Assembly (NCBI RefSeq): GCF_009828925.2
Contig: NZ_WUTY02000001.1
Location: 1,766,492-1,830,491 of the forward strand
Source of the DNA: Methylicorpusculum oleiharenae
GTDB taxonomy: Bacteria; Pseudomonadota; Gammaproteobacteria; Methylococcales; Methylomonadaceae
Length of the DNA stretch: 64,000 bases
Direction: 5' to 3'
In this document: positions 1-64,000 of the stretch, piece by piece
Layout of the letters: every line of letters starts with the position of its first letter
Numbering within the stretch: position 1 is the stretch's first letter
Made by a program: the position numbers and the translations under genes
The notes under the pieces: model-generated
The model's input: only the letters and a program-made list of their open reading frames with translations
Database searches by the model: none
What the model was told of the DNA's origin: nothing

Positions 1-2
1 CT

Positions 3-2072
3 TTGCAATTGATGAGTTCGGCGACTCAGGAGTCATCGGAGTTAAATGAGCTGTATTCCTGGCTGTTGATCATCAATGCCTTGGGGTCGATCATTTTACT
101 GGGACTGATCAGTGTCAATACCGTTTCATTGGTCCGGCAATTAAAAAAACGCGAAGCGGGCTCAAGACTGACGACCCGGATGGTTTCGTTATTTGTGTTG
201 CTGGCTTTGGCCCCTGCCGCCATCGTGTTTTATTTTTCCATGCAGTTTTTGCATCAAGGCATTGACAGCTGGTTCAATGTGGAAATTGACAGGGCCATGG
301 AGGATTCCCTGGAATTAAGCCAGGTGGCGCTAGATCAGCGAATGCGCTGGTATCTCAAGCAAACCGAGCAGTTGATCGACCGGTTGAGCGATAAGTCAGA
401 AGCCGGGGTGACTCTGGAAATGGAGCATATGCGGGATTTTTCGGGGGCTTCGGAAATGACGCTTTTTTCCCGTCAAGGCCGGATTATTGCTTCCAGCAGT
501 ATCAATCCCAGTGAGATTTTGCCCAGTATTCCCGATGAGCATATCTGGATGCGCCTTCGCCAGAACAGCAATTATGTCGCATTAGATCCCTCGCTTGAGG
601 AGCAATTGCGCATACAGGTGATTGTTACGGTTAATTCAGATGATATTCAATATTTGCAGGCGCTATATCCTGTTCCTCTGAGAATCACCGATCTAGCGGA
701 TTCTGTCGAATTTGCTTTTGTGCGTTATCAGGAAATGAATTTTCTCAGGGATTCATTGAAACTCAGCTTTTCGCTGGCGCTTTCTCTGGTTTTGTTAATG
801 AGCTTATCGGCAGCCATTTGGGTTGCTTTTATCAGTATCCGGGAAATTGTTCAGCCGGTTAAAGAACTGGTCAAGGGAACTCAGGCGGTCGCGCAGGGTC
901 ATTATGAGCAATGCCTGCCTGTTATGGCTCAGGATGATTTGGGATTTCTGGTCGAATCCTTCAATGACATGTCTCAACGCATCGCCAGGGCCCGCGATGA
1001 AACGCGCATGGCGGGGATAGAAGTAGAAAATCAGCGCGCCTATCTTGAAACTATTTTGTCCAATTTGACGGCAGGCGTTATCAGTTTCGATAGGCATTAT
1101 AAAATCCGCACTGCCAATCAAGCGGCCTATCGTATTTTTCATATTCAGGTCAGCCGGTTTGTTGACCAAACTTTGCTGGATCTGGCGGATGAACATAAAG
1201 AGCTGGCCGAACCGTTGCGGCAAATTCAGGAACTTCTGGAGCAGGCGGATGATATCTGGGAGCAGCGTATCTCTTTTCTGGGCATCAATGGCTTGCAAGA
1301 GCTGTTATGCCGGGGAACGCCCTTGTTTTCGCCTGAGGGAAGCCGGGTTGGGGCTGTTGTGGTGTTTGATGACGTGACTGATTTAATCCAGGCTCAAAAA
1401 AATGCGGCTTGGGGAGAGGTTGCCCGGCGTTTGGCACATGAAATCAAGAATCCATTGACGCCAATCCAGTTGTCCGCAGAGCGACTGCAGCTTAAACTGG
1501 CTGGTGAGTTACAGCCAAAATCGCAGGAAATTCTGCTGCGTTCTACTCAAACGATTGTTCAGCAAGTCGAAGCCATGAAAGAAATGGTTGACGATTTTTC
1601 TCAATATGCCAGGTCTTCAAAAAAACAAACCGAAAATATTGATTTGGCTATATTGGTTCCCGAAGTATTGGCGCTTTATGCCTTGCAATCCGGAGTTAAA
1701 TTTATTACCGCTTTTGACGATAATCCTCTTGTTATCAGCGCTGATCGTGTTGCAATCCGCCAGGTTTTGCATAATTTAATCAAAAATGCGCTGGAAGCGG
1801 CCGGAAAGACCGGAGAGATTCATATCGGACTAAGCCGCGCGAGAAAAAATAATGCGCATTTTATCGAAATGTTGTTTCGTGACAATGGCCCAGGTATCCA
1901 TGAGGATCAGGTGGACAAAGTCTTTGAACCCTATGTGACGACTAAAGCGAAGGGCACCGGTCTTGGACTCGCGATAGTTAAAAAAATCATTGAGGAACAT
2001 GGTGGTTCGATTTGGGTCGATACCGTTTATAAAGAGGGTGCGGGTTTCGTTGTACAGTTGCCCGCCGTTTAA
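3..2072 (+). CDS. ntrY: NtrY-like nitrogen-regulation sensor histidine kinase (5' end cut by window edge)
   Basis: Membrane sensor kinase expected to phosphorylate the response regulator encoded 22 bp downstream. Visible in order: membrane segments near residues 17-42, 60-82 and 252-278; a HAMP-like stretch near 280-335; a PAS-like region near 345-460; the phospho-acceptor box with RLAHEIKNP (His about 479); then the N box (HNLIKNALEAAG), DNGPGI and GTGLGLAIVKK of the ATP-binding domain. NtrY proteins usually begin with one more membrane helix just before the SSAT stretch seen here, and the frame is open to the left edge. The apparent TTG start at base 3 is therefore probably internal and the gene begins outside the window. 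The NtrY call rests on architecture and the adjacent NtrX-type partner; the signal sensed is not visible. Confidence 0.9.
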   Translation: MQLMSSATQESSELNELYSWLLIINALGSIILLGLISVNTVSLVRQLKKREAGSRLTTRMVSLFVLLALAPAAIVFYFSMQFLHQGIDSWFNVEIDRAMEDSLELSQVALDQRMRWYLKQTEQLIDRLSDKSEAGVTLEMEHMRDFSGASEMTLFSRQGRIIASSSINPSEILPSIPDEHIWMRLRQNSNYVALDPSLEEQLRIQVIVTVNSDDIQYLQALYPVPLRITDLADSVEFAFVRYQEMNFLRDSLKLSFSLALSLVLLMSLSAAIWVAFISIREIVQPVKELVKGTQAVAQGHYEQCLPVMAQDDLGFLVESFNDMSQRIARARDETRMAGIEVENQRAYLETILSNLTAGVISFDRHYKIRTANQAAYRIFHIQVSRFVDQTLLDLADEHKELAEPLRQIQELLEQADDIWEQRISFLGINGLQELLCRGTPLFSPEGSRVGAVVVFDDVTDLIQAQKNAAWGEVARRLAHEIKNPLTPIQLSAERLQLKLAGELQPKSQEILLRSTQTIVQQVEAMKEMVDDFSQYARSSKKQTENIDLAILVPEVLALYALQSGVKFITAFDDNPLVISADRVAIRQVLHNLIKNALEAAGKTGEIHIGLSRARKNNAHFIEMLFRDNGPGIHEDQVDKVFEPYVTTKAKGTGLGLAIVKKIIEEHGGSIWVDTVYKEGAGFVVQLPAV

Positions 2073-2093
2073 CGTTTTATTCTTGAGTATCCT

Positions 2094-3452
2094 ATGAATG
2101 TACAAGCAGCACATATACTGGTAGTGGATGATGAGCCAGATATTCGCCGGTTAGTCCGGGAGATACTGGAAGACGAGAGCTATCGCGTCTGTGTCGCCGA
2201 AAATGCGGCGGAGGCGAGAACGCTTAAAATCAATCAAAACCCGGATCTTATATTGCTCGATATCTGGATGCCCGATACGGACGGAATTACCTTGCTCAAG
2301 GAGTGGGTAAGTGAAGATCCTGTGTTGTGTCCGGTTGTTATGATGTCGGGACATGGTTCGGTTGAATCGGCAGTTGAAGCGACCCGTCTGGGTGCGTATG
2401 ATTTTTTGGAAAAACCGCTGTCACTGGCTAAATTGCTGTTGATTGTCGAGCGCGCTTTAGAATCCGGAAAACAGTTTAGCGATAGGGCTTCATTAAGGCC
2501 GTTGATTCAGGACATTGAGCCGGTAGGAAAAAGCGCGGCCGTAGCGCGAACCAAAGAGCAGTTAAAGCGCTTGGGTCAGCATGATGCACGCGTTCTGTTT
2601 CAGGGTGTTGCGGGTGTGGGTAAGGAGCTTTATGCACGTTATATGCATAACAACAGCACGCGGCGTGAAGGAGCCTTTATTGCCGTTGCGGTTGGCAGTA
2701 TTTCGCCCGAAAACTCAGCCATTGAGTTTTTTGGCAAAGAACAAGCCGGAAAAATTTATCCTGGACTTCTGGAGCAGGCCAATGGTGGAACCTTGTTTTT
2801 GTCGGAAGTCGGCGGTATGGATAAAGATTCTCAGCAACGGTTGTTGGGCGCTCTTGAATCCAGTTCATTTCTAAGGGTAGGCGGAGGCGAGCCGGTGCGT
2901 GTCGATGTAAGAGTCGTCGCATCGACACGGACACCGCTGGAAGAGGAAGTCAAAGCGGGGCGTTTTCGCCAGGATTTGTATTACTTGCTCAACGAAGTCA
3001 CGATGGAAATCGCACCTCTACGCGAACACAGCGAAGATATACCCGGGTTATTGAATTTTTATGTCGATTATTTCAATACTCAGGAGAAATTGCCATTTAG
3101 AAAATTTACCATGGCGGCGCAAAATTATCTGCGAAATTACAGTTGGCCGGGCAATGTCAGAGAATTGAGAAATCTGGTCCAAAGGCTGATGATACTTGGT
3201 GTCGGTGATGATATGGATGTTGAGGAAGTCAAATCAGCATTAGGCTCGGTGACTGAGGGAATAATAAATAGTTCTTCAGTGCCTGAGTTTTATAACATGC
3301 CTCTCAAAGAAGCCAGAGAGCATTTTGAAAAAGCCTATCTGGAGTATCATTTTGAGAAAAGCGGAGGCAGCGTCGCCAAGTTGGCATCGATTATCGGAAT
3401 GGAGCGCACGCATCTGTATCGCAAGCTGCACTCGCTTAACATCAAATTGTGA
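2094..3452 (+). CDS. ntrX: NtrX-like response regulator with degenerate sigma-54 AAA+ domain
   Basis: Partner regulator of the preceding kinase. Receiver domain at residues 5-120 has the acidic pair D12/D13, phospho-acceptor D56 and K107. An AAA+ domain follows (about 143-375) and a Fis-type helix-turn-helix ends the protein (about 410-450, ending in LYRKLHSLNIKL). Walker A is present as GVAGVGKE (171-178), but Walker B reads LFLSEV (234-239) with Ser where Asp is expected. The GAFTGA loop that contacts sigma-54 is absent: the corresponding segment reads FFGKEQAGKIYPG. Arginines of RFRQDLYYLLN are kept. NtrX proteins lacking GAFTGA are known and are thought to act without sigma-54; loss of the Walker B Asp also argues against normal ATPase activity. 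Co-transcription with ntrY is likely. Confidence 0.9.
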   Translation: MNVQAAHILVVDDEPDIRRLVREILEDESYRVCVAENAAEARTLKINQNPDLILLDIWMPDTDGITLLKEWVSEDPVLCPVVMMSGHGSVESAVEATRLGAYDFLEKPLSLAKLLLIVERALESGKQFSDRASLRPLIQDIEPVGKSAAVARTKEQLKRLGQHDARVLFQGVAGVGKELYARYMHNNSTRREGAFIAVAVGSISPENSAIEFFGKEQAGKIYPGLLEQANGGTLFLSEVGGMDKDSQQRLLGALESSSFLRVGGGEPVRVDVRVVASTRTPLEEEVKAGRFRQDLYYLLNEVTMEIAPLREHSEDIPGLLNFYVDYFNTQEKLPFRKFTMAAQNYLRNYSWPGNVRELRNLVQRLMILGVGDDMDVEEVKSALGSVTEGIINSSSVPEFYNMPLKEAREHFEKAYLEYHFEKSGGSVAKLASIIGMERTHLYRKLHSLNIKL

Positions 3453-3500
3453 TGATCAGGGCAGGGCGGCTACAAATAAATGCTCTGAATAATATAAAAC

Positions 3501-3529
3501 TTGAATAAAATGTGTTTTTTGAGTAATAT
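3501..3529 (+). promoter_or_regulatory. Sigma-70 type promoter of rplM-rpsI
   Basis: TTGAAT at 3501-3506, a 17-base spacer, and TAATAT at 3524-3529, ahead of rplM at 3571. Spacing and both hexamers are close to consensus. The leader of about 35 bases has no strong Shine-Dalgarno sequence before the rplM ATG. Confidence 0.65.
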
Positions 3530-3570
3530 TCTCGATCTTTTATTAAGCCTTAACAGATCAAACAGCGACA

Positions 3571-3999
3571 ATGAAAACATTTAGTGCAAAGCCAGCAGAA
3601 GTTAAGCGCGATTGGTACGTAGTTGATGCAGAAGGGAAGACGCTTGGCCGCCTTGCCACTGAAATTGCACGACGTCTTCGCGGTAAACACAAACCAGAAT
3701 TTACGCCACATGTCGATACCGGGGATTACATCATCGTAGTCAACGCTGAAAAAATTGGCGTTACAGGCAATAAAGAAAAAGACAAAATGTATTACCGTCA
3801 TACCGGTTATGTGGGTAATATGAAATCAACCAGCTTGGGTAAGCTGAGACAAACTTTTCCTGATCGTATTATAACTACTGCCGTGCAGGGAATGTTACCC
3901 AAAAATCCACTAGGTCGTGCAATGTTCAAGAAATTGAAAGTTTATGCAGGTCCTCATCACGATCATCAGGCTCAACAGCCAAAAGTTTTAGAATTATAA
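3571..3999 (+). CDS. rplM: 50S ribosomal protein L13
   Basis: Structural protein of the large ribosomal subunit, 142 residues, the normal bacterial length. Recognisable by the N-terminal MKTFSAKP, the [19 protein letters not shown] segment, the [10 protein letters not shown] segment and the [12 protein letters not shown] motif. It is followed after 11 bases by rpsI, the usual bacterial pair. A good promoter lies at 3501-3529. The ATG is preceded by AACAGCGACA rather than a clear Shine-Dalgarno, which fits a leader that may be used for translational control, although no such element is demonstrated here. Confidence 0.98.
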
Positions 4000-4010
4000 G
4001 CGGGTAGATC

Positions 4011-4403
4011 ATGGCAGCAGCACAGTATTACGGAACAGGCCGTCGTAAAAGCGCAGTAGCGCGAGTTTACGCTACATCCGGCACGGGTAAAATCACGATC
4101 AATAAACTAAGCATAGAAGAATATTTTGGCCGTAAAACCGACCAGATGATTTCTCGTCAGCCTTTAGAGTGCGTTGATATGGAAAGCAAATTCGATATAA
4201 ACGTGATTGTCAAAGGCGGAGGACCTTCCGGTCAAGCAGGCGCAATCCGTCACGGTTTGGCCAGGGCTCTTATGGCATACGACGAAGCTTTACGCCCATC
4301 GTTGAGAAAAGCCGGTTATGTTACGCGTGATGCGCGTGTTGTTGAACGTAAAAAAGTCGGTTTGCACAAAGCTAGAAAACGTCCACAATACTCAAAACGC
4401 TAA
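4011..4403 (+). CDS. rpsI: 30S ribosomal protein S9
   Basis: Small-subunit ribosomal protein, 130 residues. The start [19 protein letters not shown] and the C-terminal tail [18 protein letters not shown], whose last Arg reaches the P site in ribosome structures, are diagnostic. Second gene of the rplM-rpsI operon; a strong terminator follows at 4441-4466. Confidence 0.98.
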
Positions 4404-4413
4404 TTGTTTTAAC

Positions 4414-4466
4414 CGCCTGATTATCAGGCGTATTAAATAAGCCGCATTCAATGCGGCTTTTTTTTG
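4414..4466 (+). terminator. Rho-independent terminator after rpsI
   Basis: Two hairpins in tandem: CGCCTGA/TCAGGCG (4414-4430) and GCCGCAT/ATGCGGC (4441-4457). The second is followed at once by a run of eight T (4458-4465) and is the likely terminator. Confidence 0.85.
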
Positions 4467-4612
4467 CTCATTGATTTGTCAATTTACAACCTAGGTAACT
4501 ATTCAGCGAAGCAACAACTTCCGAAAGCCCACCTATTAGGTTAAGGCTATCGCCTGACCCAATCGGCCTGAATAATTGCCGGTCAAGTAACAAAACCGTT
4601 TGCAAAGGGGGT

Positions 4613-5386
4613 GTGATGATCGATTGGAACAGCACTTATGCCGCGATATGGCGGCAGAGAAAAGAATATCTGAGAGCGGTCAGGCAACTGGATCCGATAG
4701 GTTTGCATGACTTATTGGGTATTGACGAGCAAAAGCGGCAATTGATAGCCAATACGGAGAAATTTCTTGCGCGTCAACCGGCTAACAATGTCTTGTTATG
4801 GGGTGCGCGTGGCACGGGAAAATCATCGTTGATCAAAGCCTTGCTTAATGCCTATCATCCGGAGGGATTGCGTGTCATCGAAGTCGATAAAGAAGATCTG
4901 GTTTATTTACCGGAGATTGTCGACGAGATTCGTGAGCAGCCTCAGCGATTTATTATTTATTGCGATGATTTGTCTTTCGAGACTGGCGAAAATCAATACA
5001 AAGCACTAAAGAGTGTTTTGGAAGGGTCCATAGAATTACCCCCGGATAATGTTTTGCTTTATGCAACGTCCAATCGCAGGCATTTATTACCTGAACTGAT
5101 GAAGGATAATCTTGATACAAGGCTTGTGAATGGCGAAGTCCATTATTCCGATGCCGTAGAAGAGAAAATTTCATTGTCCGATCGTTTCGGATTATGGATT
5201 TCGTTTTATCCGGTTAACACACAAACTTATCTGACTATAGTGGACAGCTATTTTTCGGCTTATCAGGGCGATCCTGATCTGTTACATCAGGCCGCGCTTG
5301 AATTCTCTCACCTGCGTGCAGCTAAAAGCGGCAGAACGGCCAAGCAGTTTTACAATGCCACGGCAACTGTGTTTCTGAAAGCCTGA
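4613..5386 (+). CDS. DUF815-family ATPase
   Basis: Predicted cytoplasmic AAA-like P-loop ATPase of 257 residues, matching the DUF815 family, whose function is not established. Walker A is GARGTGKS (residues 64-71) and a Walker B-like strand FIIYCDDLSFE lies near 114-124. A sensor-like YATSNRRHL follows, as does the family's FGLWISFYP motif. Start: GTG at 4613 or ATG at 4616; the purine run AAAGGGGG (4604-4611) sits directly upstream and favours the ATG only slightly. It stands alone between the rpsI terminator and a dispersed repeat. Confidence 0.85.
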   Translation: MMIDWNSTYAAIWRQRKEYLRAVRQLDPIGLHDLLGIDEQKRQLIANTEKFLARQPANNVLLWGARGTGKSSLIKALLNAYHPEGLRVIEVDKEDLVYLPEIVDEIREQPQRFIIYCDDLSFETGENQYKALKSVLEGSIELPPDNVLLYATSNRRHLLPELMKDNLDTRLVNGEVHYSDAVEEKISLSDRFGLWISFYPVNTQTYLTIVDSYFSAYQGDPDLLHQAALEFSHLRAAKSGRTAKQFYNATATVFLKA

Positions 5387-5440
5387 CGATGTCTAAAAGG
5401 AAGATTAGTGGTGTTGTAAGCCCATGTCGGCGACCGTTGT

Positions 5441-5600
5441 TATAGCTATCGCACTTCAAATTTCGGCAGTGCCCAAGGAGGCAACGGGTTGTTCGGCAAA
5501 GGCTTTGCCAGCATGGATGCTGGCATAGAGCCTACATGGATGGTTTTACGGCGTCCTTTGACGGGCACCCCGGTGCCGAATTTCGATCTACGAGGGTATA
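5441..5600 (+). repeat. Dispersed repeat family A, copy 1 (MITE-like)
   Basis: About 160 bp, over 95% identical by eye to the copy at 46861-47021 and related to the inverted copy at 17833-17990. Ends are TATAGCTATCG and CTACGAGGGTATA, close to inverted TATAcc/ggTATA. The interior holds palindromes GGCAAAGGCTTTGCC and GCCAGCATGGATGCTGGC. No open frame is conserved between copies. Confidence 0.8.
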
Positions 5601-5650
5601 GATGAGTTAACGGGCTGATTCGTCGGTATAGTAAACAACCTCCCTCCCCC

Positions 5651-5682
5651 AAAACAAAAAAACCCGCTCTTGATGAGCGGGC
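5651..5682 (-). terminator. Terminator of the 5737-6384 gene
   Basis: Read on the minus strand: CCCGCTC/GAGCGGG stem (5663-5681) followed by seven T and TTTT after one G. It lies about 55 bases beyond the stop codon of the sorted surface protein gene. Confidence 0.85.
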
Positions 5683-5736
5683 TCGTTTTATCGCATTAAC
5701 CTTTACCGGATAAAAAGCTTTTCAGTATCTGCTTTT

Positions 5737-6384
5737 TTAAGCTTTGACAGTGGCTTTACCTTTACGGGAAAAGCCCATTAAACCGATCAGACCGCTTCCC
5801 ATAAACCACACGGCAGAAGGAGCCGGGACGGGCGCGCCGTCAAAAGCGAATGTAGTTGAGATGTCTTTTGAACTCCCGGAACCGTTAGGTCCGACTGACT
5901 GGGCTCTTACGCCAAATACGGAAAATGCATTTTCCAGAGAATTACCCAGACTTGCGATGGAGAAATTAGTACTGGAAATAAAACCTGAGCTAGAACCTGG
6001 GCTGCCAATTGACAGTAAAAAATAATTATTTTCCGCGGTAAACAAGCCACTGCCTTGTCCATTGAAATTGTTTCCGCCTTGGTTGTTTAAAGTGTTCAAT
6101 CCTATTTTGGTAATATTGCTGCCGCTTATATCATCCGCGGTAATTTCATAATTCAAAGCAAAAGCAATCCCACGGATGTCACCTTGATTAGGGCTGTTCT
6201 CGGCAATTTTTACCTTGACGTTGAAAAAGCCGGCGGTTAAATCATCAATTGAAACGACATAATCGACAGGGTCACTTCCGTATTGCTCAAAAGAAGTGAA
6301 TAAAACCGAAGCCGCATTCGTTGTTCCTGAGGCGGCCATTAATAAACCCGTAAGCATTGCTACGTAGCTGTAATTCTTTTTCAT
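5737..6384 (-). CDS. Secreted protein with VPLPA/PEP-CTERM-type sorting signal
   Basis: Predicted exported surface protein of 215 residues and unknown role. It has a Sec signal peptide (MKKNYSYVAMLTGLLMAASG, cleavage likely after TTNAA). A beta-rich, Gly/Asn/Ser-rich body follows with no catalytic motif. The C-terminal tripartite signal is VPAPSAVWF, a hydrophobic helix MGSGLIGLMGF, and the basic tail SRKGKATVKA. This arrangement is the exosortase-type sorting signal (VPLPA variant), so the protein is likely processed at the envelope. A monocistronic unit with its own terminator. No exosortase gene is in the window. A second protein of this kind lies at 46283-46831, with no clear similarity outside the sorting signal. 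Confidence 0.75.
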   Translation of the reverse strand: MKKNYSYVAMLTGLLMAASGTTNAASVLFTSFEQYGSDPVDYVVSIDDLTAGFFNVKVKIAENSPNQGDIRGIAFALNYEITADDISGSNITKIGLNTLNNQGGNNFNGQGSGLFTAENNYFLLSIGSPGSSSGFISSTNFSIASLGNSLENAFSVFGVRAQSVGPNGSGSSKDISTTFAFDGAPVPAPSAVWFMGSGLIGLMGFSRKGKATVKA

Positions 6385-6582
6385 AGTATTTTTCCGCTTG
6401 GTTATTGAGAGATATTGTTAATTTATTCAAAGCAAAGCTGATGCCAACATCGGGTTGCTGGTTTTACTTGGCTTTTAAGCTGGAAATTGATGCCGGTGTG
6501 ACAGGTTTGTCAGTGATGTTGTCAGTTGTGTCATGGCATACTGAAATGGCAAAAGGCCGCTAATTTCAGAAGGATTTATTGA

Positions 6583-7674
6583 CTAATTGTCAGAGTTAAA
6601 CAAGTCAATTTGTTCAGCGAGTGATTCGGATTCAAGGTCTTTTAATGAAGACAGCGTGACGCCCAGCAAACGTACTTTTTTTGTACCGGCATCCGTGGAT
6701 TTAAGAAGGTTTTTAATTAAGGCGGTTGAGTCCATCTTCTTTGAGATAGCTTCTTGGAAAGTCCGGCTGCGGGTGATTTGTTTAAAGTCGAAATACTTTA
6801 CTTTTATCGTCAAGGTGCAGGCTTGCAGATTTTTATCAGTGACTTTAGTCTGAGCTTTCTCTAAAAGAACGGTCAACCGGGTTAATATTTCATCGCCATC
6901 GTCGATATCCTCTGACAATGTAATCTCGACGCCTATCGATTTAGTGATGCGGTCACATCTAACTGAGCGATGATCGATAGCTCGCGCAATATCGTAATAA
7001 TAGGCGCCAGTTTTTCCGAAGTGCTGCTGCAGGGTGGTTAAAGAAAGTTTTCTTAGGTCCTTGCCGGTATAAACGCCTAACTGATGCATCTTTTTTTCCG
7101 TGGCTTTGCCTATGCCATGAAATTTGCCAATGGGCAATTGCTCGACGAATGCAGGACCCTGCTCGGGCCTTATCACAAACATTCCATCCGGTTTGTTGAT
7201 ATCGGATGCGATTTTGGCGAGAAATTTGTTGTAGGAAATACCTGCTGACGCGGTCAGTCCGGTTTCTTCTTTGATGCGCGCCTTTATCGCTAACGCAATA
7301 CGCGTCGCGGAGCCTTGATAATCGGCTGAGTCTGTTACATCCAGGTAGGCTTCGTCAAGCGACAAAGGCTCGAATAGTCCGGTAAATTCAGCAAAAATTG
7401 TTCTGATCGTGTTGGAAACGGATCGATAGACCTCAAACCTGGGTTTGACGAATAAAGCGCGGGGGCATAATTGTAAAGCTTTGGCGCAGGACATGGCTGA
7501 ATGTATGCCGTACTGTCGGGCCTCGTAATTGCAGGTTGCCACTACGCCTCGACTGTAAGGGTTTCCGCCGACGATCAGCGGCTTATCACGGTATTCTGGG
7601 AAGTCTCTTTGTTCAATGGCGGCAAAAAAAGCATCCATATCGACATGGATGATTTTTTTAATGCCTGCCATCAC
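6583..7674 (-). CDS. dinB: DNA polymerase IV
   Basis: Y-family translesion polymerase, 363 residues, full length. Catalytic acidic residues are visible in HVDMDAFFAAIE (D12, D14) and SLDEAYLDVT (D107, E108). The steric-gate region YSRGVVATCNYEAR and the FHGIGKATEKKM helix-hairpin-helix are also present. The C-terminus ends in QIDLF (355-359), a fit to the beta-clamp binding peptide. Start is GTG at 7674 or the adjacent ATG at 7671. Last gene of a minus-strand run with the DUF4389 and DUF2333 genes (6-base gap to the former). No LexA box was recognised upstream. Confidence 0.96.
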   Translation of the reverse strand: MMAGIKKIIHVDMDAFFAAIEQRDFPEYRDKPLIVGGNPYSRGVVATCNYEARQYGIHSAMSCAKALQLCPRALFVKPRFEVYRSVSNTIRTIFAEFTGLFEPLSLDEAYLDVTDSADYQGSATRIALAIKARIKEETGLTASAGISYNKFLAKIASDINKPDGMFVIRPEQGPAFVEQLPIGKFHGIGKATEKKMHQLGVYTGKDLRKLSLTTLQQHFGKTGAYYYDIARAIDHRSVRCDRITKSIGVEITLSEDIDDGDEILTRLTVLLEKAQTKVTDKNLQACTLTIKVKYFDFKQITRSRTFQEAISKKMDSTALIKNLLKSTDAGTKKVRLLGVTLSSLKDLESESLAEQIDLFNSDN

Positions 7675-7680
7675 AGCAAA

Positions 7681-8007
7681 TTAATTATCGCTTTTGTATT
7701 TATTTGGGATTTCCAGTGTTTCGGTTGTGCTCCAATCCGAAAAAGGAAACGGCATGTCATCAGTATTGAAGGTCAAAAACAAAAGGATGTGGTACAAATA
7801 GGCCGCCAGTTTTTTGCCCAGATCCAATATGTTCTTATTACTGTTTCCAGTCAGTAAGGTGTAGGCGATTTGCAACAAAATGATTCCCCACAATACGACT
7901 CTGACCAAGCCAACAATAACGGCAAACAGCATAATAAATACAATTCTTTTCCAGGTGCTTGGCTTTTTTAAATGTTCGTTGATTTGTTCTTGCATATGAT
8001 TAACCAC
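7681..8007 (-). CDS. DUF4389 small membrane protein
   Basis: Predicted inner-membrane protein of 108 residues (104 if the ATG at 7995 is used). It has two hydrophobic segments (about 23-52) and the family-typical stretches LLTGNSNKNILDLGKKLA, YHILLFLTFNTDD and MPFPFSDW. Function unknown. It overlaps the stop of the DUF2333 gene by 8 bases from the GTG start and lies 6 bases ahead of dinB, so it is probably translated from the same message. Confidence 0.85.
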   Translation of the reverse strand: MVNHMQEQINEHLKKPSTWKRIVFIMLFAVIVGLVRVVLWGIILLQIAYTLLTGNSNKNILDLGKKLAAYLYHILLFLTFNTDDMPFPFSDWSTTETLEIPNKYKSDN

Positions 8008-9061
8008 GGTTCATGATGTCTCTTAAGTCCAGAGCTGCCGCATTGGCTCTGGAGATATAGTTGGCCATGGTCAGCGAGTAGTTGGCAAATAGACCGTAGC
8101 CACTGCCGTTCAGTACCACCGGGCTTAATGTTGGGGCCAGTGAATTCTCAAGGGCGTGAATCATGATATCAACTGTATTCATGGCGCGTTTATCCAGCAA
8201 AATGTCCCTGAAATCGTGTTCAATCGCTTTTAATACATGCAACAGCGCCCAGGAGGCACCGCGCGCCTCATAGAAAATATTATCAATTTCCATCCATGGG
8301 GTTTGGGTCAGCGGCGTAGTTTTCTGGTCCATGGTGTTTTGTTCAGTTGCCGTCAACGCCAAGGTTTTTTGTGCAGTCAGTTCCCTGACGAAATTGCCGG
8401 CATCACTGGCGGCCAGGCGAGTGGATATTCCACCTAAGCGTTTAATGACTAATTCGACGTACTGCCACAAATTATCGGCTCGGGGATAAAAATGGGCTTT
8501 TTTGCCTTTGCCTTTGCCTCTGCTTGCATCCGGATTTTGCAGGCGGGTCATATAGTTGTGTAATGCGTCTATGCCTTTTTGGTATTCCGCTTCTGTTGAT
8601 GGCAAGGCCCATGAATTGCGCTCATAGTAAAAATAAGGTTCGGCTATCGCTAAATCGGGGTCTTCAGCGGATTGAGACTGGTCACGGGCAAAGTGATTTC
8701 TGAGTGCAGAAGTCGCATCGCGAAGGATGACCAATGCGCCAAATTCCCAGCTGGCAATGTTATCCAGCAGTAAACCGGGAGGGGCCACGTCATTAGTGAT
8801 ATAGCCGCCGGGCTTGTGTAGCAAAACTTCGGCGATATGAGCCAGTGTATTGGAATAAACATAGCCAATCGGCATGTTATTGGTTGTATTAGTGTCTTTG
8901 GTACGGATGACCGCCTCATCAAAAACATTAAACGGCTTGGGCGGTTCGCCCCACCATAAGCCCAATACAATCATTACAACTAAAACGACGGCGCTAATTA
9001 CGCCAAGTACCCATAGGATACCTCTGTATTGCTCACTTTGCAGCGAATCGTTTTCTGACAT
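8000..9061 (-). CDS. DUF2333 family membrane-anchored protein
   Basis: 353-residue protein with a single N-terminal membrane helix (about 14-38, ILWVLGVISAVVLVVMIVLG) and a long periplasmic part, matching the DUF2333 family of gammaproteobacteria. Recognisable stretches are NNMPIGYVYSNTLAHIAEVLL, YPRADNLWQYVELVIKRLG and ANYSLTMANYISRANAAALDLRD. Function is not established. First gene of the DUF2333-DUF4389-dinB run. Confidence 0.85.
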   Translation of the reverse strand: MSENDSLQSEQYRGILWVLGVISAVVLVVMIVLGLWWGEPPKPFNVFDEAVIRTKDTNTTNNMPIGYVYSNTLAHIAEVLLHKPGGYITNDVAPPGLLLDNIASWEFGALVILRDATSALRNHFARDQSQSAEDPDLAIAEPYFYYERNSWALPSTEAEYQKGIDALHNYMTRLQNPDASRGKGKGKKAHFYPRADNLWQYVELVIKRLGGISTRLAASDAGNFVRELTAQKTLALTATEQNTMDQKTTPLTQTPWMEIDNIFYEARGASWALLHVLKAIEHDFRDILLDKRAMNTVDIMIHALENSLAPTLSPVVLNGSGYGLFANYSLTMANYISRANAAALDLRDIMNRG

Positions 9062-9141
9062 TTCCAGTATCCTTTAAAAAGAACATTCTTATGCGCCCAA
9101 TGATAACAGTTTTTGTTGTGATGACGTAATATGAGCCGTCG

Positions 9142-10050
9142 TTATTCTGTCCTTTTTTTTGCCCGAGGGTGGGTTTGGTCATAGACGTCAGCAAGATGTT
9201 GAAAGTTAAGATGCGTGTAGATTTGGGTCGTGCTGATGTTAGCGTGGCCCAGTAATTCCTGGACGGCTCTCAAATCCTGACTGGATTCCAGTAGATGGCT
9301 GGCAAATGAATGGCGCAGCATATGAGGATGGACGTGCTCGGCTACGCCTTTAGTCTGACACCAGTTTTGTAAGCGCTGATGTACATTACGGGTGCTGATG
9401 CGTTTGCCGCGATTGGAGATAAACAAGGCCGTTTCGTCACCGGCATTATACTGAGGCCGCAGCATCAGCCAGCTATTAACTGACTTAACAGCTTTACTTC
9501 CTATGGGCAGCACCCTCGTTTTATTGCCTTTACCTGAGCGTACAATTAACGTGCGGTCCGACAGGTCCAGGTCGTTGATATTTAAGTCGGTTAATTCACT
9601 CAGGCGCAGGCCGCAGGAGTAAAACAGCTCGAACATGGCCTGGTCGCGTATTTCCAGCGCGGAAACTGTGTTCGCATCCAGTAAGCCGCTGACTTGATCG
9701 ACATCCAGCAGTTTGGGTAATTTCCTATCCTGTTTGGGGGCTCTGATTGCTTGCGCTGGGTTTATTGATGCAACCTGGAGTTTTAACAGGAATTTGAAAA
9801 ACCCGCGAATTGAAGATAATTCACGTTGCAGGCTTTTGCTACCCATGCCCTGACGATGACGTGCGGCGATGTAGCCGCGAATCAAGGCGGGCTGAATATC
9901 CTGCCAGTCCTGGATGTTGTGTTCTTCACAGTAGGCGGTTAACTTAAGTAAATCGTGGCGATAGCTTGTGACGGTATGCGGTGACGACCTTTTTTCGATC
10001 TGCAGTTGTTCAATAAACCGCTCCAACCATTGGGTCGCTGCAGGCGTCAC
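9142..10050 (-). CDS. xerC: Tyrosine recombinase XerC
   Basis: Site-specific recombinase that with XerD resolves chromosome dimers at dif. In numbering from the upstream TTG at 10074, the catalytic set is complete: R157 (CGLRLSEL), K182 (SGKGNKTRVLP), H251 and R254 (HPHMLRHSFASH), H277 (LLGHANIS) and nucleophile Y286 (TQIYTHLN). The N-terminal SAM-like core-binding domain (LERFIEQL, SSPHTVTSYRHDL) is normal. The GTG at 10050 directly after the DUF484 stop gives a typical XerC N-terminus; TTG at 10074 would overlap DUF484 by 23 bases. Last gene of the lptM-lysA-dapF-DUF484-xerC cluster, a conserved gammaproteobacterial order. Confidence 0.95.
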   Translation of the reverse strand: MTPAATQWLERFIEQLQIEKRSSPHTVTSYRHDLLKLTAYCEEHNIQDWQDIQPALIRGYIAARHRQGMGSKSLQRELSSIRGFFKFLLKLQVASINPAQAIRAPKQDRKLPKLLDVDQVSGLLDANTVSALEIRDQAMFELFYSCGLRLSELTDLNINDLDLSDRTLIVRSGKGNKTRVLPIGSKAVKSVNSWLMLRPQYNAGDETALFISNRGKRISTRNVHQRLQNWCQTKGVAEHVHPHMLRHSFASHLLESSQDLRAVQELLGHANISTTQIYTHLNFQHLADVYDQTHPRAKKRTE

Positions 10051-10051
10051 G

Positions 10052-10738
10052 TCAGTTATGCTCGAGCAGGGCAATCAAACGGGTGCCGATAATTTCACTC
10101 ATCTGGGTCAGAAATAAATTGCCCATACTGTAATGAAACCGGTTTTCCTCCTGGCTGCCGATTGCGATGATGCCTTCCAGTTGAGTAAAGGCCATTGGAA
10201 TAATGGCGCAGGATTTGACTTGCAGCGCATTGCCGCCGAAGAGAACCTTGGCTTGTGCCAGACTGGGTCGCCCGCATTTTGCCTGATTGCTGGATAAAAT
10301 AGGGTAAAAATGCTGCAAATCGGGGCTGTCTGCTGAAATAAACAAGTTGTCCAGGTAAGAGTGTTGTTCGGAAATGATCTTGATAGACACGAAGTCGGTC
10401 AGAAAATACTCGTTAAACACATGTTCCAGATTGACGATCGCTTCTTCTAAGGTCGAAGCATCCAATAAGGCCAGCGTCAATTTATGCATGCGATTGAAAG
10501 ACGTATCGTTGTCACGGGCAATTTCTATCAAGGCCGTGAGCTGGTTTTCCAATTCCTGATGCTTGACTCTGAAAATTTCCAGTTGCTTGGATATCAGGGA
10601 AATAGCGTCTCCGCTGGGATGGGGGATCGTCAGTTTTTCCAGCAGATTAAGATGATCGTTAAAAAACTCCGGGTGTTTACGTAAGTAATGTTCGACTTGC
10701 TCTTCGGATATTTCAGAAGTGATGTTGGGGTGACTCAT
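10052..10738 (-). CDS. DUF484 family protein (GAF-like)
   Basis: 228-residue cytoplasmic protein of the DUF484 family, almost always found between dapF and xerC. The N-terminal helical segment (YLRKHPEFFNDHLNLLEKLTIPHPSG) and a GAF-like C-terminal half (IIPMAFTQLEGIIAIGSQEENRF) are typical. Precise role unknown. Its ATG overlaps the dapF stop (ATGA). Confidence 0.92.
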   Translation of the reverse strand: MSHPNITSEISEEQVEHYLRKHPEFFNDHLNLLEKLTIPHPSGDAISLISKQLEIFRVKHQELENQLTALIEIARDNDTSFNRMHKLTLALLDASTLEEAIVNLEHVFNEYFLTDFVSIKIISEQHSYLDNLFISADSPDLQHFYPILSSNQAKCGRPSLAQAKVLFGGNALQVKSCAIIPMAFTQLEGIIAIGSQEENRFHYSMGNLFLTQMSEIIGTRLIALLEHN

Positions 10739-11562
10739 AGTTCAATGTTTCCCTCGAAAACGATGCTGGCGGGTCCTGTCATCAAAACAGGCTGACCTCG
10801 CCCGTCCCACTCGATTTTTAATTTGCCTCCGGGTAATTCCACGGTGACGTGATGATCCAGCAAGTGCTGTTCAATGCCAATGACGACTGCTGCACAAGCG
10901 CCGCTTCCGCAGGCCATGGTTTCACCTGATCCGCGTTCATAGACACGCAGTTTGATATGATTTTTATCGATGATCTGCATAAAACCGATATTGGCCCGTT
11001 CCGGAAAGTCTGGGTGGTTTTCCAAAAGCGGTCCTATCTCATGGACCGGCGCTGTTTTGACATCGTGAACCTGCAAAACGGCATGAGGATTACCCATGGA
11101 TACCGCTCCGAAAGCTTTTTCAGTGTTATTGACAATGGCGGTATAAAATCGCGATTCAACAGATGCCAAAAGCGGTATTTCCGCCGGATTGTGTTTGGGG
11201 ATACCCATATTGACGGTGATCATGTCGTCCTGATCAAAGGATAGCAACAATTGACCGCCATTAGTATCTACCAGAATTTTATCCTTTTCTGTCAGTCGCT
11301 TGTCCCTGACAAATTTGGCAAAACAGCGAGCGCCATTGCCACATTGAGAGACTTCGCTGCCGTCTGCATTAAAGATGCGGTACTTGAAATCGGCAGTATC
11401 GCTTACCGGGGGTTCTACCAGCAGAATCTGATCACAACCAATACCAAAATGTCGGTGCGCAATAAAACGAATCTGTTCCGGAGACAATGAAATGTTTTGA
11501 TGGATGGCATCAATAACGACAAAGTCATTGCCTAAGCCGTGCATTTTAGTGAAGTTGATCAT
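10735..11562 (-). CDS. dapF: Diaminopimelate epimerase
   Basis: Converts LL- to meso-diaminopimelate for lysine and peptidoglycan synthesis. About 275 residues from the ATG at 11562 (MINFTKMHGLGNDFVVIDA); a GTG six codons upstream is less likely. The two catalytic Cys motifs of this cofactor-independent racemase are present: SQCGNGARCFAKF and ERGSGETMACGSGACA. It lies downstream of lysA, whose enzyme uses its product, with a gap of about 150 bases, and overlaps DUF484 by ATGA. Confidence 0.97.
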   Translation of the reverse strand: MINFTKMHGLGNDFVVIDAIHQNISLSPEQIRFIAHRHFGIGCDQILLVEPPVSDTADFKYRIFNADGSEVSQCGNGARCFAKFVRDKRLTEKDKILVDTNGGQLLLSFDQDDMITVNMGIPKHNPAEIPLLASVESRFYTAIVNNTEKAFGAVSMGNPHAVLQVHDVKTAPVHEIGPLLENHPDFPERANIGFMQIIDKNHIKLRVYERGSGETMACGSGACAAVVIGIEQHLLDHHVTVELPGGKLKIEWDGRGQPVLMTGPASIVFEGNIEL

Positions 11563-11714
11563 GCTGTTTTTTCTCTGCACATAAAAATATAGAAACGTCC
11601 GTATTGTATTTCGAAACTATTCAACGTAAATGCATAATTACTCGCCAGACAGAGAATGGTTTCGAATTTACATGGTGTGCCTGCGCTTGATAAAGCCGCG
11701 ATTTGGCCGCTTTC

Positions 11715-12962
11715 CTAAGGCAAGAGTTTTTCACCGGTCCATAATTGTTCAAGGGTTTCGCGTTCCCGGACAATAAAGGCAGACGCGCCGTCAACCATAA
11801 TCTCGGGCGCTCTGGGTCTGGAATTATAGTTTGAACTCATGGTGAAACCGTAAGCGCCTGAAGACCGAATAGCCAGCAAGTCCCCCGCATTGAGCTTCAA
11901 CTGACGGTCTTTCCCCAAAAAGTCGCCGGTTTCACAGACCGGTCCGACAATATCCCATTCACGTTCTTCAGCGGTACTGGTTTCGTCTACTGGAATAATA
12001 GCTTGCCAGGCGCCATAAAGCGAAGGTCGAATCAAATCATTCATTGCTGCATCGACGATGGCAAAGTGCTTGTCCGCCGTTTGTTTGAGATATTCGACGC
12101 GGGTGACCAAGATACCGGCATTGCCGGCTATGGCACGCCCCGGTTCCATCAGGATTTCGTATTCACTTGAATCCAGACGTTTCAGCACGGCTTCCACATA
12201 ATGAGACGGTTCATAAGGTTTTTCATCCCGGTAGCGGATGCCGAGGCCGCCGCCCAGATCAATATGGTGTAATGCAATCCCTTGCTCAGCCAATTTATCA
12301 ACCAATACAAGAATGCGTTCCAGAGCATCCAGGAAAGGCTGGATTTCGGTCAATTGAGAACCGATGTGACAGTCAATGCCTGCAATCCTGATATGAGGTA
12401 ATTGCGCGGCGCGAAGATATTCCGTAAAGGCTTGATCTATGGACAAGCCGAATTTATTTTCTTTTAATCCGGTTGAAATGTAGGGGTGTGTTTTTGCATC
12501 GACATCCGGGTTTACTCTGAACGAGACCGGGGCAACGACGCCGAGTTGTCCGGCAAGATCATTGATCCTGTCCAGTTCACCACTGACTTCAATATTGAAA
12601 CAGCGTATACCGGTTTTTAACGCGAAAGTAATTTCATCTTCGCGCTTACCGACACCCGAAAATACGATTTTTTGAGGATCGCCGCCGGCTTTCAATACCC
12701 GCTGTAATTCTCCCAAGGACACAATATCGAACCCCGAGCCTAATCGGGCCAGCAGATTGAGAATGGCGATATTGGAATTGGCTTTAACGGCATAGCAAAT
12801 CAGGTGAGGATGATCGCCAAAGGCATCGTTGAATGCGTGCCAGTGCTTTTCCAGCGTGGCTCTTGAATAGATATAACAGGGCGTGCCGTATTGAGCCGCG
12901 AGGTCTGTTACCGGGCAGTCTTCAGCGAAAAGCCGGTGATTGTGATAATTAAAATAGTCCAT
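11715..12962 (-). CDS. lysA: Diaminopimelate decarboxylase
   Basis: PLP enzyme for the last step of lysine synthesis (meso-DAP to lysine), 415 residues, full length. PLP lysine K60 is in CYAVKANSN. Also visible: the GCHIGSQ-like DCHIGSQ motif, HIDLGGGLGIRY, the phosphate-binding EPGRAIAGNAG, and the C-terminal GPVCETGDFLG with the catalytic Cys. Only two bases separate its ATG from the lptM stop, so it is translated from the TRAP/lptM transcript or one starting in it. Confidence 0.97.
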   Translation of the reverse strand: MDYFNYHNHRLFAEDCPVTDLAAQYGTPCYIYSRATLEKHWHAFNDAFGDHPHLICYAVKANSNIAILNLLARLGSGFDIVSLGELQRVLKAGGDPQKIVFSGVGKREDEITFALKTGIRCFNIEVSGELDRINDLAGQLGVVAPVSFRVNPDVDAKTHPYISTGLKENKFGLSIDQAFTEYLRAAQLPHIRIAGIDCHIGSQLTEIQPFLDALERILVLVDKLAEQGIALHHIDLGGGLGIRYRDEKPYEPSHYVEAVLKRLDSSEYEILMEPGRAIAGNAGILVTRVEYLKQTADKHFAIVDAAMNDLIRPSLYGAWQAIIPVDETSTAEEREWDIVGPVCETGDFLGKDRQLKLNAGDLLAIRSSGAYGFTMSSNYNSRPRAPEIMVDGASAFIVRERETLEQLWTGEKLLP

Positions 12963-12964
12963 GC

Positions 12965-13087
12965 TTATTTTTCTTTTTCTACCGTGATGGGTGGGCGTTG
13001 GTCCGGCAAGTATAGCGGTCCGATTTGACCGCAGGCGGTCAGTAAAATGCTAAAAAGCAAAAGAACGGGGATGAATTTTTTTATCAT
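12965..13087 (-). CDS. lptM: Small lipoprotein LptM (YifL family)
   Basis: A 40-residue lipoprotein easily missed by gene callers. MIKKFIPVLLLFSILLTAC is a lipoprotein signal peptide with lipobox LLTAC. The mature N-terminus CGQIGPLYLPD matches the conserved CGxxGPLYLP of LptM, which in E. coli assists assembly and oxidative folding of the LptDE lipopolysaccharide export machine at the outer membrane. Its position just upstream of lysA is also the classical one. The ATG overlaps the dctM stop as ATGA, which suggests coupled translation. Confidence 0.92.
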   Translation of the reverse strand: MIKKFIPVLLLFSILLTACGQIGPLYLPDQRPPITVEKEK

Positions 13088-14469
13088 ATCGGTTTAGCGT
13101 AAATGAGAGCAGGTAACCAAGTGGCTAATTGTGGCCAGAAAGCGAGTAAACCCAGCATTAAGATCTGAATTGCGATAAAGGGTATCACGCCTTTATAGAT
13201 CTGGAGTGTTGTGATTTCAGGTGGGGCGACGCCTCGAAGATAAAACAGTGCAAATCCGAAAGGCGGTGTTAAAAATGAAGTTTGTAAATTTAAGGCCATC
13301 ATGACGCCCAGCCATACCGGATTAATATCCATCGCCAGCAGGACGGGGCCGACAATCGGAACGATCACGAAGATGATTTCGATAAAATCAAGCATAAAAC
13401 CCAGCAGGAACATGATCAGCATGACGCAGAAAACAGCGCCGAACTTGCCGCCCGGTAAGTCGGAAAGCAGGCTGACAATTAATTCGTCTCCGCCAAAACC
13501 TCTAAAAACCAGTGAAAACAGGGCTGCGCCCATCAAAATCATGAAAACCATGCTGGTCACTTGCGTGGTGTTTTGTACGACGTAACGGATTTGCTGCAGA
13601 TTAAATTGGCCTTTGATCACGGCCAGAATAATTGCGCCTACCGCGCCGACTGACGCCGCCTCGGTAGGCGTGGCCAGACCGCCGATGATAGAGCCCAAAA
13701 CCGATACGATCAGCGCCAGCGGCGGTGTCAGACTGCCTAATACTTTGGCATAAAATCGCCAGTCACGTTCCACCGGCTGAACGGTCAACGGCATCAAGCC
13801 GGGTTTGAACAAGGCAAGTGCGGCAATGTAGATAAGGTACAAAACGATCAGGCTTAATCCGGGAATCAGGGCGCCGGCAAACAAGTCGCCAACTGAAACG
13901 GTTTCAGGCGCGAAAATGCCGTTATCTAATTGAGCCTGCTGATAGGCCGTAGAAATAATATCGCCCAGTAATACCAGGACTATGGATGGCGGGATGATTT
14001 GGCCCAGCGTTCCGGACGCGCAAATCGTGCCGCAGGCGATAGCCGGGTCGTAATTGCGGCGCAGCATGGTGGGCAAGGAAAGTAAGCCCATAGTCACTAC
14101 CGTTGCGCCTACAATGCCGGTGCTCGCCGCCATCAACATGCCGACCAGCGTGACCGCAATACCCAGTCCGCCTTTGAGTGAACCCAACAGATCCGTCATC
14201 GATTCAAGCAAACTTTCGGCAACTTTCGAGCGCTCCAGCATAACCCCCATAAAAACAAACAAAGGAACGGCAATCAGCGTTTCATTGGTCATAATGCCGT
14301 ACAGCCGGTTAGGCAAGGCATTTAAAAAGGCGACGTCGAATACCTCCAGCCATAAACCTAAACCGGCAAAGGCAAGCGCCGTTCCGCTCAATGCAAAGGC
14401 AACCGGAAAGCCGGACAGCAGGACGATAAATACGGCAGCAAAAAGCCACAGCGCCATCGTATGTTCCAT
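13084..14469 (-). CDS. dctM: TRAP transporter large permease (DctM family)
   Basis: Inner-membrane subunit of a tripartite ATP-independent periplasmic transporter, 461 residues with about twelve hydrophobic helices. It carries the DctM hallmarks NETLIAVPLFVFMG and ASTGIVGATVVTMG, and the IIPPSIVLVLLGD and TPTEAASVGAVGA re-entrant segments. These systems import carboxylates or related anions with a sodium gradient. The small subunit lies directly upstream. No DctP binding protein is in the window. Its stop codon overlaps the start of lptM. Confidence 0.93.
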   Translation of the reverse strand: MEHTMALWLFAAVFIVLLSGFPVAFALSGTALAFAGLGLWLEVFDVAFLNALPNRLYGIMTNETLIAVPLFVFMGVMLERSKVAESLLESMTDLLGSLKGGLGIAVTLVGMLMAASTGIVGATVVTMGLLSLPTMLRRNYDPAIACGTICASGTLGQIIPPSIVLVLLGDIISTAYQQAQLDNGIFAPETVSVGDLFAGALIPGLSLIVLYLIYIAALALFKPGLMPLTVQPVERDWRFYAKVLGSLTPPLALIVSVLGSIIGGLATPTEAASVGAVGAIILAVIKGQFNLQQIRYVVQNTTQVTSMVFMILMGAALFSLVFRGFGGDELIVSLLSDLPGGKFGAVFCVMLIMFLLGFMLDFIEIIFVIVPIVGPVLLAMDINPVWLGVMMALNLQTSFLTPPFGFALFYLRGVAPPEITTLQIYKGVIPFIAIQILMLGLLAFWPQLATWLPALIYAKPI

Positions 14470-15009
14470 TTAATCCGATTCCTCTAAAGGCTTTAAATCA
14501 AGCGCAATTAACAAGCTGTCGAGAAAAAGCGCGCTGCCCTGCAGGGCGAGCAGGCAAGCTGTAATGACAAGCGTGGATTTGATCAGAAAAACACCCGGTA
14601 AGCCGCCCGAATTGCCCGAGCTTTCATGAATTTTCCAGGATTCCAGGACATAATCCCAACTGCTCCAGCCGATAAAAGCCGTGACAGGAAGCAGTAATAA
14701 AATGACACCGGAACAGTCAATCCATGCTTTGGTTCTTTTGCTAAAACCCTGATAGAAAATATCGACCCTGACGTGACCGTCAACTTTCAATGTATAAGCT
14801 ACGCCCAGCATAAACACTAAAGCATGCAGGTAAGCAATGCATTCCTGAGAGGCGACGGAACCATAGTTCAATGCATAACGCAAAACGACAATAAGAAATG
14901 TGCCCAGCACCATGACCAGCGTAAGCCAGGACACGGCTTTTCCAACCCGGTCATTAAGCGCATCAATAATCTGAATATAGCCTTTCAGAGCTGAAACAAG
15001 ACTTGACAT
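14470..15009 (-). CDS. dctQ: TRAP transporter small permease (DctQ family)
   Basis: 179-residue membrane protein with four hydrophobic helices (about 20-45, 55-78, 95-120, 140-165), matching DctQ. The VLRYALNYGSVASQECIAYLH stretch and the KVDGHVRVDIFYQ loop are typical of the family. It abuts dctM with no gap. The substrate cannot be deduced without the binding protein. Confidence 0.9.
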   Translation of the reverse strand: MSSLVSALKGYIQIIDALNDRVGKAVSWLTLVMVLGTFLIVVLRYALNYGSVASQECIAYLHALVFMLGVAYTLKVDGHVRVDIFYQGFSKRTKAWIDCSGVILLLLPVTAFIGWSSWDYVLESWKIHESSGNSGGLPGVFLIKSTLVITACLLALQGSALFLDSLLIALDLKPLEESD

Positions 15010-15051
15010 AAATGGCGCACAAAAAAACGATATTCTAAATGAAATTCAAGG

Positions 15052-15243
15052 CTAAAGAATAATTTTAGACCGTATTTTTTTTGGGCGAGACAGTGGTGGG
15101 GTTTCTATCATGAGGATAGGAATTAACAACAGTAACATAAACGCAATCGCCAAAAAGCCAGGATTGACAATGTCCTTCAGCCAATAGCAGCCAAGACTTC
15201 CCCATAGAATTCGCATGGGGCCTGGAAGTTTGAACTGTTTCAT
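15052..15243 (-). CDS. Small hypothetical membrane protein
   Basis: 63 codons with ATG start, one hydrophobic segment (FLAIAFMLLLLIPILMI) and a basic C-terminus. Not recognised. It lies 42 bases upstream of dctQ, where a DctP gene would be expected, but it is far too small to be one. Support is coding potential and position only; the ribosome site is weak. Confidence 0.4.
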   Translation of the reverse strand: MKQFKLPGPMRILWGSLGCYWLKDIVNPGFLAIAFMLLLLIPILMIETPPLSRPKKIRSKIIL

Positions 15244-15353
15244 AAGCGTTAACCTGGTTGATGTGTTCTGAATTCTAGAAGATTTTGGCGGATTGAGTAA
15301 AAAAACGGTTCGGAAATTATGAATCAGTTCAAATGCGGGTAAAAATAGACCGC

Positions 15354-16343
15354 TTAAAAAGCAACAATCGAGTTTGATTTGAAATTCACCCAGATGGTCT
15401 CGCCCAAGCGCAAATTAAGATCCTGTAAGGCTTCATGAGTGATTAAAGCCAGGAACTTTTCATCACTTCTGACTTCAACGCAGACTTTGCCGGCTTCTTC
15501 TGAAATAGAGGTGATGCGGCCGGAAAATTGATTGCGTATGCTGGAAATCAGCGGTGTGCGAGACAGGACAATTTCATGCGGATCAATCGAAATATGACGG
15601 CAATCACAGACATCCCCCGGCAATCGGATCAACAGCTTGCCGGTGTCGAAGCTATTACCTTGGGTAGTGCCACCGAAGAGATTGATCAGCGGGGAATCGA
15701 CCTGCGTGCCCTGAACCAGCGAGATGACAGGCCCCGCCAATGCCAAACCCTGTAAACGGTTATGCGTGCTGAAAATCAGGGTTTGTTGTGCCTGGTCCAG
15801 GAAGCCGCTGATAAACTGTTCCATCAGTTGGTTACTGGAATTATCCAGAAAGTTAAACGGTTCGTCCATCAGCAGCACGTCAGGCTCGGTAATCAAAGCT
15901 CTCGCCAGCGCTGTTTTTTGGAGTTCGCCACCGGATAAGCTATTGGCCTGATGATTGGTCAGATGACCAATGCCGAATTGCGCCAGCGCAGTATCAATTT
16001 TTTGACGGCCTTGTGAGGGTTTTACGCCGTGAAATTTAAGCGCCAGCAACAGGTTATCCCGCACCGTGCCTCGAAACATAAATGGATTTTGTGGCAAATA
16101 ACCGATTTTCCGAATGAGGTTACGGCGATTTTTGCCGGAAACTTTTTCCCCCATGAACACAATGTCACCTTGCTGAGGCGTTAGCGTAAGAGACAATAGG
16201 TTCAATAGTGTGCTTTTGCCGCATCCGTTTGGGCCAATTAGAGCCGTGACGTGTTGGCCATGAATCCATAATTCAGGCAGAGACAATACAGTCTTATCGC
16301 CGTATGCAAAACGAATGTCATGCAGTTCATAAATACCCTTCAA
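15354..16343 (-). CDS. tupC: Tungstate/molybdate-type ABC transporter ATP-binding protein
   Basis: 329-residue ABC ATPase. Walker A GPNGCGKST (about 36-44), Q-loop GYLPQNPFMF, signature LSGGELQKTALARAL and Walker B VLLMDEPFNFLD are intact. A C-terminal TOBE/Mop-like domain (about 260-329, IRNQFSGRITSISEEAGKV) is the type that binds oxyanions in molybdate and tungstate importers. It is divergent from the tungstate-binding protein gene at 16530, which supports tungstate as substrate. The TupB permease that should join them is not in the window. The gene symbol is an inference from context. Confidence 0.75.
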   Translation of the reverse strand: MKGIYELHDIRFAYGDKTVLSLPELWIHGQHVTALIGPNGCGKSTLLNLLSLTLTPQQGDIVFMGEKVSGKNRRNLIRKIGYLPQNPFMFRGTVRDNLLLALKFHGVKPSQGRQKIDTALAQFGIGHLTNHQANSLSGGELQKTALARALITEPDVLLMDEPFNFLDNSSNQLMEQFISGFLDQAQQTLIFSTHNRLQGLALAGPVISLVQGTQVDSPLINLFGGTTQGNSFDTGKLLIRLPGDVCDCRHISIDPHEIVLSRTPLISSIRNQFSGRITSISEEAGKVCVEVRSDEKFLALITHEALQDLNLRLGETIWVNFKSNSIVAF

Positions 16344-16455
16344 ACGAGCTCATCCTCAAAATCGTTAATACCAGCAACCGGATGTTATTGTAACGGTATT
16401 TTATTTCCGGCTTATGGTTCAATAACAATACATAATGTTAACGGCCAGTAACTGG

Positions 16456-16499
16456 TAGCCTGGATGCAGTATTACGAAATCCGGGTTGCTTCATCCGGT
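16456..16499. repeat. REP-like intergenic repeat, degenerate
   Basis: TAGCCTGGATGCAG...GAAATCCGGGTT resembles the widespread proteobacterial repeat TAGCCCGGATGnAGCG...GGAATCCGGG. A short CCTGGATG/CATCCGG pairing is possible. Single copy recognised in this window. Confidence 0.4.
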
Positions 16500-16529
16500 C
16501 TTGGTATTGATATTACAAAGGACAAAATA

Positions 16530-17333
16530 ATGAAAAAAATCAAGTATTTATTAGGGGTGTTGATTTTTGTGGTTGCTTTTGAAGGCTACGCAGAAACTGT
16601 ATTGCGCATGTCTACGACAACCAGCACAGAAAACAGCGGCTTGCTAAAAGTGTTGAATCCGGCTTTTGAAAAACGCTATGGCGTCAGGATTGAAGTTTTG
16701 GCGGTTGGTACGGGCAAAGCGTTGAAATTAGCCGAAAACGGAGACGTGGATGTGCTTTTGGTGCATGCGCCTGACGCTGAAGCGGCGTTCGTAGCCGCGG
16801 GCTATGGGGTTAATCGCAAGCGGGTGATGTTTAATGATTTTGTTTTATTGGGCCCGAATAACGACAATGCCGGAGTCAAATCGGCGCAAACGGTTAACGA
16901 AGCCTTGCAAAAAATAAGCAAAGCCAAGGCCTTGTTTATCTCCAGGGGCGATGATTCGGGCACACATCAAAAAGAGCTGGCGCTCTGGCAACAAACAGGT
17001 CTTAAGCCGCAGGGGGAATGGTATATATCGGCCGGCCAGGGTATGGGAGCGGTTTTAACGATGGCGGATGAAAAGCAGGCGTATGCCTTATCGGATAGAG
17101 GCACTTATCTCGCTATGCAGGCAAAACTGCAACTCAATGTTCTTTATGAAGGTGATGAGGCTCTGATGAATCCTTATCATGTGATAGCGGTTAATCCCCA
17201 GCGTTTTCCAAACCTGAATTATGAATCGGCGATGCGCTATATCGAATTTTTGACAGGCGAGGAGGGGCAAGCGCTGATTGCAGGCTATAAAATACAGGGG
17301 CAGGCATTATTTCATCCAGATGCGGAACGTTAA
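16530..17333 (+). CDS. tupA: Tungstate ABC transporter substrate-binding protein (TupA-like)
   Basis: Periplasmic binding protein of about 267 residues from ATG 16530, with a Sec signal peptide (MKKIKYLLGVLIFVVAFEGYA) and a ribosome site AAAGGA seven bases upstream. The mature N-terminus VLRMSTTTSTENSGLL contains the TTTST oxyanion-binding motif of TupA/WtpA-type proteins. Other conserved parts are VLAVGTGKALKLAENGDVDVLLVH, FNDFVLLGP, ISRGDDSGTH and YALSDRGTYL. It delivers tungstate for molybdopterin/tungstopterin enzymes. An upstream in-frame start (16464) would bury the signal peptide and is rejected. Divergent from the ABC ATPase gene. Confidence 0.9.
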   Translation: MKKIKYLLGVLIFVVAFEGYAETVLRMSTTTSTENSGLLKVLNPAFEKRYGVRIEVLAVGTGKALKLAENGDVDVLLVHAPDAEAAFVAAGYGVNRKRVMFNDFVLLGPNNDNAGVKSAQTVNEALQKISKAKALFISRGDDSGTHQKELALWQQTGLKPQGEWYISAGQGMGAVLTMADEKQAYALSDRGTYLAMQAKLQLNVLYEGDEALMNPYHVIAVNPQRFPNLNYESAMRYIEFLTGEEGQALIAGYKIQGQALFHPDAER

Positions 17334-17432
17334 AGCAGAATTCATCGGTACGGATCGAACACAATCGCTAGGCTTTCATGCCTGTTTAAATGAACGGCAT
17401 TAATCGCTATTTAAGCGTGAACTATCGGGCGG

Positions 17433-17786
17433 TTAAACTTTTTGACCCGATTTTACACATTCAAAAAGGAGTTCGTCATAGGCGTCTTTGGGCAAAGTAT
17501 CGTCACATTGCACGCCGTAGTGTGTGCCTTGGCATAAGTGTTTTATCTCTCCGCGGATAGCAACCGGAATCTGCGAGTTGGGCAGAATTAAAACAATGGA
17601 TACCCAGCCTTCGCTTTCTTCGGGCAGGGGACTGTCCAGATGAATTTTGATACCGGTATAGCTGAGGTCGATCACTTCGCCTTCAAATTCGAGAGTATCG
17701 TTGGCAGGACGCTTAATGGTGAGATGGGCTTTAATTCCGTCGACTGGGAAGCGAGGGTGGTTACGCCTTTCTTGTTGCATAGTCAT
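17433..17786 (-). CDS. PilZ domain protein
   Basis: 117-residue single-domain protein. The c-di-GMP binding elements are present: RRNHPR (RxxxR type, near residue 6) and DLSYTGIKI (D/NxSxxG, near 42). It is thus a probable c-di-GMP receptor of unknown output. Monocistronic; c-di-GMP turnover proteins are encoded nearby at 20317-22437 and further at 52450-53658. Confidence 0.9.
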   Translation of the reverse strand: MTMQQERRNHPRFPVDGIKAHLTIKRPANDTLEFEGEVIDLSYTGIKIHLDSPLPEESEGWVSIVLILPNSQIPVAIRGEIKHLCQGTHYGVQCDDTLPKDAYDELLFECVKSGQKV

Positions 17787-17832
17787 TCGCCTAAAAAATG
17801 TAGTTATTTAGCGTAATTTTTAAAAAATAGTG

Positions 17833-17990
17833 TATATCCATCGTAGATCGAATTCGGCACAGGGGTGCCCGTCAAAGGACGCCGTAAATTTATCCCTGTA
17901 GGCTTTGCCAGCATTCATGCTGGCAAAGCCTTTGCCGAACACCCCGTTGCCTCCTTAGGCACTGCCGAAATTTGAAGTGCGAAAGGTATA
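17833..17990 (-). repeat. Dispersed repeat family A, copy 2 (inverted)
   Basis: Reverse complement of the copies at 5441 and 46861, more diverged in the middle but with the same ends (TATATCCATCGTAG and GAAGTGCGAAAGGTATA). The central hairpin GGCTTTGCCAGCATTCATGCTGGCAAAGCC is preserved by compensating sequence, which suggests that the fold matters. Confidence 0.75.
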
Positions 17991-18050
17991 ACTATTCAGC
18001 GGAGCAATAAAACAAAGGTGTTAATGGGTGGATTGCGAAAAGCAGGCAAC

Positions 18051-18087
18051 TCACCTATACACTCACTTCCAAGTGTGCGAGTAGTTA
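18051..18087 (+). repeat. Short dispersed repeat (CACCTAYACACTC type), copy 1
   Basis: CACCTATACACTCACTTCC then AAGTGTGCGAGTAGTTA; a close copy lies at 36900-36937 and a fragment near 39225. Origin unknown. Confidence 0.5.
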
Positions 18088-18139
18088 CAAACCGAGTATA
18101 GATCAATTAAGCTATATCAGAATAGCCTACCCTCAGCAA

Positions 18140-18265
18140 TTCCCAGTTTGAACTATTTATTTGGCTTTGAGGGTTGGCGTAAGCCTTGCGGGGAACGCCG
18201 TAGGCCCATCCATGGGCGCTTGACGGCAGCATCCCTGCTGCCAACATCCCCGCAAAGCTTACGCC
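18140..18265 (+). repeat. Dispersed repeat family B, copy 1
   Basis: Begins TTCCCAGTTTGAACT and is related over its length to 52186-52300. It contains an 18-bp inverted repeat with one mismatch (GGCGTAAGCCTTGCGGGG at 18176-18193 and its partner at 18248-18265) and an inner CGGCAGCA/TGCTGCC hairpin. Confidence 0.65.
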
Positions 18266-18477
18266 TCTCTCTTAATCATCAAACCGGGAATCGGTGGCTT
18301 GCCCTGTTCAGCGCAATACCGTTAGATATAAGTAGGGTTCGAATGACCTTGTCAATTGCTATCGATTTTTTAAATGATTAGAAAAAAAAGTGCCAATGTT
18401 TGTTAGCGTACGGAGAGTTTGGCGCGTTGCGGGTTATAATGCCCAGAGAGGTAATTTCCTTTATGCTAAGTTAAAAT

Positions 18478-19206
18478 ATGCCCGATACTCAAACTCCGCT
18501 ACAAAACCATCTGATCAATGCCTTGCCGGCAGAAGATCAGGCCCGTTTGATACACCTGCTCGAATTGGTTCCGTTTACTTTAGGAAAAGTCTTGTACGAA
18601 TCGGGCGATACCTTACGTTATGTTTATTTTCCGGTCGATGCCATCGTATCACTGCTTTATGTGATGGAAAGCGGTGCTTCGGCAGAAATCGCGGTTGTGG
18701 GTAACGAAGGTGTCATCGGCGTTGCCTTGTTTATGGGCGGCGAAAGCACTACAAACCGGGCAATCGTTCAAAGTGCGGGTTATGCCTACCGCTTGTCGGG
18801 AAAAGGTTTTAAGAAAGAACTTAACCGGCACGGTCAACTCATGAATTTGATGCTGCGCTATACGCAGTCTTTGCTCACTCAAATGGCCCAGACGGCGGTC
18901 TGCAACCGTCACCACACAATTGACCAGCAACTTTGCCGCTGGCTATTGCTATCCCTGGACCGGTTGCTGTGTAACCAATTGGTGATGACACATGAACTGA
19001 TAGCCAATATGCTGGGCGTTCGACGCGAAGGCGTAACCGTTGCCGCGTTAAAGCTGCAAGAGTTGGGCGTTATCGAATACCACCGCGGCCATATTACAGT
19101 GCTGGATCGCCCAAAGCTTGAAAAACTTTGCTGTGAATGTTATGCCGTGGTCAAGCAGGAAACGGATCGCCTGTTTCCCTTTATTCCTGGCAAGCCTGTT
19201 AAATAA
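18478..19206 (+). CDS. Crp/Fnr family transcriptional regulator 1
   Basis: 242 residues. N-terminal cyclic-nucleotide-binding fold (about 20-140; VLYESGDTLRYVYFPVDAIVSLL, VGNEGVIGVALFMGG) and a C-terminal Crp-type winged helix (about 150-225; HELIANMLGVRREGVTVAALKLQ). The Arg and Glu expected to hold cAMP are not evident, and there is no Cys cluster for an Fe-S centre, so the ligand is unknown. Conserved C-terminal LCCECYAVV is shared with the next gene. No strong ribosome site precedes the ATG. Both regulators are probably paralogues from a tandem duplication. Confidence 0.88.
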   Translation: MPDTQTPLQNHLINALPAEDQARLIHLLELVPFTLGKVLYESGDTLRYVYFPVDAIVSLLYVMESGASAEIAVVGNEGVIGVALFMGGESTTNRAIVQSAGYAYRLSGKGFKKELNRHGQLMNLMLRYTQSLLTQMAQTAVCNRHHTIDQQLCRWLLLSLDRLLCNQLVMTHELIANMLGVRREGVTVAALKLQELGVIEYHRGHITVLDRPKLEKLCCECYAVVKQETDRLFPFIPGKPVK

Positions 19207-19340
19207 TTACCTCTTTACCCCTCACTGTGTGTTGAAGCGAACAGACGCCAGTGTAAGTCTTGATCAGACTGCAGCATCGGGAATGCAAAGCCTTTTTCTC
19301 GGATCATCCCTGATTTTTCATGGTGTATAGAGATAAGAAA

Positions 19341-20063
19341 ATGTCTGATGTCGCTTCAATCCAAAGGGTCAATGAACTGCTAACTGGTTTGCCTGAAAAT
19401 GAATACAGCAGAATTCTGGCGTGCAGTGAACCTGTGGAACTGATTTTAGGTGCCATTCTTTGTGAATCCGGCCAACACTTCGAGCACGTCTATTTTCCGC
19501 TCACCGGCTTTATCTCGCTGGTGAAGACGCTGGAGGGACACAAGCCGCTGGAAATGGGGTTGATCGGTAACGAAGGCATGCTGGGTGTGACGCTGGTGCT
19601 GGGCGTTAATCTGGCCCCTATGCAGGCCATCGTTCAAGGCGAAGGTACTGCCCTGCGTATCAGTGTCAATCAATTCAAACACGAGTTGAGCGAGAGCCCC
19701 TGTCTTCAGCGTTCGCTCAATCTTTACCTTTATGTGCTGCTGACACAATTATCCAAAACCGCGGCATGTACCCATTTTCATGAAATCGAACCCAGATTGG
19801 CACGATGGTTGTTGATGACACATGACCGAGTGCATGACAATCATTTTCACCTGACTCAACAGCTTTTAGCCGATATGCTGGGTGTGCGCAGAAGCGGTGT
19901 GACGATTGCAGCAGGGGCTTTGCAACAAAGAAAACTGATCAGTTATATTCGCGGCGAGATCACGATAATAGATCGCAAAGGGCTCGAGGCCGCGTCTTGT
20001 GAATGTTACAACGCATTGGAAGACGATTACACGAGCTTGTTGGCATTGAATAGCAAGGGTTGA
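19341..20063 (+). CDS. Crp/Fnr family transcriptional regulator 2
   Basis: About 240 residues from ATG 19341 (an in-frame start seven codons upstream exists). Same architecture as the preceding gene: cNMP-like domain with LCESGQHFEHVYFPLTGFISL and GNEGMLGVTLVLG, then LLADMLGVRRSGVTIAAGALQ as the DNA-binding helix and a matching ASCECYNAL tail. The two recognition helices are nearly alike (GVRRxGVT), so the two proteins may bind related sites. Separated from regulator 1 by 134 bases. Confidence 0.87.
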   Translation: MSDVASIQRVNELLTGLPENEYSRILACSEPVELILGAILCESGQHFEHVYFPLTGFISLVKTLEGHKPLEMGLIGNEGMLGVTLVLGVNLAPMQAIVQGEGTALRISVNQFKHELSESPCLQRSLNLYLYVLLTQLSKTAACTHFHEIEPRLARWLLMTHDRVHDNHFHLTQQLLADMLGVRRSGVTIAAGALQQRKLISYIRGEITIIDRKGLEAASCECYNALEDDYTSLLALNSKG

Positions 20064-20102
20064 TTGTGACTGTTCAGCGATGACTGTTTAGGCCAACAAT
20101 CC

Positions 20103-20226
20103 CCAGTTTGAACTTACCTGATTAGCAAAATGTTTCTGCTAAACCCATAAGCGCCCGGCATTCCCTGACCGGGGCAGGCTCTACCGGAAAGACGTTGTTG
20201 CTGAAACATTTTGCTAATCAGGTAAG
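20103..20226. repeat. Element with perfect 24-bp inverted ends, family B-like start
   Basis: CCCAGTTTGAA leads straight into a 24-base arm (20113-20136, starting CTTACCTGATTAGC) that is repeated exactly in inverse at 20203-20226. The 66-base interior has no open frame. Looks like a miniature inverted-repeat element or an insertion sequence reduced to its ends. Confidence 0.7.
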
Positions 20227-20316
20227 ATCGTGGGTTAGCAGTTGATGTGTTAGTTACTCCGATCTATCCCTGTAATGGAAAAACAGGATTGAAATGTTGC
20301 GGAGTGGTTGTATAGT

Positions 20317-22437
20317 TCACGTTAAAGCGCCGGTTTCGGCATGTGGAATGCGTATCGGATTTTTCCGGATACCCGTTGACATAAGCTGGGCATAGTTTTC
20401 GGCAGTGAGAGGACGGCTGAATAAGTAGCCCTGGCCCTCTTCACACTGTCTCGCTTTCAGAAAGGTCAATTGATTGGCCTGTTCCACGCCTTCAGCAACC
20501 ACCCTTTTTTTGAGACTGTTACCCATGGCGATCACGGCGCTGACAATAAAGCCATTTTCCTCAATTGAGGAAATGTCTTGCACGAATGATTTATCGATTT
20601 TGAGAATATCAATAGGAAACAAGGACAGATAACTCAGGCTGGAATAGCCGGTACCGAAATCATCGACGGCTAATTGTACGCCTATAGCCTTGAGTTGTTT
20701 AAGTATGCTTTTGCTGGATTCGGCATTGCTCATCAACACGCTTTCGGTAATTTCCAGTTGCAGTTGGCTGGGTGTCAACCCGGTTTCGTTCAGGATGGTT
20801 CGCACGTCATTAACAAAATCCTTTTGGGTGAATTCCAGGGAGGAAATGTTGACTGCAACGGATAATGGATTAAATCCTGCATCTTCCCATTTTTTGACCT
20901 GGGCACAGGCTTCTCTCAGAACCCAGAGGCCAATCGGCACAATCAGTCCGCAATCTTCGGCGATCGGTATAAAGCGGTCAGGCAGCACTTCGCCCCATTC
21001 AGGATGAATCCAGCGCAGCAAAGCTTCCGAGCCGGAGATTTTGCCGGTAACCAGATTGACCTTGGGCTGGTAATGAAGCACAAATTCCTGCCTTTCCAGT
21101 GCGAGCCTTAAATGGGCTTCTATGACTTGCCTCTCCACTGCGCGAACATTCATTTCGTTTTTAAAGAATTGATAGTTATTGCGGCCTTTTTCCTTGGCGT
21201 GATACATCGCGGTATCCGCATTTTTGATCAGTGTTTCGGCATCCTGACCATCGGAAGGATAAACACTGATACCGATGCTGGTTGATATATGTAACTCCTG
21301 CTCGTCAATCGTGTGAGGCGCTGCTAACGCTTTTAGTATTTTGTTTGCAGTCAATGTCGCATTTTGTGACTCCTGATTCTGCGTCACGAGAATCACAAAT
21401 TCGTCCCCACCGATGCGGCTAACCGTGTCGGAATTGCGTACACAGGAAGACAGGATGAGTGCTACCGATTGCAATAACTTGTCACCGATTCCGTGGCCCA
21501 GCGAGTCGTTGACGTACTTGAAATTGTCCAGGTCCAGAAACAGCAGGGCAAGATCAGTTCCGCGCCGCTTCGCCAGCGAGATCGACTGATTGATACGGTC
21601 ATTTAGAAGCACGCGGTTAGGTAAATTGGTTAAAAAATCATGGTGTGCCAAATAGGCCATTTTTAAGGCCATCGCTTTAGCGGCCGTAATGTCGTGGAAG
21701 ACGATAACCGCTCCGGCCAGTTTGCCATCCCAATTATGAATGGGCGCTATGGAATCCTCGATGGCTATTTCGTTACCGTTACGTTGAATTAACATCGTCC
21801 CTGCGGCTAATGCCATCGGTTTATTTTGCTTAAGCACCCATTCGACCGGATTGGGTTCGGGTTCGCCGGTCGTGCCATTGAGAATTTGCATCACTTCGCT
21901 GATGGGATGTCCTTGCGCCTCGTCTCGCAGCCATCCGGTCATATGTTCCGCGGCCAGGTTCAAATAGTGGACGCGGCCCGATATATCGGTAGCAATGACG
22001 GCATCGCTGATCGAATTAAGCGTGATTTCGGCGCGCGCTTTTTCAATAAAAAAGGATTCCTCAACAATTTTACGCTGGATAATATTACGCAGTGTTTGCG
22101 GAACCAGATTGCTGTCAAAGTTATTTTTGGAAAGATAGCCTTGGGCTCCGCGTTGTAAGGCTTGTGATGTCAGGGGTTCGTTATCGGTGGTGTCGAGTAT
22201 CATGATTGGCGTGTGATGAGCCACAGCGAACAGGGTATCGAAGGTATCTATGCCCTGACTGTCAGATAGCGCCAGATCCAGCAAAATTGCGTCAATACCG
22301 CTTTTATTCAGACGTTTGAGTCCTTCCGTCAGATTAGTGACTGATTCCATGGAAAATGTACGGTCTTTGGCAAGAGCGGATACCAGATTTTTGGTGTCGG
22401 AGACATCCCCGGTGATAATCAGAACGTGATTCATCAT
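20317..22437 (-). CDS. Response regulator with PAS, GGDEF and EAL domains
   Basis: 706-residue cytoplasmic c-di-GMP turnover protein. Order: receiver domain (about 3-125; phospho-site in AILLDLALSD), PAS (about 135-255), GGDEF (about 270-430) and EAL (about 440-690). The cyclase site RIGGDEFVIL is intact and is preceded at five residues by RNSD, a fit to the inhibitory I-site. The phosphodiesterase motifs SEALLRW, ITESVLM and DDFGTGYSSL are also intact. Both activities are therefore possible. No histidine kinase is adjacent. Monocistronic. Confidence 0.93.
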   Translation of the reverse strand: MMNHVLIITGDVSDTKNLVSALAKDRTFSMESVTNLTEGLKRLNKSGIDAILLDLALSDSQGIDTFDTLFAVAHHTPIMILDTTDNEPLTSQALQRGAQGYLSKNNFDSNLVPQTLRNIIQRKIVEESFFIEKARAEITLNSISDAVIATDISGRVHYLNLAAEHMTGWLRDEAQGHPISEVMQILNGTTGEPEPNPVEWVLKQNKPMALAAGTMLIQRNGNEIAIEDSIAPIHNWDGKLAGAVIVFHDITAAKAMALKMAYLAHHDFLTNLPNRVLLNDRINQSISLAKRRGTDLALLFLDLDNFKYVNDSLGHGIGDKLLQSVALILSSCVRNSDTVSRIGGDEFVILVTQNQESQNATLTANKILKALAAPHTIDEQELHISTSIGISVYPSDGQDAETLIKNADTAMYHAKEKGRNNYQFFKNEMNVRAVERQVIEAHLRLALERQEFVLHYQPKVNLVTGKISGSEALLRWIHPEWGEVLPDRFIPIAEDCGLIVPIGLWVLREACAQVKKWEDAGFNPLSVAVNISSLEFTQKDFVNDVRTILNETGLTPSQLQLEITESVLMSNAESSKSILKQLKAIGVQLAVDDFGTGYSSLSYLSLFPIDILKIDKSFVQDISSIEENGFIVSAVIAMGNSLKKRVVAEGVEQANQLTFLKARQCEEGQGYLFSRPLTAENYAQLMSTGIRKNPIRIPHAETGALT

Positions 22438-22778
22438 ATGATGCGTCTTCCATATGGGTTAAACAAAGCGGCTGTGAGGTTATTTTTAGGGCGATGTTTG
22501 ACGATACAAAAAAAAGCCTACTCAGCGCCGCTGCGTAGGCTAAGTAGGAGTAGTGCTAGCTACAGTTGGCCTTGTTAATTGTTTGTTCCGCCATCGATAT
22601 TTTCACTATCGGTCTAATCGTCATGATGAGTATCCCTGTTGTAGTTGTCGGAAGTTCAACATTGGGTCTGCAGGTTACTCTACCCTTAAGCTTTTAAATA
22701 CTCGGTGCGTTATCACACAAAGACGGTGACATCGCCTTTTATAGTGGCACGCAGATCCGGTCCGGCATCTACAGGTGT
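22438..22778. other. Intergenic interval with terminator, otherwise empty
   Basis: Apart from the terminator at 22507-22541 I see nothing firm. A 22-codon minus-strand frame near 22555-22623 has no family resemblance. Confidence 0.4.
22507..22541 (-). terminator. Terminator of the glucan synthase gene
   Basis: On the minus strand: AGCCTAC stem (22515-22521/22535-22541) with an inner CAGCG/CGCTG stem, followed by eight T. It lies about 240 bases beyond the stop of the 22779-31508 gene. Confidence 0.85.
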
Positions 22779-25700
22779 TTACCCGGCGTGAATCTCGAGG
22801 GCGCCCATCTCAATTCGTATGTGGTGAAGGTTGCCATCATCCAGCAGGGTTACAGTGTTGCCTTGTGGTTGCTGCTCACCGTCCAGTTCTATCAAGGCGA
22901 TTCCGGTCATGACGCCGTTAGGATTATCCACTGTGATCTCATACAGGGTTTTTCCGTGCCGGTAACTTAGATTGTAACTGCGCCAGGTACCAGGAATGCA
23001 CGGCTTGAAATGCAGATGATCGGCGTTGACCTGGAGGCCTAATACCTGCTCAAGACCGGCGCGGTAGAACCAACCCGCCGCACCGGTATACCAAGTCCAG
23101 CCGCCTCTGCGCGCATGGGGCGGCTCGGCGTAGATATCTGCTGACATCACATAAGGTTCGACTTTATAAGCATAGGCGCCGGTGGGACTGGCGGTGCGGT
23201 TGACAGGATTGAGAATACGCAGCAGTTCAGCGGCCTGGTCACCCTGGCCCAGCATGGCATAGGCAATTACGGTCCAGATCGCCGCATGGGTATATTGACC
23301 GCCATTTTCCCGTACGCCCGGCAGGTAGCCTTTAATATAGCCGGGATCTCGCTGTGTTTGGTCGAACGGCGGCGTAAAGAGCAATATCAGGTCGTCACCA
23401 TGACGAATGAGATAGTCATGCACCGAATGCATGGCACGGCGCGCCCGTTCAGGTTCGGCTGCACCGGAGATCACCGCCCAGCTTTGGGCAATCGAATCGA
23501 TGCGGCACTCAACATCGGCAGCGGAACCCAGAGGCGTGCCGTCGTCATAAAAGGCGCGGCGGTACCAGGCGCCGTCCCATCCTTCTTTTTCTACCGCCAA
23601 TTTCAATGCGGCAACGTGCGCAGTCCAGCGCGATGAACGCTCGGTTTCGCCTCTTGCTTCGGCCAGCGGGGCAAAATCGGATAGTGTTTTAATCAAAAAC
23701 CACGCCAGCCAAACGCTTTCACCTTTACCATGCTGGCCAATCCGGTTCATGCCGTCGTTCCAGTCGCCGCTGCCAATTAATGGCAAGCCGTGGATTCCCA
23801 GGGATAGGCTCACATCAAGTGCTCGCGCGCAGTGTTCGAACAAGGTCGCTTGCAGATCAGATACGATCGGGTCGAAATAAGCATCTTCCTTTCCCGGTTC
23901 AATGACAGGACCTTCCAGGAACGGACTCGTTTCATCAAGCACGCCGGTATCACCGCTGACTTTGAGGTAATGGCTTACAACATAGGGAAGCCAGATACGG
24001 TCATCGGAAAAATGTGTCCGGACGCCCCGGCCGGTGGGCGGATGCCACCAGTGCTGGACATCACCCTCAGGGAACTGGCGCGCCGCTGCGCGGAGGATTT
24101 GAGTTCTGGCGATATCGGGTCGGGGTACGGTGAGAGCCATGACGTCTTGCAGTTGATCACGGAAACCATAAGCGCCGCCGGCCTGGTAAAAGGCTGCTCT
24201 TGCCCATACCCGGCAACTGAGCGTTTGATAAGGCAGCCAGCGGTTCAACATCAGATCCAGGCCGCGGTCCGGAGTTTTTACCTGTACTTTAGTCAGGAGC
24301 TCTTCCCATTGGTATTTAACCTCATGAAAGAGATTGTGTACTTCAGCAGCCCGATAACGGCTGATCAGTTGTTGGGCATGTTTCCGGTCATCTCCCTGGC
24401 CCAGCAGAAAAACCAGCTCGATTTGTTCATAGGGACCCAGTTCCACGCGGGTTTCCAGCGCGGCACAAGGATCCAGTCCTGCGCCTGTGCGGTTTCTGTG
24501 CTTGTTCTCAGGATTCATATACGCCGGCGCTGAAAGATTGCCATTACGTCCGATAAAATCACTTCGGTTTCCGGTCCAGGCTGTTTGCCGGCCGCACAGA
24601 TCGGCAAAAGCAATGCGCGTGCCGAAATCTCGGCTCCAGGGGTTGGATGCGAACAGCGCGCCTGTTTCGGCATCGACTTCAGTAACAATATAAGGCGCAG
24701 TATCGGTGCGCGATGCACCAAGCACCCATTCCACGTAAGCGGCTACTTTTATTGTCCGGGCGCGGCCGGTCATGTTTTTGATTTTGAGTCTGGAAATCTT
24801 GATAGGGTCGGCGATGCTGACGAATTGAAGAAGTTCGCTGTAAATGCCGTGCGAGAGATGTTCAAAACGGCTATAACCCTGGCCGTGCCGGATGATGTAA
24901 CTCGCGTTTTCGATGCGAATAGGCAGCGCCGTTGGCGTCCAAAGGTCTCCATTTTCCTCGTCGCATAGATAGAATACCTCACCCGATGGATCACTGACCG
25001 GATCGTTCGACCAGGGTGTCAACTGGTTTTCATGGCTGTTTAGGCACCAGGTGCAGCCGCTGCCCGATTCCGAAACCATGAAACCGAAGTCGGCGTTGGC
25101 GATGACGTTAATCCAGGGCGATGGTGTGAATTGTCCCTTGTCCAGCACAATCACATATTCACGGCCATCATCGGCAAATCCTCCCAAGCCGTTGAAAAAT
25201 TCAAGTTCAGGTATCTTGATTAAATTTGCGCCCGGTTCCTCGCGTACCCTGGCGGCGGGTTGTGAGATAAATTCCGCCGGTGGTCTCTGGTGTCTCAGCA
25301 ATTGTTCTGTCAGTATGCCCCGGCTGGATACCAGCACTGCTCTGGCTGCGGTTGTCAGTAGCAACAGCTCTTCTTCGGGCAATTGATCTGCCCGCAATAC
25401 AAAAATGCTGCCATTTTCGTTGTTTCTATGACGTCCGGTGAAGCACTGTGATTCATGGACCAGATTCTCCAGCGAGGTTTGGAGTTCATCGGCGTAGGAT
25501 GTCGTCTTGTCGTTAACGATCACCAAATCGACCATGATATGTTTCATGCCCCAATATTCATGGGCTCTCAATAGTTGACAGACGAGCATGCGATCTTCCG
25601 CTTCACTGACGCGCAACAGCAGGATGGGATGATCGCCTGAAATACCGTGCCGCCATAGTCCGGTTACGTTCAAACGGTTGAGTTGCAACAGTTTACCGGG

Positions 25701-28700
25701 CGGACGCAGAGAAGGATCAGCAAACGTCAGATGGTTGGCCAGGATCTGAAACAAATGGGCTTCATCAGGACGTATTCCCAGATAATGTAATTGGACTTGC
25801 GCATGAGTCCAGGCAAGGGCTGAAACATCTTCAAAAGTCGAGGCATGGCGGTATTTGTCAACCAGTTTTTCCAGCGTTTCTCTGGAAGGTGCGGCGATGG
25901 TGGTGAACGTTGCGTGCGCGGTTGCTCCAGGTTCTATGTGCACGCGTGTCCGCAGGCTAAACACAGGATCGAGTACCGGTCCAATCGTATTGCTGAGGGG
26001 GCGATCGTCCATTACGGAAATGGGCTCTCTGATGGTATGTCCCCTGCCTATAAAGCGGGCGCGATCGGTTTCATATTGCAAGGTGCCGCTGATTTCGAGG
26101 CCTGAAAGCAGATGTGCTGCCCAGACGCTGGGGTCGTCAGACGAACGCGGACGGCGTTTGGCGATCAGTCCACGCGCTTGCGGCACATACTCGGTCTGTA
26201 TGAATAAATTGGAAAATGCTGGATGGGCGATATCCGAGCGCTGAGGCGCAAGTACTATTTCCGCATAGGAGGTAATGTCAATTTCAATGCTCTGCGTGCC
26301 GTTATTGGTCAGGCTAAGACGTCGAATTTCAGCATCGTCATCCGGCGAGATGACTATTTCCAGGGTACTGGATACCGTGCTGTCAGTGCGACTGATACGG
26401 ACCCTGTCTTCGAGGAAAACGGCCTCGTATTTATCCGGAATGGCTGTGGTCGGTTGATAGCCGGCTGACCAGACGCGGCCACTGGTGCAGTCGCGAAGAT
26501 AGATATAACTGCCATGGTCATCGCGGGTCGAGTCTTCACGCCAGCGCGTCACCGCCAGGTTTCCCCAAGTGCTGTAACCCGATCCTGCGGCAGTGATCAT
26601 CACTGTGTAACGGCCGTTGGAAAGCAGCTGTGAAGAGGGTATTGCAGAAGTTGGCGATGGTTTACGAATCACCGGCGGTTCTGCAAATGCTCTTAATTCA
26701 GCCCGAACCTGAGTGAATTTGGGCCCGGTGGTATCCAGATCACGCGGACTGCGTTCCTGCAGCAGAAGGTCGGTGGCTCGAATAATGGGTACGGCATGAA
26801 AGCGGTGACGCATCACGCCATCGAAAATCACGTTGGCTAAAGCGACCAGAGACATGCCCTGATGGTGGGCCATGTAGCAGCGCACAATGGCTACTGCCTG
26901 GTTTTCAGCGCGCCGCGCCGGGGTGAAATCGAGTGCTTCAAAAAAGCCGAAGCGGCCCAGAGCGCCTATTTTTTCAAGCCTTGCAAAATTCTCCGTGGCT
27001 TCCTGTGGCTGGTACATTGCCGCCAGGGCGCTGGCATAAGGGGCGATCACCAGGTTCTCTGCGAGACCGCGTTTCATGCCAAGTCCGGGCACGCCGAATG
27101 CAGAGTATTGATAGGTAAATTCCAGATCGCGCTGGTTCATGGCTGATTCTGATATTCCCCAGGGCACTTTGCGCTCTTGACCGTATTGGATCTGCCTTTT
27201 GACTACCCGGCGGCACGTTTGATCCAGCAGACTATAGCGGGGCGTAAAGCTGACCAGGGATGGCATCAGGTATTCGAACATCGAGCCTGACCAGGATAGC
27301 AGGACGGGGCCGTCTACGGCGTGAGTGACTCTCCGACCCAGATGAAACCAGTGAACGCTGGTCACATCTCGTTTGGCGATGGCTATCAAACTGGTGAGCC
27401 GGGCTTCTGAAGCCAGCAAGTCGTAATAGCTACCGTCCAGAACACCTTCGCTGGCCTGATAGCCCAGTGCGAATAACTGCCTGTCAGGGTCATATAAAAA
27501 TTTAAAATCCATTTCTTCGAACAGGCGCAGCGCCTCCGTTGCGATTTTATCCAGGCGCCGGGTAAGCGCCGCAGCATTTTCCCCGCCTCGCAGGAGTGCG
27601 GTTTCTAACTCAACCGGAATTACCGATTTTTCGGCGTTTCCGCTCAAAGTTTTGATATGTTCAATGGCCAGCGCATAGCGGTCTGCGAGTTCGGCAACGC
27701 CTATATCTGGCCGTAACAGCGCAAGCAGTTCATCACCGGGTATTGCCGCAGCATTAAGATGGGCTTCAAGACGCTGCATGCAATTCAGCCAGGGCATCAA
27801 GTTATCTCTGTCGCGGGTGTGGGAACGGATGTCGTCGCATAACAATCCGGCCCATTCCTGTGCCGGATTACCGACTTCGTCCCCACGTTCTGCAGCAAAG
27901 GCGCGTACCAAGTCTAACAGGGTATCTGCACACAAGGCCAAGCGATTCCAGCCGGCGGCCTCCTGAGGCGCTTCAGCCAGCAGCGTGCCGAGAGTGACCG
28001 CTTTTTGCTTCAATTCTTCCAATGTCACGACCAGCGTGCGTCCTTCATTAGCGATGGCATCAAGTGCTGCAGTCAGAAGTCTGTGGCTGTCGCCCAGTCC
28101 TTGCCAGGTTGAAGAGAACTCCAGAGGCTGCTGTGCCGCCTCCCTGCAGCTTTGCGCTAAGGTCAGTAAATGTCCGGCCAGATTGCCGCTGTCTACCGTT
28201 GATATGTAATGAGGTTCTAGCGCATGTAGATCACGCGTGTCGTACCAGTTATAGAAATGGCCGTTAAGACGGGGCAGCTTTAAGAGTGTTTCAAGCGTCG
28301 CTTCCAGGCGATCGACGGCATCCATCAGGCCTAGCCAGCCGAAGTCACGTGCTGCGACAACCGACAACAGGTAAAGGCCGAAGTTGGTAGGCGAACTTCG
28401 GTGTGCGACAACAGGATGCGGGCTTTCCTGGAAGTTGTCAGGCGGTAAATAATTGTCTTTCTGGGTCACAAAAGTTGAAAAGAAACGCCAGGTGCGCCGT
28501 CCAATCATGCGCAGTTGCATGGCGTCCTGGGGGCGCAGGGCTTCCAGAGGGTCTAGCTGCGGAGGCAGGCTCAACGCGCGGGAGATAAAAGGCGCGAACC
28601 ACCACAACAGCAGGAACGGTACGGCGCTTTTGATGTTGTCCGGATTGAAGATCAGTATCAGTGTTCCGGCAATGAAAATGATTGCGGTAGAGCCGCCCAG

Positions 28701-31508
28701 TGGCAGGATGACGGTTTTCAGTGCGTGCCCGGACAATGTTTTGGCTTGCAGCGCGGTGACCCATTTGAGCATTTTGCGCCGGGTTACGAACACCCTGAGC
28801 AAGGTGCTGACAATAGCATCGACCATAAGCCAGGCTTGATGAGCGAGCAAGGTCAGGCCTACCAGGCCGTTGCCCAGTCCCAATAGCACATCTTCCCAGG
28901 CTGAGCGCAATCGGATGCGTATCGGGATGTCGCTGGAAGGGGCAAAAAGACTGTTCACCAAGGCCATCAACGCCGGCATTGCCAGTGAAGTCAGCACGAA
29001 AGCGACCAGCACGGCTTCTGGTGCATCCGGTAGAGTCCACGCGGCAATCAACGCGAAGAAGGCTGCAGGCGCAGACAAGGATCGGCGAAGATTATCCAGC
29101 ATTTTCCAACGTCCAATGAAAGGTATGCCCCGGCTGCTGATGCCGAAGATCCATGGCAGTAATTGCCAATCACCCCGGGTCCAGCGGTGGGAACGGGAGT
29201 CGGCAACATCCGTATGGGAAGGAAACTCTTCGAAAAACTCGATATCACTGACCAGGCCGCAACGGACAAACACGCTCTCGAATAAATCATGGCTAAGCTG
29301 GGTGTTTTCAGGAACGCGTCCGGACAACGCCGCTTCGAAAATGTCCACATCATAAAGACCTTTTCCGGTGAAGGTGCCCAATCCAAAAAGGTCCTGGTAG
29401 ACTTCTGATACCAGGCTGGAATAGGAATCCATTCCGGAAGCGCCTGCGAAAATCCGGTGAAACATCGAATGCTCCTGCCTAAGGGGCAGGGTAGGTGTGA
29501 TGCGTGGTTGAAGGATGCCGTAGCCGGCGACGACCCGGCCTGAGACAGGATCAAACACGGGGCGGTTGAGCGGATGCGCGGCGGTGCCGACCAATTTATT
29601 AACCACACCGATGGGCAGGCGGGTATCGGCATCGAGTGTAATGACATAACGAACGCCTTCCGGCGCGGAGGCAATCTGTCCCTCTACAGGTAAAAAGGAG
29701 GTGTCTTTGGCGCCGCGCAGGAGCCGGTTAAATTCGTGTAATTTACCCCGTTTGCGTTCCCATCCCATCCATTTGCCTTCTCCGGGGTTCCACATGCGCT
29801 CCCGATGGAAAACGAAAAAGCGATTTCCTTCATACTTGGCGTTGAGATCGGCAACGCCTGCGCGCGCGCGGTTTAGCAGTCGCTGATCATCGGGTAGGGT
29901 TTGACTGTCGGCATCCGTCCAATCGGACAACAGGGCAAAATAAACATCCCCATCCGGATTGGCCAGGTAACGAACCTCCATTTGCTCGATTTGCTCAATG
30001 ACATCAATCTCATTCGCGAAAAGAGTAGGAACCACCACGAAGGTGCGCAGTGTTTCGGGTATGCCGGCCTTAAGTTCCAGTCTGGGCAAATGCCTGGGTG
30101 AGAGAAGACTCAAAATGCCGCGATTTACAAGATTGGTGGCAATGTCGGAGGCGGGAAATACTGCGAACAGGGTGATGATTGCGAGCGAAAACCAGCCAAG
30201 CCCGGCATTTATACCGGCACTCAAGGGTAAACTGAGTAATAACAAGGTCGTCAGCACGCCAATGCTGCCCAGATAAGCCTGACCCGAATAATGGATGAAC
30301 CCCCGCAATATCCGGTTCTTGAGCGGCGGGCGAAATTTGACCTCTTGCTCGAATTCGTTGCGGCCCTGACCAATCAGATAATAACCCGGATCATTTCGCA
30401 GATCGCCGAAGTCAGGATCAACAGAGTTAGTATTGATTTTACTGATGACCTTTTTTGCAATCTCCAGCTCCGAATGAGGTGAACGCCGGGCAAGATCTTC
30501 TATAGCGTGCCGATAGCGGTCACGCGTAAGAAAATCCATTAAGGAATAGCCGTGATGCGCTTGCAGACACTCGTCTACAAGGCTCACGCGCGTTACAAAT
30601 TCACGCCAATCGAACGCGGAGATTGCGCGCATGCTGGTCATAATGTTACGCACGGTCATATTGGCGCCAATCTGTGCGGAATGCTCTCTCTGCACGACTT
30701 CGTCAAGCGTCAGGCCTTGTTCGGATACCCATTCATTTAAAAAGTCCAGGGAAGGAGCGGTTCCCGGATGAGGGTCATGCAGACGCTGTAAAATCTGGAC
30801 AGCGAAAGCTTGCCGCAAGGTAACGTGCGGTAAGGCACCTTGAGAAAGGACCAGGGTCGATTTGTCACTTTGGTCATTGAAGCGCTCAATTTCATCGACG
30901 AACTCGTCGGCAAGCCGCCTTCCGTTTTGTGCGCGCATGATGAGAACAGCCAGCCTGCGCAGGTTTTCCAGCATCAGCACGCGCAACGTAATCGGTATTG
31001 CCCAGAGTTCACCCAGGTTGAGCGGTTGGATGCGCTGGTAAGCCTTGACGAATAGTGTCAACTGGGCAGGATCGAACCGGCTGTCCGTATGCGCTATCAT
31101 CGCCCAGGCTATACCGTAAACACGAGGATAGCCGGCGAGGTCTCCTTCAGCCAGTTTGGGCAGTTCCTGATAATAGCTTTCCGGCAAGTGGATGCCGATG
31201 TCATGCACCTGCTCTTCAATGACATGAAAATTATCAAGCAGCCACTCGGCTGCCGGTGTAATGGCGCGCTGCTCTACCGTTACCTGTGTGATCGCAGCGT
31301 GGACTGCGAGCAAAACCCGTGCATTTTCTTGAACACGCGGCAGAAGCTTTTGCCGATGATGAAGTCCGTCGACTTTCTGCGCTTTCGCCAGACTTACCGC
31401 ATGCCCTTCAAACTGCTCGTTAGTAAAAAGTTCTGAGCGGATGGGACTTTCCATTCCTCCCGGGGCTTCAAGCCTTACTTTACGTCTTTGCTCTTTTTTT
31501 TTCGACAT
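22779..31508 (-). CDS. ndvB: Cyclic beta-1,2-glucan synthase-like protein (NdvB/ChvB family)
   Basis: Giant 2909-residue membrane glycosyltransferase. N-terminal domain (about 1-420) as in ChvB; membrane helices near 425-475 and in groups from 820 to 1000. A GT84 transferase core between them has the acidic VITLDADTRLP, TFTGKGLYDVDIF and TRGDWQLLPW. A glucoamylase-like domain follows (about 1350-1620), then two GH94-type phosphorylase-like regions to the C-terminus with GSGDWNDGMNRIG carrying the expected acid. ChvB proteins self-glucosylate and release cyclic beta-1,2-glucan to the periplasm for osmo-adaptation or host interaction. No NdvA-type exporter is adjacent. Product ring size and linkage are inferred from family. 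Length is at the upper end for the family and no frameshift is seen. Confidence 0.9.
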   Translation of the reverse strand: MSKKKEQRRKVRLEAPGGMESPIRSELFTNEQFEGHAVSLAKAQKVDGLHHRQKLLPRVQENARVLLAVHAAITQVTVEQRAITPAAEWLLDNFHVIEEQVHDIGIHLPESYYQELPKLAEGDLAGYPRVYGIAWAMIAHTDSRFDPAQLTLFVKAYQRIQPLNLGELWAIPITLRVLMLENLRRLAVLIMRAQNGRRLADEFVDEIERFNDQSDKSTLVLSQGALPHVTLRQAFAVQILQRLHDPHPGTAPSLDFLNEWVSEQGLTLDEVVQREHSAQIGANMTVRNIMTSMRAISAFDWREFVTRVSLVDECLQAHHGYSLMDFLTRDRYRHAIEDLARRSPHSELEIAKKVISKINTNSVDPDFGDLRNDPGYYLIGQGRNEFEQEVKFRPPLKNRILRGFIHYSGQAYLGSIGVLTTLLLLSLPLSAGINAGLGWFSLAIITLFAVFPASDIATNLVNRGILSLLSPRHLPRLELKAGIPETLRTFVVVPTLFANEIDVIEQIEQMEVRYLANPDGDVYFALLSDWTDADSQTLPDDQRLLNRARAGVADLNAKYEGNRFFVFHRERMWNPGEGKWMGWERKRGKLHEFNRLLRGAKDTSFLPVEGQIASAPEGVRYVITLDADTRLPIGVVNKLVGTAAHPLNRPVFDPVSGRVVAGYGILQPRITPTLPLRQEHSMFHRIFAGASGMDSYSSLVSEVYQDLFGLGTFTGKGLYDVDIFEAALSGRVPENTQLSHDLFESVFVRCGLVSDIEFFEEFPSHTDVADSRSHRWTRGDWQLLPWIFGISSRGIPFIGRWKMLDNLRRSLSAPAAFFALIAAWTLPDAPEAVLVAFVLTSLAMPALMALVNSLFAPSSDIPIRIRLRSAWEDVLLGLGNGLVGLTLLAHQAWLMVDAIVSTLLRVFVTRRKMLKWVTALQAKTLSGHALKTVILPLGGSTAIIFIAGTLILIFNPDNIKSAVPFLLLWWFAPFISRALSLPPQLDPLEALRPQDAMQLRMIGRRTWRFFSTFVTQKDNYLPPDNFQESPHPVVAHRSSPTNFGLYLLSVVAARDFGWLGLMDAVDRLEATLETLLKLPRLNGHFYNWYDTRDLHALEPHYISTVDSGNLAGHLLTLAQSCREAAQQPLEFSSTWQGLGDSHRLLTAALDAIANEGRTLVVTLEELKQKAVTLGTLLAEAPQEAAGWNRLALCADTLLDLVRAFAAERGDEVGNPAQEWAGLLCDDIRSHTRDRDNLMPWLNCMQRLEAHLNAAAIPGDELLALLRPDIGVAELADRYALAIEHIKTLSGNAEKSVIPVELETALLRGGENAAALTRRLDKIATEALRLFEEMDFKFLYDPDRQLFALGYQASEGVLDGSYYDLLASEARLTSLIAIAKRDVTSVHWFHLGRRVTHAVDGPVLLSWSGSMFEYLMPSLVSFTPRYSLLDQTCRRVVKRQIQYGQERKVPWGISESAMNQRDLEFTYQYSAFGVPGLGMKRGLAENLVIAPYASALAAMYQPQEATENFARLEKIGALGRFGFFEALDFTPARRAENQAVAIVRCYMAHHQGMSLVALANVIFDGVMRHRFHAVPIIRATDLLLQERSPRDLDTTGPKFTQVRAELRAFAEPPVIRKPSPTSAIPSSQLLSNGRYTVMITAAGSGYSTWGNLAVTRWREDSTRDDHGSYIYLRDCTSGRVWSAGYQPTTAIPDKYEAVFLEDRVRISRTDSTVSSTLEIVISPDDDAEIRRLSLTNNGTQSIEIDITSYAEIVLAPQRSDIAHPAFSNLFIQTEYVPQARGLIAKRRPRSSDDPSVWAAHLLSGLEISGTLQYETDRARFIGRGHTIREPISVMDDRPLSNTIGPVLDPVFSLRTRVHIEPGATAHATFTTIAAPSRETLEKLVDKYRHASTFEDVSALAWTHAQVQLHYLGIRPDEAHLFQILANHLTFADPSLRPPGKLLQLNRLNVTGLWRHGISGDHPILLLRVSEAEDRMLVCQLLRAHEYWGMKHIMVDLVIVNDKTTSYADELQTSLENLVHESQCFTGRHRNNENGSIFVLRADQLPEEELLLLTTAARAVLVSSRGILTEQLLRHQRPPAEFISQPAARVREEPGANLIKIPELEFFNGLGGFADDGREYVIVLDKGQFTPSPWINVIANADFGFMVSESGSGCTWCLNSHENQLTPWSNDPVSDPSGEVFYLCDEENGDLWTPTALPIRIENASYIIRHGQGYSRFEHLSHGIYSELLQFVSIADPIKISRLKIKNMTGRARTIKVAAYVEWVLGASRTDTAPYIVTEVDAETGALFASNPWSRDFGTRIAFADLCGRQTAWTGNRSDFIGRNGNLSAPAYMNPENKHRNRTGAGLDPCAALETRVELGPYEQIELVFLLGQGDDRKHAQQLISRYRAAEVHNLFHEVKYQWEELLTKVQVKTPDRGLDLMLNRWLPYQTLSCRVWARAAFYQAGGAYGFRDQLQDVMALTVPRPDIARTQILRAAARQFPEGDVQHWWHPPTGRGVRTHFSDDRIWLPYVVSHYLKVSGDTGVLDETSPFLEGPVIEPGKEDAYFDPIVSDLQATLFEHCARALDVSLSLGIHGLPLIGSGDWNDGMNRIGQHGKGESVWLAWFLIKTLSDFAPLAEARGETERSSRWTAHVAALKLAVEKEGWDGAWYRRAFYDDGTPLGSAADVECRIDSIAQSWAVISGAAEPERARRAMHSVHDYLIRHGDDLILLFTPPFDQTQRDPGYIKGYLPGVRENGGQYTHAAIWTVIAYAMLGQGDQAAELLRILNPVNRTASPTGAYAYKVEPYVMSADIYAEPPHARRGGWTWYTGAAGWFYRAGLEQVLGLQVNADHLHFKPCIPGTWRSYNLSYRHGKTLYEITVDNPNGVMTGIALIELDGEQQPQGNTVTLLDDGNLHHIRIEMGALEIHAG

Positions 31509-31893
31509 GACGGTGATTCTCCGAATGGGGGCGTGGCGAAATAGATAATCAAAGCGGCTGAGGAGACTTAATACGTTTAAACGGTATCACTGCTGTTTAA
31601 ACATAAGAGCTATTTTGTGACTCTATGAGTCCCTGCAAATAGCCCGGCTACTCGCTACGAGATGGTCTATTAAACTCATCTGAGATAAGTGGCTGATGTT
31701 CCAACATTACGAAACGAAGGAAATTTATAACCTCGGGAATATCCAAGCAACGGCTCTCAGCAGTTTATGCTTATAGCGTCAGCCTAATGGGTTGGTTGGC
31801 TGGGGTCTGTACGCTAACAAACATTGGTTGATGCTTGGCCATGCTCAAAATATTCAGTTTCGGAAAGCGATGTTCGCTTTATGAGTTGAAAGG

Positions 31894-31945
31894 ACATCAA
31901 CGCCGTCATTACGGCAATCCTTGCCCGGGCGACAACAACTTTTAA
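31894..31945 (+). repeat. Repeat D, short copy
   Basis: ACATCAACGCCGTCATT then CGGCAATCCTTGCCCGGGCGACA and CAACTTTTAA. Same ends as the copy at 32219-32339 but lacking about 70 internal bases. The CGTCATTnCGGC core is a very common bacterial intergenic repeat type. Confidence 0.6.
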
Positions 31946-32048
31946 TGCCATAACGGTCTTTATTTCATCAAATCCCTCTTTTTCAAAGAGGAGGACACTT
32001 TATAGGATGTGCCGACGATAGGAGGCGCATCAATCGCGAACTCTTTCT

Positions 32049-32137
32049 CGTAGGTTGCGGTTGGCGATAGCCAACCCAACATTTTTAGGCCATGGCGTTA
32101 ATCGTTGGGTTGCAAAAAGCAGGCAACCCAACCTACG
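32049..32137. repeat. Repeat C, full copy with inverted ends
   Basis: CGTAGGTTG at 32049-32057 pairs with CAACCTACG at 32129-32137; the interior GGTTGGCGATAGCCAACC is itself a hairpin. A fragment with the same core lies at 53718-53745 beside jetD. Confidence 0.6.
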
Positions 32138-32218
32138 TTGAAGTTTTACGTTTCTAACTTATATAAATCCAAAACTCAGCATTTGGAAGAAGCCAGGTTC
32201 GCATCCGTCATTTCAAGT

Positions 32219-32339
32219 ACATCAACGCCGTCATTCCGGCAGGGATTGCCGGGAACCAGGACACAAGGATATGACAGTCCAACGCCATCCATGGCTTCTG
32301 GCCCCCGGCAATCCGTGCCCGGGCGACACCAACTTTTAA
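32219..32339 (+). repeat. Repeat D, long copy
   Basis: Starts ACATCAACGCCGTCATTCC and ends GCCCGGGCGACACCAACTTTTAA; the longer form of 31894-31945. Confidence 0.6.
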
Positions 32340-32525
32340 CGCAAACAGTGCCTTTCGGAAGTTTAAACGGAGCCGGCCAAAATGATTCTGTTTGCTACCG
32401 TACAGACCCTGGACCGTCATTTTGGTAAGTTATCACTGGATTCAGCAGGCAAGGGTGATATGACTCTTTCGGGTTAGGTTTTACGCAAGAAGTAATGTCA
32501 TTCTTAAATTAAGAGGAGACAAGGC

Positions 32526-32726
32526 ATGAATAAGAATCAGCTGAAGGGTAACTGGATGCAACTTAAAGGCACGGTAAAGGAAAAATGGGGTGATTTGACC
32601 GAGGATGAGGTAGAGCAAATTGCGGGTAACCGCGACATTCTCCTTGGCAAAATTCAGGAAAAATACGGAATTGCACAGGAAGAAGCCGAAAAACAAATCG
32701 AGGAATGGGAAAATCTTCTTGACTGA
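32526..32726 (+). CDS. CsbD family stress protein
   Basis: 66-residue CsbD-like protein: MNKNQLKGNWMQLKGTVKEKWG followed by an acidic helical C-terminus. Such proteins are induced by general stress in many bacteria but their molecular role is unknown. Good ribosome site (AAGAGGAGACA) before the ATG. First gene of a plus-strand group of small stress and envelope genes. Confidence 0.93.
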   Translation: MNKNQLKGNWMQLKGTVKEKWGDLTEDEVEQIAGNRDILLGKIQEKYGIAQEEAEKQIEEWENLLD

Positions 32727-32899
32727 TAACTCTCAGGCCTATTCGTGTGAACTTCAATAAAATTAAACCGCAACGTTTAGAGTAGGTCGGTAAACGTTCG
32801 GCGAGCACTATGAACTTTGGGTTTCATCCACATTTTTTAGTCTTTTCGCTGAACAATAGGACTACTTACAAAATTTTCTCAATTGGGAGCAAGATAATA

Positions 32900-33214
32900 A
32901 TGAAAATCTCAAAAATCATATCAGGTTTTTTAATAGCCCTTTTATTAGCCACATCTTTGGCTGGCTGTACTTCCACCCGGACTCAAGCGAGCACAGGTGA
33001 GTACATAGATGACAGTGTAGTTACTTCATCGGTAAAGGCTTTGATCTACGATGATCCTGAACTGAAAATTGGTCAGGTCAGCGTTAAAACCTTCAAGGGA
33101 GTCGTTCAGTTGAGCGGTTTCGTCAATTCAAAACAAGCAGCCGACAGGGCTGCCGCACTGGCCAAATCGGTAAAAGGTGTCGAAAGAGTCGATAACAGCT
33201 TGATCGTGAAATGA
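32900..33214 (+). CDS. BON domain lipoprotein
   Basis: About 104 residues from ATG 32900. Lipoprotein signal peptide MKISKIISGFLIALLLATSL with lipobox LAGC, then one BON domain (about 35-104: DDSVVTSSVKALIYDDPELK, VVQLSGFVNSKQAADRA, VERVDNSLIVK). BON domains bind membranes or polysaccharide in osmotic-stress proteins such as OsmY. Likely anchored in the periplasmic face of a membrane. The upstream in-frame start at 32810 would spoil the signal peptide. Confidence 0.9.
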   Translation: MKISKIISGFLIALLLATSLAGCTSTRTQASTGEYIDDSVVTSSVKALIYDDPELKIGQVSVKTFKGVVQLSGFVNSKQAADRAAALAKSVKGVERVDNSLIVK

Positions 33215-33263
33215 AACGTCCCGACGCACCACTAACTTTTATCTTTAAATCAGGAGTACGAAC

Positions 33264-33422
33264 ATGTCAACAGGTACAATTTTACTCATCATATTGGTTT
33301 TAATTTTGTTAGGCGTCTTTCCTGCCTGGCCTCATAGCCGGTCATGGGGGTACGGACCGACCGGAGGAATTGGGCTTATTTTGCTCATCCTGTTGGTTTT
33401 GGTCTTGTTGGGCAAAATCTAA
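33264..33422 (+). CDS. DUF3309 small membrane protein
   Basis: 52 residues, too short for many gene finders. Two hydrophobic helices (MSTGTILLIILVLILLGVFP and GGIGLILLILLVLVLLG) flank a Trp/Arg/Gly turn (AWPHSRSWGYGPTGG). This is the DUF3309 pattern seen in many proteobacteria near stress genes. Function unknown. Ribosome site AGGAG nine bases upstream. Confidence 0.85.
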   Translation: MSTGTILLIILVLILLGVFPAWPHSRSWGYGPTGGIGLILLILLVLVLLGKI

Positions 33423-33726
33423 AGAGTCATAAACTTGCAATGCGGCACGAAGGGTGTATCAGCCTGAAACAATGAGCTGGAGGGACTGAACCCGTTCGTG
33501 CCGAATACGCCGAAACTAGAGCGGATTTCACGACCAAGCCGGATTGGTGAGCATCCGAACTTCCGGTCATTCTTCGACTTGAGTTCAGGGCGAACGGGAT
33601 TTGGAATGCTCGACTGATTTTTCCAGATTCAATCACCGATGGATCCTTTTTTTCAGTTGCCGGACCTTGCTGCATCAACAAATGCATCGGCTGCTGATGT
33701 TTTCTCACGGGGGGGGTGGGTTAGCT
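33423..33726. other. Intergenic interval, nothing recognised
   Basis: About 300 bases between the DUF3309 gene and the next hypothetical gene. A 93-codon minus-strand frame here has no family resemblance. A G-rich run (GGGGGGGTGGG, 33710-33720) serves as ribosome site for the next gene. Confidence 0.4.
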
Positions 33727-34107
33727 ATGGAAATGTATTATGACATTTTCGAAGTGGTCGTTGTTACACACGATTCCATGCTTGTTGATGCTGAGTCTTA
33801 CCTGCGAAGGTATTCGACGAGTGATGGGAAGCCGCTGGCGAACGGCAGTTATGTTGTCAATTGGCCAGACCATATCCGGATCAGGCGCTTTGATGAACAT
33901 GCCGAGTTTTACGGGCCTTTCAAGACTCCGCAGGAAGCTCAAGCTACTCTTGACTGGATGTATGAAGTCTACCGCCAATTTATGTTGCGCTTTTCAGTTA
34001 ATGACAGGTACAAAAAACGAGCTGACTGTATAAATGTGTCAATAGAATCCTATGAACGCTATCAACCCAGTCAATCTGTTGGATTACCGGGCCCATTCGC
34101 AGGATAG
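33727..34107 (+). CDS. Hypothetical protein
   Basis: About 126 residues from ATG 33727, preceded by a G-rich run that can act as ribosome site; the longer frame from 33601 has a non-protein-like leader. Not recognised. It has no signal peptide and no membrane segment; aromatic and charged residues dominate (MEMYYDIFEVVVVTHDSMLV, WPDHIRIRRFDEHAEFYGPF). Lies 173 bases upstream of glgP. Confidence 0.6.
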   Translation: MEMYYDIFEVVVVTHDSMLVDAESYLRRYSTSDGKPLANGSYVVNWPDHIRIRRFDEHAEFYGPFKTPQEAQATLDWMYEVYRQFMLRFSVNDRYKKRADCINVSIESYERYQPSQSVGLPGPFAG

Positions 34108-34280
34108 CTGATTGGCATCAAGCTGAAGGGCCATACACAAGGAGAACATCCGCCATGTCCGAATGAAAACTTGCTTATCCGTGCAGTTTTTACCACCTTC
34201 GACCAGCCTGTCAAATCGAATAGTTTCCAAAAAATAGGTTAGGGTCCAGTTGCCAGTCTTGAAATGCCAGGAGAGAACTT

Positions 34281-36848
34281 ATGAAGAACCCTACAGTTGT
34301 CGCTTTAGGTAACTTAGAATTGAGCCCAGCTAATCAAGACTGGCTTCCACCGACATCTTTCGAAAAAAGCAATCCAAAACCCACAATTTGCGAGCTTCCC
34401 ACTATCAGGACGGATGAGCAGCATTTGATGGTCGACTTTAAAAACTATTACGGATACCGATTAGGCCGGGATCAGTCCTGTAAATCACTGCACTATGCTT
34501 ACGAGGCACTGTCGTTGGCAATCAGTGACCGTATCATCGACCATTGGAAAAAAACCTACAACGCCTACAAAGAACAGGATTGCAAAAGAGTCAGTTACCT
34601 GTCGATGGAGTTTCTAATGGGACGAACACTGAGTAATACCATGATTAACCTGGGTATCACTGATGTCGTATTGAAAGCCATGTACAAACTGGGATTGGAT
34701 CTGGAGGAATTGTTGGAGGCTGAGCATGATGCGGGGCTGGGTAACGGCGGTTTGGGCCGGCTGGCCACTTGTTTTATCGACAGTTGTGCTACCCTGCGCT
34801 TACCGGTTACAGGCTATGGTTTGCGCTATGAGTACGGCATGTTTTCGCAACTGATCATCAATGGTGAGCAGGTTGAAGCGCCCGATCGCTGGCTACGAGA
34901 CGGCAACATCTGGGAAACAGAACGCTTCGAATATCGGCAAATCATTAAGTTCGGCGGTCGCACGAAGTACTTCACTGATGACCAAGGTGTAACCCGGATT
35001 AGCTGGATTGACACGCATGACGTACTGGCGGTCCCCTATGACACACCTGTTCCAGGTTTTCGAAATGGTGTCGTGAATACTTTGCGCTTATGGAAAGCCG
35101 TTGCAAACGAAGAGTTTGATTTTAAGGAATTCAACGGTCGTGATTATGCCGAAATCGTCGTAGAAAAAAACATGGCCGAAAACATTACCATGGTGTTGTA
35201 CCCCAATGATGCAAGCGAGAATGGCAAAGAACTTCGTTTGAAGCAGCAATACCTGTTCGCTTCTGCAACCTTACAAGATGTTATTGCGACCTGGATCGGC
35301 CGGCATGGCAATGACTTTTCCGAATTTACTGCAAAAAACTGTTTTCAACTCAATGATTCGCACCCCAGCATAGCCGTGGCCGAGTTGATGCGCTTGTTAA
35401 TCGACATCCATGGGTTGAGTTGGGACGACGCCTGGAACATAACCCAAAACACGGTGGCCTATACCAACCACACCTTATTGCCGGAAGCTCTGGAATGTTG
35501 GTCTGTCAATCTATTCAAGCAACTTTTACCCAGACTGCTGGAAATCATTTTTGAAATCAATGCGCGCTTTCTGGTTGAAGTCTCCCGCCGCTGGCCTGGT
35601 GATACGGAGCGCCTCACTCGTATGTCATTGATCAAAGAAGGCACGGATCAACAAGTCAGAATGGCTTATCTGGCCATAGTGGGAAGTTATTCAGTCAACG
35701 GTGTCGCCAAATTACATACAGCGTTATTACAAAAAGGCTTGTTCCGCGATTTTTACGAAATGTGGCCGGAAAAATTTAATAACAAAACCAACGGTGTTAC
35801 GCCCAGACGCTGGATAGCTTCGTGTAACCCGGGCCTGGCTGATTTGATCACAGCAACGATTGGTGATGGCTGGTTGACCCATTTGGATAGGTTGAAAAAT
35901 CTCGCCCCCTACGCTGACGACAGTGATTTTCGTCAACGCTGGTGGCAGATCAAGCGCCACGCAAAGCAATGTTTGATCGATTACCAAAAACAGCAACATG
36001 ACATTGAACTTAGCCTTGACGCCTTGTTTGACGTGCAGGTCAAGCGTATCCATGAATACAAGCGACAACTGTTGAATGTGCTGCATGTGATTCATCTTTA
36101 TGACCGAATCAAGCGGGGCGATACGGAAAACTGGACAAACAGGAATGTGTTCATAGGCGGTAAGGCGGCGCCGGGCTATATCATTGCAAAAAAAACCATC
36201 AAATTAATCAACAATGTTGCCGATGTGATTAACAACGATCCGGATGTAGGTGACAGGCTCAAACTGATTTTCCTATCCAACTACCAAGTTTCTGCGATGG
36301 AAATCATTTGTCCCGGGACTGATCTTTCAGAGCAAATTTCAACAGCCGGTAAAGAAGCGTCCGGTACCGGTAACATGAAATTCATGATGAACGGTGCGGT
36401 GACCATTGGTACCCTGGATGGCGCCAATATCGAGATACGTGACGAAGTAGGTCCCGAAAATTTCTTTCTTTTTGGGATGACCGTAGATCAGATAGAAGCC
36501 TATCGTCAGCACTATGATCCCGTTGCCCTGATCAATCAGGATCCGGATTTGTCCAGAGTATTCGACCTTCTTGAAGGAGGACATTTCAACCGGTTTGAAC
36601 CGGGAATTTTTGATGACTTGATTGCCTCGCTCAAAAATAAACAGGACATCTGGATGTCCATTGCTGATTTCCGAAGCTATGTCGATACCCAAAAACGTGT
36701 AGAGGCAGCCTTTAAAGATACCGAACACTGGATTCGTATGAGTATCCTGAACACGGCTCATAGCGGAAAATTTTCCACCGACAGGACCATTACCGAGTAC
36801 AACCAAGACATCTGGAAGCTGATACCCATCAACTTGTCCGATAGTTAA
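34281..36848 (+). CDS. glgP: Glycogen/starch phosphorylase
   Basis: 855-residue PLP enzyme releasing glucose 1-phosphate from glycogen. Conserved parts: YLSMEFLMGRTLSN, EHDAGLGNGGLGRLA, YGLRYEYGMF, TNGVTPRRW, the polymer and phosphate site around RIHEYKRQLLN, and the PLP-lysine segment EASGTGNMKFMMNGA. Full length. It has a ribosome site GGAGAGAA. No other glycogen gene is adjacent. It sits inside the stress/envelope gene group, which may mean stress-linked expression. Confidence 0.97.
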   Translation: MKNPTVVALGNLELSPANQDWLPPTSFEKSNPKPTICELPTIRTDEQHLMVDFKNYYGYRLGRDQSCKSLHYAYEALSLAISDRIIDHWKKTYNAYKEQDCKRVSYLSMEFLMGRTLSNTMINLGITDVVLKAMYKLGLDLEELLEAEHDAGLGNGGLGRLATCFIDSCATLRLPVTGYGLRYEYGMFSQLIINGEQVEAPDRWLRDGNIWETERFEYRQIIKFGGRTKYFTDDQGVTRISWIDTHDVLAVPYDTPVPGFRNGVVNTLRLWKAVANEEFDFKEFNGRDYAEIVVEKNMAENITMVLYPNDASENGKELRLKQQYLFASATLQDVIATWIGRHGNDFSEFTAKNCFQLNDSHPSIAVAELMRLLIDIHGLSWDDAWNITQNTVAYTNHTLLPEALECWSVNLFKQLLPRLLEIIFEINARFLVEVSRRWPGDTERLTRMSLIKEGTDQQVRMAYLAIVGSYSVNGVAKLHTALLQKGLFRDFYEMWPEKFNNKTNGVTPRRWIASCNPGLADLITATIGDGWLTHLDRLKNLAPYADDSDFRQRWWQIKRHAKQCLIDYQKQQHDIELSLDALFDVQVKRIHEYKRQLLNVLHVIHLYDRIKRGDTENWTNRNVFIGGKAAPGYIIAKKTIKLINNVADVINNDPDVGDRLKLIFLSNYQVSAMEIICPGTDLSEQISTAGKEASGTGNMKFMMNGAVTIGTLDGANIEIRDEVGPENFFLFGMTVDQIEAYRQHYDPVALINQDPDLSRVFDLLEGGHFNRFEPGIFDDLIASLKNKQDIWMSIADFRSYVDTQKRVEAAFKDTEHWIRMSILNTAHSGKFSTDRTITEYNQDIWKLIPINLSDS

Positions 36849-36899
36849 AGCGGTTGACGTTTAGAACCGGTTTGTTACCGCTTCGATATTTCAATCAAT

Positions 36900-36937
36900 C
36901 ACCTACACACTCTTACCTAAGTGGACGAGTAGTTAGG
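36900..36937 (+). repeat. Short dispersed repeat (CACCTAYACACTC type), copy 2
   Basis: CACCTACACACTCTTACC then TAAGTGGACGAGTAGTTAGG, similar to 18051-18087. Confidence 0.5.
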
Positions 36938-36966
36938 TTAAAAAAATAATTGAAGGAGTAAGAAAG

Positions 36967-37332
36967 ATGGACTTAATTTCTCTGATAGTAGTCCTGATCG
37001 TAGTCGGTCTGATACTGGGACTTATCAATGCGTACCTGCCTATGGAACCGCGCATCAAGCAGATTCTAAACGGCGTGGTGATTATTTCAGTGGTCCTTTG
37101 GTTGTTGAATGCCTTTGGTCTTATGGGCGTTCTACCCAGGGGGCTGGTTTCAGTAACGGTCGTCCTGATTGTTGTCGGCTTGCTGTTGAGTCTGGTTAAC
37201 ACCTACATACCGATGGATTCACGCATCAAGCAGATATTGAATGTCATAGTGATCATAGCTGTTATTTTGTGGTTGCTTAGCGTGTTTGGAATCATAAGCG
37301 GATTACCGAAAATTCATATGGGTAACTTTTAG
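36967..37332 (+). CDS. Duplicated Thivi_2564-type membrane protein
   Basis: 121 residues made of two tandem copies of a roughly 60-residue unit, each with two hydrophobic helices. Unit 1 has VVLIVVGLILGLINAYLPM and RIKQILNGVVII; unit 2 has VVLIVVGLLLSLVNTYIPM and RIKQILNVIVII. The single unit resembles the Thivi_2564 family of small membrane proteins of unknown function. Strong ribosome site GAAGGAG. The fusion gives four helices in one chain. Confidence 0.8.
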   Translation: MDLISLIVVLIVVGLILGLINAYLPMEPRIKQILNGVVIISVVLWLLNAFGLMGVLPRGLVSVTVVLIVVGLLLSLVNTYIPMDSRIKQILNVIVIIAVILWLLSVFGIISGLPKIHMGNF

Positions 37333-37584
37333 AGACTGATTTTGATACCTAGTGTTTTAGTCATGTTTTACTCATTGGCGACCTGTACCCGTTACCACGA
37401 ACCGTTGTTATGCAAATGGCATACACAACTCTGGGGATGGTAAGCCTTGAGTGGGCCATGGTGCCTCTGGAACGTTTAACCAGCAGAGCCTAAACCCGAC
37501 AATCTTCGGTTCGGTTCATGACGATCATTTTTGACTCTGCCTTTATTTATTTACTACTTACATCCCAATTTTGAGGAATAACCC

Positions 37585-38055
37585 ATGAAAAAGATCAACG
37601 AGCAAAGAATAAACCGTGCAAACAGCATTTTGGTAACGTTGTTGTTATCTGCTGTCATTATCACAAGCGGCTGTAAGGAGGAAGGACCGGCAGAAAAGAC
37701 CGGTAAAAAACTTGATCAAGCTATTGAGAATTCAAACGAAATAATTGATGAGAAAGTCGATGCATTAAAGCAGTCTATTGACACTAAAGAAGAGGCGATG
37801 GAAAAGCAATCCGAAACAGTTGGAGAACTCATTGACGATGCTGCGATTACGGCAAAAGCAAAGGCGGCCATGATGACAGATCCTTTAGTCAACGCATTCA
37901 ATATCGACGTAGCCACCGTTCAAGGTGTCGTCAAATTGAACGGTGCTGTTACTAATCAACAGATTATTGACAGAGTGCTGGAAATAGTTCGTGCTACGCC
38001 GGGTGTTAAATCAGTAGAGAACCATCTGGTTGTCAGCACTGGAGACCTCAGATGA
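37585..38055 (+). CDS. BON domain lipoprotein with coiled-coil spacer
   Basis: 156 residues. Signal peptide with lipobox ITSGC near residue 30, a charged helical spacer (about 35-85, rich in K, E, D; NEIIDEKVDALKQSIDTKEE) and one BON domain (about 85-150: DDAAITAKAKAAMMTDPLV, VVKLNGAVTNQQ, VKSVENHLVV). Its stop overlaps the next start by ATGA, so the two are translationally coupled and likely work together at the outer membrane. Confidence 0.88.
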   Translation: MKKINEQRINRANSILVTLLLSAVIITSGCKEEGPAEKTGKKLDQAIENSNEIIDEKVDALKQSIDTKEEAMEKQSETVGELIDDAAITAKAKAAMMTDPLVNAFNIDVATVQGVVKLNGAVTNQQIIDRVLEIVRATPGVKSVENHLVVSTGDLR

Positions 38056-39185
38056 GAATAGCTTTACGTTATTTGAGCGTAATGGGTCTAGTCTGTCTTT
38101 ATTCTGTCGGAGTCTATGCGTCACCGGAAGAGGATGCTTACATTGCCGGATATGCTGCGAGCATACTTGAACGCGATTTCAAACTCGTAAGGCCCGCAAT
38201 CAGTGTCAAGGACGGTGTTATAAAGCTGGAGGAAGATACTTTAAAAAATACCGACCAGAAAGAAGTCATGGAGGCATTATCCAGGGTTCCCGGTGTGTCA
38301 GGTGTCGGAATCGGAGAGCATAACTATAAAAGTGTATCCTCTCCGTTGATGCATTCTGCCGCCCTGGATAAGGAAGGCCTGCAGTTGAATGAACCTGCAA
38401 GATTGAAGACAGGAATCTTCCCTGACGGTCATTTGTTCAAGTCTTTATTCGCCGATCCGAGCTGGCCTCATTTTTCAGTTGCTTACCACAATTATACCAG
38501 CGGCGATTTTGATGGTACCAATATAGCAACAGTCAGTTTTGGCGAAACAATCCCGTTTTATCGCCAAAACATGGGGATATTGCAACGCTTTGGTTCGCAA
38601 TGGGAGGTGGGGATTCAGGGTGGAGTTGTCAGTGATTTTAATCTTGATGCGCCCTCATCGGATTTAGTCAATACTGATTTTGTCGGGGCTTTGTATTCGA
38701 GTATGCGTATTGGCGATTTCTCAGCTTTCAGCCGTGTTTTCCATCAAAGTTCTCATTTAGGTGACGAGTTTCTATTGCGGACACGATTAGATCGAGTGAA
38801 TTTGAGTTTCGAAGGGATTGATTTAAAACTCTCTTACGATCTGCCTATCGGTTTTCGCTTATATGGGGGAGGGCGTGGTTTGTTCCATAAGGAGCCCGAA
38901 TCACTTAAAGCATGGTCAGCTCAATACGGTATTGAGTTTAGAAGTCCATGGCGCATGGATTTTGGGGGTATGCGTCCAATCGCGGGAGCGGATTTCAAAA
39001 ATTACGAAGAGAACAATTGGTCAACTGACATATCAGCGCGTGCCGGCGTAGAGTTCGAAAACATGCAGGTGCTGGGTCGGAAGTTTCAGATTCTTGCGGA
39101 ATATTTCAATGGCTATTCCCCCAGTGGTCAGTTCTATAACGAAAAAATTGAATACATCGGCCTGGGTGCTCATTTTCACTTCTAA
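38052..39185 (+). CDS. BON-like domain fused to DUF1207-type outer-membrane beta-barrel
   Basis: 377 residues with signal peptide (cleavage after GVYA). Residues about 25-90 look like a diverged BON domain (VKDGVIKLEEDTLK, VPGVSGVGIG). The rest (about 115-377) matches DUF1207: GIFPDGHLFKSLFADPSWPH, then alternating hydrophobic strands ending in an aromatic residue (IGLGAHFHF), as expected for an outer-membrane barrel. Coupled by ATGA to the BON lipoprotein upstream. Function unknown; an envelope-stress or lipid role is inference only. Confidence 0.75.
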   Translation: MRIALRYLSVMGLVCLYSVGVYASPEEDAYIAGYAASILERDFKLVRPAISVKDGVIKLEEDTLKNTDQKEVMEALSRVPGVSGVGIGEHNYKSVSSPLMHSAALDKEGLQLNEPARLKTGIFPDGHLFKSLFADPSWPHFSVAYHNYTSGDFDGTNIATVSFGETIPFYRQNMGILQRFGSQWEVGIQGGVVSDFNLDAPSSDLVNTDFVGALYSSMRIGDFSAFSRVFHQSSHLGDEFLLRTRLDRVNLSFEGIDLKLSYDLPIGFRLYGGGRGLFHKEPESLKAWSAQYGIEFRSPWRMDFGGMRPIAGADFKNYEENNWSTDISARAGVEFENMQVLGRKFQILAEYFNGYSPSGQFYNEKIEYIGLGAHFHF

Positions 39186-39255
39186 ACACATGGGTTATTG
39201 ACTAACCCTGCCGTCAATTCAAAGTGTAGGCGAGTAGTCACCTTCGCTAAATAAT

Positions 39256-39289
39256 GAAGAACGTGCATTTAATTAAAAGCACGTTCTTC
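39256..39289. terminator. Bidirectional hairpin between convergent genes
   Basis: GAAGAACGTGC (39256-39266) pairs perfectly with GCACGTTCTTC (39279-39289) around a 12-base A/T loop, between the DUF1207 gene and the convergent permease gene. It overlaps the stop of the latter. There is no long T run, so efficiency is uncertain. Confidence 0.55.
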
Positions 39290-40442
39290 AACCAAATTGC
39301 CTGCGAAAACGCCAGACGCCGAAATTGAAGAACACGGCTCCCAAGAGAGCCAGTCCCAGCAGCGAATCCCATAAAATCCGGACGCCTGCACCTTTTAATA
39401 AAATGGCGTAACTCATTTCATTGAAATAATACAGCGGCGAAATTTTCATCGCCCAACGCATGACTTGCGGCATCGCTTCCGGTGGTGTCCAGGCGCCTGA
39501 GAGCAGTAATATGGGCATCATCAGCAAAATCACCAGCATGGTGACTTGTGCCAGACTGCGGCTTATGGTGGCAACGAACAGGCCAATGCCGGAGGCCGTG
39601 AATACATAGAGTCCGGTTACCGTAAAAAACAGGCCGAGACTGCCTTTAACCGGTAAGTCAAAGACCGGAATAATGATCAGAAACAAGCTGACCGCGACAC
39701 CTAACAAAATAACCAGTCCCATCGAGATAACCTTGGGCAGTAAAATCTGCAGCGAGCTCAACGGGGAAACCGCCAGCTGTTCGATAGTGCCGCGTTCTTT
39801 TTCACGGACTGCAGCAGCGGCCGGCAGCATCATGGCCAGCATGGTCGTCACGGTTAGTAATTCAGAAATCGACATAAACCAGCCGTCGATTTGATTGGGG
39901 TTATACAACACGCGGTAGCGGTTTTGAATGACAGGCAACGAGGCCCTTTGTCCTGAATCCGGCCCCAGCCTTTTAGCCGCAAAATCCTGGCTAAAACCGG
40001 CGGTAATTTCCGTGGCATAACTGGTTGCCAAGGTACCCAAAACAGTATTGGCGCTATCTACCTGAAATTGAACGGCGACGGATTGCCCTTGCAATAAGTG
40101 ACGCTGAAAATTTTCGGGAATGTCCAGCACTGCCAGAATCCGGCCCTGATCTAATAAGGATTCGGCGGTATGGGTGTCAAAAATCTCTCCTTTGAAATCA
40201 AAATAAGGCTGTCTGAAACGGTAGATCAACTCACGTGATGCAGCGCTATGGTCGTGATCGATCACCATCACTGAAGCGTTACGCAGATTCAGATTGATAC
40301 CGGAACCTGCCATATACACATCGACGGTAAAAAAATAGCTGATGATGAGCAGCAGCACCGGATCGCGTATCAACTGTTTCAGCTCTTTGATCGTCATGGC
40401 GACGAGCCTGTCCCACCAGAGTATAAATCCGTGTTGGTTCAT
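39288..40442 (-). CDS. ABC-2 type efflux permease (YhhJ-like), second copy
   Basis: About 384 residues from ATG 40442, which overlaps the stop of the upstream permease (ATGA); the longer frame to 40538 is out of place. N-terminal helix (LLLIISYFFTVDVYMAG), a large periplasmic domain, then five helices (REKERGTIEQLAVSPLSS precedes the second). Matches the ABC-2 permease family of drug or lipid exporters. Last gene of the TolC-HlyD-ATPase-permease-permease operon; the two permeases probably form the membrane dimer. Confidence 0.92.
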   Translation of the reverse strand: MNQHGFILWWDRLVAMTIKELKQLIRDPVLLLIISYFFTVDVYMAGSGINLNLRNASVMVIDHDHSAASRELIYRFRQPYFDFKGEIFDTHTAESLLDQGRILAVLDIPENFQRHLLQGQSVAVQFQVDSANTVLGTLATSYATEITAGFSQDFAAKRLGPDSGQRASLPVIQNRYRVLYNPNQIDGWFMSISELLTVTTMLAMMLPAAAAVREKERGTIEQLAVSPLSSLQILLPKVISMGLVILLGVAVSLFLIIIPVFDLPVKGSLGLFFTVTGLYVFTASGIGLFVATISRSLAQVTMLVILLMMPILLLSGAWTPPEAMPQVMRWAMKISPLYYFNEMSYAILLKGAGVRILWDSLLGLALLGAVFFNFGVWRFRRQFG

Positions 40443-41593
40443 GTCGAAGGCCTTTTGTGGAAGTTCATATAGCCTGCTATCCAGAGGATAACCGCGTAAA
40501 GCATCAGCGCCACGACATCGAACCACAGTTCTTCCCAACCCAGGCCTTTAAGGAAGCTGCCCCAAGTAATTCTCAGATAGTAAAGTGTCGGAAATAAATG
40601 CGACTCAAATTGAGTGGCGGCGGCCATCGATTCGATAGGCACCAGCAAACCCGAATACAACATGGCGGGGACAAAGGAGACCACCATGGTCAGCATCACG
40701 GCGGCAACCTGGGTTCGTACCAGTAGCGAGATCAGCAATCCCACCCCGGCGGTACAGATGACATAGATCACTGATGCGGCATAATAAAAAAACGGATGGC
40801 CTTTAAACGGCGTGCCGAATACGTTCATTACCACCCACCACAAAATCAGAATATTCAAGCTGGATATCAACAAGTAGGGTAGGAATTTGCCCAGAATAAA
40901 TTCGCTGCGGCTGATGGTTGAGGCATAGATATTATAAATAGAGCCGTTTTCCTTTTCACGAACCACGCCCAGCGCCGTCAGAAAAGGCGGTGTCACCATC
41001 AACACCAGCATCATTAATCCTGAAGAGATTGACCATTGACTGCGCAAGGCCTGGTTATACAAATAGCGTGATTCCAGACGCAGTGGCGCCACCTGAGCAA
41101 GCGCTTGTTCGCGGGACTTTCCCTGAGTACCGGCTAAATGACTGACCAGTGATTGGGCATTGAAATTGGCGATAATCGCCGAAACATAGCCTTTTGCCAC
41201 TTCGGCGCGATAAGGAAATACGCCATCTATCAAACTTTGCACCGACGTGGCTTGTCCGGCCAGAAGCTGTTCCTGAAAACGGGGTGGAATGATAATGGCA
41301 AAGCGTATATCGCTGTTGGCCAGCAGAGGGTCAAGTTCGCGCTCACTCGTGACATGGCCCTGGTAATCGAAGTAACGTGAATCCATAAACCGGTGCAGGA
41401 AGTCACGGCTCATAGCGCTGCGATCTCTATCCAGTACCGCAAAGGGGATTTTTTCCACATCAAAAGAGATTCCATAGCCCAACACCATGAAGATACCGAC
41501 CGGCAGCAGGAATGCCATCGCAAAAAACAGCCGGTCGCGCAAAATTTCGCGCCATTCCTTGTAAGTAACTGCCCATACCCGGGTCAAATTCAT
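40439..41593 (-). CDS. ABC-2 type efflux permease, first copy
   Basis: 384 residues, same fold as the next gene: WREILRDRLFFAMAFLLPVGIF, a periplasmic domain, then REKENGSIYNIYASTISRSEF and four further helices. Start overlaps the ATPase stop by ATGA. The paired permeases are homologous but clearly diverged, which suggests an asymmetric heterodimer as in YbhR/YbhS. Confidence 0.92.
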   Translation of the reverse strand: MNLTRVWAVTYKEWREILRDRLFFAMAFLLPVGIFMVLGYGISFDVEKIPFAVLDRDRSAMSRDFLHRFMDSRYFDYQGHVTSERELDPLLANSDIRFAIIIPPRFQEQLLAGQATSVQSLIDGVFPYRAEVAKGYVSAIIANFNAQSLVSHLAGTQGKSREQALAQVAPLRLESRYLYNQALRSQWSISSGLMMLVLMVTPPFLTALGVVREKENGSIYNIYASTISRSEFILGKFLPYLLISSLNILILWWVVMNVFGTPFKGHPFFYYAASVIYVICTAGVGLLISLLVRTQVAAVMLTMVVSFVPAMLYSGLLVPIESMAAATQFESHLFPTLYYLRITWGSFLKGLGWEELWFDVVALMLYAVILWIAGYMNFHKRPST

Positions 41594-43554
41594 CCGGGCT
41601 CCTGGTTTTCCAAGGCCAACACCCTGTACACAAATACGTCTTCCAGCGACGGTGCGTCGGCGGATAAATTGAGCAGTTTGATGGACTCTTTATCCAGCAA
41701 CGCGCGAATCTTCTTTTCGGCGCTGTCTCTATCCTGTGCCAGCAAATGAATATGCTGGCCGAATAAAGCGACACCCTTGAAATCGCTTTTTTCAAGCAAG
41801 GCCAGCGCTTGTAATGGCTGATCGGTAGTGATGTTCAGAAGTTGGCCGGCCTCATCTTGCAGCGCCTGAATCATATTGCCGGGGGTATCGTCGGCAATTA
41901 CCCGTCCGGCATACATTAACGCCAGATGGTCGCAGTGTTCGGCTTCGCTCATGTAATGGGTGGTCACTAAAATAGCCACCTGCTCGACGCTGGCCAAATG
42001 CATCAGGATTTCCCAGAAATGCCGTCGTCCGATAGGGTCGACACCCGACGTGGGTTCATCCAGAAACAATACGCCGGGCTGGTGGACCAGTGCGCAGCCT
42101 AAAGCCAGCCTTTGCCTGACGCCCATAGGCAGGCTACCCGCCAATTGTGCTGTGACCTCGGCCAATCCGGCAATTTGTATTACCCAGTCCAGGCGTTGTT
42201 TGAGAATACTCCGGCTAACGCCGTAGATGCTGGCGTAGAGATGAATGTTTTCGATGACGGTCAAATCCAGATACAGCGAAAATGCCTGGGACATATAGCC
42301 TATGCGTTCCTTGATCGCCTGAGCGGCATCGCGCATGTCGGCGCCTGCAACCTGGCCTTCACCGTCACTGGGCGGCAGAATACCGGTCAGTATCTTGATC
42401 GCGGTCGTCTTGCCGGCGCCGTTGGCGCCCAGCAAGCCAAATATTTCGCCTTGTTTGACCTTGAAACTGATTTTATCGACCGACCGGAATTGATCAAAAT
42501 CCTTGCATAATTGCTTGGCTTCTATGGCGATGGCTTTATCGTCCGGCAGGGGTTTGTCAAAGCGCGGAATGCTGTCGTCTTTGCCGGTTTTCGGGGCTAA
42601 CGGACCCTGGCGTAACAAGGCGATAAATGCGTCTTCCAATTCAGCATCAAACGCCTTGATCGAGTTGATCTGCAAGCCGTCAAGATGCCCGGAAACGGCG
42701 CTGACCGCCTCATCCAATGCCAGATTATCGACAAATACCCTGACTTTGGGACCAATGGCTTCCAGTTGCGGATAAGGGGGATTCAGTTTGCCAAGTGCTT
42801 CTGGCTGTGACTCGACTGTCAGCTCAACCATGCAGCCGTGCGCTTGCTGACAAATGGCATCCGGTTCGCCATCGGCCAGTACTTGGCCGTTGTACATGAG
42901 AGACAAACGGTGAAAACGTGCCGCTTCGTCCATGTACGCCGTGGACACCAGTGCGGTGGTGCCTTGTTCGCGCAGCAACTCGGCGAGTATGGCCCAAAAA
43001 TCCCGCCTGGAAACCGGATCTACACCGGTGGTTGGCTCATCAAGAATCACCAGTTCGGGGTTATGGATCAGGGTACAAACCAAGCCCAATTTTTGTTTCA
43101 TGCCGCCGGAGAGATTTTTCATTGGCCGGTCACGAAACTTGTCGAGCCGGGTCATCGTCAGCAGCTTTTCTTTACGTTCGCTCAGTTGCTGGGGGGACAC
43201 TTGCCGCAGTTGCGCAAAAAAATCGATATTTTCTTCTACCGATAAATCGCCGTAAAGATTCAGTCCCAGGCCTTGAGGCATAAAGCCCAGCCTGCCTTTG
43301 ACCTTTTCCGCCGCCACTTCCGAATCGATATTGACGTCAAATACGGTTAATGAACCTTGTTCAAACGACAGGACGCCGGCGATAGCTTTCATCAAACTAC
43401 TTTTGCCGGCACCGTCAGGGCCGATCAATCCGTAAATTTCACCTCGTTTGACGGTCAAGGCCACCGCATCGACAGCCAGCTTTTTTTTATAACTTTTACA
43501 GAGTCCGTGAATATCGATAACCGGATTTTCGTTCACCAGCGCGGTTTTGCCCAT
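41590..43554 (-). CDS. ABC efflux ATPase with two nucleotide-binding domains
   Basis: 654 residues: NBD1 (about 11-225) with Walker A GPDGAGKSS, signature LSGGMKQKLGL and LVILDEPTTGVDP; NBD2 (about 345-560) with Walker A GANGAGKTT, a divergent signature SLPMGVRQRLAL in place of LSGG, and VLFLDEPTSGVDP. It resembles the ATPase half of RbbA/YhiH without the fused permease. It should energise the two downstream permeases. It overlaps the HlyD gene by 22 bases and the first permease by 4. Confidence 0.93.
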   Translation of the reverse strand: MGKTALVNENPVIDIHGLCKSYKKKLAVDAVALTVKRGEIYGLIGPDGAGKSSLMKAIAGVLSFEQGSLTVFDVNIDSEVAAEKVKGRLGFMPQGLGLNLYGDLSVEENIDFFAQLRQVSPQQLSERKEKLLTMTRLDKFRDRPMKNLSGGMKQKLGLVCTLIHNPELVILDEPTTGVDPVSRRDFWAILAELLREQGTTALVSTAYMDEAARFHRLSLMYNGQVLADGEPDAICQQAHGCMVELTVESQPEALGKLNPPYPQLEAIGPKVRVFVDNLALDEAVSAVSGHLDGLQINSIKAFDAELEDAFIALLRQGPLAPKTGKDDSIPRFDKPLPDDKAIAIEAKQLCKDFDQFRSVDKISFKVKQGEIFGLLGANGAGKTTAIKILTGILPPSDGEGQVAGADMRDAAQAIKERIGYMSQAFSLYLDLTVIENIHLYASIYGVSRSILKQRLDWVIQIAGLAEVTAQLAGSLPMGVRQRLALGCALVHQPGVLFLDEPTSGVDPIGRRHFWEILMHLASVEQVAILVTTHYMSEAEHCDHLALMYAGRVIADDTPGNMIQALQDEAGQLLNITTDQPLQALALLEKSDFKGVALFGQHIHLLAQDRDSAEKKIRALLDKESIKLLNLSADAPSLEDVFVYRVLALENQEPG

Positions 43555-44642
43555 GGGCTTTCCTCTTGCCAGCGGATGACCGCATCGGCGGGCAGCCCTG
43601 GCGTCAGCTGATGCTGAGGATTTTCAGCCAGATAAAGTTTGACGGCGTAGACCAGTTTGACCCGTTCATCCTGCGTCTGCACCTCTTTGGGCGTGAACTC
43701 TGCCTGGGACGCGATATAGCGAATCACCGCCGGAAAGGGTTTATCCGGAAAGGCGTCGGTAAAAATTTGTGCGGGCAAGCCCAGGCGAACCTTGCCTATT
43801 TCTTTTTGCGGAACATAGACTTTCAAATAGAGGCTGTCCAGATCGACAATATCAAACAAGGGACTGCCGGCTGCTACCATTTCGCCGTTATCGGCGATAC
43901 GGGTAGTCACCATTCCCGAGGCCGGAGCCCGAATGATCAAGTCATTCATCACGCTTTGGGCTTCCGCCAGCGCGGCTTGTCCTTGTTTCAGTTGCGCGGC
44001 TATTGCGGCAACTTCATTGGTGTTCGCTTCGATCTGATCCCAGCCCAGTTCAGCTTCTGCCTGCAGTTTTTCAGCCTTTGTTCTGGCTGCACGGGCAGTG
44101 CGATGCTGGGCTTGGGCGACTTTCCAGCTTAAATCCGCCAGCTCGCTGCGACGCTTTTCTACGGTCTCTGTTAACAGCAATGCCTGAAACCGCTCTGCAT
44201 CCTTCAGCATTTGCTGTTCAGTGGCGTGGCTTGAAACCAGCTCGGCATCGGCATGATTAAGCCCGGCTTTGGCCGTTGCTATTTTTAATGGCACATTTTT
44301 CTTGAATACGCTCAGCGAAGTTTCAGCTGCCCTGAGTTGGGCGGCAATGACGTCCACAGCCGATTTGGCTTGATTAAGTTTCTCAAGAGTCTGGGCATCA
44401 TCCAGTTTGATCATCACTTGTCCTGTTACGACAACGTCACCTTCCCGCACCAGCAACTCAACGATACGGCCCGACCACTTGCCCGATACAGTGTAATGAT
44501 CGCCCTCGATACGGCCATTCGCCTGCACCAGCCCCTCCGGAAAAGGGGGTTCGCGTAACCAAAACCACCAAACGGCCACAGAAACAAGCAAAATGCCGGT
44601 AATTATTCCGATGATTGTGAGCAGTCGGGTTCGTTTTTCCAT
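43533..44642 (-). CDS. HlyD/EmrA-like periplasmic adaptor (YhiI-type)
   Basis: 369 residues with one N-terminal membrane helix (IIGIITGILLVSVAVWWFWL). A split lipoyl domain (VSGKWSGRIVELLVREGDVV and PASGMVTTRIADNGEMV) flanks a long coiled-coil hairpin (about 85-215), followed by a barrel domain. Links the inner-membrane ABC permease to the TolC-like channel encoded just upstream with no gap. Confidence 0.93.
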   Translation of the reverse strand: MEKRTRLLTIIGIITGILLVSVAVWWFWLREPPFPEGLVQANGRIEGDHYTVSGKWSGRIVELLVREGDVVVTGQVMIKLDDAQTLEKLNQAKSAVDVIAAQLRAAETSLSVFKKNVPLKIATAKAGLNHADAELVSSHATEQQMLKDAERFQALLLTETVEKRRSELADLSWKVAQAQHRTARAARTKAEKLQAEAELGWDQIEANTNEVAAIAAQLKQGQAALAEAQSVMNDLIIRAPASGMVTTRIADNGEMVAAGSPLFDIVDLDSLYLKVYVPQKEIGKVRLGLPAQIFTDAFPDKPFPAVIRYIASQAEFTPKEVQTQDERVKLVYAVKLYLAENPQHQLTPGLPADAVIRWQEESPWAKPRW

Positions 44643-45932
44643 TTACAAAACCCCCATTGCATAACGCAATTGCAGGGTTGACAAGGCGGTGTCGTAATTT
44701 GAATTATTGAAATTATCATACGTTCTGGCGCGTAATTCCTCTGCTCTCAGTACTTCGGTATTGGTGGCCAGGCCATTTTTGTAGCGGTTAGTTGTCACTT
44801 TCAAGTTTTCATCCGCTTCTGTAATGGCGAGTCGGGTGACCTCGGTTCGTTGCTGCGCTTCCTGAATAGCCAGCCAGGTTTTTCGAACCTGCAAACCAAT
44901 CATGCTGCTTAAATCGTCGCGCTGCTCTTTTAAAGAAACCGCCTGACGAAAAATAGCATCGCGGGTATGCCGGGTGCTGCCGTCGAACAATTTCCATTGC
45001 ATGCCGACATTGATCATCCAGAGCCCCTCGTAAGACTGATAACGGTTTTCCTGGTATTGATAGCCGCCGTTGACTGCGACTTGAGGCAAGGCCCCCGCCG
45101 CCACACTCTGTGCTTGCTGCTCCAGGGCTCGTATTTGTTTGTCGAGTACCAGCAGTTCAGGACGTTGTGACAAGGCGTTAGTGCTGAGTTCGTTTAAGCT
45201 GCCCACGGGTATTTGCGGAAACTGCGGCTTAACAACCACGGGCTCGGCCAGACTGCGGTCGAGTAACTGGTTATATTGAGCGCGGGCAATATCAAGCTGA
45301 TTATTTGCCTGTAGCAGCAGTTGCCGAGCATTGGCCATCTCGACATTCGCCGCTAATAAATCGTTCTTCGCCACCATGTCCTGGTCGAACAGATTCTTAA
45401 CATCTTTATGATGCTCTACCAGACTACTGAGATGTTCTTGAGCGACCTGCACCGCGCCGTCTAGGCGCAACACTGCAATATAAGCGGCCGATACCTGCAT
45501 TTTGATCGTCAGTACGGAACTGATTTCGTTATGTTGCGCGGCTTGAAAGGTTGCCTCGGCAGCTTTGATGTTATGACTGATGCGGCCGCTGGTGAAAACC
45601 GGCACTGAAGCAATCGCTTGTGCACTGACACTGCCCGCTTGTGACGTATTGAATTCGGCTGACTGACCGGCAAAATTAGCTTTTGCGGCCGGTGTTTCGT
45701 TGAGTTGGGTATATCCCGTACCTATGTTGAGTTCCGGAAGCCGTTGCCCCTGTGCCGAAAACAGGTTTTGTTCCGTTGCCGTGGTATCGGCTTGCGCCGC
45801 TTTAATTTGATGGTTATTTTCGATTGCAATATCCCAGGCTTCTTCCAGTGTTTCTGCTGATGTACTCGCTGCAGGAATAAGTAATAACCCGCCTAGCAGA
45901 CTGATTCTCAGACCGGGTTTTGACCTCAGCAT
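44643..45932 (-). CDS. TolC family outer-membrane efflux channel
   Basis: About 429 residues from ATG 45932 (MLRSKPGLRISLLGGLLLIP signal peptide, cleavage after STSA); an earlier in-frame start at 46166 gives a leader unlike a secreted protein. Two repeats of the outer membrane factor domain with long helices are visible (TLEEAWDIAIENNHQIKAAQ; ALSQRPELLVLDKQIRALEQ). First gene of the efflux operon. Confidence 0.92.
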   Translation of the reverse strand: MLRSKPGLRISLLGGLLLIPAASTSAETLEEAWDIAIENNHQIKAAQADTTATEQNLFSAQGQRLPELNIGTGYTQLNETPAAKANFAGQSAEFNTSQAGSVSAQAIASVPVFTSGRISHNIKAAEATFQAAQHNEISSVLTIKMQVSAAYIAVLRLDGAVQVAQEHLSSLVEHHKDVKNLFDQDMVAKNDLLAANVEMANARQLLLQANNQLDIARAQYNQLLDRSLAEPVVVKPQFPQIPVGSLNELSTNALSQRPELLVLDKQIRALEQQAQSVAAGALPQVAVNGGYQYQENRYQSYEGLWMINVGMQWKLFDGSTRHTRDAIFRQAVSLKEQRDDLSSMIGLQVRKTWLAIQEAQQRTEVTRLAITEADENLKVTTNRYKNGLATNTEVLRAEELRARTYDNFNNSNYDTALSTLQLRYAMGVL

Positions 45933-46282
45933 AGGACACCTGAAAATGTAATGAAATGACAAGATCATCCGGTCGTGAGTCCGGAGTAAGACCTGAAAAG
46001 GATGCAAAATTACGCGTTGCACATCATTCAGAGACTGTATAGAGAAGGGTAGACGGGGTCTGTGCGCTATCGAACTCACTTTATTCAGTAACAGAAAGGG
46101 AATCGAATGAATCGGTACTTCCTTTTCATACGTGTGTGCGCAAACGTACCGAGAAAATTTGATCAACAGCCTATTATCCCCTTCGGCGTAGGGTTATTTG
46201 TTCAATGGCCCTGTTACTGCGTTTAAAAGGAAATTTAGCCAGGGATGGCTCAATAGGATCTGATTTCTTCTGGAGAGTCATT

Positions 46283-46831
46283 ATGAAAAATATACACCTA
46301 GCGCTTATGCCGTTGATGTTGCTGGTTTCCAACATGGCTTCTGCCAATGTCTGGGCGCCAACCAATGCTGACAGTAATTTCTTTAACCTTGAGACCTTGA
46401 TGGGGCTTCCCACTTCGGCTCAGTTCGGAATATTCGAAGACAATGTCGATGTGACCACTGCTGCGCCGATCTTATCGTTTAATGGCGGAACCAAACTTGA
46501 TTTTACGCAAAATGGTAACAATTGGGACCTCACATCCGGTACTGGAACAGGAACGCTATCTGAATCGAGCAACTTTCAAATAGGCTACCTTTCCGGAGCA
46601 GGATGGATTGGTGAAGCGGGAAACAATGAGATTAATTCGTTAGGCGGAACGTCTTACCAATTATTCTTTATTGATCCAACACTGGCCATCAATAACGTTA
46701 AATCGCTTTTTGCTGTTGATATCATCTCTTCAGAAGCGGGCGCACCAGTGCCATTACCCGCGGCTGCCTGGTTTTTGGGTACCGGTTTAATAGGTCTGAT
46801 GGCCGTAAGTCGTCGCAAAAAAGCAGTTTAA
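46283..46831 (+). CDS. Secreted protein with VPLPA-type C-terminal sorting signal
   Basis: About 182 residues from ATG 46283 (ribosome site TGGAGAG). Signal peptide MKNIHLALMPLMLLVSNMAS with cleavage after ASA. Body is rich in N, T, G and has no catalytic motif. The C-terminal signal is VPLPAAAWF, hydrophobic LGTGLIGLMAV and basic SRRKKAV. Likely an exosortase substrate, like the protein at 5737-6384. Divergent from the TolC operon. Confidence 0.75.
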   Translation: MKNIHLALMPLMLLVSNMASANVWAPTNADSNFFNLETLMGLPTSAQFGIFEDNVDVTTAAPILSFNGGTKLDFTQNGNNWDLTSGTGTGTLSESSNFQIGYLSGAGWIGEAGNNEINSLGGTSYQLFFIDPTLAINNVKSLFAVDIISSEAGAPVPLPAAAWFLGTGLIGLMAVSRRKKAV

Positions 46832-46860
46832 ATAGTGAGAAAAACTGACTGATGGTTGGT

Positions 46861-47021
46861 TATACCTTTCGTACTTCAAATTTCGGCAGTGCCTAAGGAG
46901 GCAACGGGTTGTTCGGCAAAGGCTTTGCCAGCATGGATGCTGGCATAGAGCCTACATGGATGTATTTACGGCGTCCTTTGACGGGCACCCCGGTGCTGAA
47001 TTTCGATCTACGCTGGGTATA
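46861..47021 (+). repeat. Dispersed repeat family A, copy 3
   Basis: Differs from copy 1 at only about five positions over the 142-base core. Ends TATACCTTTCGTAC and CTACGCTGGGTATA are inverted at TATACC/GGGTATA. Confidence 0.8.
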
Positions 47022-47048
47022 AGTTTCAACGTTGCTCAAAAAAGTATT

Positions 47049-47080
47049 GCTGTAGGTGCGAATGGATTTGCACCTACAGC
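47049..47080. repeat. Perfect hairpin, 11-bp stem
   Basis: GCTGTAGGTGC (47049-47059) and GCACCTACAGC (47070-47080) around a 10-base loop. No T run follows. Confidence 0.6.
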
Positions 47081-47151
47081 GGAGCTTCGAAGTGTCGGAG
47101 ACAAACTCCTTCTATTACGAAATGCTCATCCTTCCAGTCAATTAGTTGATA

Positions 47152-47198
47152 ACCCTTATCCTAACCTTCTTTCACAGGAAGAGCGCTAGGATAAGGGT
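47152..47198. repeat. Perfect hairpin, 12-bp stem
   Basis: ACCCTTATCCTA (47152-47163) and TAGGATAAGGGT (47187-47198), 23-base loop, about 30 bases beyond the cyaA stop on the minus strand. Possible terminator or transcript-end structure without a T run. Confidence 0.5.
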
Positions 47199-47229
47199 CA
47201 TTTAAAGCCGGACTTTAACGTGTAAACAG

Positions 47230-50070
47230 TTACTGAGAGTTGGCTTGTAAAAGGTTGGCGCCATTAATCCTATCTTCTATCTTTTGCTTGTATTTCAAAA
47301 AATGCAGAGTTTGCAGCATGCCGGGGTTGGTGATGCCCAGTGTGGCAAGTGGGACCTCAATGTCGGATATATGAATGGGATAACTCTGTCCTGATTTACG
47401 GAATTCCAGAATATAGTTGACCGCTTCATTGATGACCTGCTTGCCGTAGTTGAGCGTGGAAAACTCCCTGTCATTGCAGTAGATCGTATACCGGGCGTTA
47501 TGGCCGGTCATCTCTCCGGACACCCTGATGTTAAGCACCTTGTCAGACAGCGACAGATCAAAGGGTTTCGGCAGGTAACGGTTGATATGATAAGGCTTTG
47601 GCGTGATTTCGAAAAATTCGACCGGGATAGACGCTTCAAAAAAATGACGGCTAATTACCGTTTGTACAAATGTTTGATATTTGTGTAACAACCCATCCAT
47701 GTTTGCCTGGGGGTGATGCTGCATGAAAAGCGAGCCCCTTTCGTCAAGCACATAAATTTGAACCCCATTTTTCTCCGATTCAAAAAAAATCTGGATAAAC
47801 CCGGGTTTGTTATGTTCAAAAATTAATGGCAAAGCCGCGTTTTCCATTGCTTCACAATCTATTTCAACAGGGCTGTAGCAGTGTTGGGGGGCGGAAAATT
47901 CGCTGAGTAACGCTTGCCTGGAGAGGGCGGTGCGAAAATTAAGCAGCTGATTGTCGAATTGAAAAATAAAGAACTGTTCACCGCCTGCAAGAACCAGGCG
48001 CGGCGCGCAATCAGCATGGTGTTTTTGGTGAAGTGACAGCAAGCGCGTAAAGATATTCTGCAGCCGTTGGACAATGCTTTTGGCTCTTATGGAACCTGAG
48101 CAAATGACGGTGAGATCCTTTTCTTTAAGCGGCATTTGATGGCTGTTGAAAATATCCAAAAAGAAAAACAGCAAGCCTTCCACGCCATACCCATGCTGGG
48201 TGGTCATTTCTCCCCAGCTTGAGATGGATAACTGATCGATGGAGTGAACAAAACAAAGTTTTTCCGTCCCGTAACACAGGGGGTCGGAGTGTTCGCTTAA
48301 AATTAATTTGCCGTCGTCTCTCAGCCGTTCAGGGTCTATGCCCAAATTAACGACCAGCAATGTTTTTGTGATTTTGCCGGGTGCTCTGTAGTTGTCCAGG
48401 CCAGGCGCTTGAACGCTGGAAATAAAATTGTGAATTTGAGCGGTCAGTGTTTCCAGTTCCCGATTATGCAGCATGAGCGTCTGCGACTGAACGTACAGCT
48501 GGATTTTTTTTTCGTACAGCCTGTTGACGATAATCCATGCCAGCATTTCCAGTAAGCTGTAACTGTTTTTGATGGGCGGATTTTTGGGTTTTGTATCGTT
48601 GTAGATTCGTTCGACAAAAAGCGCCCAGCCGCTCTGATTATCTGCGAATGAAGTTTCAAGCAGACTGAGTTCATTTTCTCTGACCTGCAGTGCAGACCGG
48701 GTTGTCAGGTATTCAATTTTTCCCGGTTTTTTATCCAGAAAGGCGTGTAATTTCCGGCCTATCAGTTTCAAGTCGTCATGATGCTGATAATCCGCCCGGA
48801 CATAGTGCCCGGCAAAGCCTACCGTCATCCGGTAGCATTCTGACAAATGACGAATGATCATCCCATGTTCGCGCACGGCTTTTTGAATATTCCAGCTCTG
48901 TTGATGGCTCAGGCTATTGATTAAGTTAGGAGGCCACTGCCAGCGAGCCGCGATAGACTTGATAAATTCAGCACGATGCAGTCTTTTTTGAGCGTCCTGT
49001 TCCCGCTCGCCCAAGCCCATGATTTTGATATAAAGACTTTGTCGGGCAAGTTCCAGCCGTTCAACGCTTTGTGCCTTGCTCAGATAGGCTTCAAGTTTTT
49101 CATAAATCAAAAGGTAAGGATCCAGATCTCCGATTCTGAAGTTTCCCTGATAAATCATTTTTTTCATATCCGAACACAGCCATTGTGTGTTCGGGTATTC
49201 GCTGGCGTAACATTCCATCAGCAATAATTTCAGGAAGGACTTGTGCGGCGAATTGATGGCTTTATAGATATGCCACAACGTCACGGTTATAAATTCTTCC
49301 GCAGGAACGGCTTCCAGAGAACCAAAATCGATCAGTTCATGTCCTGAAATGAAACGGTTTTCAATCAGATGTTGAGTGTAATAGCCGGATTGATGCTCCT
49401 GATGGGGTGGAACCAGCCACCAGGCAGGCGATCTTCCGGCTATATAGAGCGCTGTCCGGTAAAACTCTTCCAGCAGCAGATAATGTTGGGTCGTTCCGCT
49501 GCTTTCAGATGAAATCGGTGTGTCCTGACCGGCTTTGAATTTAACGCTGTCTATCAAAAAAAAGTGTACTTCCAGCCCCAATGAAGTAGCCCATTCCTCG
49601 ATAGCCAGGCATTTTTGCTGAAGTTCTTCCAATTCGTCGCGGCTTAGATCCGGGTCATGACACAGCCAGATGTCCATGTCACTGGTTTTGGAAAAGGCGA
49701 TACTGCTGACGCTGCCCATCAGAAAAATACTCCAGATGGCGTAGCGACTCCTCAATTTGTTGTTGAGCTTGAAGTTTTTGGATAACTGCGCGGCATCTTT
49801 AAGGGTTTGTCTGGAAGGGGAGTAATCAGAAATGCCTGACGGGGTTTCCTTGCTTATAAAGCCGGGCAACAAGGGCGTATTCTGGTGAAATAAAAGCGGC
49901 AGCAGGTTAAGGAAACAGCGTTGCCGGGGTTGCAGAAAACTTTGTATCCGCTTCTGTTGGTGGAGGTGCAGATTTTTAAAGCGCTGAATAACCGTCAGCA
50001 AATCTTTTTTGCTGATATCTTCGCCGGGTGACCCGAGGTTGATGGGCTTTAAGTTAAGTTGAGTAAACAT
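47230..50070 (-). CDS. cyaA: Class I adenylate cyclase
   Basis: Makes cAMP from ATP; about 946 residues from ATG 50070 (a TTG ten codons upstream is less likely). The nucleotidyltransferase core near residues 120-150 shows FLMGSVSSIAFSKTSDMDIWLCHD, the GSxxSxxxSxxSDxDxW signature of enterobacterial-type CyaA. Long C-terminal regulatory half includes LLRHYS-like segments and FFEITPKPYHINRYLPKP. Genes for two Crp-type proteins lie 30 kb away; whether they respond to cAMP is not known. It precedes no other gene on its strand in close spacing. Confidence 0.95.
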   Translation of the reverse strand: MFTQLNLKPINLGSPGEDISKKDLLTVIQRFKNLHLHQQKRIQSFLQPRQRCFLNLLPLLFHQNTPLLPGFISKETPSGISDYSPSRQTLKDAAQLSKNFKLNNKLRSRYAIWSIFLMGSVSSIAFSKTSDMDIWLCHDPDLSRDELEELQQKCLAIEEWATSLGLEVHFFLIDSVKFKAGQDTPISSESSGTTQHYLLLEEFYRTALYIAGRSPAWWLVPPHQEHQSGYYTQHLIENRFISGHELIDFGSLEAVPAEEFITVTLWHIYKAINSPHKSFLKLLLMECYASEYPNTQWLCSDMKKMIYQGNFRIGDLDPYLLIYEKLEAYLSKAQSVERLELARQSLYIKIMGLGEREQDAQKRLHRAEFIKSIAARWQWPPNLINSLSHQQSWNIQKAVREHGMIIRHLSECYRMTVGFAGHYVRADYQHHDDLKLIGRKLHAFLDKKPGKIEYLTTRSALQVRENELSLLETSFADNQSGWALFVERIYNDTKPKNPPIKNSYSLLEMLAWIIVNRLYEKKIQLYVQSQTLMLHNRELETLTAQIHNFISSVQAPGLDNYRAPGKITKTLLVVNLGIDPERLRDDGKLILSEHSDPLCYGTEKLCFVHSIDQLSISSWGEMTTQHGYGVEGLLFFFLDIFNSHQMPLKEKDLTVICSGSIRAKSIVQRLQNIFTRLLSLHQKHHADCAPRLVLAGGEQFFIFQFDNQLLNFRTALSRQALLSEFSAPQHCYSPVEIDCEAMENAALPLIFEHNKPGFIQIFFESEKNGVQIYVLDERGSLFMQHHPQANMDGLLHKYQTFVQTVISRHFFEASIPVEFFEITPKPYHINRYLPKPFDLSLSDKVLNIRVSGEMTGHNARYTIYCNDREFSTLNYGKQVINEAVNYILEFRKSGQSYPIHISDIEVPLATLGITNPGMLQTLHFLKYKQKIEDRINGANLLQANSQ

Positions 50071-50113
50071 GACGCTGATTGCCAGTCTGGATGCTGACAA
50101 TTATAGAACAGGC

Positions 50114-50719
50114 TCAGTTTTGACGCTGACCGTGAGCAATCAGTTGCACAAAGTGCTGGTCTTCCAGGTGACTTATCTGGAATCGGCTCAGGCAGGCATG
50201 GTCTATTTTAATTCGATAGGCGCTGCTTGAAGGCAGGTCCAGCAGTTCTTGAAATAATACTCGGATGACCCCCGCATGCGTGATGATCAACAGATGCTTG
50301 CCTTGATGTTGAGCGGTTAATTGCTGCCAGGCAGTGACGACGCGATGCTTGAAATCAGTAAAAATCTCCCCTTTTGGCGGCGGGAATTGATCGGGGTCCC
50401 GGTAAAAATGATCCAGGGCACCCGGCCAGCGTTCTTCAATGTCATCGGCAAATTGTCCTTCCCATTCACCGAAGTGATATTCTTTGAAAGCCGGTTCAAT
50501 CTGCAGCGGAATGTCAAGATCGTTTGCCATGCGTTCCGCAAAATTAAAGCACCGGCGTAGCGGCGAACTGATAATAAGATCCCACGTTTCCAGACCCATC
50601 ACCGCTTTACGCATGTTCAGCCAGCCGGCCGGGGTTAACAGGTCGTCTGTTGAGCCCCGGTAGTAGCGGCCTCCTGAGGCTTCGCCATGACGTAATAAAT
50701 CAATCTGGGTCGGCATCAA
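50114..50719 (-). CDS. Histidine phosphatase (phosphoglycerate mutase/CobC-like)
   Basis: 201 residues. Catalytic LLRHGEA (His about 11), [14 protein letters not shown] and the second catalytic ITHAGVIRV are intact. The family includes alpha-ribazole phosphatase (CobC) and sugar phosphatases; FGEWEG with no cobalamin genes nearby leaves the substrate open. The start overlaps argH by 20 bases, which suggests co-transcription, with cyaA 43 bases downstream. Confidence 0.88.
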
Positions 50720-52109
50720 GGTGTTTCAGCGCTTTTCTTGCGGTATGGATGGCTTGTCTAACCGTGTCGGGCGCCGTTCCGCCGATGTGCTTGCGGGATG
50801 CCACGGAGCCTTCCAGCGACAACACTTGAAAGACATCTTCGCCAATGGCGGGTGAGAAATTCTGCAGCTCGGCCAAATCAAGTTCAGACAAATCACGCTG
50901 GGTAGTGATGCCCAGGCGAACAGCCTGACCGACAACTTCATGAGCATCGCGGAAAGCCATGCCTTTTCGAACCAGATAATCGGCCAGGTCGGTGGCGGTG
51001 GCAAAGCCTTGTTTGGCGGCTTTGTACATGCTGGCTTTTTTGGGTTTGATATGCGGCACCATGTCTGCGAATGCGCGCAGGCAATTGATCAGTGTGTCTA
51101 CCGTGTCAAACAGCGGCTCCTTATCTTCCTGATTATCTTTGTTATAGGCCAGCGGCTGGCTTTTCATCAGCATGAGCAGTGATATCAAATGACCGGTCAC
51201 GCGACCGGATTTGCCGCGAACCAGCTCAGGAACATCGGGATTTTTCTTTTGCGGCATGATGGACGAGCCTGTGCAAAAGGCGTCCGGCATGTCAATAAAA
51301 TCAAATTGCGCGCTGGTCCACAGGATCAGTTCCTCTGAAAAACGCGATAAATGCATCATGATCAGGCTGCCGGCAGCGCAAAACTCAATCGCAAAATCTC
51401 TGTCGCTGACCGAATCCAGAGAGTTGGCCGAGGGCCTTGAAAAATGCAGCAATTCGGCCGTCATGTGCCGGTCGATAGGGTAACTGGTACCGGCCAGTGC
51501 AGCAGCACCCAGGGGCATTACGTTAATTCGTTTGTAACAGTCCTGAAGTCTTTCCTGATCACGGCAGAGCATTTCAAACCAGGCCATCAGGTGATGCCCG
51601 AAAGTTATCGGTTGGGCGACTTGCAAATGAGTAAAGCCGGGCATGATGGTATCGGCTTCCTGTTCTGCCAGGTTTAACAACGCTCTCTGCAGCCGGGTCA
51701 TTTCCTTGGCAATGTGTTCAACTTCGCTGCGAAGATACAAGCGGATATCGGTTGCGACCTGATCATTGCGGGAACGGCCGGTATGCAGTTTTTTTCCGGC
51801 AATACCGATCAGGTCTGTCAGCCGGGCTTCGATGTTCATGTGCACATCTTCCTGCTTGACGGACCAGTTGAATTGACCTTCGGCTATCTCGGTGCTGATT
51901 TTTTCCAGTCCGGAGAGGATGTCGTCACGTTCTTTATCGGTCAAGACGCCAATCTTGCAAAGCATCTTGGCGTGAGCCATAGAACCTTGTATGTCTTGTT
52001 GCGCCATCCGTTTATCGAAATCGACGGACGCGGTAAACACTTCGACAAATGCGTCAGTGGCTTCGGCAAAACGGGCGCTGGATAATTTCTCGGTATTAAC
52101 GTTGGTCAT
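50700..52109 (-). CDS. argH: Argininosuccinate lyase
   Basis: Last step of arginine synthesis (argininosuccinate to arginine and fumarate). 469 residues, full length. Superfamily signature [12 protein letters not shown] and the SRNDQVATD and [11 protein letters not shown] motifs are present. Head of a probable argH-phosphatase-cyaA minus-strand unit. Confidence 0.97.
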
Positions 52110-52185
52110 GTCTTCTTGGCAAGGAAACTTAAAAACGCAAATTATACCGCTAATCCCACCAACTTCACCAAAACAGCTGAGTTCT

Positions 52186-52300
52186 TCCCAGTTTGAACTT
52201 TTAATGTGGCTTTGAGGGTAAGCGAATACCTTGCGATGAAGGCCGTAGATCCATCCGCTGGGGCTTGACGGCGCACCCCGACGGACATTCCCGTACCTTT
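52186..52300 (+). repeat. Dispersed repeat family B, copy 3
   Basis: Starts TTCCCAGTTTGAACTTT and follows copy 1 (18140) through GTGGCTTTGAGGGT, AAGGCCGTAG and GGCTTGACGGC. The stem seen in copy 1 is degraded here. Confidence 0.6.
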
Positions 52301-52449
52301 AATAAAATCGAACGATTTTTCAGTATAAAAGGAGTAGTTCAAAGTAACCCGGCTCGATCGTGTCGATTCGCAAAAGTCAGTCTATATTTGTGGGGTAAGG
52401 ATTGACCAATTTGGGAAAGGATTGAAGTGGATTGTTGATTGGCGTTTTA

Positions 52450-53658
52450 ATGAATAGAGAAAAGCACTTACTGAAAATTCATGTATACGAACTGAAAATA
52501 GGCATGTTCGTTGCCCAGCTTGATATACCCTGGGAAAAGTCTCCCTTTCTTCTTCAAGGTTTTGATATCAAATCGCCTGCCGACATCAGTGCGGTTCAGC
52601 AGGTATGCGATTACGTGTACATCGATACATCAAGACAGAAAGATACCCATGGGGCTGTTTCAGATGAATTGAGTGTCAAGTTCAGCCTGTCTTTTGAAGG
52701 TGCTTTCGGCGCGGCAAAAAACACCTATCAAAGCACCAGTAATCTGGTCAAATCAGTAATGGATGATATTCGTTTTGGTAATCAGCTTAATGTCAATGCC
52801 GTCAAGTCACTGGTGAGTGATTGTGTCGATCGTGTATTGGAAAATCCCGATGCCATGATGTTATTGACACAACTGAAAAATAAAGACGAATACACATCGC
52901 AGCACAGTCTTAATGTCAGCATCATGTCCATTCTGCTGGGTCGGCATTTAAACTATTCGGTTGAAGACCTTAACAAGCTGGGCTTAAGCGGGTTGCTTCA
53001 CGACATGGGTAAAATGAAAATTCCGCTGGAGATTCTTAATAAAGAGGGCAATTTAACCCCCGATGAATTTAAAGTGATGAGAACCCACGCCACGCATGGC
53101 CGGGATATTTTGATGTCGGCCAGAGAAATTTATCCGGGTGCAATTGATGTTGCGTATATGCATCATGAAAAGCTCGATGGCACTGGATATCCCATAGGGA
53201 TTATGGATACGGGGATCTCGCAATTTGTCCGGATTGTGGCGATAGCGGATGTTTATGATGCCATCACCAGCGACAGAGTTTACCAAAAAGGACGCCTGCA
53301 TCTTGAAGCGATCAACACGTTGACGCATAACAGAAAGACGCATTTTGACGCGGATCTGGTCATCAAGTTTATCGACTGTATCGGTATTTATCCTGTGGGT
53401 AATCCGGTAGAGATGACTAATGGGGAAGTGGGTGTTGTGATTGCCGGTAATAGCAAGCAAAAAACCAAGCCGAAAGTAATGATGTTGCTGAATGCTGAAA
53501 AAACAGAACGCGAAGCGCTGATCATTGATCTTGCTGACCCTGCTTGTGTTGATTCAAAGGGCGAAGCCTACCGTATCTACAAAGTGCTGCACCAAAACCA
53601 ATACGGCTTGAATCTTAGAGACTATTTTAACGATGGAAAATTTCTTCCAGCGAATTAA
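52450..53658 (+). CDS. HD-GYP domain c-di-GMP phosphodiesterase
   Basis: About 402 residues from ATG 52450. N-terminal DUF3391 (about 5-130; IHVYELKIGMFVAQLDIPWE) and a C-terminal HD-GYP domain (about 135-330) with LLHDMGKMKIP and HHEKLDGTGYP, the metal-binding and GYP motifs of active c-di-GMP phosphodiesterases. Monocistronic. Confidence 0.94.
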   Translation: MNREKHLLKIHVYELKIGMFVAQLDIPWEKSPFLLQGFDIKSPADISAVQQVCDYVYIDTSRQKDTHGAVSDELSVKFSLSFEGAFGAAKNTYQSTSNLVKSVMDDIRFGNQLNVNAVKSLVSDCVDRVLENPDAMMLLTQLKNKDEYTSQHSLNVSIMSILLGRHLNYSVEDLNKLGLSGLLHDMGKMKIPLEILNKEGNLTPDEFKVMRTHATHGRDILMSAREIYPGAIDVAYMHHEKLDGTGYPIGIMDTGISQFVRIVAIADVYDAITSDRVYQKGRLHLEAINTLTHNRKTHFDADLVIKFIDCIGIYPVGNPVEMTNGEVGVVIAGNSKQKTKPKVMMLLNAEKTEREALIIDLADPACVDSKGEAYRIYKVLHQNQYGLNLRDYFNDGKFLPAN

Positions 53659-53717
53659 CCCGACCCAAAAAAGAGATTATTGAATTTCAAACGTAAAGTA
53701 TTAACGCCAGCAATGGT

Positions 53718-53745
53718 GGTTGCGGTTGGCGGTAGCCAACCCAAC
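53718..53745 (+). repeat. Repeat C, fragment
   Basis: GGTTGCGGTTGGCGGTAGCC then AACCCAAC, one base from the core of 32052-32080. Lies 33 bases beyond the jetD stop. Confidence 0.5.
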
Positions 53746-53777
53746 AGTCTGGGCATTGCGGGTTCTGACAGGACTCA

Positions 53778-54992
53778 TTACAAACCCTTGGCGACCTTGG
53801 CTAATGCTGTTTGAAACCAGTTGAATCCAATCATTTCTTGCTCGAGACGCAAGTTCTTGCGAATTCGATTATCCCGAAGAGCATCAAACAAGGATTGCTC
53901 ATCTGTCGTTAATAACGGCAAGTCCTGAAGAGCCTGGCTTTCTTCATTACCCCACAAAGACTCATGAGTGAACAGAGTTTCACGGTCCATCATGAATGAT
54001 TCAACGTGGCTAAAACGGCTGCGTAGCTGATTCAATATGGCAAAGCCATGAGTATCGATATCTCCCCAGTAATAGATGAGGCAATCGGAAAGCCAGTGAA
54101 TATTCGACAAGTTATCCCAACCGTAACCCGCACCAAAAATAATCAGGCTGTCCGCTATCGGAGGAAAAGCCAAAAAATTCGTTTCGTTCTCGGTGATGAA
54201 AACTCGGCTGGCAATCGCAGGAAGTCTGGCAAAACTGGCGCTATCTAATGTGATGTCCGGTGTCCCGCCGCCCGGTAATGGCGATTTAGACGGGTCCAGC
54301 ACTCGAAACCGTATACGGGCCGGTTTGTTTCGAAAACCATAGCGTACCGAAAATTGTCCCACACCGGTTGCTTCCAAAGCGATAGCGTCTTCAGGTAAGC
54401 TTATATCAAAGAGTTCTGTCAAAACCCCACGATGAGCCTCGATAAATTTGCTGTTTACCCCGGGAATGTCCACTTGACGTAAGTAAATACCCGGCCGGGG
54501 ATGAGTTTGCATCCAATCCACTGTGTCAAGCAGTAAAGACCAACGATCGGCCAGTTCCAGTGCTTTCAACGGTCGTTTGGCTAGCCAGCGCAATAACAAG
54601 GGTTGGCGTTGCCGGGTTTCGTCCAGCAAAACAGAAAACCGATTAGCCTCGATGCGTTTGCCCAACATTGCCAACGCAGCATCCAGACTGTCGATCCAGG
54701 CTTCGCCGGGTATCGAATTGATGCCGAAAAGCTGATGAATGAAGGTCTTTATTTCAATTCTAAAATGCGAAACATTCGTCAGCGCTTTTACCCATAACCG
54801 CACCTCTTCGAAGTTTTCGGAAATTTCCTTTGACGTCGGGCCTTTCAAGTTCAGCCGTTTGGGAAAACAATTTTCACTTTCGATCAACGGTGTTAACAGT
54901 TCACCTTTGTCCCATAGCTTTTGCACTTGAGCGCGCAAATCGGAGGGGCTGGTCCAATTGTTTTTTTTACGGGGTGAGTTATTGCGACTCAT
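53778..54992 (-). CDS. jetD: Wadjet system nuclease subunit JetD
   Basis: 404-residue subunit that cuts plasmid DNA in Wadjet defence. N-terminal DUF3322 (about 10-195; [31 protein letters not shown]) and C-terminal DUF2220 TOPRIM-like nuclease (about 225-404). Its acidic residues are intact: E268/E270 in FITENETNF and D311/D313 in WGDIDTHG, with E384/E386 in the final helix. Known JetD acts on circular DNA held by the JetABC loop extruder. Start overlaps the jetC stop by ATGA; last gene of the operon. Confidence 0.93.
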
Positions 54993-57900
54993 GCATTCTC
55001 ACTGACCTGCTGTCTGCGAGCGGTTTCCTTACGATATTCTTCGATTGAAAGATTGCGTAATTGGGAGGCACGGCCTTGTTCGTTGTATACAAAGCCTACA
55101 TGGGCAACATAGGGCTCGATAATATGAATTTTTTGCAACGGCGTAACAATCAGCAGTTGCAAATTAAGCTTCTCGAACAAGCGTAAACCGTATTGGGCCG
55201 ATTCGTCAGAGCCTCGACCAAAGGCTTCGTCGATGACGACGAAACGGAACGAACGCGAGCGCAGTGCACCCCATTCCAAACCGAATTGATAGGCCAAACT
55301 GGCCGCCAAGATGGTGTAGGCGAGTTTTTCTTTTTGCCCGCCGGATTTGCCACCGGAATCCGAATAATGCTCGTGCTCGCTGTCGTCGGCGCGCCAACGT
55401 TCACTGGCTGCAAAAGTGAACCAGTTGCGCACGTCGGTGACTTTGGATGTCCAGCGTTTGTCTTGGTCCGAAAGCCCTTCACGTCCACGGAAACGGTCGA
55501 TAATGGTTTTGACTTGCAAAAATTTGGCTTCGGAATACTGCGCATCATCTGAGCCCGTCAATGAACCTTCGGTACACGCCCGAAGGTCGCTTTGGAAATC
55601 GCGAATATCGGCATCCGGGCTGGGTTGAGAGACCAGTACGATGTAGCGCCCCTGGTTGTAGTCGATTTGAGTCAGAGAGTCGTTGATGCGGTCGATGCGT
55701 TCTCGAATGGTTTCGCGCTCGCGGGATAACTGGGCGTTGAAGTTTGCGATTTCGTTAATGGTATTGACGTTCAACAGTTCTTTGAAGCGGGCCTCGAAAC
55801 GCGGCAGGTCGTCGCGGCCCAATTTGTCGAGCAGGTTTTGATATTCGAATGCGGCCTCGATGCTGGCATCAAATTCGGCTGTTTCCAGTTTGAATTCGTC
55901 CTTGAAGATCATCATTGTCTGGATGATTTTGTCGCGTAAAGATTTAAGTTTGCGATCTTCGTTATCGATAAACTTTTGCAGCCAAGCACGCGTATCCTGT
56001 TCGCGATTGTCGCACGATTCGACGCTGAGCTGATGTTCGCCCAACGCCTCATGGCGTATTGTCTCCAACTTCTCAATTAAATGCGAAATATCGGCGGTCA
56101 TTTGCGACAGGGTTTGCTCACGCAGGCTCTCTGCATCTTGCTTTCTTTGTTCGGTCTTCGAGCGTTTGTCCCTGGCTTGTTTCAAGTCCTCTTCAATGAT
56201 TTTTAATGTTGCTTCGATCTGTTTCAACTGATCGGTAAGTTCCCGCAATAAATCCGATGCCGATTCCAGGCTGCGTAGCTCCGCTTCTAATTTGGCAATC
56301 TCTCCGGCAACCGAAGGCCAATCCAAGTCCTCGAAATTGCTGAACTCTTCCAGTCGGGCTAAAGTTCCCAATCGCATTTGCAGTGATGTTCGCTCGGTTT
56401 TCAGTTTGTCGACATGGCCCTTGATTTCAGCCGCCTTAAGTTGCACGTTGCGGGCTTGTCCTTCCAGCGCGGAAATCTTGGCCGTATTGCTCCAGCCCAG
56501 TACATAGCGGCTCCGATCGTCGATTCGGTGTCTATCATCCTTTTCATGTCGCCCTGTTGGATCTTTTATTTGGCCGGCCATGGTGATCGCACGGGTTTCC
56601 CGGCGGAATTGCTCTTGCGTCATACAACAAGCTACATCGAAGCGATGAGCCACTTCCCGCTCAAGCCAGTCATAAAACGCTGAATCGGGTTTGATTGTCA
56701 GTTTTCGTGCTAGTGAATCGCGATGCAGATCAGGAAGATCAATGCGTCTGAGCGGGCGAACATGAAAATATACCAGACGGCCCTTAAGTTGATTGCGATC
56801 GATCCAATCAGACACAGCCGCATAGTGGCTGTCCGGCACCAACAACGACAAGCCAAAACCGCGCATCAGTCGTTCCGCAGCACCTTCCCAATTGCGCTCG
56901 TCTTCGCGGACCTGCAACAATTCGCCAGCAAACGGCATATCCTCTTCGGACAAATTCAATGCCTGGCATAGGGCCGTGCGTATCCTGATTTGCGGTTCAT
57001 CAATATTGCTTCTGCGTATTTTTAAACTGGCAATTTCATCGAGGAGTGCCTTATGTTTTTCCAGGCAGTTTCGTAAGTCGAAATCATGGTCGCGTTCCCG
57101 ATTTTCCAGATCAATAGTGTTTTCTTGCAGTGTGATCGCCCGTTCAGCCCATTGCTTGCTTTGGTTCACAAATTCGGATTCATGAGTCGCTGGCTGCTCA
57201 CCCAGTTGCTTGACCAATTCGGCGTAACGATCCGCCTTTAATTGACGTGAGTGGCGAATTTTTTCGTTTTTCTTGATGTCGTTTTTTAAGCGTTCCAACT
57301 GGTCACCACCATTTTGGGCCATTGCGGTTTTTAGTTCGCCCACTCGACCGCTTTGTTCCTCGTGCTGATGCTCAAGACGTTTAACCTGGGCATCTTGTTT
57401 GCCCCAATCTTCCTTCAGCAAATTAAGTCGTTTATCCAGCAAGGCCAACTTCAAGCCGGAAAAATAAGTCCGCAAGGCATCGCGGGCCTGTCGCGACTGT
57501 TCGATTTCTCCGACCAACTCGCTGTGATGTCGGCAATTGGCAGTTAGCGGCGTTAATAATTCGACCTGGCGTTTAGCCCTCAGGACAGCTTCATGGGCGC
57601 GATTCAGATCGTCGAAATGGGCTATCAACGCGCTGATGCGGGATGTTGTATCGGAAGGTTCCAACATGTGGCTGCGTACAAAATCAGTCAGGTTGCCTAC
57701 CGATTTCATCGACACGGTTTGGTGGAATAATTCCAACGCCTGTTCGTTGTCGATGCCGAAACGGCGCCTGAACCACGCACCATATTTCGGAAAACTGTCT
57801 TCAATTTCCGCGCCCAATCCGCGCAACTTTTTGCGCAATTGCGAAATGTCGGTGCCAAAGCGGGAAAAGTCGTTGGCAATCGACAATTCACGTTCGGCGC

Positions 57901-58366
57901 CGACAAAAAAGCGTGCGGGCTGGCCTTGTGCGTCCTTCAGCCAGAACACTTGAGCCAAGGTGACGGTTTGATCGTAACCGGCATTGTGAAATACCCCCAA
58001 GATTACGGAATAGGTGTTGGCGTCTCGCAATGGCACCGGCTTAGCCGTGCCGGTGACCTCATTGCGTTCCGATTTGTAATGCCCCAGCACATAAGAACGC
58101 AAGCTACGTTCCTTGCTGTCGGCGCCGGCCGCTTTGTTATAAGCGACACGATTGGCCGGCACCAGTAAAGTCGTTACGGCATCGACCAAGGTCGATTTGC
58201 CTGAGCCGATGTCGCCGGTCAGCAGACCATTTTTGCCATCCAGCTGTAATGTCCAGACGCGCCCGTCAAAGGTGCCCCAGTTAAACACTTCCAAACGCTT
58301 TAAGCGAAAACCCGATAGCGCATCGTCTGCTACAAAGTCCAAGTCGAGGGTATAGGGCTGAGTCAT
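54989..58366 (-). CDS. jetC: Wadjet system SMC-like ATPase JetC
   Basis: 1125-residue SMC/MukB-like motor. Walker [10 protein letters not shown] (51-59), long coiled-coil arms (about 230-480 and 620-900) around a hinge region, and at the C-terminus signature SGGQKEK (1008-1014) and Walker [10 protein letters not shown] (D/E at 1046-1047). The [19 protein letters not shown] stretch is characteristic of JetC. In characterised systems it forms, with JetA and JetB, a loop-extruding complex that recognises small circular DNA. ATGA overlaps on both sides. Confidence 0.95.
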
Positions 58367-59043
58367 GTTGTCTGTCCAAGGGTAGAATCATCATTATTTC
58401 TATCAAGTGTCCGATTTCTCGCCTCTCGCGGAGCGTCTGCGCCCAATTGAGCTTGGTAAGCTGCCAATCGAGCATCGAAATCAGTCAGCCATTGCGCATC
58501 GACAAATGCTTTCAGAATTCGCTTCACTTCAAAACCAACAGGTCCCGCCGTTGTTTTTAGTCGGCGCAAAAAACCAAGTTCGATGATTTTGTTGATGTGC
58601 GTTTCGATTTGATCGATCAGTCTGGCTTCATTGCTGCTATCCGGTAAAAACACCCTGATCAGATCGACGATTTCGTCACGCGACAAGATTAATCGCGTAT
58701 CACCTCCACTGGCATCAAATTCAGCCAGTTTCTTGCGAAGCAGAACGAGTAATAAGCTAACCGGGAAAGACAAGGGTCGCCGTGCGATCAAGCGAGGGAT
58801 TTTATCCGCTTCGATTTCATCGTCGTCCGATTTGGAGCGCATAAATGCGTAGCCTTCGGCCTCATCCAATACCAGATCCAATCCGATGACCGCCGTATAG
58901 TCGCGTACGCGGGCCTGCAGATTGAGCAGGGTTGACCACAATTGTTCATCGCCCTCGCGGTAGATAACACCCTTGAGCAAAGTAATAACCAGTGTGGAAA
59001 GATCGATGCTTTTATCGACCGGGATTTCGTGATCCATCATCAC
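58363..59043 (-). CDS. jetB: Wadjet system subunit JetB (DUF4194)
   Basis: 226 residues, DUF4194, the MukE-like winged-helix partner in the JetABC complex. Typical stretches: [44 protein letters not shown], and [21 protein letters not shown]. The C-terminal tail is charged and may be disordered. Its ATG overlaps the jetA stop. Confidence 0.93.
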
Positions 59044-60494
59044 CTCACAAAAATGAAACGGGGCAAATGCGCTCGTTTATGGGATAAAACGCCATCAACA
59101 CCCGGGCTACGCCAAACGATCAGGTCAAGGGTATCCTCGTCAACGACCGTCTTGAACAGTTCGCTACCCAATTGCAGATAGGCCACCAATTCAGCCAGGC
59201 CTTGTCGTAAAGGGTGTTTTTCAATCAAATCGCGCAGGGTGATTTGGGAGCGTTGCTGCAAGGCTTGGCGAATATGGTGGGCCAGTTCTGACTTATCGAT
59301 AATCACTTGCGAATAAAGCACGTCGACATCTACTTTGGCATCGCCTGTTTCCAAATCGATATTGGCGATCACAGGCTTCACAGCCGGTTTGTAAAGCGGG
59401 CGCTCTAAAGGTAATTCCGCTTCGGCAGCGGTGTCGGCAATACGGGTGATTTGACCGACAGGCGGGTTATCGCGTAAGGCCAGTGCCTTGGTTTCGATGC
59501 CATGCAAAATATCCATGATACGCCGGTTTTCCAACCACGCTTTATCATCGAGAAAGCGTCTTAGCTGTTGGGAAAGTTGAGCTACCGTGCGTTGAGTGTG
59601 CTCGCCGGCCTCCAGCCAGTCATAATGGACACGTCGAGTACGCGCATCGGGCTTGAGTTCCTCAATGGGTGATAGCGAGAGGACTCGCGCGAGTAACTCG
59701 GACAGTTCTTCTTGGCGCCGACTGGACATCAAGAAATCCCAGAAAGCACGAAAGCTTCTACCTTGATCAGAGTCGGCAATCGCATCACGCTCACCCATGA
59801 TCTGTTCCAGCAATTCACCTTTGGCGCCATCCCACAAGGCAATACGCTCCCGTACCCGCTGGTCCAGAAGCCGAAAATTATGTTCCACCTCGCGAAAATC
59901 CGTAAGTAGTTCACGCGCCAGTTGCATAAATTGCTGGAATCGATCTTTCAAAGCGGTATCGTCTAACAGGGGTACATCACCCGCTAATACTCTGGCTATC
60001 TCTGCATCAATTTCGTCGCGCCGCTTGTGTAACTCGGCAATGCGTTTGATTGAATCGGTTTCACTGCCCTCGCTCATCTGCTTGAGTAACTCAAACAAAG
60101 TCAGTAAACGCGATTCTGTTCCGACAAAACTACGTTCGGATAATGTTCCAAGCCAGGCGATTGCCTTTTCAGTTGAGGGCATTAAATCAAACTGAGGCTC
60201 ATCCGAACCTTGTCGATAGAATTTGCGCAACCAGCCTTTTTCAGGACTGGCCCAGTCATTGAGGTAATCCAATGCTGCTTTTGGAAATACCTCGGCACCT
60301 AATCTGTCCCGCAAGGCGTAAAGTTCGTCCTCCAGCGCCTCAGCCAGATCAGCTGCAGCCATCACGCGAACATTAGGTACAATAAATACCCGATGAAGAA
60401 AGCTGGCTATGAGAGGCGCATGGTCCGAACGTAAAAGGCGCCAAGCGGGGTGGTGAGTCCGCAATGCCTCAAGTGATATGAAGTCAATGGTCAT
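59040..60494 (-). CDS. jetA: Wadjet system subunit JetA (DUF3375)
   Basis: 484 residues, DUF3375, the kleisin (MukF-like) subunit. N-terminal helical domain (ISLEALRTHHPAWRLLRSDHAPLIASF), central coiled coil (about 150-260; LHKRRDEIDAEIARVLAG) and C-terminal winged helix. First gene of jetABCD, with ribosome site CGGAGC upstream. Together the four genes define a complete Wadjet type I system. Confidence 0.94.
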   Translation of the reverse strand: MTIDFISLEALRTHHPAWRLLRSDHAPLIASFLHRVFIVPNVRVMAAADLAEALEDELYALRDRLGAEVFPKAALDYLNDWASPEKGWLRKFYRQGSDEPQFDLMPSTEKAIAWLGTLSERSFVGTESRLLTLFELLKQMSEGSETDSIKRIAELHKRRDEIDAEIARVLAGDVPLLDDTALKDRFQQFMQLARELLTDFREVEHNFRLLDQRVRERIALWDGAKGELLEQIMGERDAIADSDQGRSFRAFWDFLMSSRRQEELSELLARVLSLSPIEELKPDARTRRVHYDWLEAGEHTQRTVAQLSQQLRRFLDDKAWLENRRIMDILHGIETKALALRDNPPVGQITRIADTAAEAELPLERPLYKPAVKPVIANIDLETGDAKVDVDVLYSQVIIDKSELAHHIRQALQQRSQITLRDLIEKHPLRQGLAELVAYLQLGSELFKTVVDEDTLDLIVWRSPGVDGVLSHKRAHLPRFIFVR

Positions 60495-60604
60495 TTAACT
60501 TGCTCCGACATAGAACAAAGTGAATTGACGCATCTCGTTAGTCTTCAACCGATTTAATAAAGTTCTGGATGCATCTACCTTCACTGTGACCATTCCTGAT
60601 GGGT

Positions 60605-60638
60605 ATTTGTGCGTTATGATGATCATTATGCAAATGAC
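60605..60638. promoter_or_regulatory. Possible operator between jetA and the WYL regulator
   Basis: ATTTGTGC and GCAAAT flank the 8-base palindrome ATGATCAT (60619-60626 area) in the 209-base divergent intergenic region. BrxR/CapW proteins bind inverted repeats upstream of their own genes, so this is a candidate site; symmetry is imperfect. Confidence 0.3.
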
Positions 60639-60658
60639 TACGACTCATAAAATAGCTA

Positions 60659-60687
60659 TAGACACATTTTAGGGCAGTCAATATACT
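60659..60687 (+). promoter_or_regulatory. Promoter of the WYL regulator
   Basis: TAGACA (60659-60664), 17-base spacer, TATACT (60682-60687). The expected transcript start (about 60694) is only about 10 bases before the ATG at 60704, so translation would be nearly leaderless unless the in-frame ATG at 60737 is used. Confidence 0.55.
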
Positions 60688-60703
60688 TTGCGCAACCATT
60701 CTA

Positions 60704-61651
60704 ATGAATCATCAAAATAATCGATTGTTTCAGATGTCTAACGAAAAACTTTCAGCATTGACCCAGCCGCAGCGAGATAGGCTTGCATTTGTGGAATTGC
60801 GTGTACGCTTTATCGGAGAAATTCGTCGTCAAGATTTAGTGTCACGGTTTGGCATTCAATCTGCCGCTGCTACTCGTGACCTGGCGCTTTATAAAGACAT
60901 TGGACCAAACAACATAGACTATGACGCCAAAGGCAAGTCTTACGTCATCGGGACTGATTTTTCTCCGCTATTCGATTTTCCGCCGGAACGGGTTTTGACC
61001 TGGTTGTCACAGGGGTTCGGTGACGGTGAGCCACTGTTGTTAAAGCCCTGGGTTTCCTGTGAAATTCCTACCAGGCTCACGGAACCTTATCTTGCGATTC
61101 TGGCAGCTGTAACCCGCGCCATTCATCTGCAGTGCCCATTAAAAATAGAGTATTTCTCCATTACCAGCGGCAAAAGCGTTCGTGAAATCGTTCCATTTGC
61201 CTTAACCGACAATGGCTTGCGCTGGCATCTAAGAGCGTTTGATCGGAAAAGTCAGGAGTTTAGGGATTTTGTCATCACTCGCATCAAGCAACCCGTTGTG
61301 ATGAAAGGGGCTGAAGTGCTAACACACGAACGAAGCGACCAGGATATACAGTGGACCCGTATAGTAGAACTTGATTTGGTTCCCCATCCCGACCAGCCAT
61401 ACCCTGAAATTACCGAAATGGATTACGCCATGAGGAATGGCATTCTGCACGTCAAACTTCGGGCGGCCACCGCCGGCTACACACTGCGCAAATGGAACGT
61501 GGATTGTTCGCCGGACCACAGCTTGCATAGTCATGAGTACCGGCTTTGGCTTAGTGATTCTTTGGCTTTGTACGGGGTCGGAAACGCAAAGCTTGCCCCT
61601 GGTTACCGTGCTCCAATGACCGGCAACTCAACATCTTTGGATCGTAAATGA
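60704..61651 (+). CDS. WYL-domain regulator of BrxR/CapW type
   Basis: 315 residues (304 if the ATG at 60737 is used). N-terminal winged helix (about 20-95; RLAFVELRVRFIGEIRRQDL, SAAATRDLALYKD), central WYL domain (about 130-205; LKIEYFSITSGKSVREIVPF, LRWHLRAFDRKSQEFRDFV) and C-terminal WCX extension (about 210-300). This is the layout of BrxR and CapW, dimeric repressors that control BREX, CBASS and other phage-defence operons and are thought to sense a nucleic-acid or nucleotide ligand through WYL. It is divergent from jetABCD, so it probably regulates the Wadjet operon. That pairing is inference from position. Confidence 0.85.
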   Translation: MNHQNNRLFQMSNEKLSALTQPQRDRLAFVELRVRFIGEIRRQDLVSRFGIQSAAATRDLALYKDIGPNNIDYDAKGKSYVIGTDFSPLFDFPPERVLTWLSQGFGDGEPLLLKPWVSCEIPTRLTEPYLAILAAVTRAIHLQCPLKIEYFSITSGKSVREIVPFALTDNGLRWHLRAFDRKSQEFRDFVITRIKQPVVMKGAEVLTHERSDQDIQWTRIVELDLVPHPDQPYPEITEMDYAMRNGILHVKLRAATAGYTLRKWNVDCSPDHSLHSHEYRLWLSDSLALYGVGNAKLAPGYRAPMTGNSTSLDRK

Positions 61652-61668
61652 CGCTCAGATAAGCTGGC

Positions 61669-61831
61669 ATGAACTTGAATTCGCGAGATTTGCTCGCCCG
61701 AGCAACTGGAAAGCGGCTCAATGATTATGCCTTCGCCAACCGTTTGACCCGCGAGCAGGATACTGCAACTTAGGCCGGTTATTGAACGGGTTGCAGATAA
61801 GATTAAGGTGTTTATTGAGGGAAAGGGGTAG
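61669..61831 (+). pseudogene. Possible frameshifted gene remnant
   Basis: MNLNSRDLLARATGKRLNDY... runs to TREQ, and a one-base shift near 61761 continues as ILQLRPVIERVADKIKVFIE to a stop at 61829-61831. Both halves look protein-like, and the shift joins them. The family is not recognised. Confidence 0.3.
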
Positions 61832-62008
61832 TCATTAACGGATTGGGTTTAGGAGCGATTCAAAAGCCAATATGGAAAGGTCGGGGGGGAACTGGCTTAT
61901 TGATGCCTGTTTTTCGGCAATCGTTGCGGCTGATTTTTGGGAGTGTGCCAAAATTGCGCCATTTTTAAAAATACAATCTTTTAAAAATCACTAAGTGACT
62001 GATTTTAT

Positions 62009-62058
62009 TGGTGCCCCGAACACGATTCGAACGTGTGACCTTCCCCTTAGGAGCGGGA
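62009..62058 (-). other. 3' half of a tRNA gene (tRNA-Arg CCT-like), likely attachment-site scar
   Basis: On the minus strand: anticodon loop CTCCTAA (anticodon CCT) with stem TCCCG/GGGGA (one mismatch), variable AGGTC, T arm ACACG-TTCGAAT-CGTGT (perfect stem), acceptor strand TCGGGGC, discriminator A and CCA. The 5' half (acceptor strand GCCCCGA and D arm) is missing upstream, so it cannot make a tRNA. Fragments running from the anticodon loop to the 3' end are typical of integrase attachment sites. Confidence 0.65.
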
Positions 62059-62160
62059 GTAGCCATATAAAAAACCCTTATTTAACAGTTGGTTAGAGCA
62101 TGCCGCCTTGCGTGCTTATGACAGGAAACGACACTGGTACTTGCCGTCCGACAAGGGTTT

Positions 62161-62193
62161 GTCACGTTTTAGTCACGTTTTGGTCACGGTCAT
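62161..62193 (+). repeat. 11-bp tandem repeat, three units
   Basis: GTCACGTTTTA, GTCACGTTTTG, GTCACGGTCAT. It lies about 100 bases from the tRNA fragment. On the minus strand one frame reads NDRDQNVTKT to a stop, which could be the tail of a lost integrase, but this is weak. Confidence 0.55.
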
Positions 62194-62682
62194 TGTTAAA
62201 TGATTTTACGGATACGCTGACCATAAGCCACGATATTAAGATGACAGAGATAGAGCGCAGTCAGGTCCGAAAATGCCTAGTCGATGGGTATGGACTGGAT
62301 ATTCTTTTAGCAAAACAGTTATCCAGCCTGCCATAACCACAAACTCGGAAAGCTGGGACGCTATCTTTAGTTAACCACTACCGGGCACTATAGCCGATTC
62401 AGAAATAACCGCGCACCTCATCATGCAAAAACGTGGGGCCTTGAAAGCCACATACGCGCTTACCTCAGTGCATCTCGACCTGCGTGTTGGCTACAGAAAG
62501 CGGCAAAAACAAAAATTGACGATGCGATGCATAAAGCACGGATTAGCTTTGGTCTGTAAACTATCGTTTGACTGCCACTCCAATCAAATTTCGCAAAAAC
62601 TTACATTCTCATCTATTGCCTGACCTGATTACAATTACCCGGTAAAATGGCCTTATCATTATGAATAGTAAGCCGAATAACC

Positions 62683-63426
62683 ATGACATCTGCCCATTCC
62701 AGTCTTTCACTGCCTCTTTCCGATGAAGAGTTGGCAGAACTCGATCAATTTTTGATGTCGGATGCCACATCCGATGAAACGATGTGGATTGATGCTTTGG
62801 ATGGTTATTTGACAGCTATTGCCATCGGTCCGACGAATGTACCGATGAGCCGGTGGCTTCCAGAAGTATGGGGACCCGATGAAGAAGATGCCCCTCAATT
62901 CAAATCGCAGGCCGAAGCACAGCGCATCATGAATCTGGTTTTTAGACACTTCAACGGAATTATAGCTACGCTGGAACAGAATCCCGATGACATCAACCCG
63001 ATGTTTGAATTGATTGAAGATGAAGGTAACGAAAACGCGGAAACCTATATGAACGCAGAAATGTGGAGTCATGGCTTCTTAATGGGCGTGCAATTGAGTT
63101 GGGATGATTGGAAGCCGTTGCTGAACGACCAGGATGGTGCCACGGTGATTTATCCGATCTATCTTCTAGGTGATGATAGTCTTTCGCCGGAAGAAGTGGC
63201 GCTGATCGAAACGCCAGAACAACGTGAAGAATTCACTAATTGTATTCCAGATAACATTGCCTGGATGTATCGGTTTTGGCAACCCTATCGTACAGCGAAT
63301 GCAGAACTTGTTTTAGCCAGTTCCTCGCAAAGTAACCCAGATAAAGTCGGCCGCAATGATGATTGTCCCTGTGGTAGTGGTAAGAAGTTCACGAAGTGCT
63401 GCGGTTCGGCGACGGTGTTGCATTAA
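62683..63426 (+). CDS. UPF0149/YecA family protein with SEC-C zinc motif
   Basis: 247 residues. N-terminal UPF0149 domain (about 12-195; LSDEELAELDQFLMSD, IDALDGYLTAIAIGP, WSHGFLMGVQLSWDDW) and a C-terminal SEC-C metal-binding motif VGRNDDCPCGSGKKFTKCCG with the CxC...CC zinc ligands, as at the end of SecA. Related YecA proteins associate with ribosomes and the Sec pathway. Function here is inferred from family. Confidence 0.92.
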   Translation: MTSAHSSLSLPLSDEELAELDQFLMSDATSDETMWIDALDGYLTAIAIGPTNVPMSRWLPEVWGPDEEDAPQFKSQAEAQRIMNLVFRHFNGIIATLEQNPDDINPMFELIEDEGNENAETYMNAEMWSHGFLMGVQLSWDDWKPLLNDQDGATVIYPIYLLGDDSLSPEEVALIETPEQREEFTNCIPDNIAWMYRFWQPYRTANAELVLASSSQSNPDKVGRNDDCPCGSGKKFTKCCGSATVLH

Positions 63427-63505
63427 GATGAAACCATCACCCATTGGCTGTATGCTGCGGGCTATTTGAGTTTAAAAACCAAAGCTATTTAATCGGGGGA
63501 ATACA

Positions 63506-64000
63506 ATGGATTACACGGCCATACTGCAAGCACTTAATAAAGCCTCACTATTTGATTTACACCGTTTACAGTCGGCCATTTATCAAGAATTGATCAATCC
63601 GGACCGGGTCGAGCAGGTCAAGGCTCAGTTGAAAATCGGGCAAGCCATCAGCTATTTTGATCCGCAAGCCAATGGCTTGATCGATGCGGTGATTTTGAAA
63701 ATTCAAAAAACCCGCTGCCTGGTCAGAAATGTCAAAGACCAGAAAAACTGGAACATCCCGTTTTACTACATCAACCTGGATGATGTCGATACGGCGATCC
63801 AGCCGGCACCCAATGCCTGCGGTATTCCCAAAACTGCATTACACATCGGCGCCAAGGTCGGTTTCAAAGATCGCAACAACCAAGAACGGTTCGGAGAAGT
63901 CATTCGGCTCAATCCCAAAACAGCCACCTTAAGACTCAACGATCAGCAGACCTGGCTGGTGGGCTACAACTATTTGTTTTACGTCATCGATAGCGCCGCC
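63506..64000 (+). CDS. Hypothetical protein (3' end cut by window edge)
   Basis: 165 codons are visible from ATG 63506 (ribosome site GGGGGA, 63495-63500), open to the right edge. It begins MDYTAILQALNKASLFDLHR and has a beta-rich middle (GQAISYFDPQANGLIDAVIL, TRCLVRNVKDQKNWNIPFYY). Two passages look like KOW/SH3-type small barrels (KIGQAISYFD, GAKVGFKDRNNQ). Not recognised. It lies 80 bases after the SEC-C protein gene on the same strand. Confidence 0.75.
   Translation, partial: MDYTAILQALNKASLFDLHRLQSAIYQELINPDRVEQVKAQLKIGQAISYFDPQANGLIDAVILKIQKTRCLVRNVKDQKNWNIPFYYINLDDVDTAIQPAPNACGIPKTALHIGAKVGFKDRNNQERFGEVIRLNPKTATLRLNDQQTWLVGYNYLFYVIDSAA

Follow-up and report, generated by a model that had tools for sequence, protein, structure and literature searches.

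A type I Wadjet operon facing a divergent BrxR/CapW-family regulator gene, and the recurrence of this arrangement among Jet loci

The Wadjet operon and the divergent regulator gene

The window, i.e., the whole 64,000 nt stretch of DNA that was analyzed, comes from a methane-oxidizing bacterium. Four genes on its minus strand, jetA to jetD, and a regulator gene divergent from them were found at the coordinates listed in Table 1, none of them with an internal stop codon.

Table 1. Coordinates of the genes and candidate regulatory elements at the Wadjet locus
Feature	Coordinates	Strand	Description and basis
jetD	53778..54992	-	404 aa; TOPRIM nuclease subunit; PF09983 (1.4e-54), PF11795 (1.2e-53)
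jetC	54989..58366	-	1125 aa; SMC-like ATPase; AAA_29, SbcC_Walker_B; solved JetC 8dk2/8as8
jetB	58363..59043	-	226 aa; MukE/KITE-like; DUF4194 (1.1e-45), MksE
jetA	59040..60494	-	484 aa; DUF3375, MukF/kleisin-like; PF11855 (1.8e-153)
Shared divergent intergenic region, jetA/regulator	60495..60733	.	239 bp, given a regulator start at 60734
E1	60618..60632	+	Weak conserved half-site-like element ATCANNATGC; candidate operator; 9-member clade alignment
E2	60658..60697	+	Conserved block over the regulator core promoter; candidate operator/promoter; 9-homologue alignment
Regulator gene	60734..61651	+	305 aa; BrxR/CapW-family wHTH-WYL-WCX regulator; 7qfz match, AlphaFold/Foldseek, start by alignment

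The order jetA (DUF3375), jetB (DUF4194), jetC (SMC-like), jetD (DUF3322 and JetD_C) is that of a type I Wadjet operon. Pfam domains were found accordingly (JetD_C and DUF3322 in jetD, AAA_29 and SbcC_Walker_B in jetC, DUF4194/MksE in jetB, DUF3375 in jetA and WYL in the regulator), and the best PADLOC models were all of type I (JetA1, 733 bits; JetB1, 316; JetC1, 1639; JetD1, 488). In JetC, a Walker motif (residues 51-59), the signature KSGGQKEK (1007-1014) and the Walker B motif FVVIDEAF (1042-1049) are present. JetD, which is matched by MksG/JetD structures, carries the stretches ITENETNF (266-273) and LRLEQEMIG (381-389) as well as a further stretch at 307-317, all of which align with MksG; in that protein, metal binding and a proposed catalytic role are ascribed to E236, D279, E349 and E351 (PMC10123090). 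The type I Wadjet/JetABCD and MksBEFG systems of PDB entries 8dk2, 8as8, 8b7f and 7til likewise have this gene order, these domains and these catalytic residues. Judged by these motifs, the operon (53778-60494, minus strand) is an intact type I Wadjet with its ATPase and nuclease motifs present, as the preliminary description had it, and jetA is a single-copy gene in this genome. The 4-bp ATGA overlap that had been ascribed to every junction was found for jetB/jetC and jetC/jetD; the jetA/jetB overlap reads GTGA, or TGATG if the jetB start lies one codon later.

The regulator belongs to the BrxR/CapW family, as had been proposed for this winged-helix/WYL/WCX gene, on the grounds of its wHTH-WYL-WCX architecture, full-length homology and a conserved pocket. 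Its best PDB match was pEFER BrxR (7qfz; E 3.6e-84, residues 12-302), followed by CapW and Acinetobacter BrxR, and the top Foldseek matches of its AlphaFold monomer model (pLDDT 86.7) were BrxR 7qfz, CapW 7tb6 and CapW with ssDNA, 9c5g. Among 27 sequences, Y140 and R183 are invariant and W164, H165 and F179 nearly so. The WYL pocket of CapW and the roles of its residues have been described (PMC9122588). The family was found in 692 plasmid records and is almost absent from phages.

The shared intergenic region

The regulator start had been placed at 60704 (60704-61651, plus strand; 315 aa), leaving 209 bases to jetA. Since homologues begin at a Met that aligns with 60734, and the conserved -10 box ends only 16 nt ahead of 60704, the start is probably 60734, which lengthens the gap to 239 bp. 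Within this gap, block E2 contains the boxes TAGACA (-35, 60659-60664) and TATACT (-10, 60682-60687), scored 10/12 in a promoter scan. As E2 is conserved across nine homologues that have different partner systems, it travels with the regulator gene. Element E1 of the window is offset by one base as compared with the clade alignment; in G477 and at the unpaired Wadjet of genome G099 it is also found, at a distance of 48 to 50 bp from the start of jetA. In the window, the distance to the jetA start is about 125 bp for E1 and 165 bp for E2. Both elements are nearer the regulator, and the geometry does not compel repression of jetA. No jetA promoter was identifiable.

A palindromic operator was sought in the gap; the best candidate (60610-60632) matches in 9 of 11 arm positions with a shuffle p of about 0.5 and was set aside as evidence. 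A family motif, ACATMATCA-NNN-TGATKATGT, is present in the gap of four other paired loci (G583, G580, G566 and G567; 0 of 500 shuffles). No operator could be demonstrated in the window itself, and the motif of the other subclades had no match in the window clade, which is consistent with the different recognition helix of that clade.

Distribution of the pairing

Co-occurrence of the DUF3375-DUF4194-JetC-JetD operon with a divergent WYL gene and, conversely, the absence of such a gene beside other jet operons each held on one scale only. Around the 80 JetA loci closest to that of the window no regulator was found, and the pairing passed for an isolated coincidence until an order-wide census overturned that reading: a BrxR-family gene lies divergent from jetA, 155 to 364 bp away, at 8 of 140 non-redundant Jet loci (the window, G476, G477, G583, G580, G566, G567 and G125). 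In the census run, no JetA ORF was obtained for 15 of 168 loci, which were not counted. The eight pairs belong to four lineages of JetA and to several clades of the regulator, and at two further loci an extended Wadjet operon is flanked on its 5' side by a BrxR-family gene. Parsimony on the JetA tree requires six changes for the pairing when these two loci are counted; head-to-head pairing with unrelated Wadjets seems to have originated some four to six times. At 8/140, the regulator does not stand beside most jet operons as a conserved Wadjet component would.

All eight directly adjacent pairs are head-to-head and none is in tandem. The regulator was found on the jetA 5' side at 8/140 loci versus 0/59 on the jetD side, a difference with a p of 0.11 for which jetD-side sequence was sparse. 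BrxR-family genes form the biggest homologous group among genes divergent from jetA, and the other 39 divergent neighbors included no WYL gene; among the 25 families listed for them, no transcription regulator recurred. JetA was found in 10-12 plasmid records. Of three that were inspected, one carries no annotation, and in the other two no WYL gene is annotated within 7 kb of JetA; the search gave no match in E. coli.

The BrxR/CapW family is known for sitting beside defense systems. Close homologues of the window regulator are mostly found beside systems other than Wadjet (BREX, type I R-M, MzaABC, Tmt and Drm-like). Locally, one of the cases named beforehand as speaking against the pairing thus applies, but those other neighbors are themselves defense systems rather than unrelated genes. 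Together with the 0/80 result, this indicates that the regulator is an interchangeable rather than a standard part of Wadjet. At one locus (G581), the regulator still faces a decayed jetA.

Possible control of Wadjet by the regulator

Repression, operator binding and release by ssDNA are known for relatives of the regulator. Our best reading is that the regulator is a mobile autorepressor cassette that would also control jetABCD and be relieved by single-stranded DNA, and we consider it somewhat probable that this type I Wadjet is under a BrxR-family autorepressor binding the shared gap. A regulator dimer would bind predicted operator DNA at the core promoter of the regulator gene (E2, and perhaps also E1), so that expression of this gene and of the divergent jetABCD stays low. 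Single-stranded DNA, brought in by plasmid conjugation or transformation or stemming from rolling-circle intermediates, DNA damage or phage, would bind the WYL/WCX face, whereupon the dimer would let go of the DNA, the Wadjet level would rise and small circular DNA would be destroyed. We infer jetA as the target and ssDNA as the signal here; that Wadjet may be inducible by a nucleic-acid signal, as suggested in the preliminary description, fits the regulator family. PDB entry 9c5g contains CapW with ssDNA, and release of CapW/BrxR by ssDNA is credited to Blankenchip & Corbett 2024 in PMC13373217.

Most Wadjets, including the 80 closest relatives, lack the regulator, and in several genomes it heads a co-directional defense operon that may be its real target. 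It could therefore be an orphan whose co-directional operon has been lost and which now controls only itself, with Wadjet as a bystander in a defense island. Its closest homologues usually do head co-directional systems, such as BREX (G099 and G126), MzaABC (G028) and type I R-M (G018), and it moves with its own promoter, the 93% identity between G476 and G099 stopping 126 bp upstream of the gene. A regulator accompanied by an Hhe gene also occurs both with Wadjet (G583 and G580) and without it (G576). This explanation is nevertheless rather unlikely: directly adjacent pairs are exclusively head-to-head, in several lineages. In addition, G476 and G477 share 98% identity over a stretch that begins about 33 bp within the regulator 3' end and runs through jetD, but differ beyond the regulator (SNF2/type III R-M versus BREX), so that the regulator has stayed with Wadjet while the other flank was exchanged. 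No defense system was recognized on the far side of the regulator in the window, G566 or G567, and downstream of the window regulator nothing recognizable as a remnant of a lost system was found, which leaves Wadjet as its only adjacent intact system.

It is improbable that adjacency is incidental and that the regulator controls a regulon in trans, with Wadjet as one of several target loci in the genome. The genome does encode four further BrxR-family genes, and in G099 the stand-alone Wadjet has E1 50 bp from jetA while the regulator lies beside BREX elsewhere. This E1 could just as well be left over from a paired ancestor, the G099 JetA being 0.05 substitutions per site from those of the paired G476 and G477. 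Moreover, the family operator is generally absent upstream of unpaired jetA, where no region reached 18 bits, and the window gap had no significant match and no alignable sequence in these regions. Even less probable is a ligand-dependent activator of jetABCD. The WYL proteins DriD and PafBC do bind ssDNA and activate, and they were among the fold-search matches, at lower rank; sequence and fold are, however, far nearer to the repressors BrxR and CapW, and a conserved block over the -35 and -10 boxes is in a repressor-like position.

For the autorepressor reading, pEFER BrxR (Picton 2022, PMC9122601; 7qfz) provides a close parallel, with full-length homology, the same wHTH-WYL-WCX fold and a position at a defense-locus promoter. 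Repression and inverted-repeat binding have been reported for it, and it controls co-directional BREX/BrxU, whereas the window regulator lies opposite a divergent Wadjet and lacks a clear inverted repeat. CapW of CBASS (Blankenchip 2022, PMC9122588; 9c5g) shares the fold and the pocket (Tyr, Trp-His, Arg-Asp-Phe, Arg). Repression would have a different rationale in the two cases, as CBASS kills the cell, whereas Wadjet cleaves plasmids and leaves the chromosome intact. According to PMC13373217, in which Wadjet does not appear, the DNA-damage-responsive repressors CapK+CapS and CapH+CapP are exchangeable among immune operons; these proteins are unrelated to the window regulator.

Picton 2022 listed Wadjet among the systems within 50 kb of brxR (PMC9122601). 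Among the papers searched, we found no description of a recurrent divergent BrxR-type/Wadjet pairing and none joining MksBEFG and WYL, and neither a Wadjet review (PMC10586767) nor the MksG paper (PMC10123090) mentions an adjacent BrxR-type regulator in the parts consulted. How the cell is protected from its own Wadjet, and whether expression is constitutive, is little discussed in the sources consulted; the review regards additional layers of regulation as likely. The repeated pairing suggests that anti-plasmid defense can be kept off until needed. A general form of this idea, that Wadjet has repeatedly come under an ssDNA-sensing BrxR-type switch through which entering or rolling-circle ssDNA would induce plasmid destruction, is put forward tentatively. 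Recurrent pairing with a repressor for which ssDNA has been reported as inducer leads to the testable proposal that entry of a conjugative plasmid could trigger plasmid destruction. The systems directly paired with BrxR-type controllers now extend to a plasmid-targeting one, and close Wadjet relatives that have or lack the regulator represent natural comparisons.

Wadjet operon and divergent regulator

The preliminary description of a complete type I Wadjet system was borne out by Pfam and PADLOC, by relatives of JetC and JetD with solved structures and by intact ATPase and nuclease motifs. The ATGA overlap reported for every gene junction holds for two of them, the overlap at jetA/jetB being GTGA. 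The 5.85-Mb host genome has no DUF3375 gene besides the window jetA. On the jetD side, the HD-GYP gene shares 92% DNA identity with the congener G001, which lacks a DUF3375 gene, and the similarity ends at 53659; the Wadjet side therefore differs from G001 by insertion or loss. In G001, the HD-GYP stop codon is followed by a gene reading like a REP-associated transposase and a duplicated 132-bp HD-GYP gene end.

Assignment of the divergent gene to the BrxR/CapW-like regulators was likewise confirmed. Its best solved relative is pEFER BrxR (7qfz, E 3.6e-84, residues 12-302), followed by CapW and Acinetobacter BrxR, and an AlphaFold model (pLDDT 86.7) matched the same entries, including ssDNA-bound CapW (9c5g). 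Since homologues start at the Met corresponding to 60734 and the -10 box is conserved, this is the likely start, which would make the shared promoter region 239 bp instead of the 209 bases first proposed. Four further BrxR-family genes were found in the host genome (C1:2697916, C1:5103492, C2:392908 and C1:1965997; loci L157 and L213-L215); those of L214 and L215 adjoin large genes without a PADLOC name, and that of L215 also a DNA methylase. Approximately 360 bp past the regulator gene, a tRNA-Arg(CCT)-like gene is represented by its 3' part, with no full tRNA called, and this has the look of an attachment-site remnant; a Methylobacterium plasmid matches at 84% over 72 bp that overlap it.

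Features of the window and of compared loci (L, extracted locus; G, genome)
Feature	Location	Strand	Remark
HD-GYP gene	52432-53658		beyond jetD
jetA-jetB-jetC-jetD	53778-60494	minus	type I Wadjet; Pfam and PADLOC
E1, ATCA element	near 60618-60632		weakly conserved
E2, conserved block	60658-60697		regulator core promoter
-10 box	60682-60687		regulator
WYL-protein regulator	60704-61651	plus	likely start 60734
tRNA-Arg(CCT)-like part	62010-62060	reverse	
G574	L246 8644-10272		regulator, MBL-fold (metallo-beta-lactamase-fold) protein, unknown gene, jetABCD; all co-directional
G579	L247 6310-10724		regulator divergent, five genes ahead of jetA
G583	L242 684-4490		interrupted jetD
G041	L164 2734-9817		BrxR-family gene and two-gene operon
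G001	L155 13963-14827		end of shared sequence

Recurrence of the head-to-head arrangement

The 80 GTDB loci whose JetA proteins come closest to that of the window (71-85% identity) yielded no BrxR-family gene in the flanking DNA examined; the only hit of the family HMM there was a weak and distant WYL protein in L069, encoded co-directionally 3 kb upstream. Close relatives of the regulator adjoin BREX (G099, G126, G447, G039), type I R-M (G018, G430, G375), MzaABC (G028), Tmt (G299) or Drm/SNF2-type genes. Taken alone, these two results would reduce the window to a neighbourhood formed by chance within a defence island. However, a wider census, in which both genes were sought in 369 genomes of the class and 311 of the order, identified further head-to-head pairs in G476, G477, G583, G580, G566, G567 and G125. 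Of 140 non-redundant Jet loci for which 1.5 kb or more of upstream sequence was available, 8 have the regulator divergent from jetA, 155-364 bp apart; a tandem arrangement at this distance was found in none of the 140, and a BrxR-family gene at the jetD side in none of the 59 loci where that side is visible. The co-occurrence proposed initially thus fails among the closest JetA loci but is found in the wider set, and homologues are not absent beside other jet operons.

As a control, the divergent neighbours of jetA were compared across the 46 non-redundant Jet loci in which such an ORF lies no more than 500 bp away. The BrxR family forms the largest homologous group (7, leaving out G125, where a spurious ORF separates regulator and jetA); the next groups, of 5, 3, 3, 2 and 2, look to stem from closely related genomes. 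The 39 other neighbours include EncFtn-like, TPP-enzyme, glycosyltransferase, Clp ATPase and Fic proteins; the 25 Pfam families listed for them contain neither WYL nor any transcription regulator that recurs.

In two extra loci, G574 and G579, the regulator lies 5' of an extended Wadjet operon, and these are possibly extended Wadjet variants; one of the five extra genes in G579 is E1-E2-like (a gene, not the elements in the table). Counting both, the paired loci require 6 changes on the JetA tree. JetA of G476/G477 and of G583/G580/G566/G567 has only 26-29% identity to window JetA, and the paired regulators are spread over several clades of the regulator tree. How many independent events there were depends on sampling and on approximate trees.

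Elsewhere, the BrxR-family gene of G041 is head-to-head with a UvrD-helicase/PD-(D/E)XK operon. Three Accumulibacter loci (L042, L057, L088) carry jetA without recognisable jetB-D in the flanking DNA examined, and two (L047, L052) have approximately 4.5 kb between jetA and jetB.

Exchange of the regulator and its promoter elements

G476 and G477 are 98% identical from approximately 33 bp inside the regulator 3' end through all of jetABCD, while the far side of the regulator carries SNF2/type III R-M genes in G476 and BREX-like genes in G477, the latter a less secure call, made because the genes resemble in size those of the annotated BREX locus of G126. Here, Wadjet and regulator stay together and the other side is exchanged. 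In G099, a regulator of 93% identity, accompanied by 126 bp of promoter region, adjoins BREX; elsewhere in that genome, a closely related Wadjet (88% DNA identity) stands without a regulator, and the upstream region of its jetA still holds an E1-like TAATCACAATAC 50 bp from the start. In G581, the jetA that the regulator faces has decayed, with residues 1-115 still recognisable and the frame broken. Pairing can therefore arise, persist and disappear, and the regulator with its own promoter behaves as a cassette. In G583, a 444-aa opposite-strand ORF interrupts jetD; regulator and jetABC remain.

A 9-3-9 palindrome, ACATMATCA-NNN-TGATKATGT, was found upstream of regulators carrying the recognition helices of other subclades. 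It occurs in the shared gap of G583, G580, G566 and G567, a match reached by none of 500 shuffles, with the motif built from six sites of the same family chosen by eye, none from these four genomes and one (G447) nearly identical to the G566 site. The clade of the window regulator has a different recognition helix, IQSAAA, and does not match this palindrome; what its nine members share is E2, with weaker conservation at E1. The best palindrome of the window gap is no better than chance.

Proposed regulation and precedents

BrxR and CapW are repressors that bind at their promoters (PMC9122601, PMC9122588, PMC9122589), and ssDNA is reported to release CapW/BrxR (Blankenchip & Corbett 2024 as cited in PMC13373217), the CapW-ssDNA structure being among the fold matches here. 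Given these family properties, and with Wadjet as the only system adjacent to the window regulator, we propose that this protein likely represses its own gene, may also repress jetABCD across the shared gap and would be released by ssDNA. The chief rival explanation is an orphan regulator that controls itself alone.

Picton et al. (PMC9122601) had already listed Wadjet among the systems lying up to 50 kb downstream of brxR homologues. Theirs is the only one of the open-access papers searched that names both BrxR and Wadjet, and none of these combines MksBEFG and WYL. Nor does the recurrent head-to-head arrangement, or its having arisen repeatedly, appear to be described in those papers. Therefore, while the regulator family and the defence system are both known, their pairing is new as a recurrent architecture.

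Follow-up and report, generated by a model that had tools for sequence, protein, structure and literature searches.

A displaced tRNA-Arg(CCT) 3' half marks the far end of a 168.6-kb conjugative element and leaves the Wadjet genes outside it

The window analysed here is a 64,000-nt stretch of DNA (G000:C1:1766492-1830491, forward strand) from a genome of 5.85 Mb in three contigs. Close to its right-hand end lies a 45-nt piece of a tRNA-Arg(CCT) gene. With high confidence we interpret this piece as the attR half-site of a 168.6-kb ICE, left by a tyrosine-integrase event at the anticodon loop, with the Wadjet genes beyond the scar, where they may occupy the stub of an older island. The original prediction had recognised a tyrosine-recombinase scar, and this much is borne out by an intact tRNA partner, an integrase, repeats at both ends and the pattern of tRNA alleles. 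It had also suggested that the scar bounds, or came with, the Wadjet block. This part is not supported: from 62054 the element extends 168.6 kb to the right, with Wadjet on the opposite side of the scar, and the putative arm-type repeats lie on the element's side. The scar itself is real, precisely explained and of a known kind; the value of the analysis is the correction of what it bounds.

The fragment and its intact partner

Positions are those of the window, and extended coordinates continue this numbering rightwards (genome position = extended + 1766491). The main features are:

52432..53658, plus strand: HD-domain (HD-GYP-like) gene, left edge of the variable region
53778..60494, minus strand: Wadjet jetD, jetC, jetB and jetA, outside the element (PADLOC JetA1, JetB1, JetC1, JetD1)
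60704..61651, plus strand: WYL-domain regulator, outside the element (domain search)
61696..61758, plus strand: remnant of an HsdR C-terminus (type I restriction), 87% to G002 C154:3190-3252
61897..62008, minus strand: end, on the tRNA side, of an integrative element that is older than the conjugative element, differs from it and lies outside it (resembles other element ends)
62009..62053, minus strand: attR, displaced 45-nt 3' half of tRNA-Arg(CCT), allele 1, position 32 to CCA
62037..62053: 17-bp block identical in the fragment and the intact tRNA; allele differences begin on the T-arm side of 62037
62054..64000: start of the 168.6-kb conjugative element (1.9 kb of it); the remainder extends along G000:C1 as far as the intact tRNA-Arg(CCT)
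62161..62188, plus strand: three direct GTCACG repeats with 11-bp spacing, putative integrase arm-type sites at the distal end
62683..63426, plus strand: UPF0149 + SEC-C protein, distal-end cargo (domain search)
63506..64000, plus strand: hypothetical protein, cargo, running past the window (no Pfam match)
G000:C1:1997129-1997205, minus strand: intact tRNA-Arg(CCT) (ARAGORN)

Read on the minus strand from 62053 down to 62009, the fragment comprises loop position 32, the CCT anticodon, the variable loop, the T-arm, the acceptor 3' strand and CCA. It had been described as a 50-base piece from the anticodon loop to CCA without its 5' half. The piece is real, judging by its sequence and by ARAGORN, which calls no complete tRNA in the 64,000-nt window, but only 45 nt of it are tRNA; the five further bases to 62058, four of which match the intact gene, are already part of the neighbouring element. 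No ORF of at least 80 aa overlaps 62009-62058, and the fragment is not inside a conserved protein-coding gene. Neither this region nor the window matches an Rfam family at gathering score, and a relaxed threshold adds only two chance-level matches. The predicted distance of about 350 bases to the WYL gene agrees with the 358 bases counted from its stop at 61651, and the adjoining DNA is indeed decayed, consisting of the HsdR remnant and the end of the older element.

The only other strong match to the tRNA part of the fragment in the genome (G000:C1:1997112-1997178, E 3.1e-13, 84% over 67 bp) leads to the intact tRNA-Arg(CCT) gene. Alignment of the two 3' halves, proposed earlier as a check, gave 40 identical positions out of 45. 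The two copies have the same orientation, with the fragment on the 3' side of the intact gene, whose CCA end faces it, and the CCA ends are 168,629 bp apart. Since the alleles differ only on the T-arm side of this 17-bp block (62037-62053), and the sequence past 62053 no longer follows the intact gene, the strand exchange must lie in the block or at its edge.

The integrase that had been expected beside the intact tRNA is also present. This 363-aa tyrosine integrase is encoded by an open frame on the plus strand, which is convergent with the tRNA gene and stops 23 bp from its CCA; the integrase domain covers positions 2-171 of the 172 of PF00589. The genome holds 65 matches to PF00589, and the 168.6-kb span this one only. 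A 126-residue HTH_17 frame, similar to phage excisionases, precedes and overlaps the integrase gene.

Both ends of the span carry the same repeat. GTCACG begins at 62161, 62172 and 62183 at the distal end, and at extended 230572 and 230583 at the proximal end. Within the 243.5 kb searched, these two clusters are the only places where copies of GTCACG stand within 25 bp of each other on either strand, always 11 bp apart. Measured inwards, one cluster is about 110 bp from the fragment end and the other about 50 bp from the tRNA end. Arm-type integrase sites are placed in this way, and we suggest that putative role for the repeats. The same repeat (read as CGTGAC, at 11 bp) is also found beside the tRNAs of two other loci, L071 and L072, with integrases 80% and 50% identical to this one. 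The integrase of L071, the closest found elsewhere, likewise converges on a tRNA-Arg(CCT), one that shares this T-arm, and the ends of the two elements can be aligned. The integrases most similar to this one mostly converge on tRNA genes (a convergent tRNA stands next to the integrase at 8 of 15 loci in one search and at seven of nine loci outside this genome in another), and most of their targets are tRNAs other than tRNA-Arg(CCT). The G+C content does not mark the span as foreign DNA (0.494 versus 0.484 to its left).

This arrangement is of the kind that Islander defines for tRNA-gene islands by a tDNA and a 3' fragment, with anticodon-loop crossover as class 'A' (PMC4383910). As far as the available part of that source describes them, class 'A' islands share with the present element an intact tDNA, a displaced 3' fragment in the same orientation, an internal tyrosine integrase, a length below 200 kb and the anticodon-loop crossover, and we see no essential difference; here the 3' halves differ at five of 45 positions, and therefore the host's T-arm has been exchanged. 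With respect to the island filters given there, the integrase is internal, the fragment is a terminal 3' piece rather than a full tRNA gene, it lies downstream in the same orientation and outside any conserved coding gene, and 168,629 bp falls within the range of 2-200 kb. Displaced tRNA fragments have been described as one source of false tRNA genes (PMC9897764, in the part available).

Comparison of the 3' halves across genomes distinguishes two alleles. When the 5' half of the intact gene is joined to the fragment, the product is identical to the intact gene of the congener G002 (77/77), and ARAGORN calls it as tRNA-Arg(CCT). The allele of the fragment (allele 1) is the intact 3' half of G002 and G046 (45/45), with 44/45 in G011 and G018. 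The allele of the intact gene (allele 2) occurs in the G002 fragment (45/45), in both copies of G001 (45/45) and, as a T-arm, at L071 beside the most similar integrase. Because of this pattern we regard the fragment as the former resident 3' half and the working gene as carrying the half of the element. Allele 2 is not private to this element, as its presence on both copies in G001 demonstrates, and since both alleles occur within the genus, the 3' half has been swapped more than once.

The proposed course of events is as follows. At the anticodon loop, a tyrosine integrase would have recombined the chromosomal gene with a tRNA-Arg(CCT) 3' half (allele 2) carried by the element. The half brought by the element would now complete the working tRNA at G000:C1:1997129-1997205, and the previous 3' half of the host (allele 1), together with the DNA that once followed the gene, would have been displaced by 168.6 kb to window position 62009. 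Wadjet would then stand in the former downstream neighbourhood of the gene, a stub of an older, unrelated island that has kept type I restriction genes in G002 and only the HsdR remnant in the present genome. The integrase now beside the tRNA is the probable agent of this event and may still be able to excise the element.

Content of the element

The domain search covered 65 proteins of the span, namely the HTH_17 frame and 64 of the 144 non-overlapping ORFs that reach 80 aa; at this coverage nested elements are likely. It identified the following groups:

extended 79-85 kb, minus strand: TraG_N, TraH and TraF
extended 87678: TraI_2, with TrfA and a TraD/TraG-type coupling protein
extended 185-198 kb: TraE, TraK, TrbI (TraB), DsbC-like, TraV, TraC, TrbC F-type, TraU and TraN
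L027:15917 to L028:7771 (extended ~199.4-211.3 kb): second defence block, internal to the element
L029:3740-5770: two FlhC-like and two FlhD-like frames, just upstream of the integrase

The span thus encodes a relaxase, a coupling protein and type IV secretion functions; it is a conjugative element of F type that resembles SXT/R391 and IncA/C and presumably transfers. The relaxase was matched in 11 of 61 genomes, this one included; among relatives its identity does not exceed 66%, and the matches of about 30% in G001 and G002 belong to other elements. Among the ten best plasmid matches the identity is 37-52%, and PLSDB assigns class MobH. Between the coupling-protein gene and the TraE group lies a long stretch of cargo that includes porin, RND efflux, molybdopterin and sulfatase genes. 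The defence block encodes a WYL protein, a BPTD_3080-family restriction enzyme, a type III methyltransferase, a TrlF/Ppl-like ATPase and a Schlafen AlbA_2 + HATPase protein; the last label replaced a weak assignment of one element protein as pAgo. Beyond this block, towards the integrase, follow NYN, RecT, YqaJ, CbbQ and DUF3150 genes. One of the two FlhD-like matches scores under the cut-off of Pfam, and one FlhD-like stretch shares its frame with a DUF4325 STAS-like domain.

SXT/R391 and IncA/C elements likewise combine a TraI_2-type relaxase, F-type mating-pair genes, a RecT/YqaJ pair, a CbbQ-like ATPase and FlhDC-type regulators. SetCD and the activators of IncA/C are FlhDC-like. Unlike SXT/R391, the present element sits at tRNA-Arg(CCT) instead of prfC and its regulators adjoin int, and its relaxase is at most 52% identical to any of the ten best plasmid matches. 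At 168.6 kb it is also larger than the 74-121 kb given for that family in the available part of PMC5217437. Of the 52 syntenic core genes of SXT/R391, the main transfer, recombination and regulator classes are represented here by domain only. The core functions of the family, its prfC criterion and ICEVchBan8 are described in PMC2791158; according to the available part of that source, ICEVchBan8 is an SXT-like ICE with a P4-like integrase and so resembles the present element in joining an SXT-like backbone to a different integration module. The core genes of ICEVchBan8 hardly differ from those of SXT, whereas the backbone found here is distant and resides in a host that, going by named relatives, probably belongs to the Methylococcales. 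It appears to be remotely related to SXT/IncA/C and combined with another integration module, in what is probably a methanotroph. An ICE has been reported in Methylococcus strain KN2 (PMC8527097, in the part available); in the literature as far as it was accessible, we found no prior description of an R391-type element at a tRNA gene in methanotrophs, or of an ICE or tRNA genomic island in Methylomonas.

One stretch inside the element (L021:4743-11545, extended 68252-75054) is IS/transposon-like and 100% identical to two parts of contig C4 of G002, which also carries a TraI-like gene. Such identity points to a very recent exchange between congeners.

Relatives and the DNA left of the scar

Among 61 genomes searched, 35 gave a match, and an intact gene together with a fragment occurs in at least five besides the present one. 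In these five (G001, G002, G057, G058 and G060, of 60 relatives searched) the 3' half lies 6-12 kb from the intact tRNA-Arg(CCT), and all of the halves break at CTCCTAAGG, as does the fragment in the window. Because five of 60 relatives have a 3' half that starts from the same anticodon-loop base, chance can be excluded. The integrases inside those five elements are only about 25-33% identical to the present one, and tRNA-Arg(CCT) is a hotspot for several integrase lineages. G057 and G060 each contain an additional integrase piece just outside the scar and convergent on it (67% over 98 residues and 40% over 148); these positions suggest that the scars of both genomes are also stacked on older elements.

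Every relative in which a fragment was found carries some insert. The most informative is G002, where the same left flank (72%) with its fragment and the same right-hand flagellar genes enclose a different element of 6 kb. G002 has no JetC, so the comparison of relatives with and without Wadjet that had been suggested speaks against a link between scar and Wadjet. The four flagellar genes nearest the tRNA are 91-95% identical in G002, and the genes on its 5' side (PilZ, FlgN, FlgM, FlgA, CheV-like, rod/hook genes) are kept in G001, G002 and, more distantly, G011. A conserved left neighbour of the tRNA was not found across the family; in G011 the 8.7 kb left of the tRNA contain no gene of the argH-HD block, and argH itself is at a distance of 382 kb.

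The decayed DNA between the WYL gene and the fragment has relatives of its own. With the tRNA part removed, the left flank resembles the tRNA-Arg element ends of G001 and G002, the flanks of their fragments and the flank of tRNA-Lys(CTT) in the present genome (scores 41-74, 0/500 shuffles each). Compared with the end of the conjugative element it scores 18, a value reached by 120 of 500 shuffles. From this resemblance to other element ends we conclude that the decayed DNA is the end of an older, different integrative element. The claim rests on that likeness and not on arm repeats, because a test for 11-bp repeats restricted to the left flank did not reach significance (p 0.21). Window 61696-62053 aligns with G002 C154:3190-4959, interrupted by an IS in G002; the G002 ORF that matches the HsdR remnant is EcoR124_C, and beyond the aligned flank G002 has HsdS and HsdR pieces where the present genome has the HsdR tail only. 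The tRNA-Lys(CTT) 3' flank (L030:10213-10418, G000:C1:4090213) resembles the end of the older tRNA-Arg element family and is possibly, on this likeness, another stranded island end.

All four type I Wadjet genes stand together (PADLOC type I models) with a WYL gene alongside, as in known JetABCD systems, but here outside the fragment-bounded element. WYL regulators have been described beside defence systems including Wadjet (PMC9122601, in the part available). The Wadjet block common to G024 and G029 spans 53810-60495 and excludes the WYL gene at the DNA level. JetC is encoded in 17 of 61 genomes, this one included, and is absent from G001 as well as G002. Of the 16 other JetC genomes, eight (G011, G012, G027, G041, G047, G054, G055 and G057) have a tRNA-Arg(CCT)-like match whose position could be compared; it is more than 600 kb from jetC in five of them and on a different contig in three. 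In six relatives, no tRNA gene was found within the 15-20 kb read around Wadjet.

On its left, Wadjet adjoins conserved sequence. Synteny with the congener G001 extends from argH to the HD gene, mostly at 91-97% at the protein level with one gene at 88%, and breaks at 53659, so Wadjet sits between this edge and the HsdR remnant of the older island. Past the HD gene, G001 has an IS-like repeat and, on its far side, 132 bp that duplicate the 3' end of the HD gene, next to a block located 1.6 Mb away in the present genome (L060:17863-17994 and L060:18727-19901, both on G001:C108). The breakpoint in G001 is the very base at which the Wadjet side begins in the present genome. We rejected G001 as a guide to the neighbour of the HD gene before Wadjet, since a rearrangement in one lineage blurs it. 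In G002 the contig with argH stops just past that gene, at a dispersed repeat of 160 bp. An intergenic repeat of about 160 bp (window 46861-47022) has dozens of copies, mostly at 86-97% identity, in the present genome, G001, G002 and G011; as RNA it folds at -70.6 versus -47.7 kcal/mol for shuffles (z -5.8), and it belongs to no Rfam family at gathering score.

Alternative explanations and meaning

That the fragment is a decayed duplicate of the tRNA gene, which lost its 5' half by drift and with no element involved, can be dismissed almost entirely. Remnants of tRNA genes do occur, and the fragment does differ from the intact gene at 5/45 positions; yet at these five positions the fragment has the bases of the intact G002 and G046 genes, which is not decay, the break falls at the same anticodon-loop base in six genomes, and end repeats and integrase mark the same boundaries. 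It is only slightly less improbable that the fragment bounds an element on the Wadjet side, and that Wadjet was delivered by the event that made the scar. In its favour, the flank to the left of the fragment is similar to an integrative element's tRNA-proximal end, and what is left of a restriction gene separates fragment and Wadjet. However, the proximal end of an element integrated into a tRNA 3' half borders the intact gene and not the fragment, and the missing 5' half with its intact partner, the integrase, the end repeats and the conjugation genes are all to the right. Moreover, there is no second tRNA-Arg scar to the left of Wadjet, where the best ungapped non-self match has 18 mismatches in 45 positions, and G002 shows the same left flank and fragment without JetC.

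The attR reading thus explains the scar, and an account of Wadjet as cargo of the older-island stub is compatible with it and part of the best explanation. In its detailed form, Wadjet would lie in a stub from the same tRNA-Arg hotspot that predates the ICE, its integrase and left scar would have been lost, and a type I restriction locus would have been replaced or displaced; we give this version somewhat less than an even chance. It draws on the flank matches to the element ends of G001 and G002 and to the tRNA-Lys flank, on the HsdR remnant in common with G002, where HsdS and HsdR pieces persist, and on the end of G001 synteny at 53659, just left of Wadjet. The integrase remnants just outside the scars of G057 and G060 indicate that stacked elements are usual at this gene. 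Against it, no left att scar was detected, the congener contigs end before the left side of the old island, and Wadjet may have entered by homologous or IS-mediated recombination instead. The predicted tie of Wadjet to a mobile element therefore survives in part: Wadjet is not on the element of the scar, but its flank is the end of an older element to whose stub it may belong, although no left-hand scar of that island was found. Replacement of the restriction locus by Wadjet in this old stub is conceivable on the same grounds.

These results fix the exact ends of a 168.6-kb conjugative element, the far one inside the window, and tell apart two sets of defence genes that could pass for a single island: Wadjet, which is outside the element, and the restriction/methyltransferase/TrlF block, which is inside. 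They also show how a 45-base scar can be read: the missing half of the fragment points to the element, and allele comparison reveals which 3' half was the host's. A broader proposal, which we consider unlikely, is that tRNA-Arg(CCT) is a layered hotspot in this genus, where integrases swap the 3' half and strand older islands, whose stubs would serve as docks for the exchange of defence cassettes (type I restriction to Wadjet). Wadjet acts on circular DNA. If the proposal is true, Wadjet adjoins the attachment site of a large element that must move by way of a circle, and it could police or tolerate the adjoining ICE.
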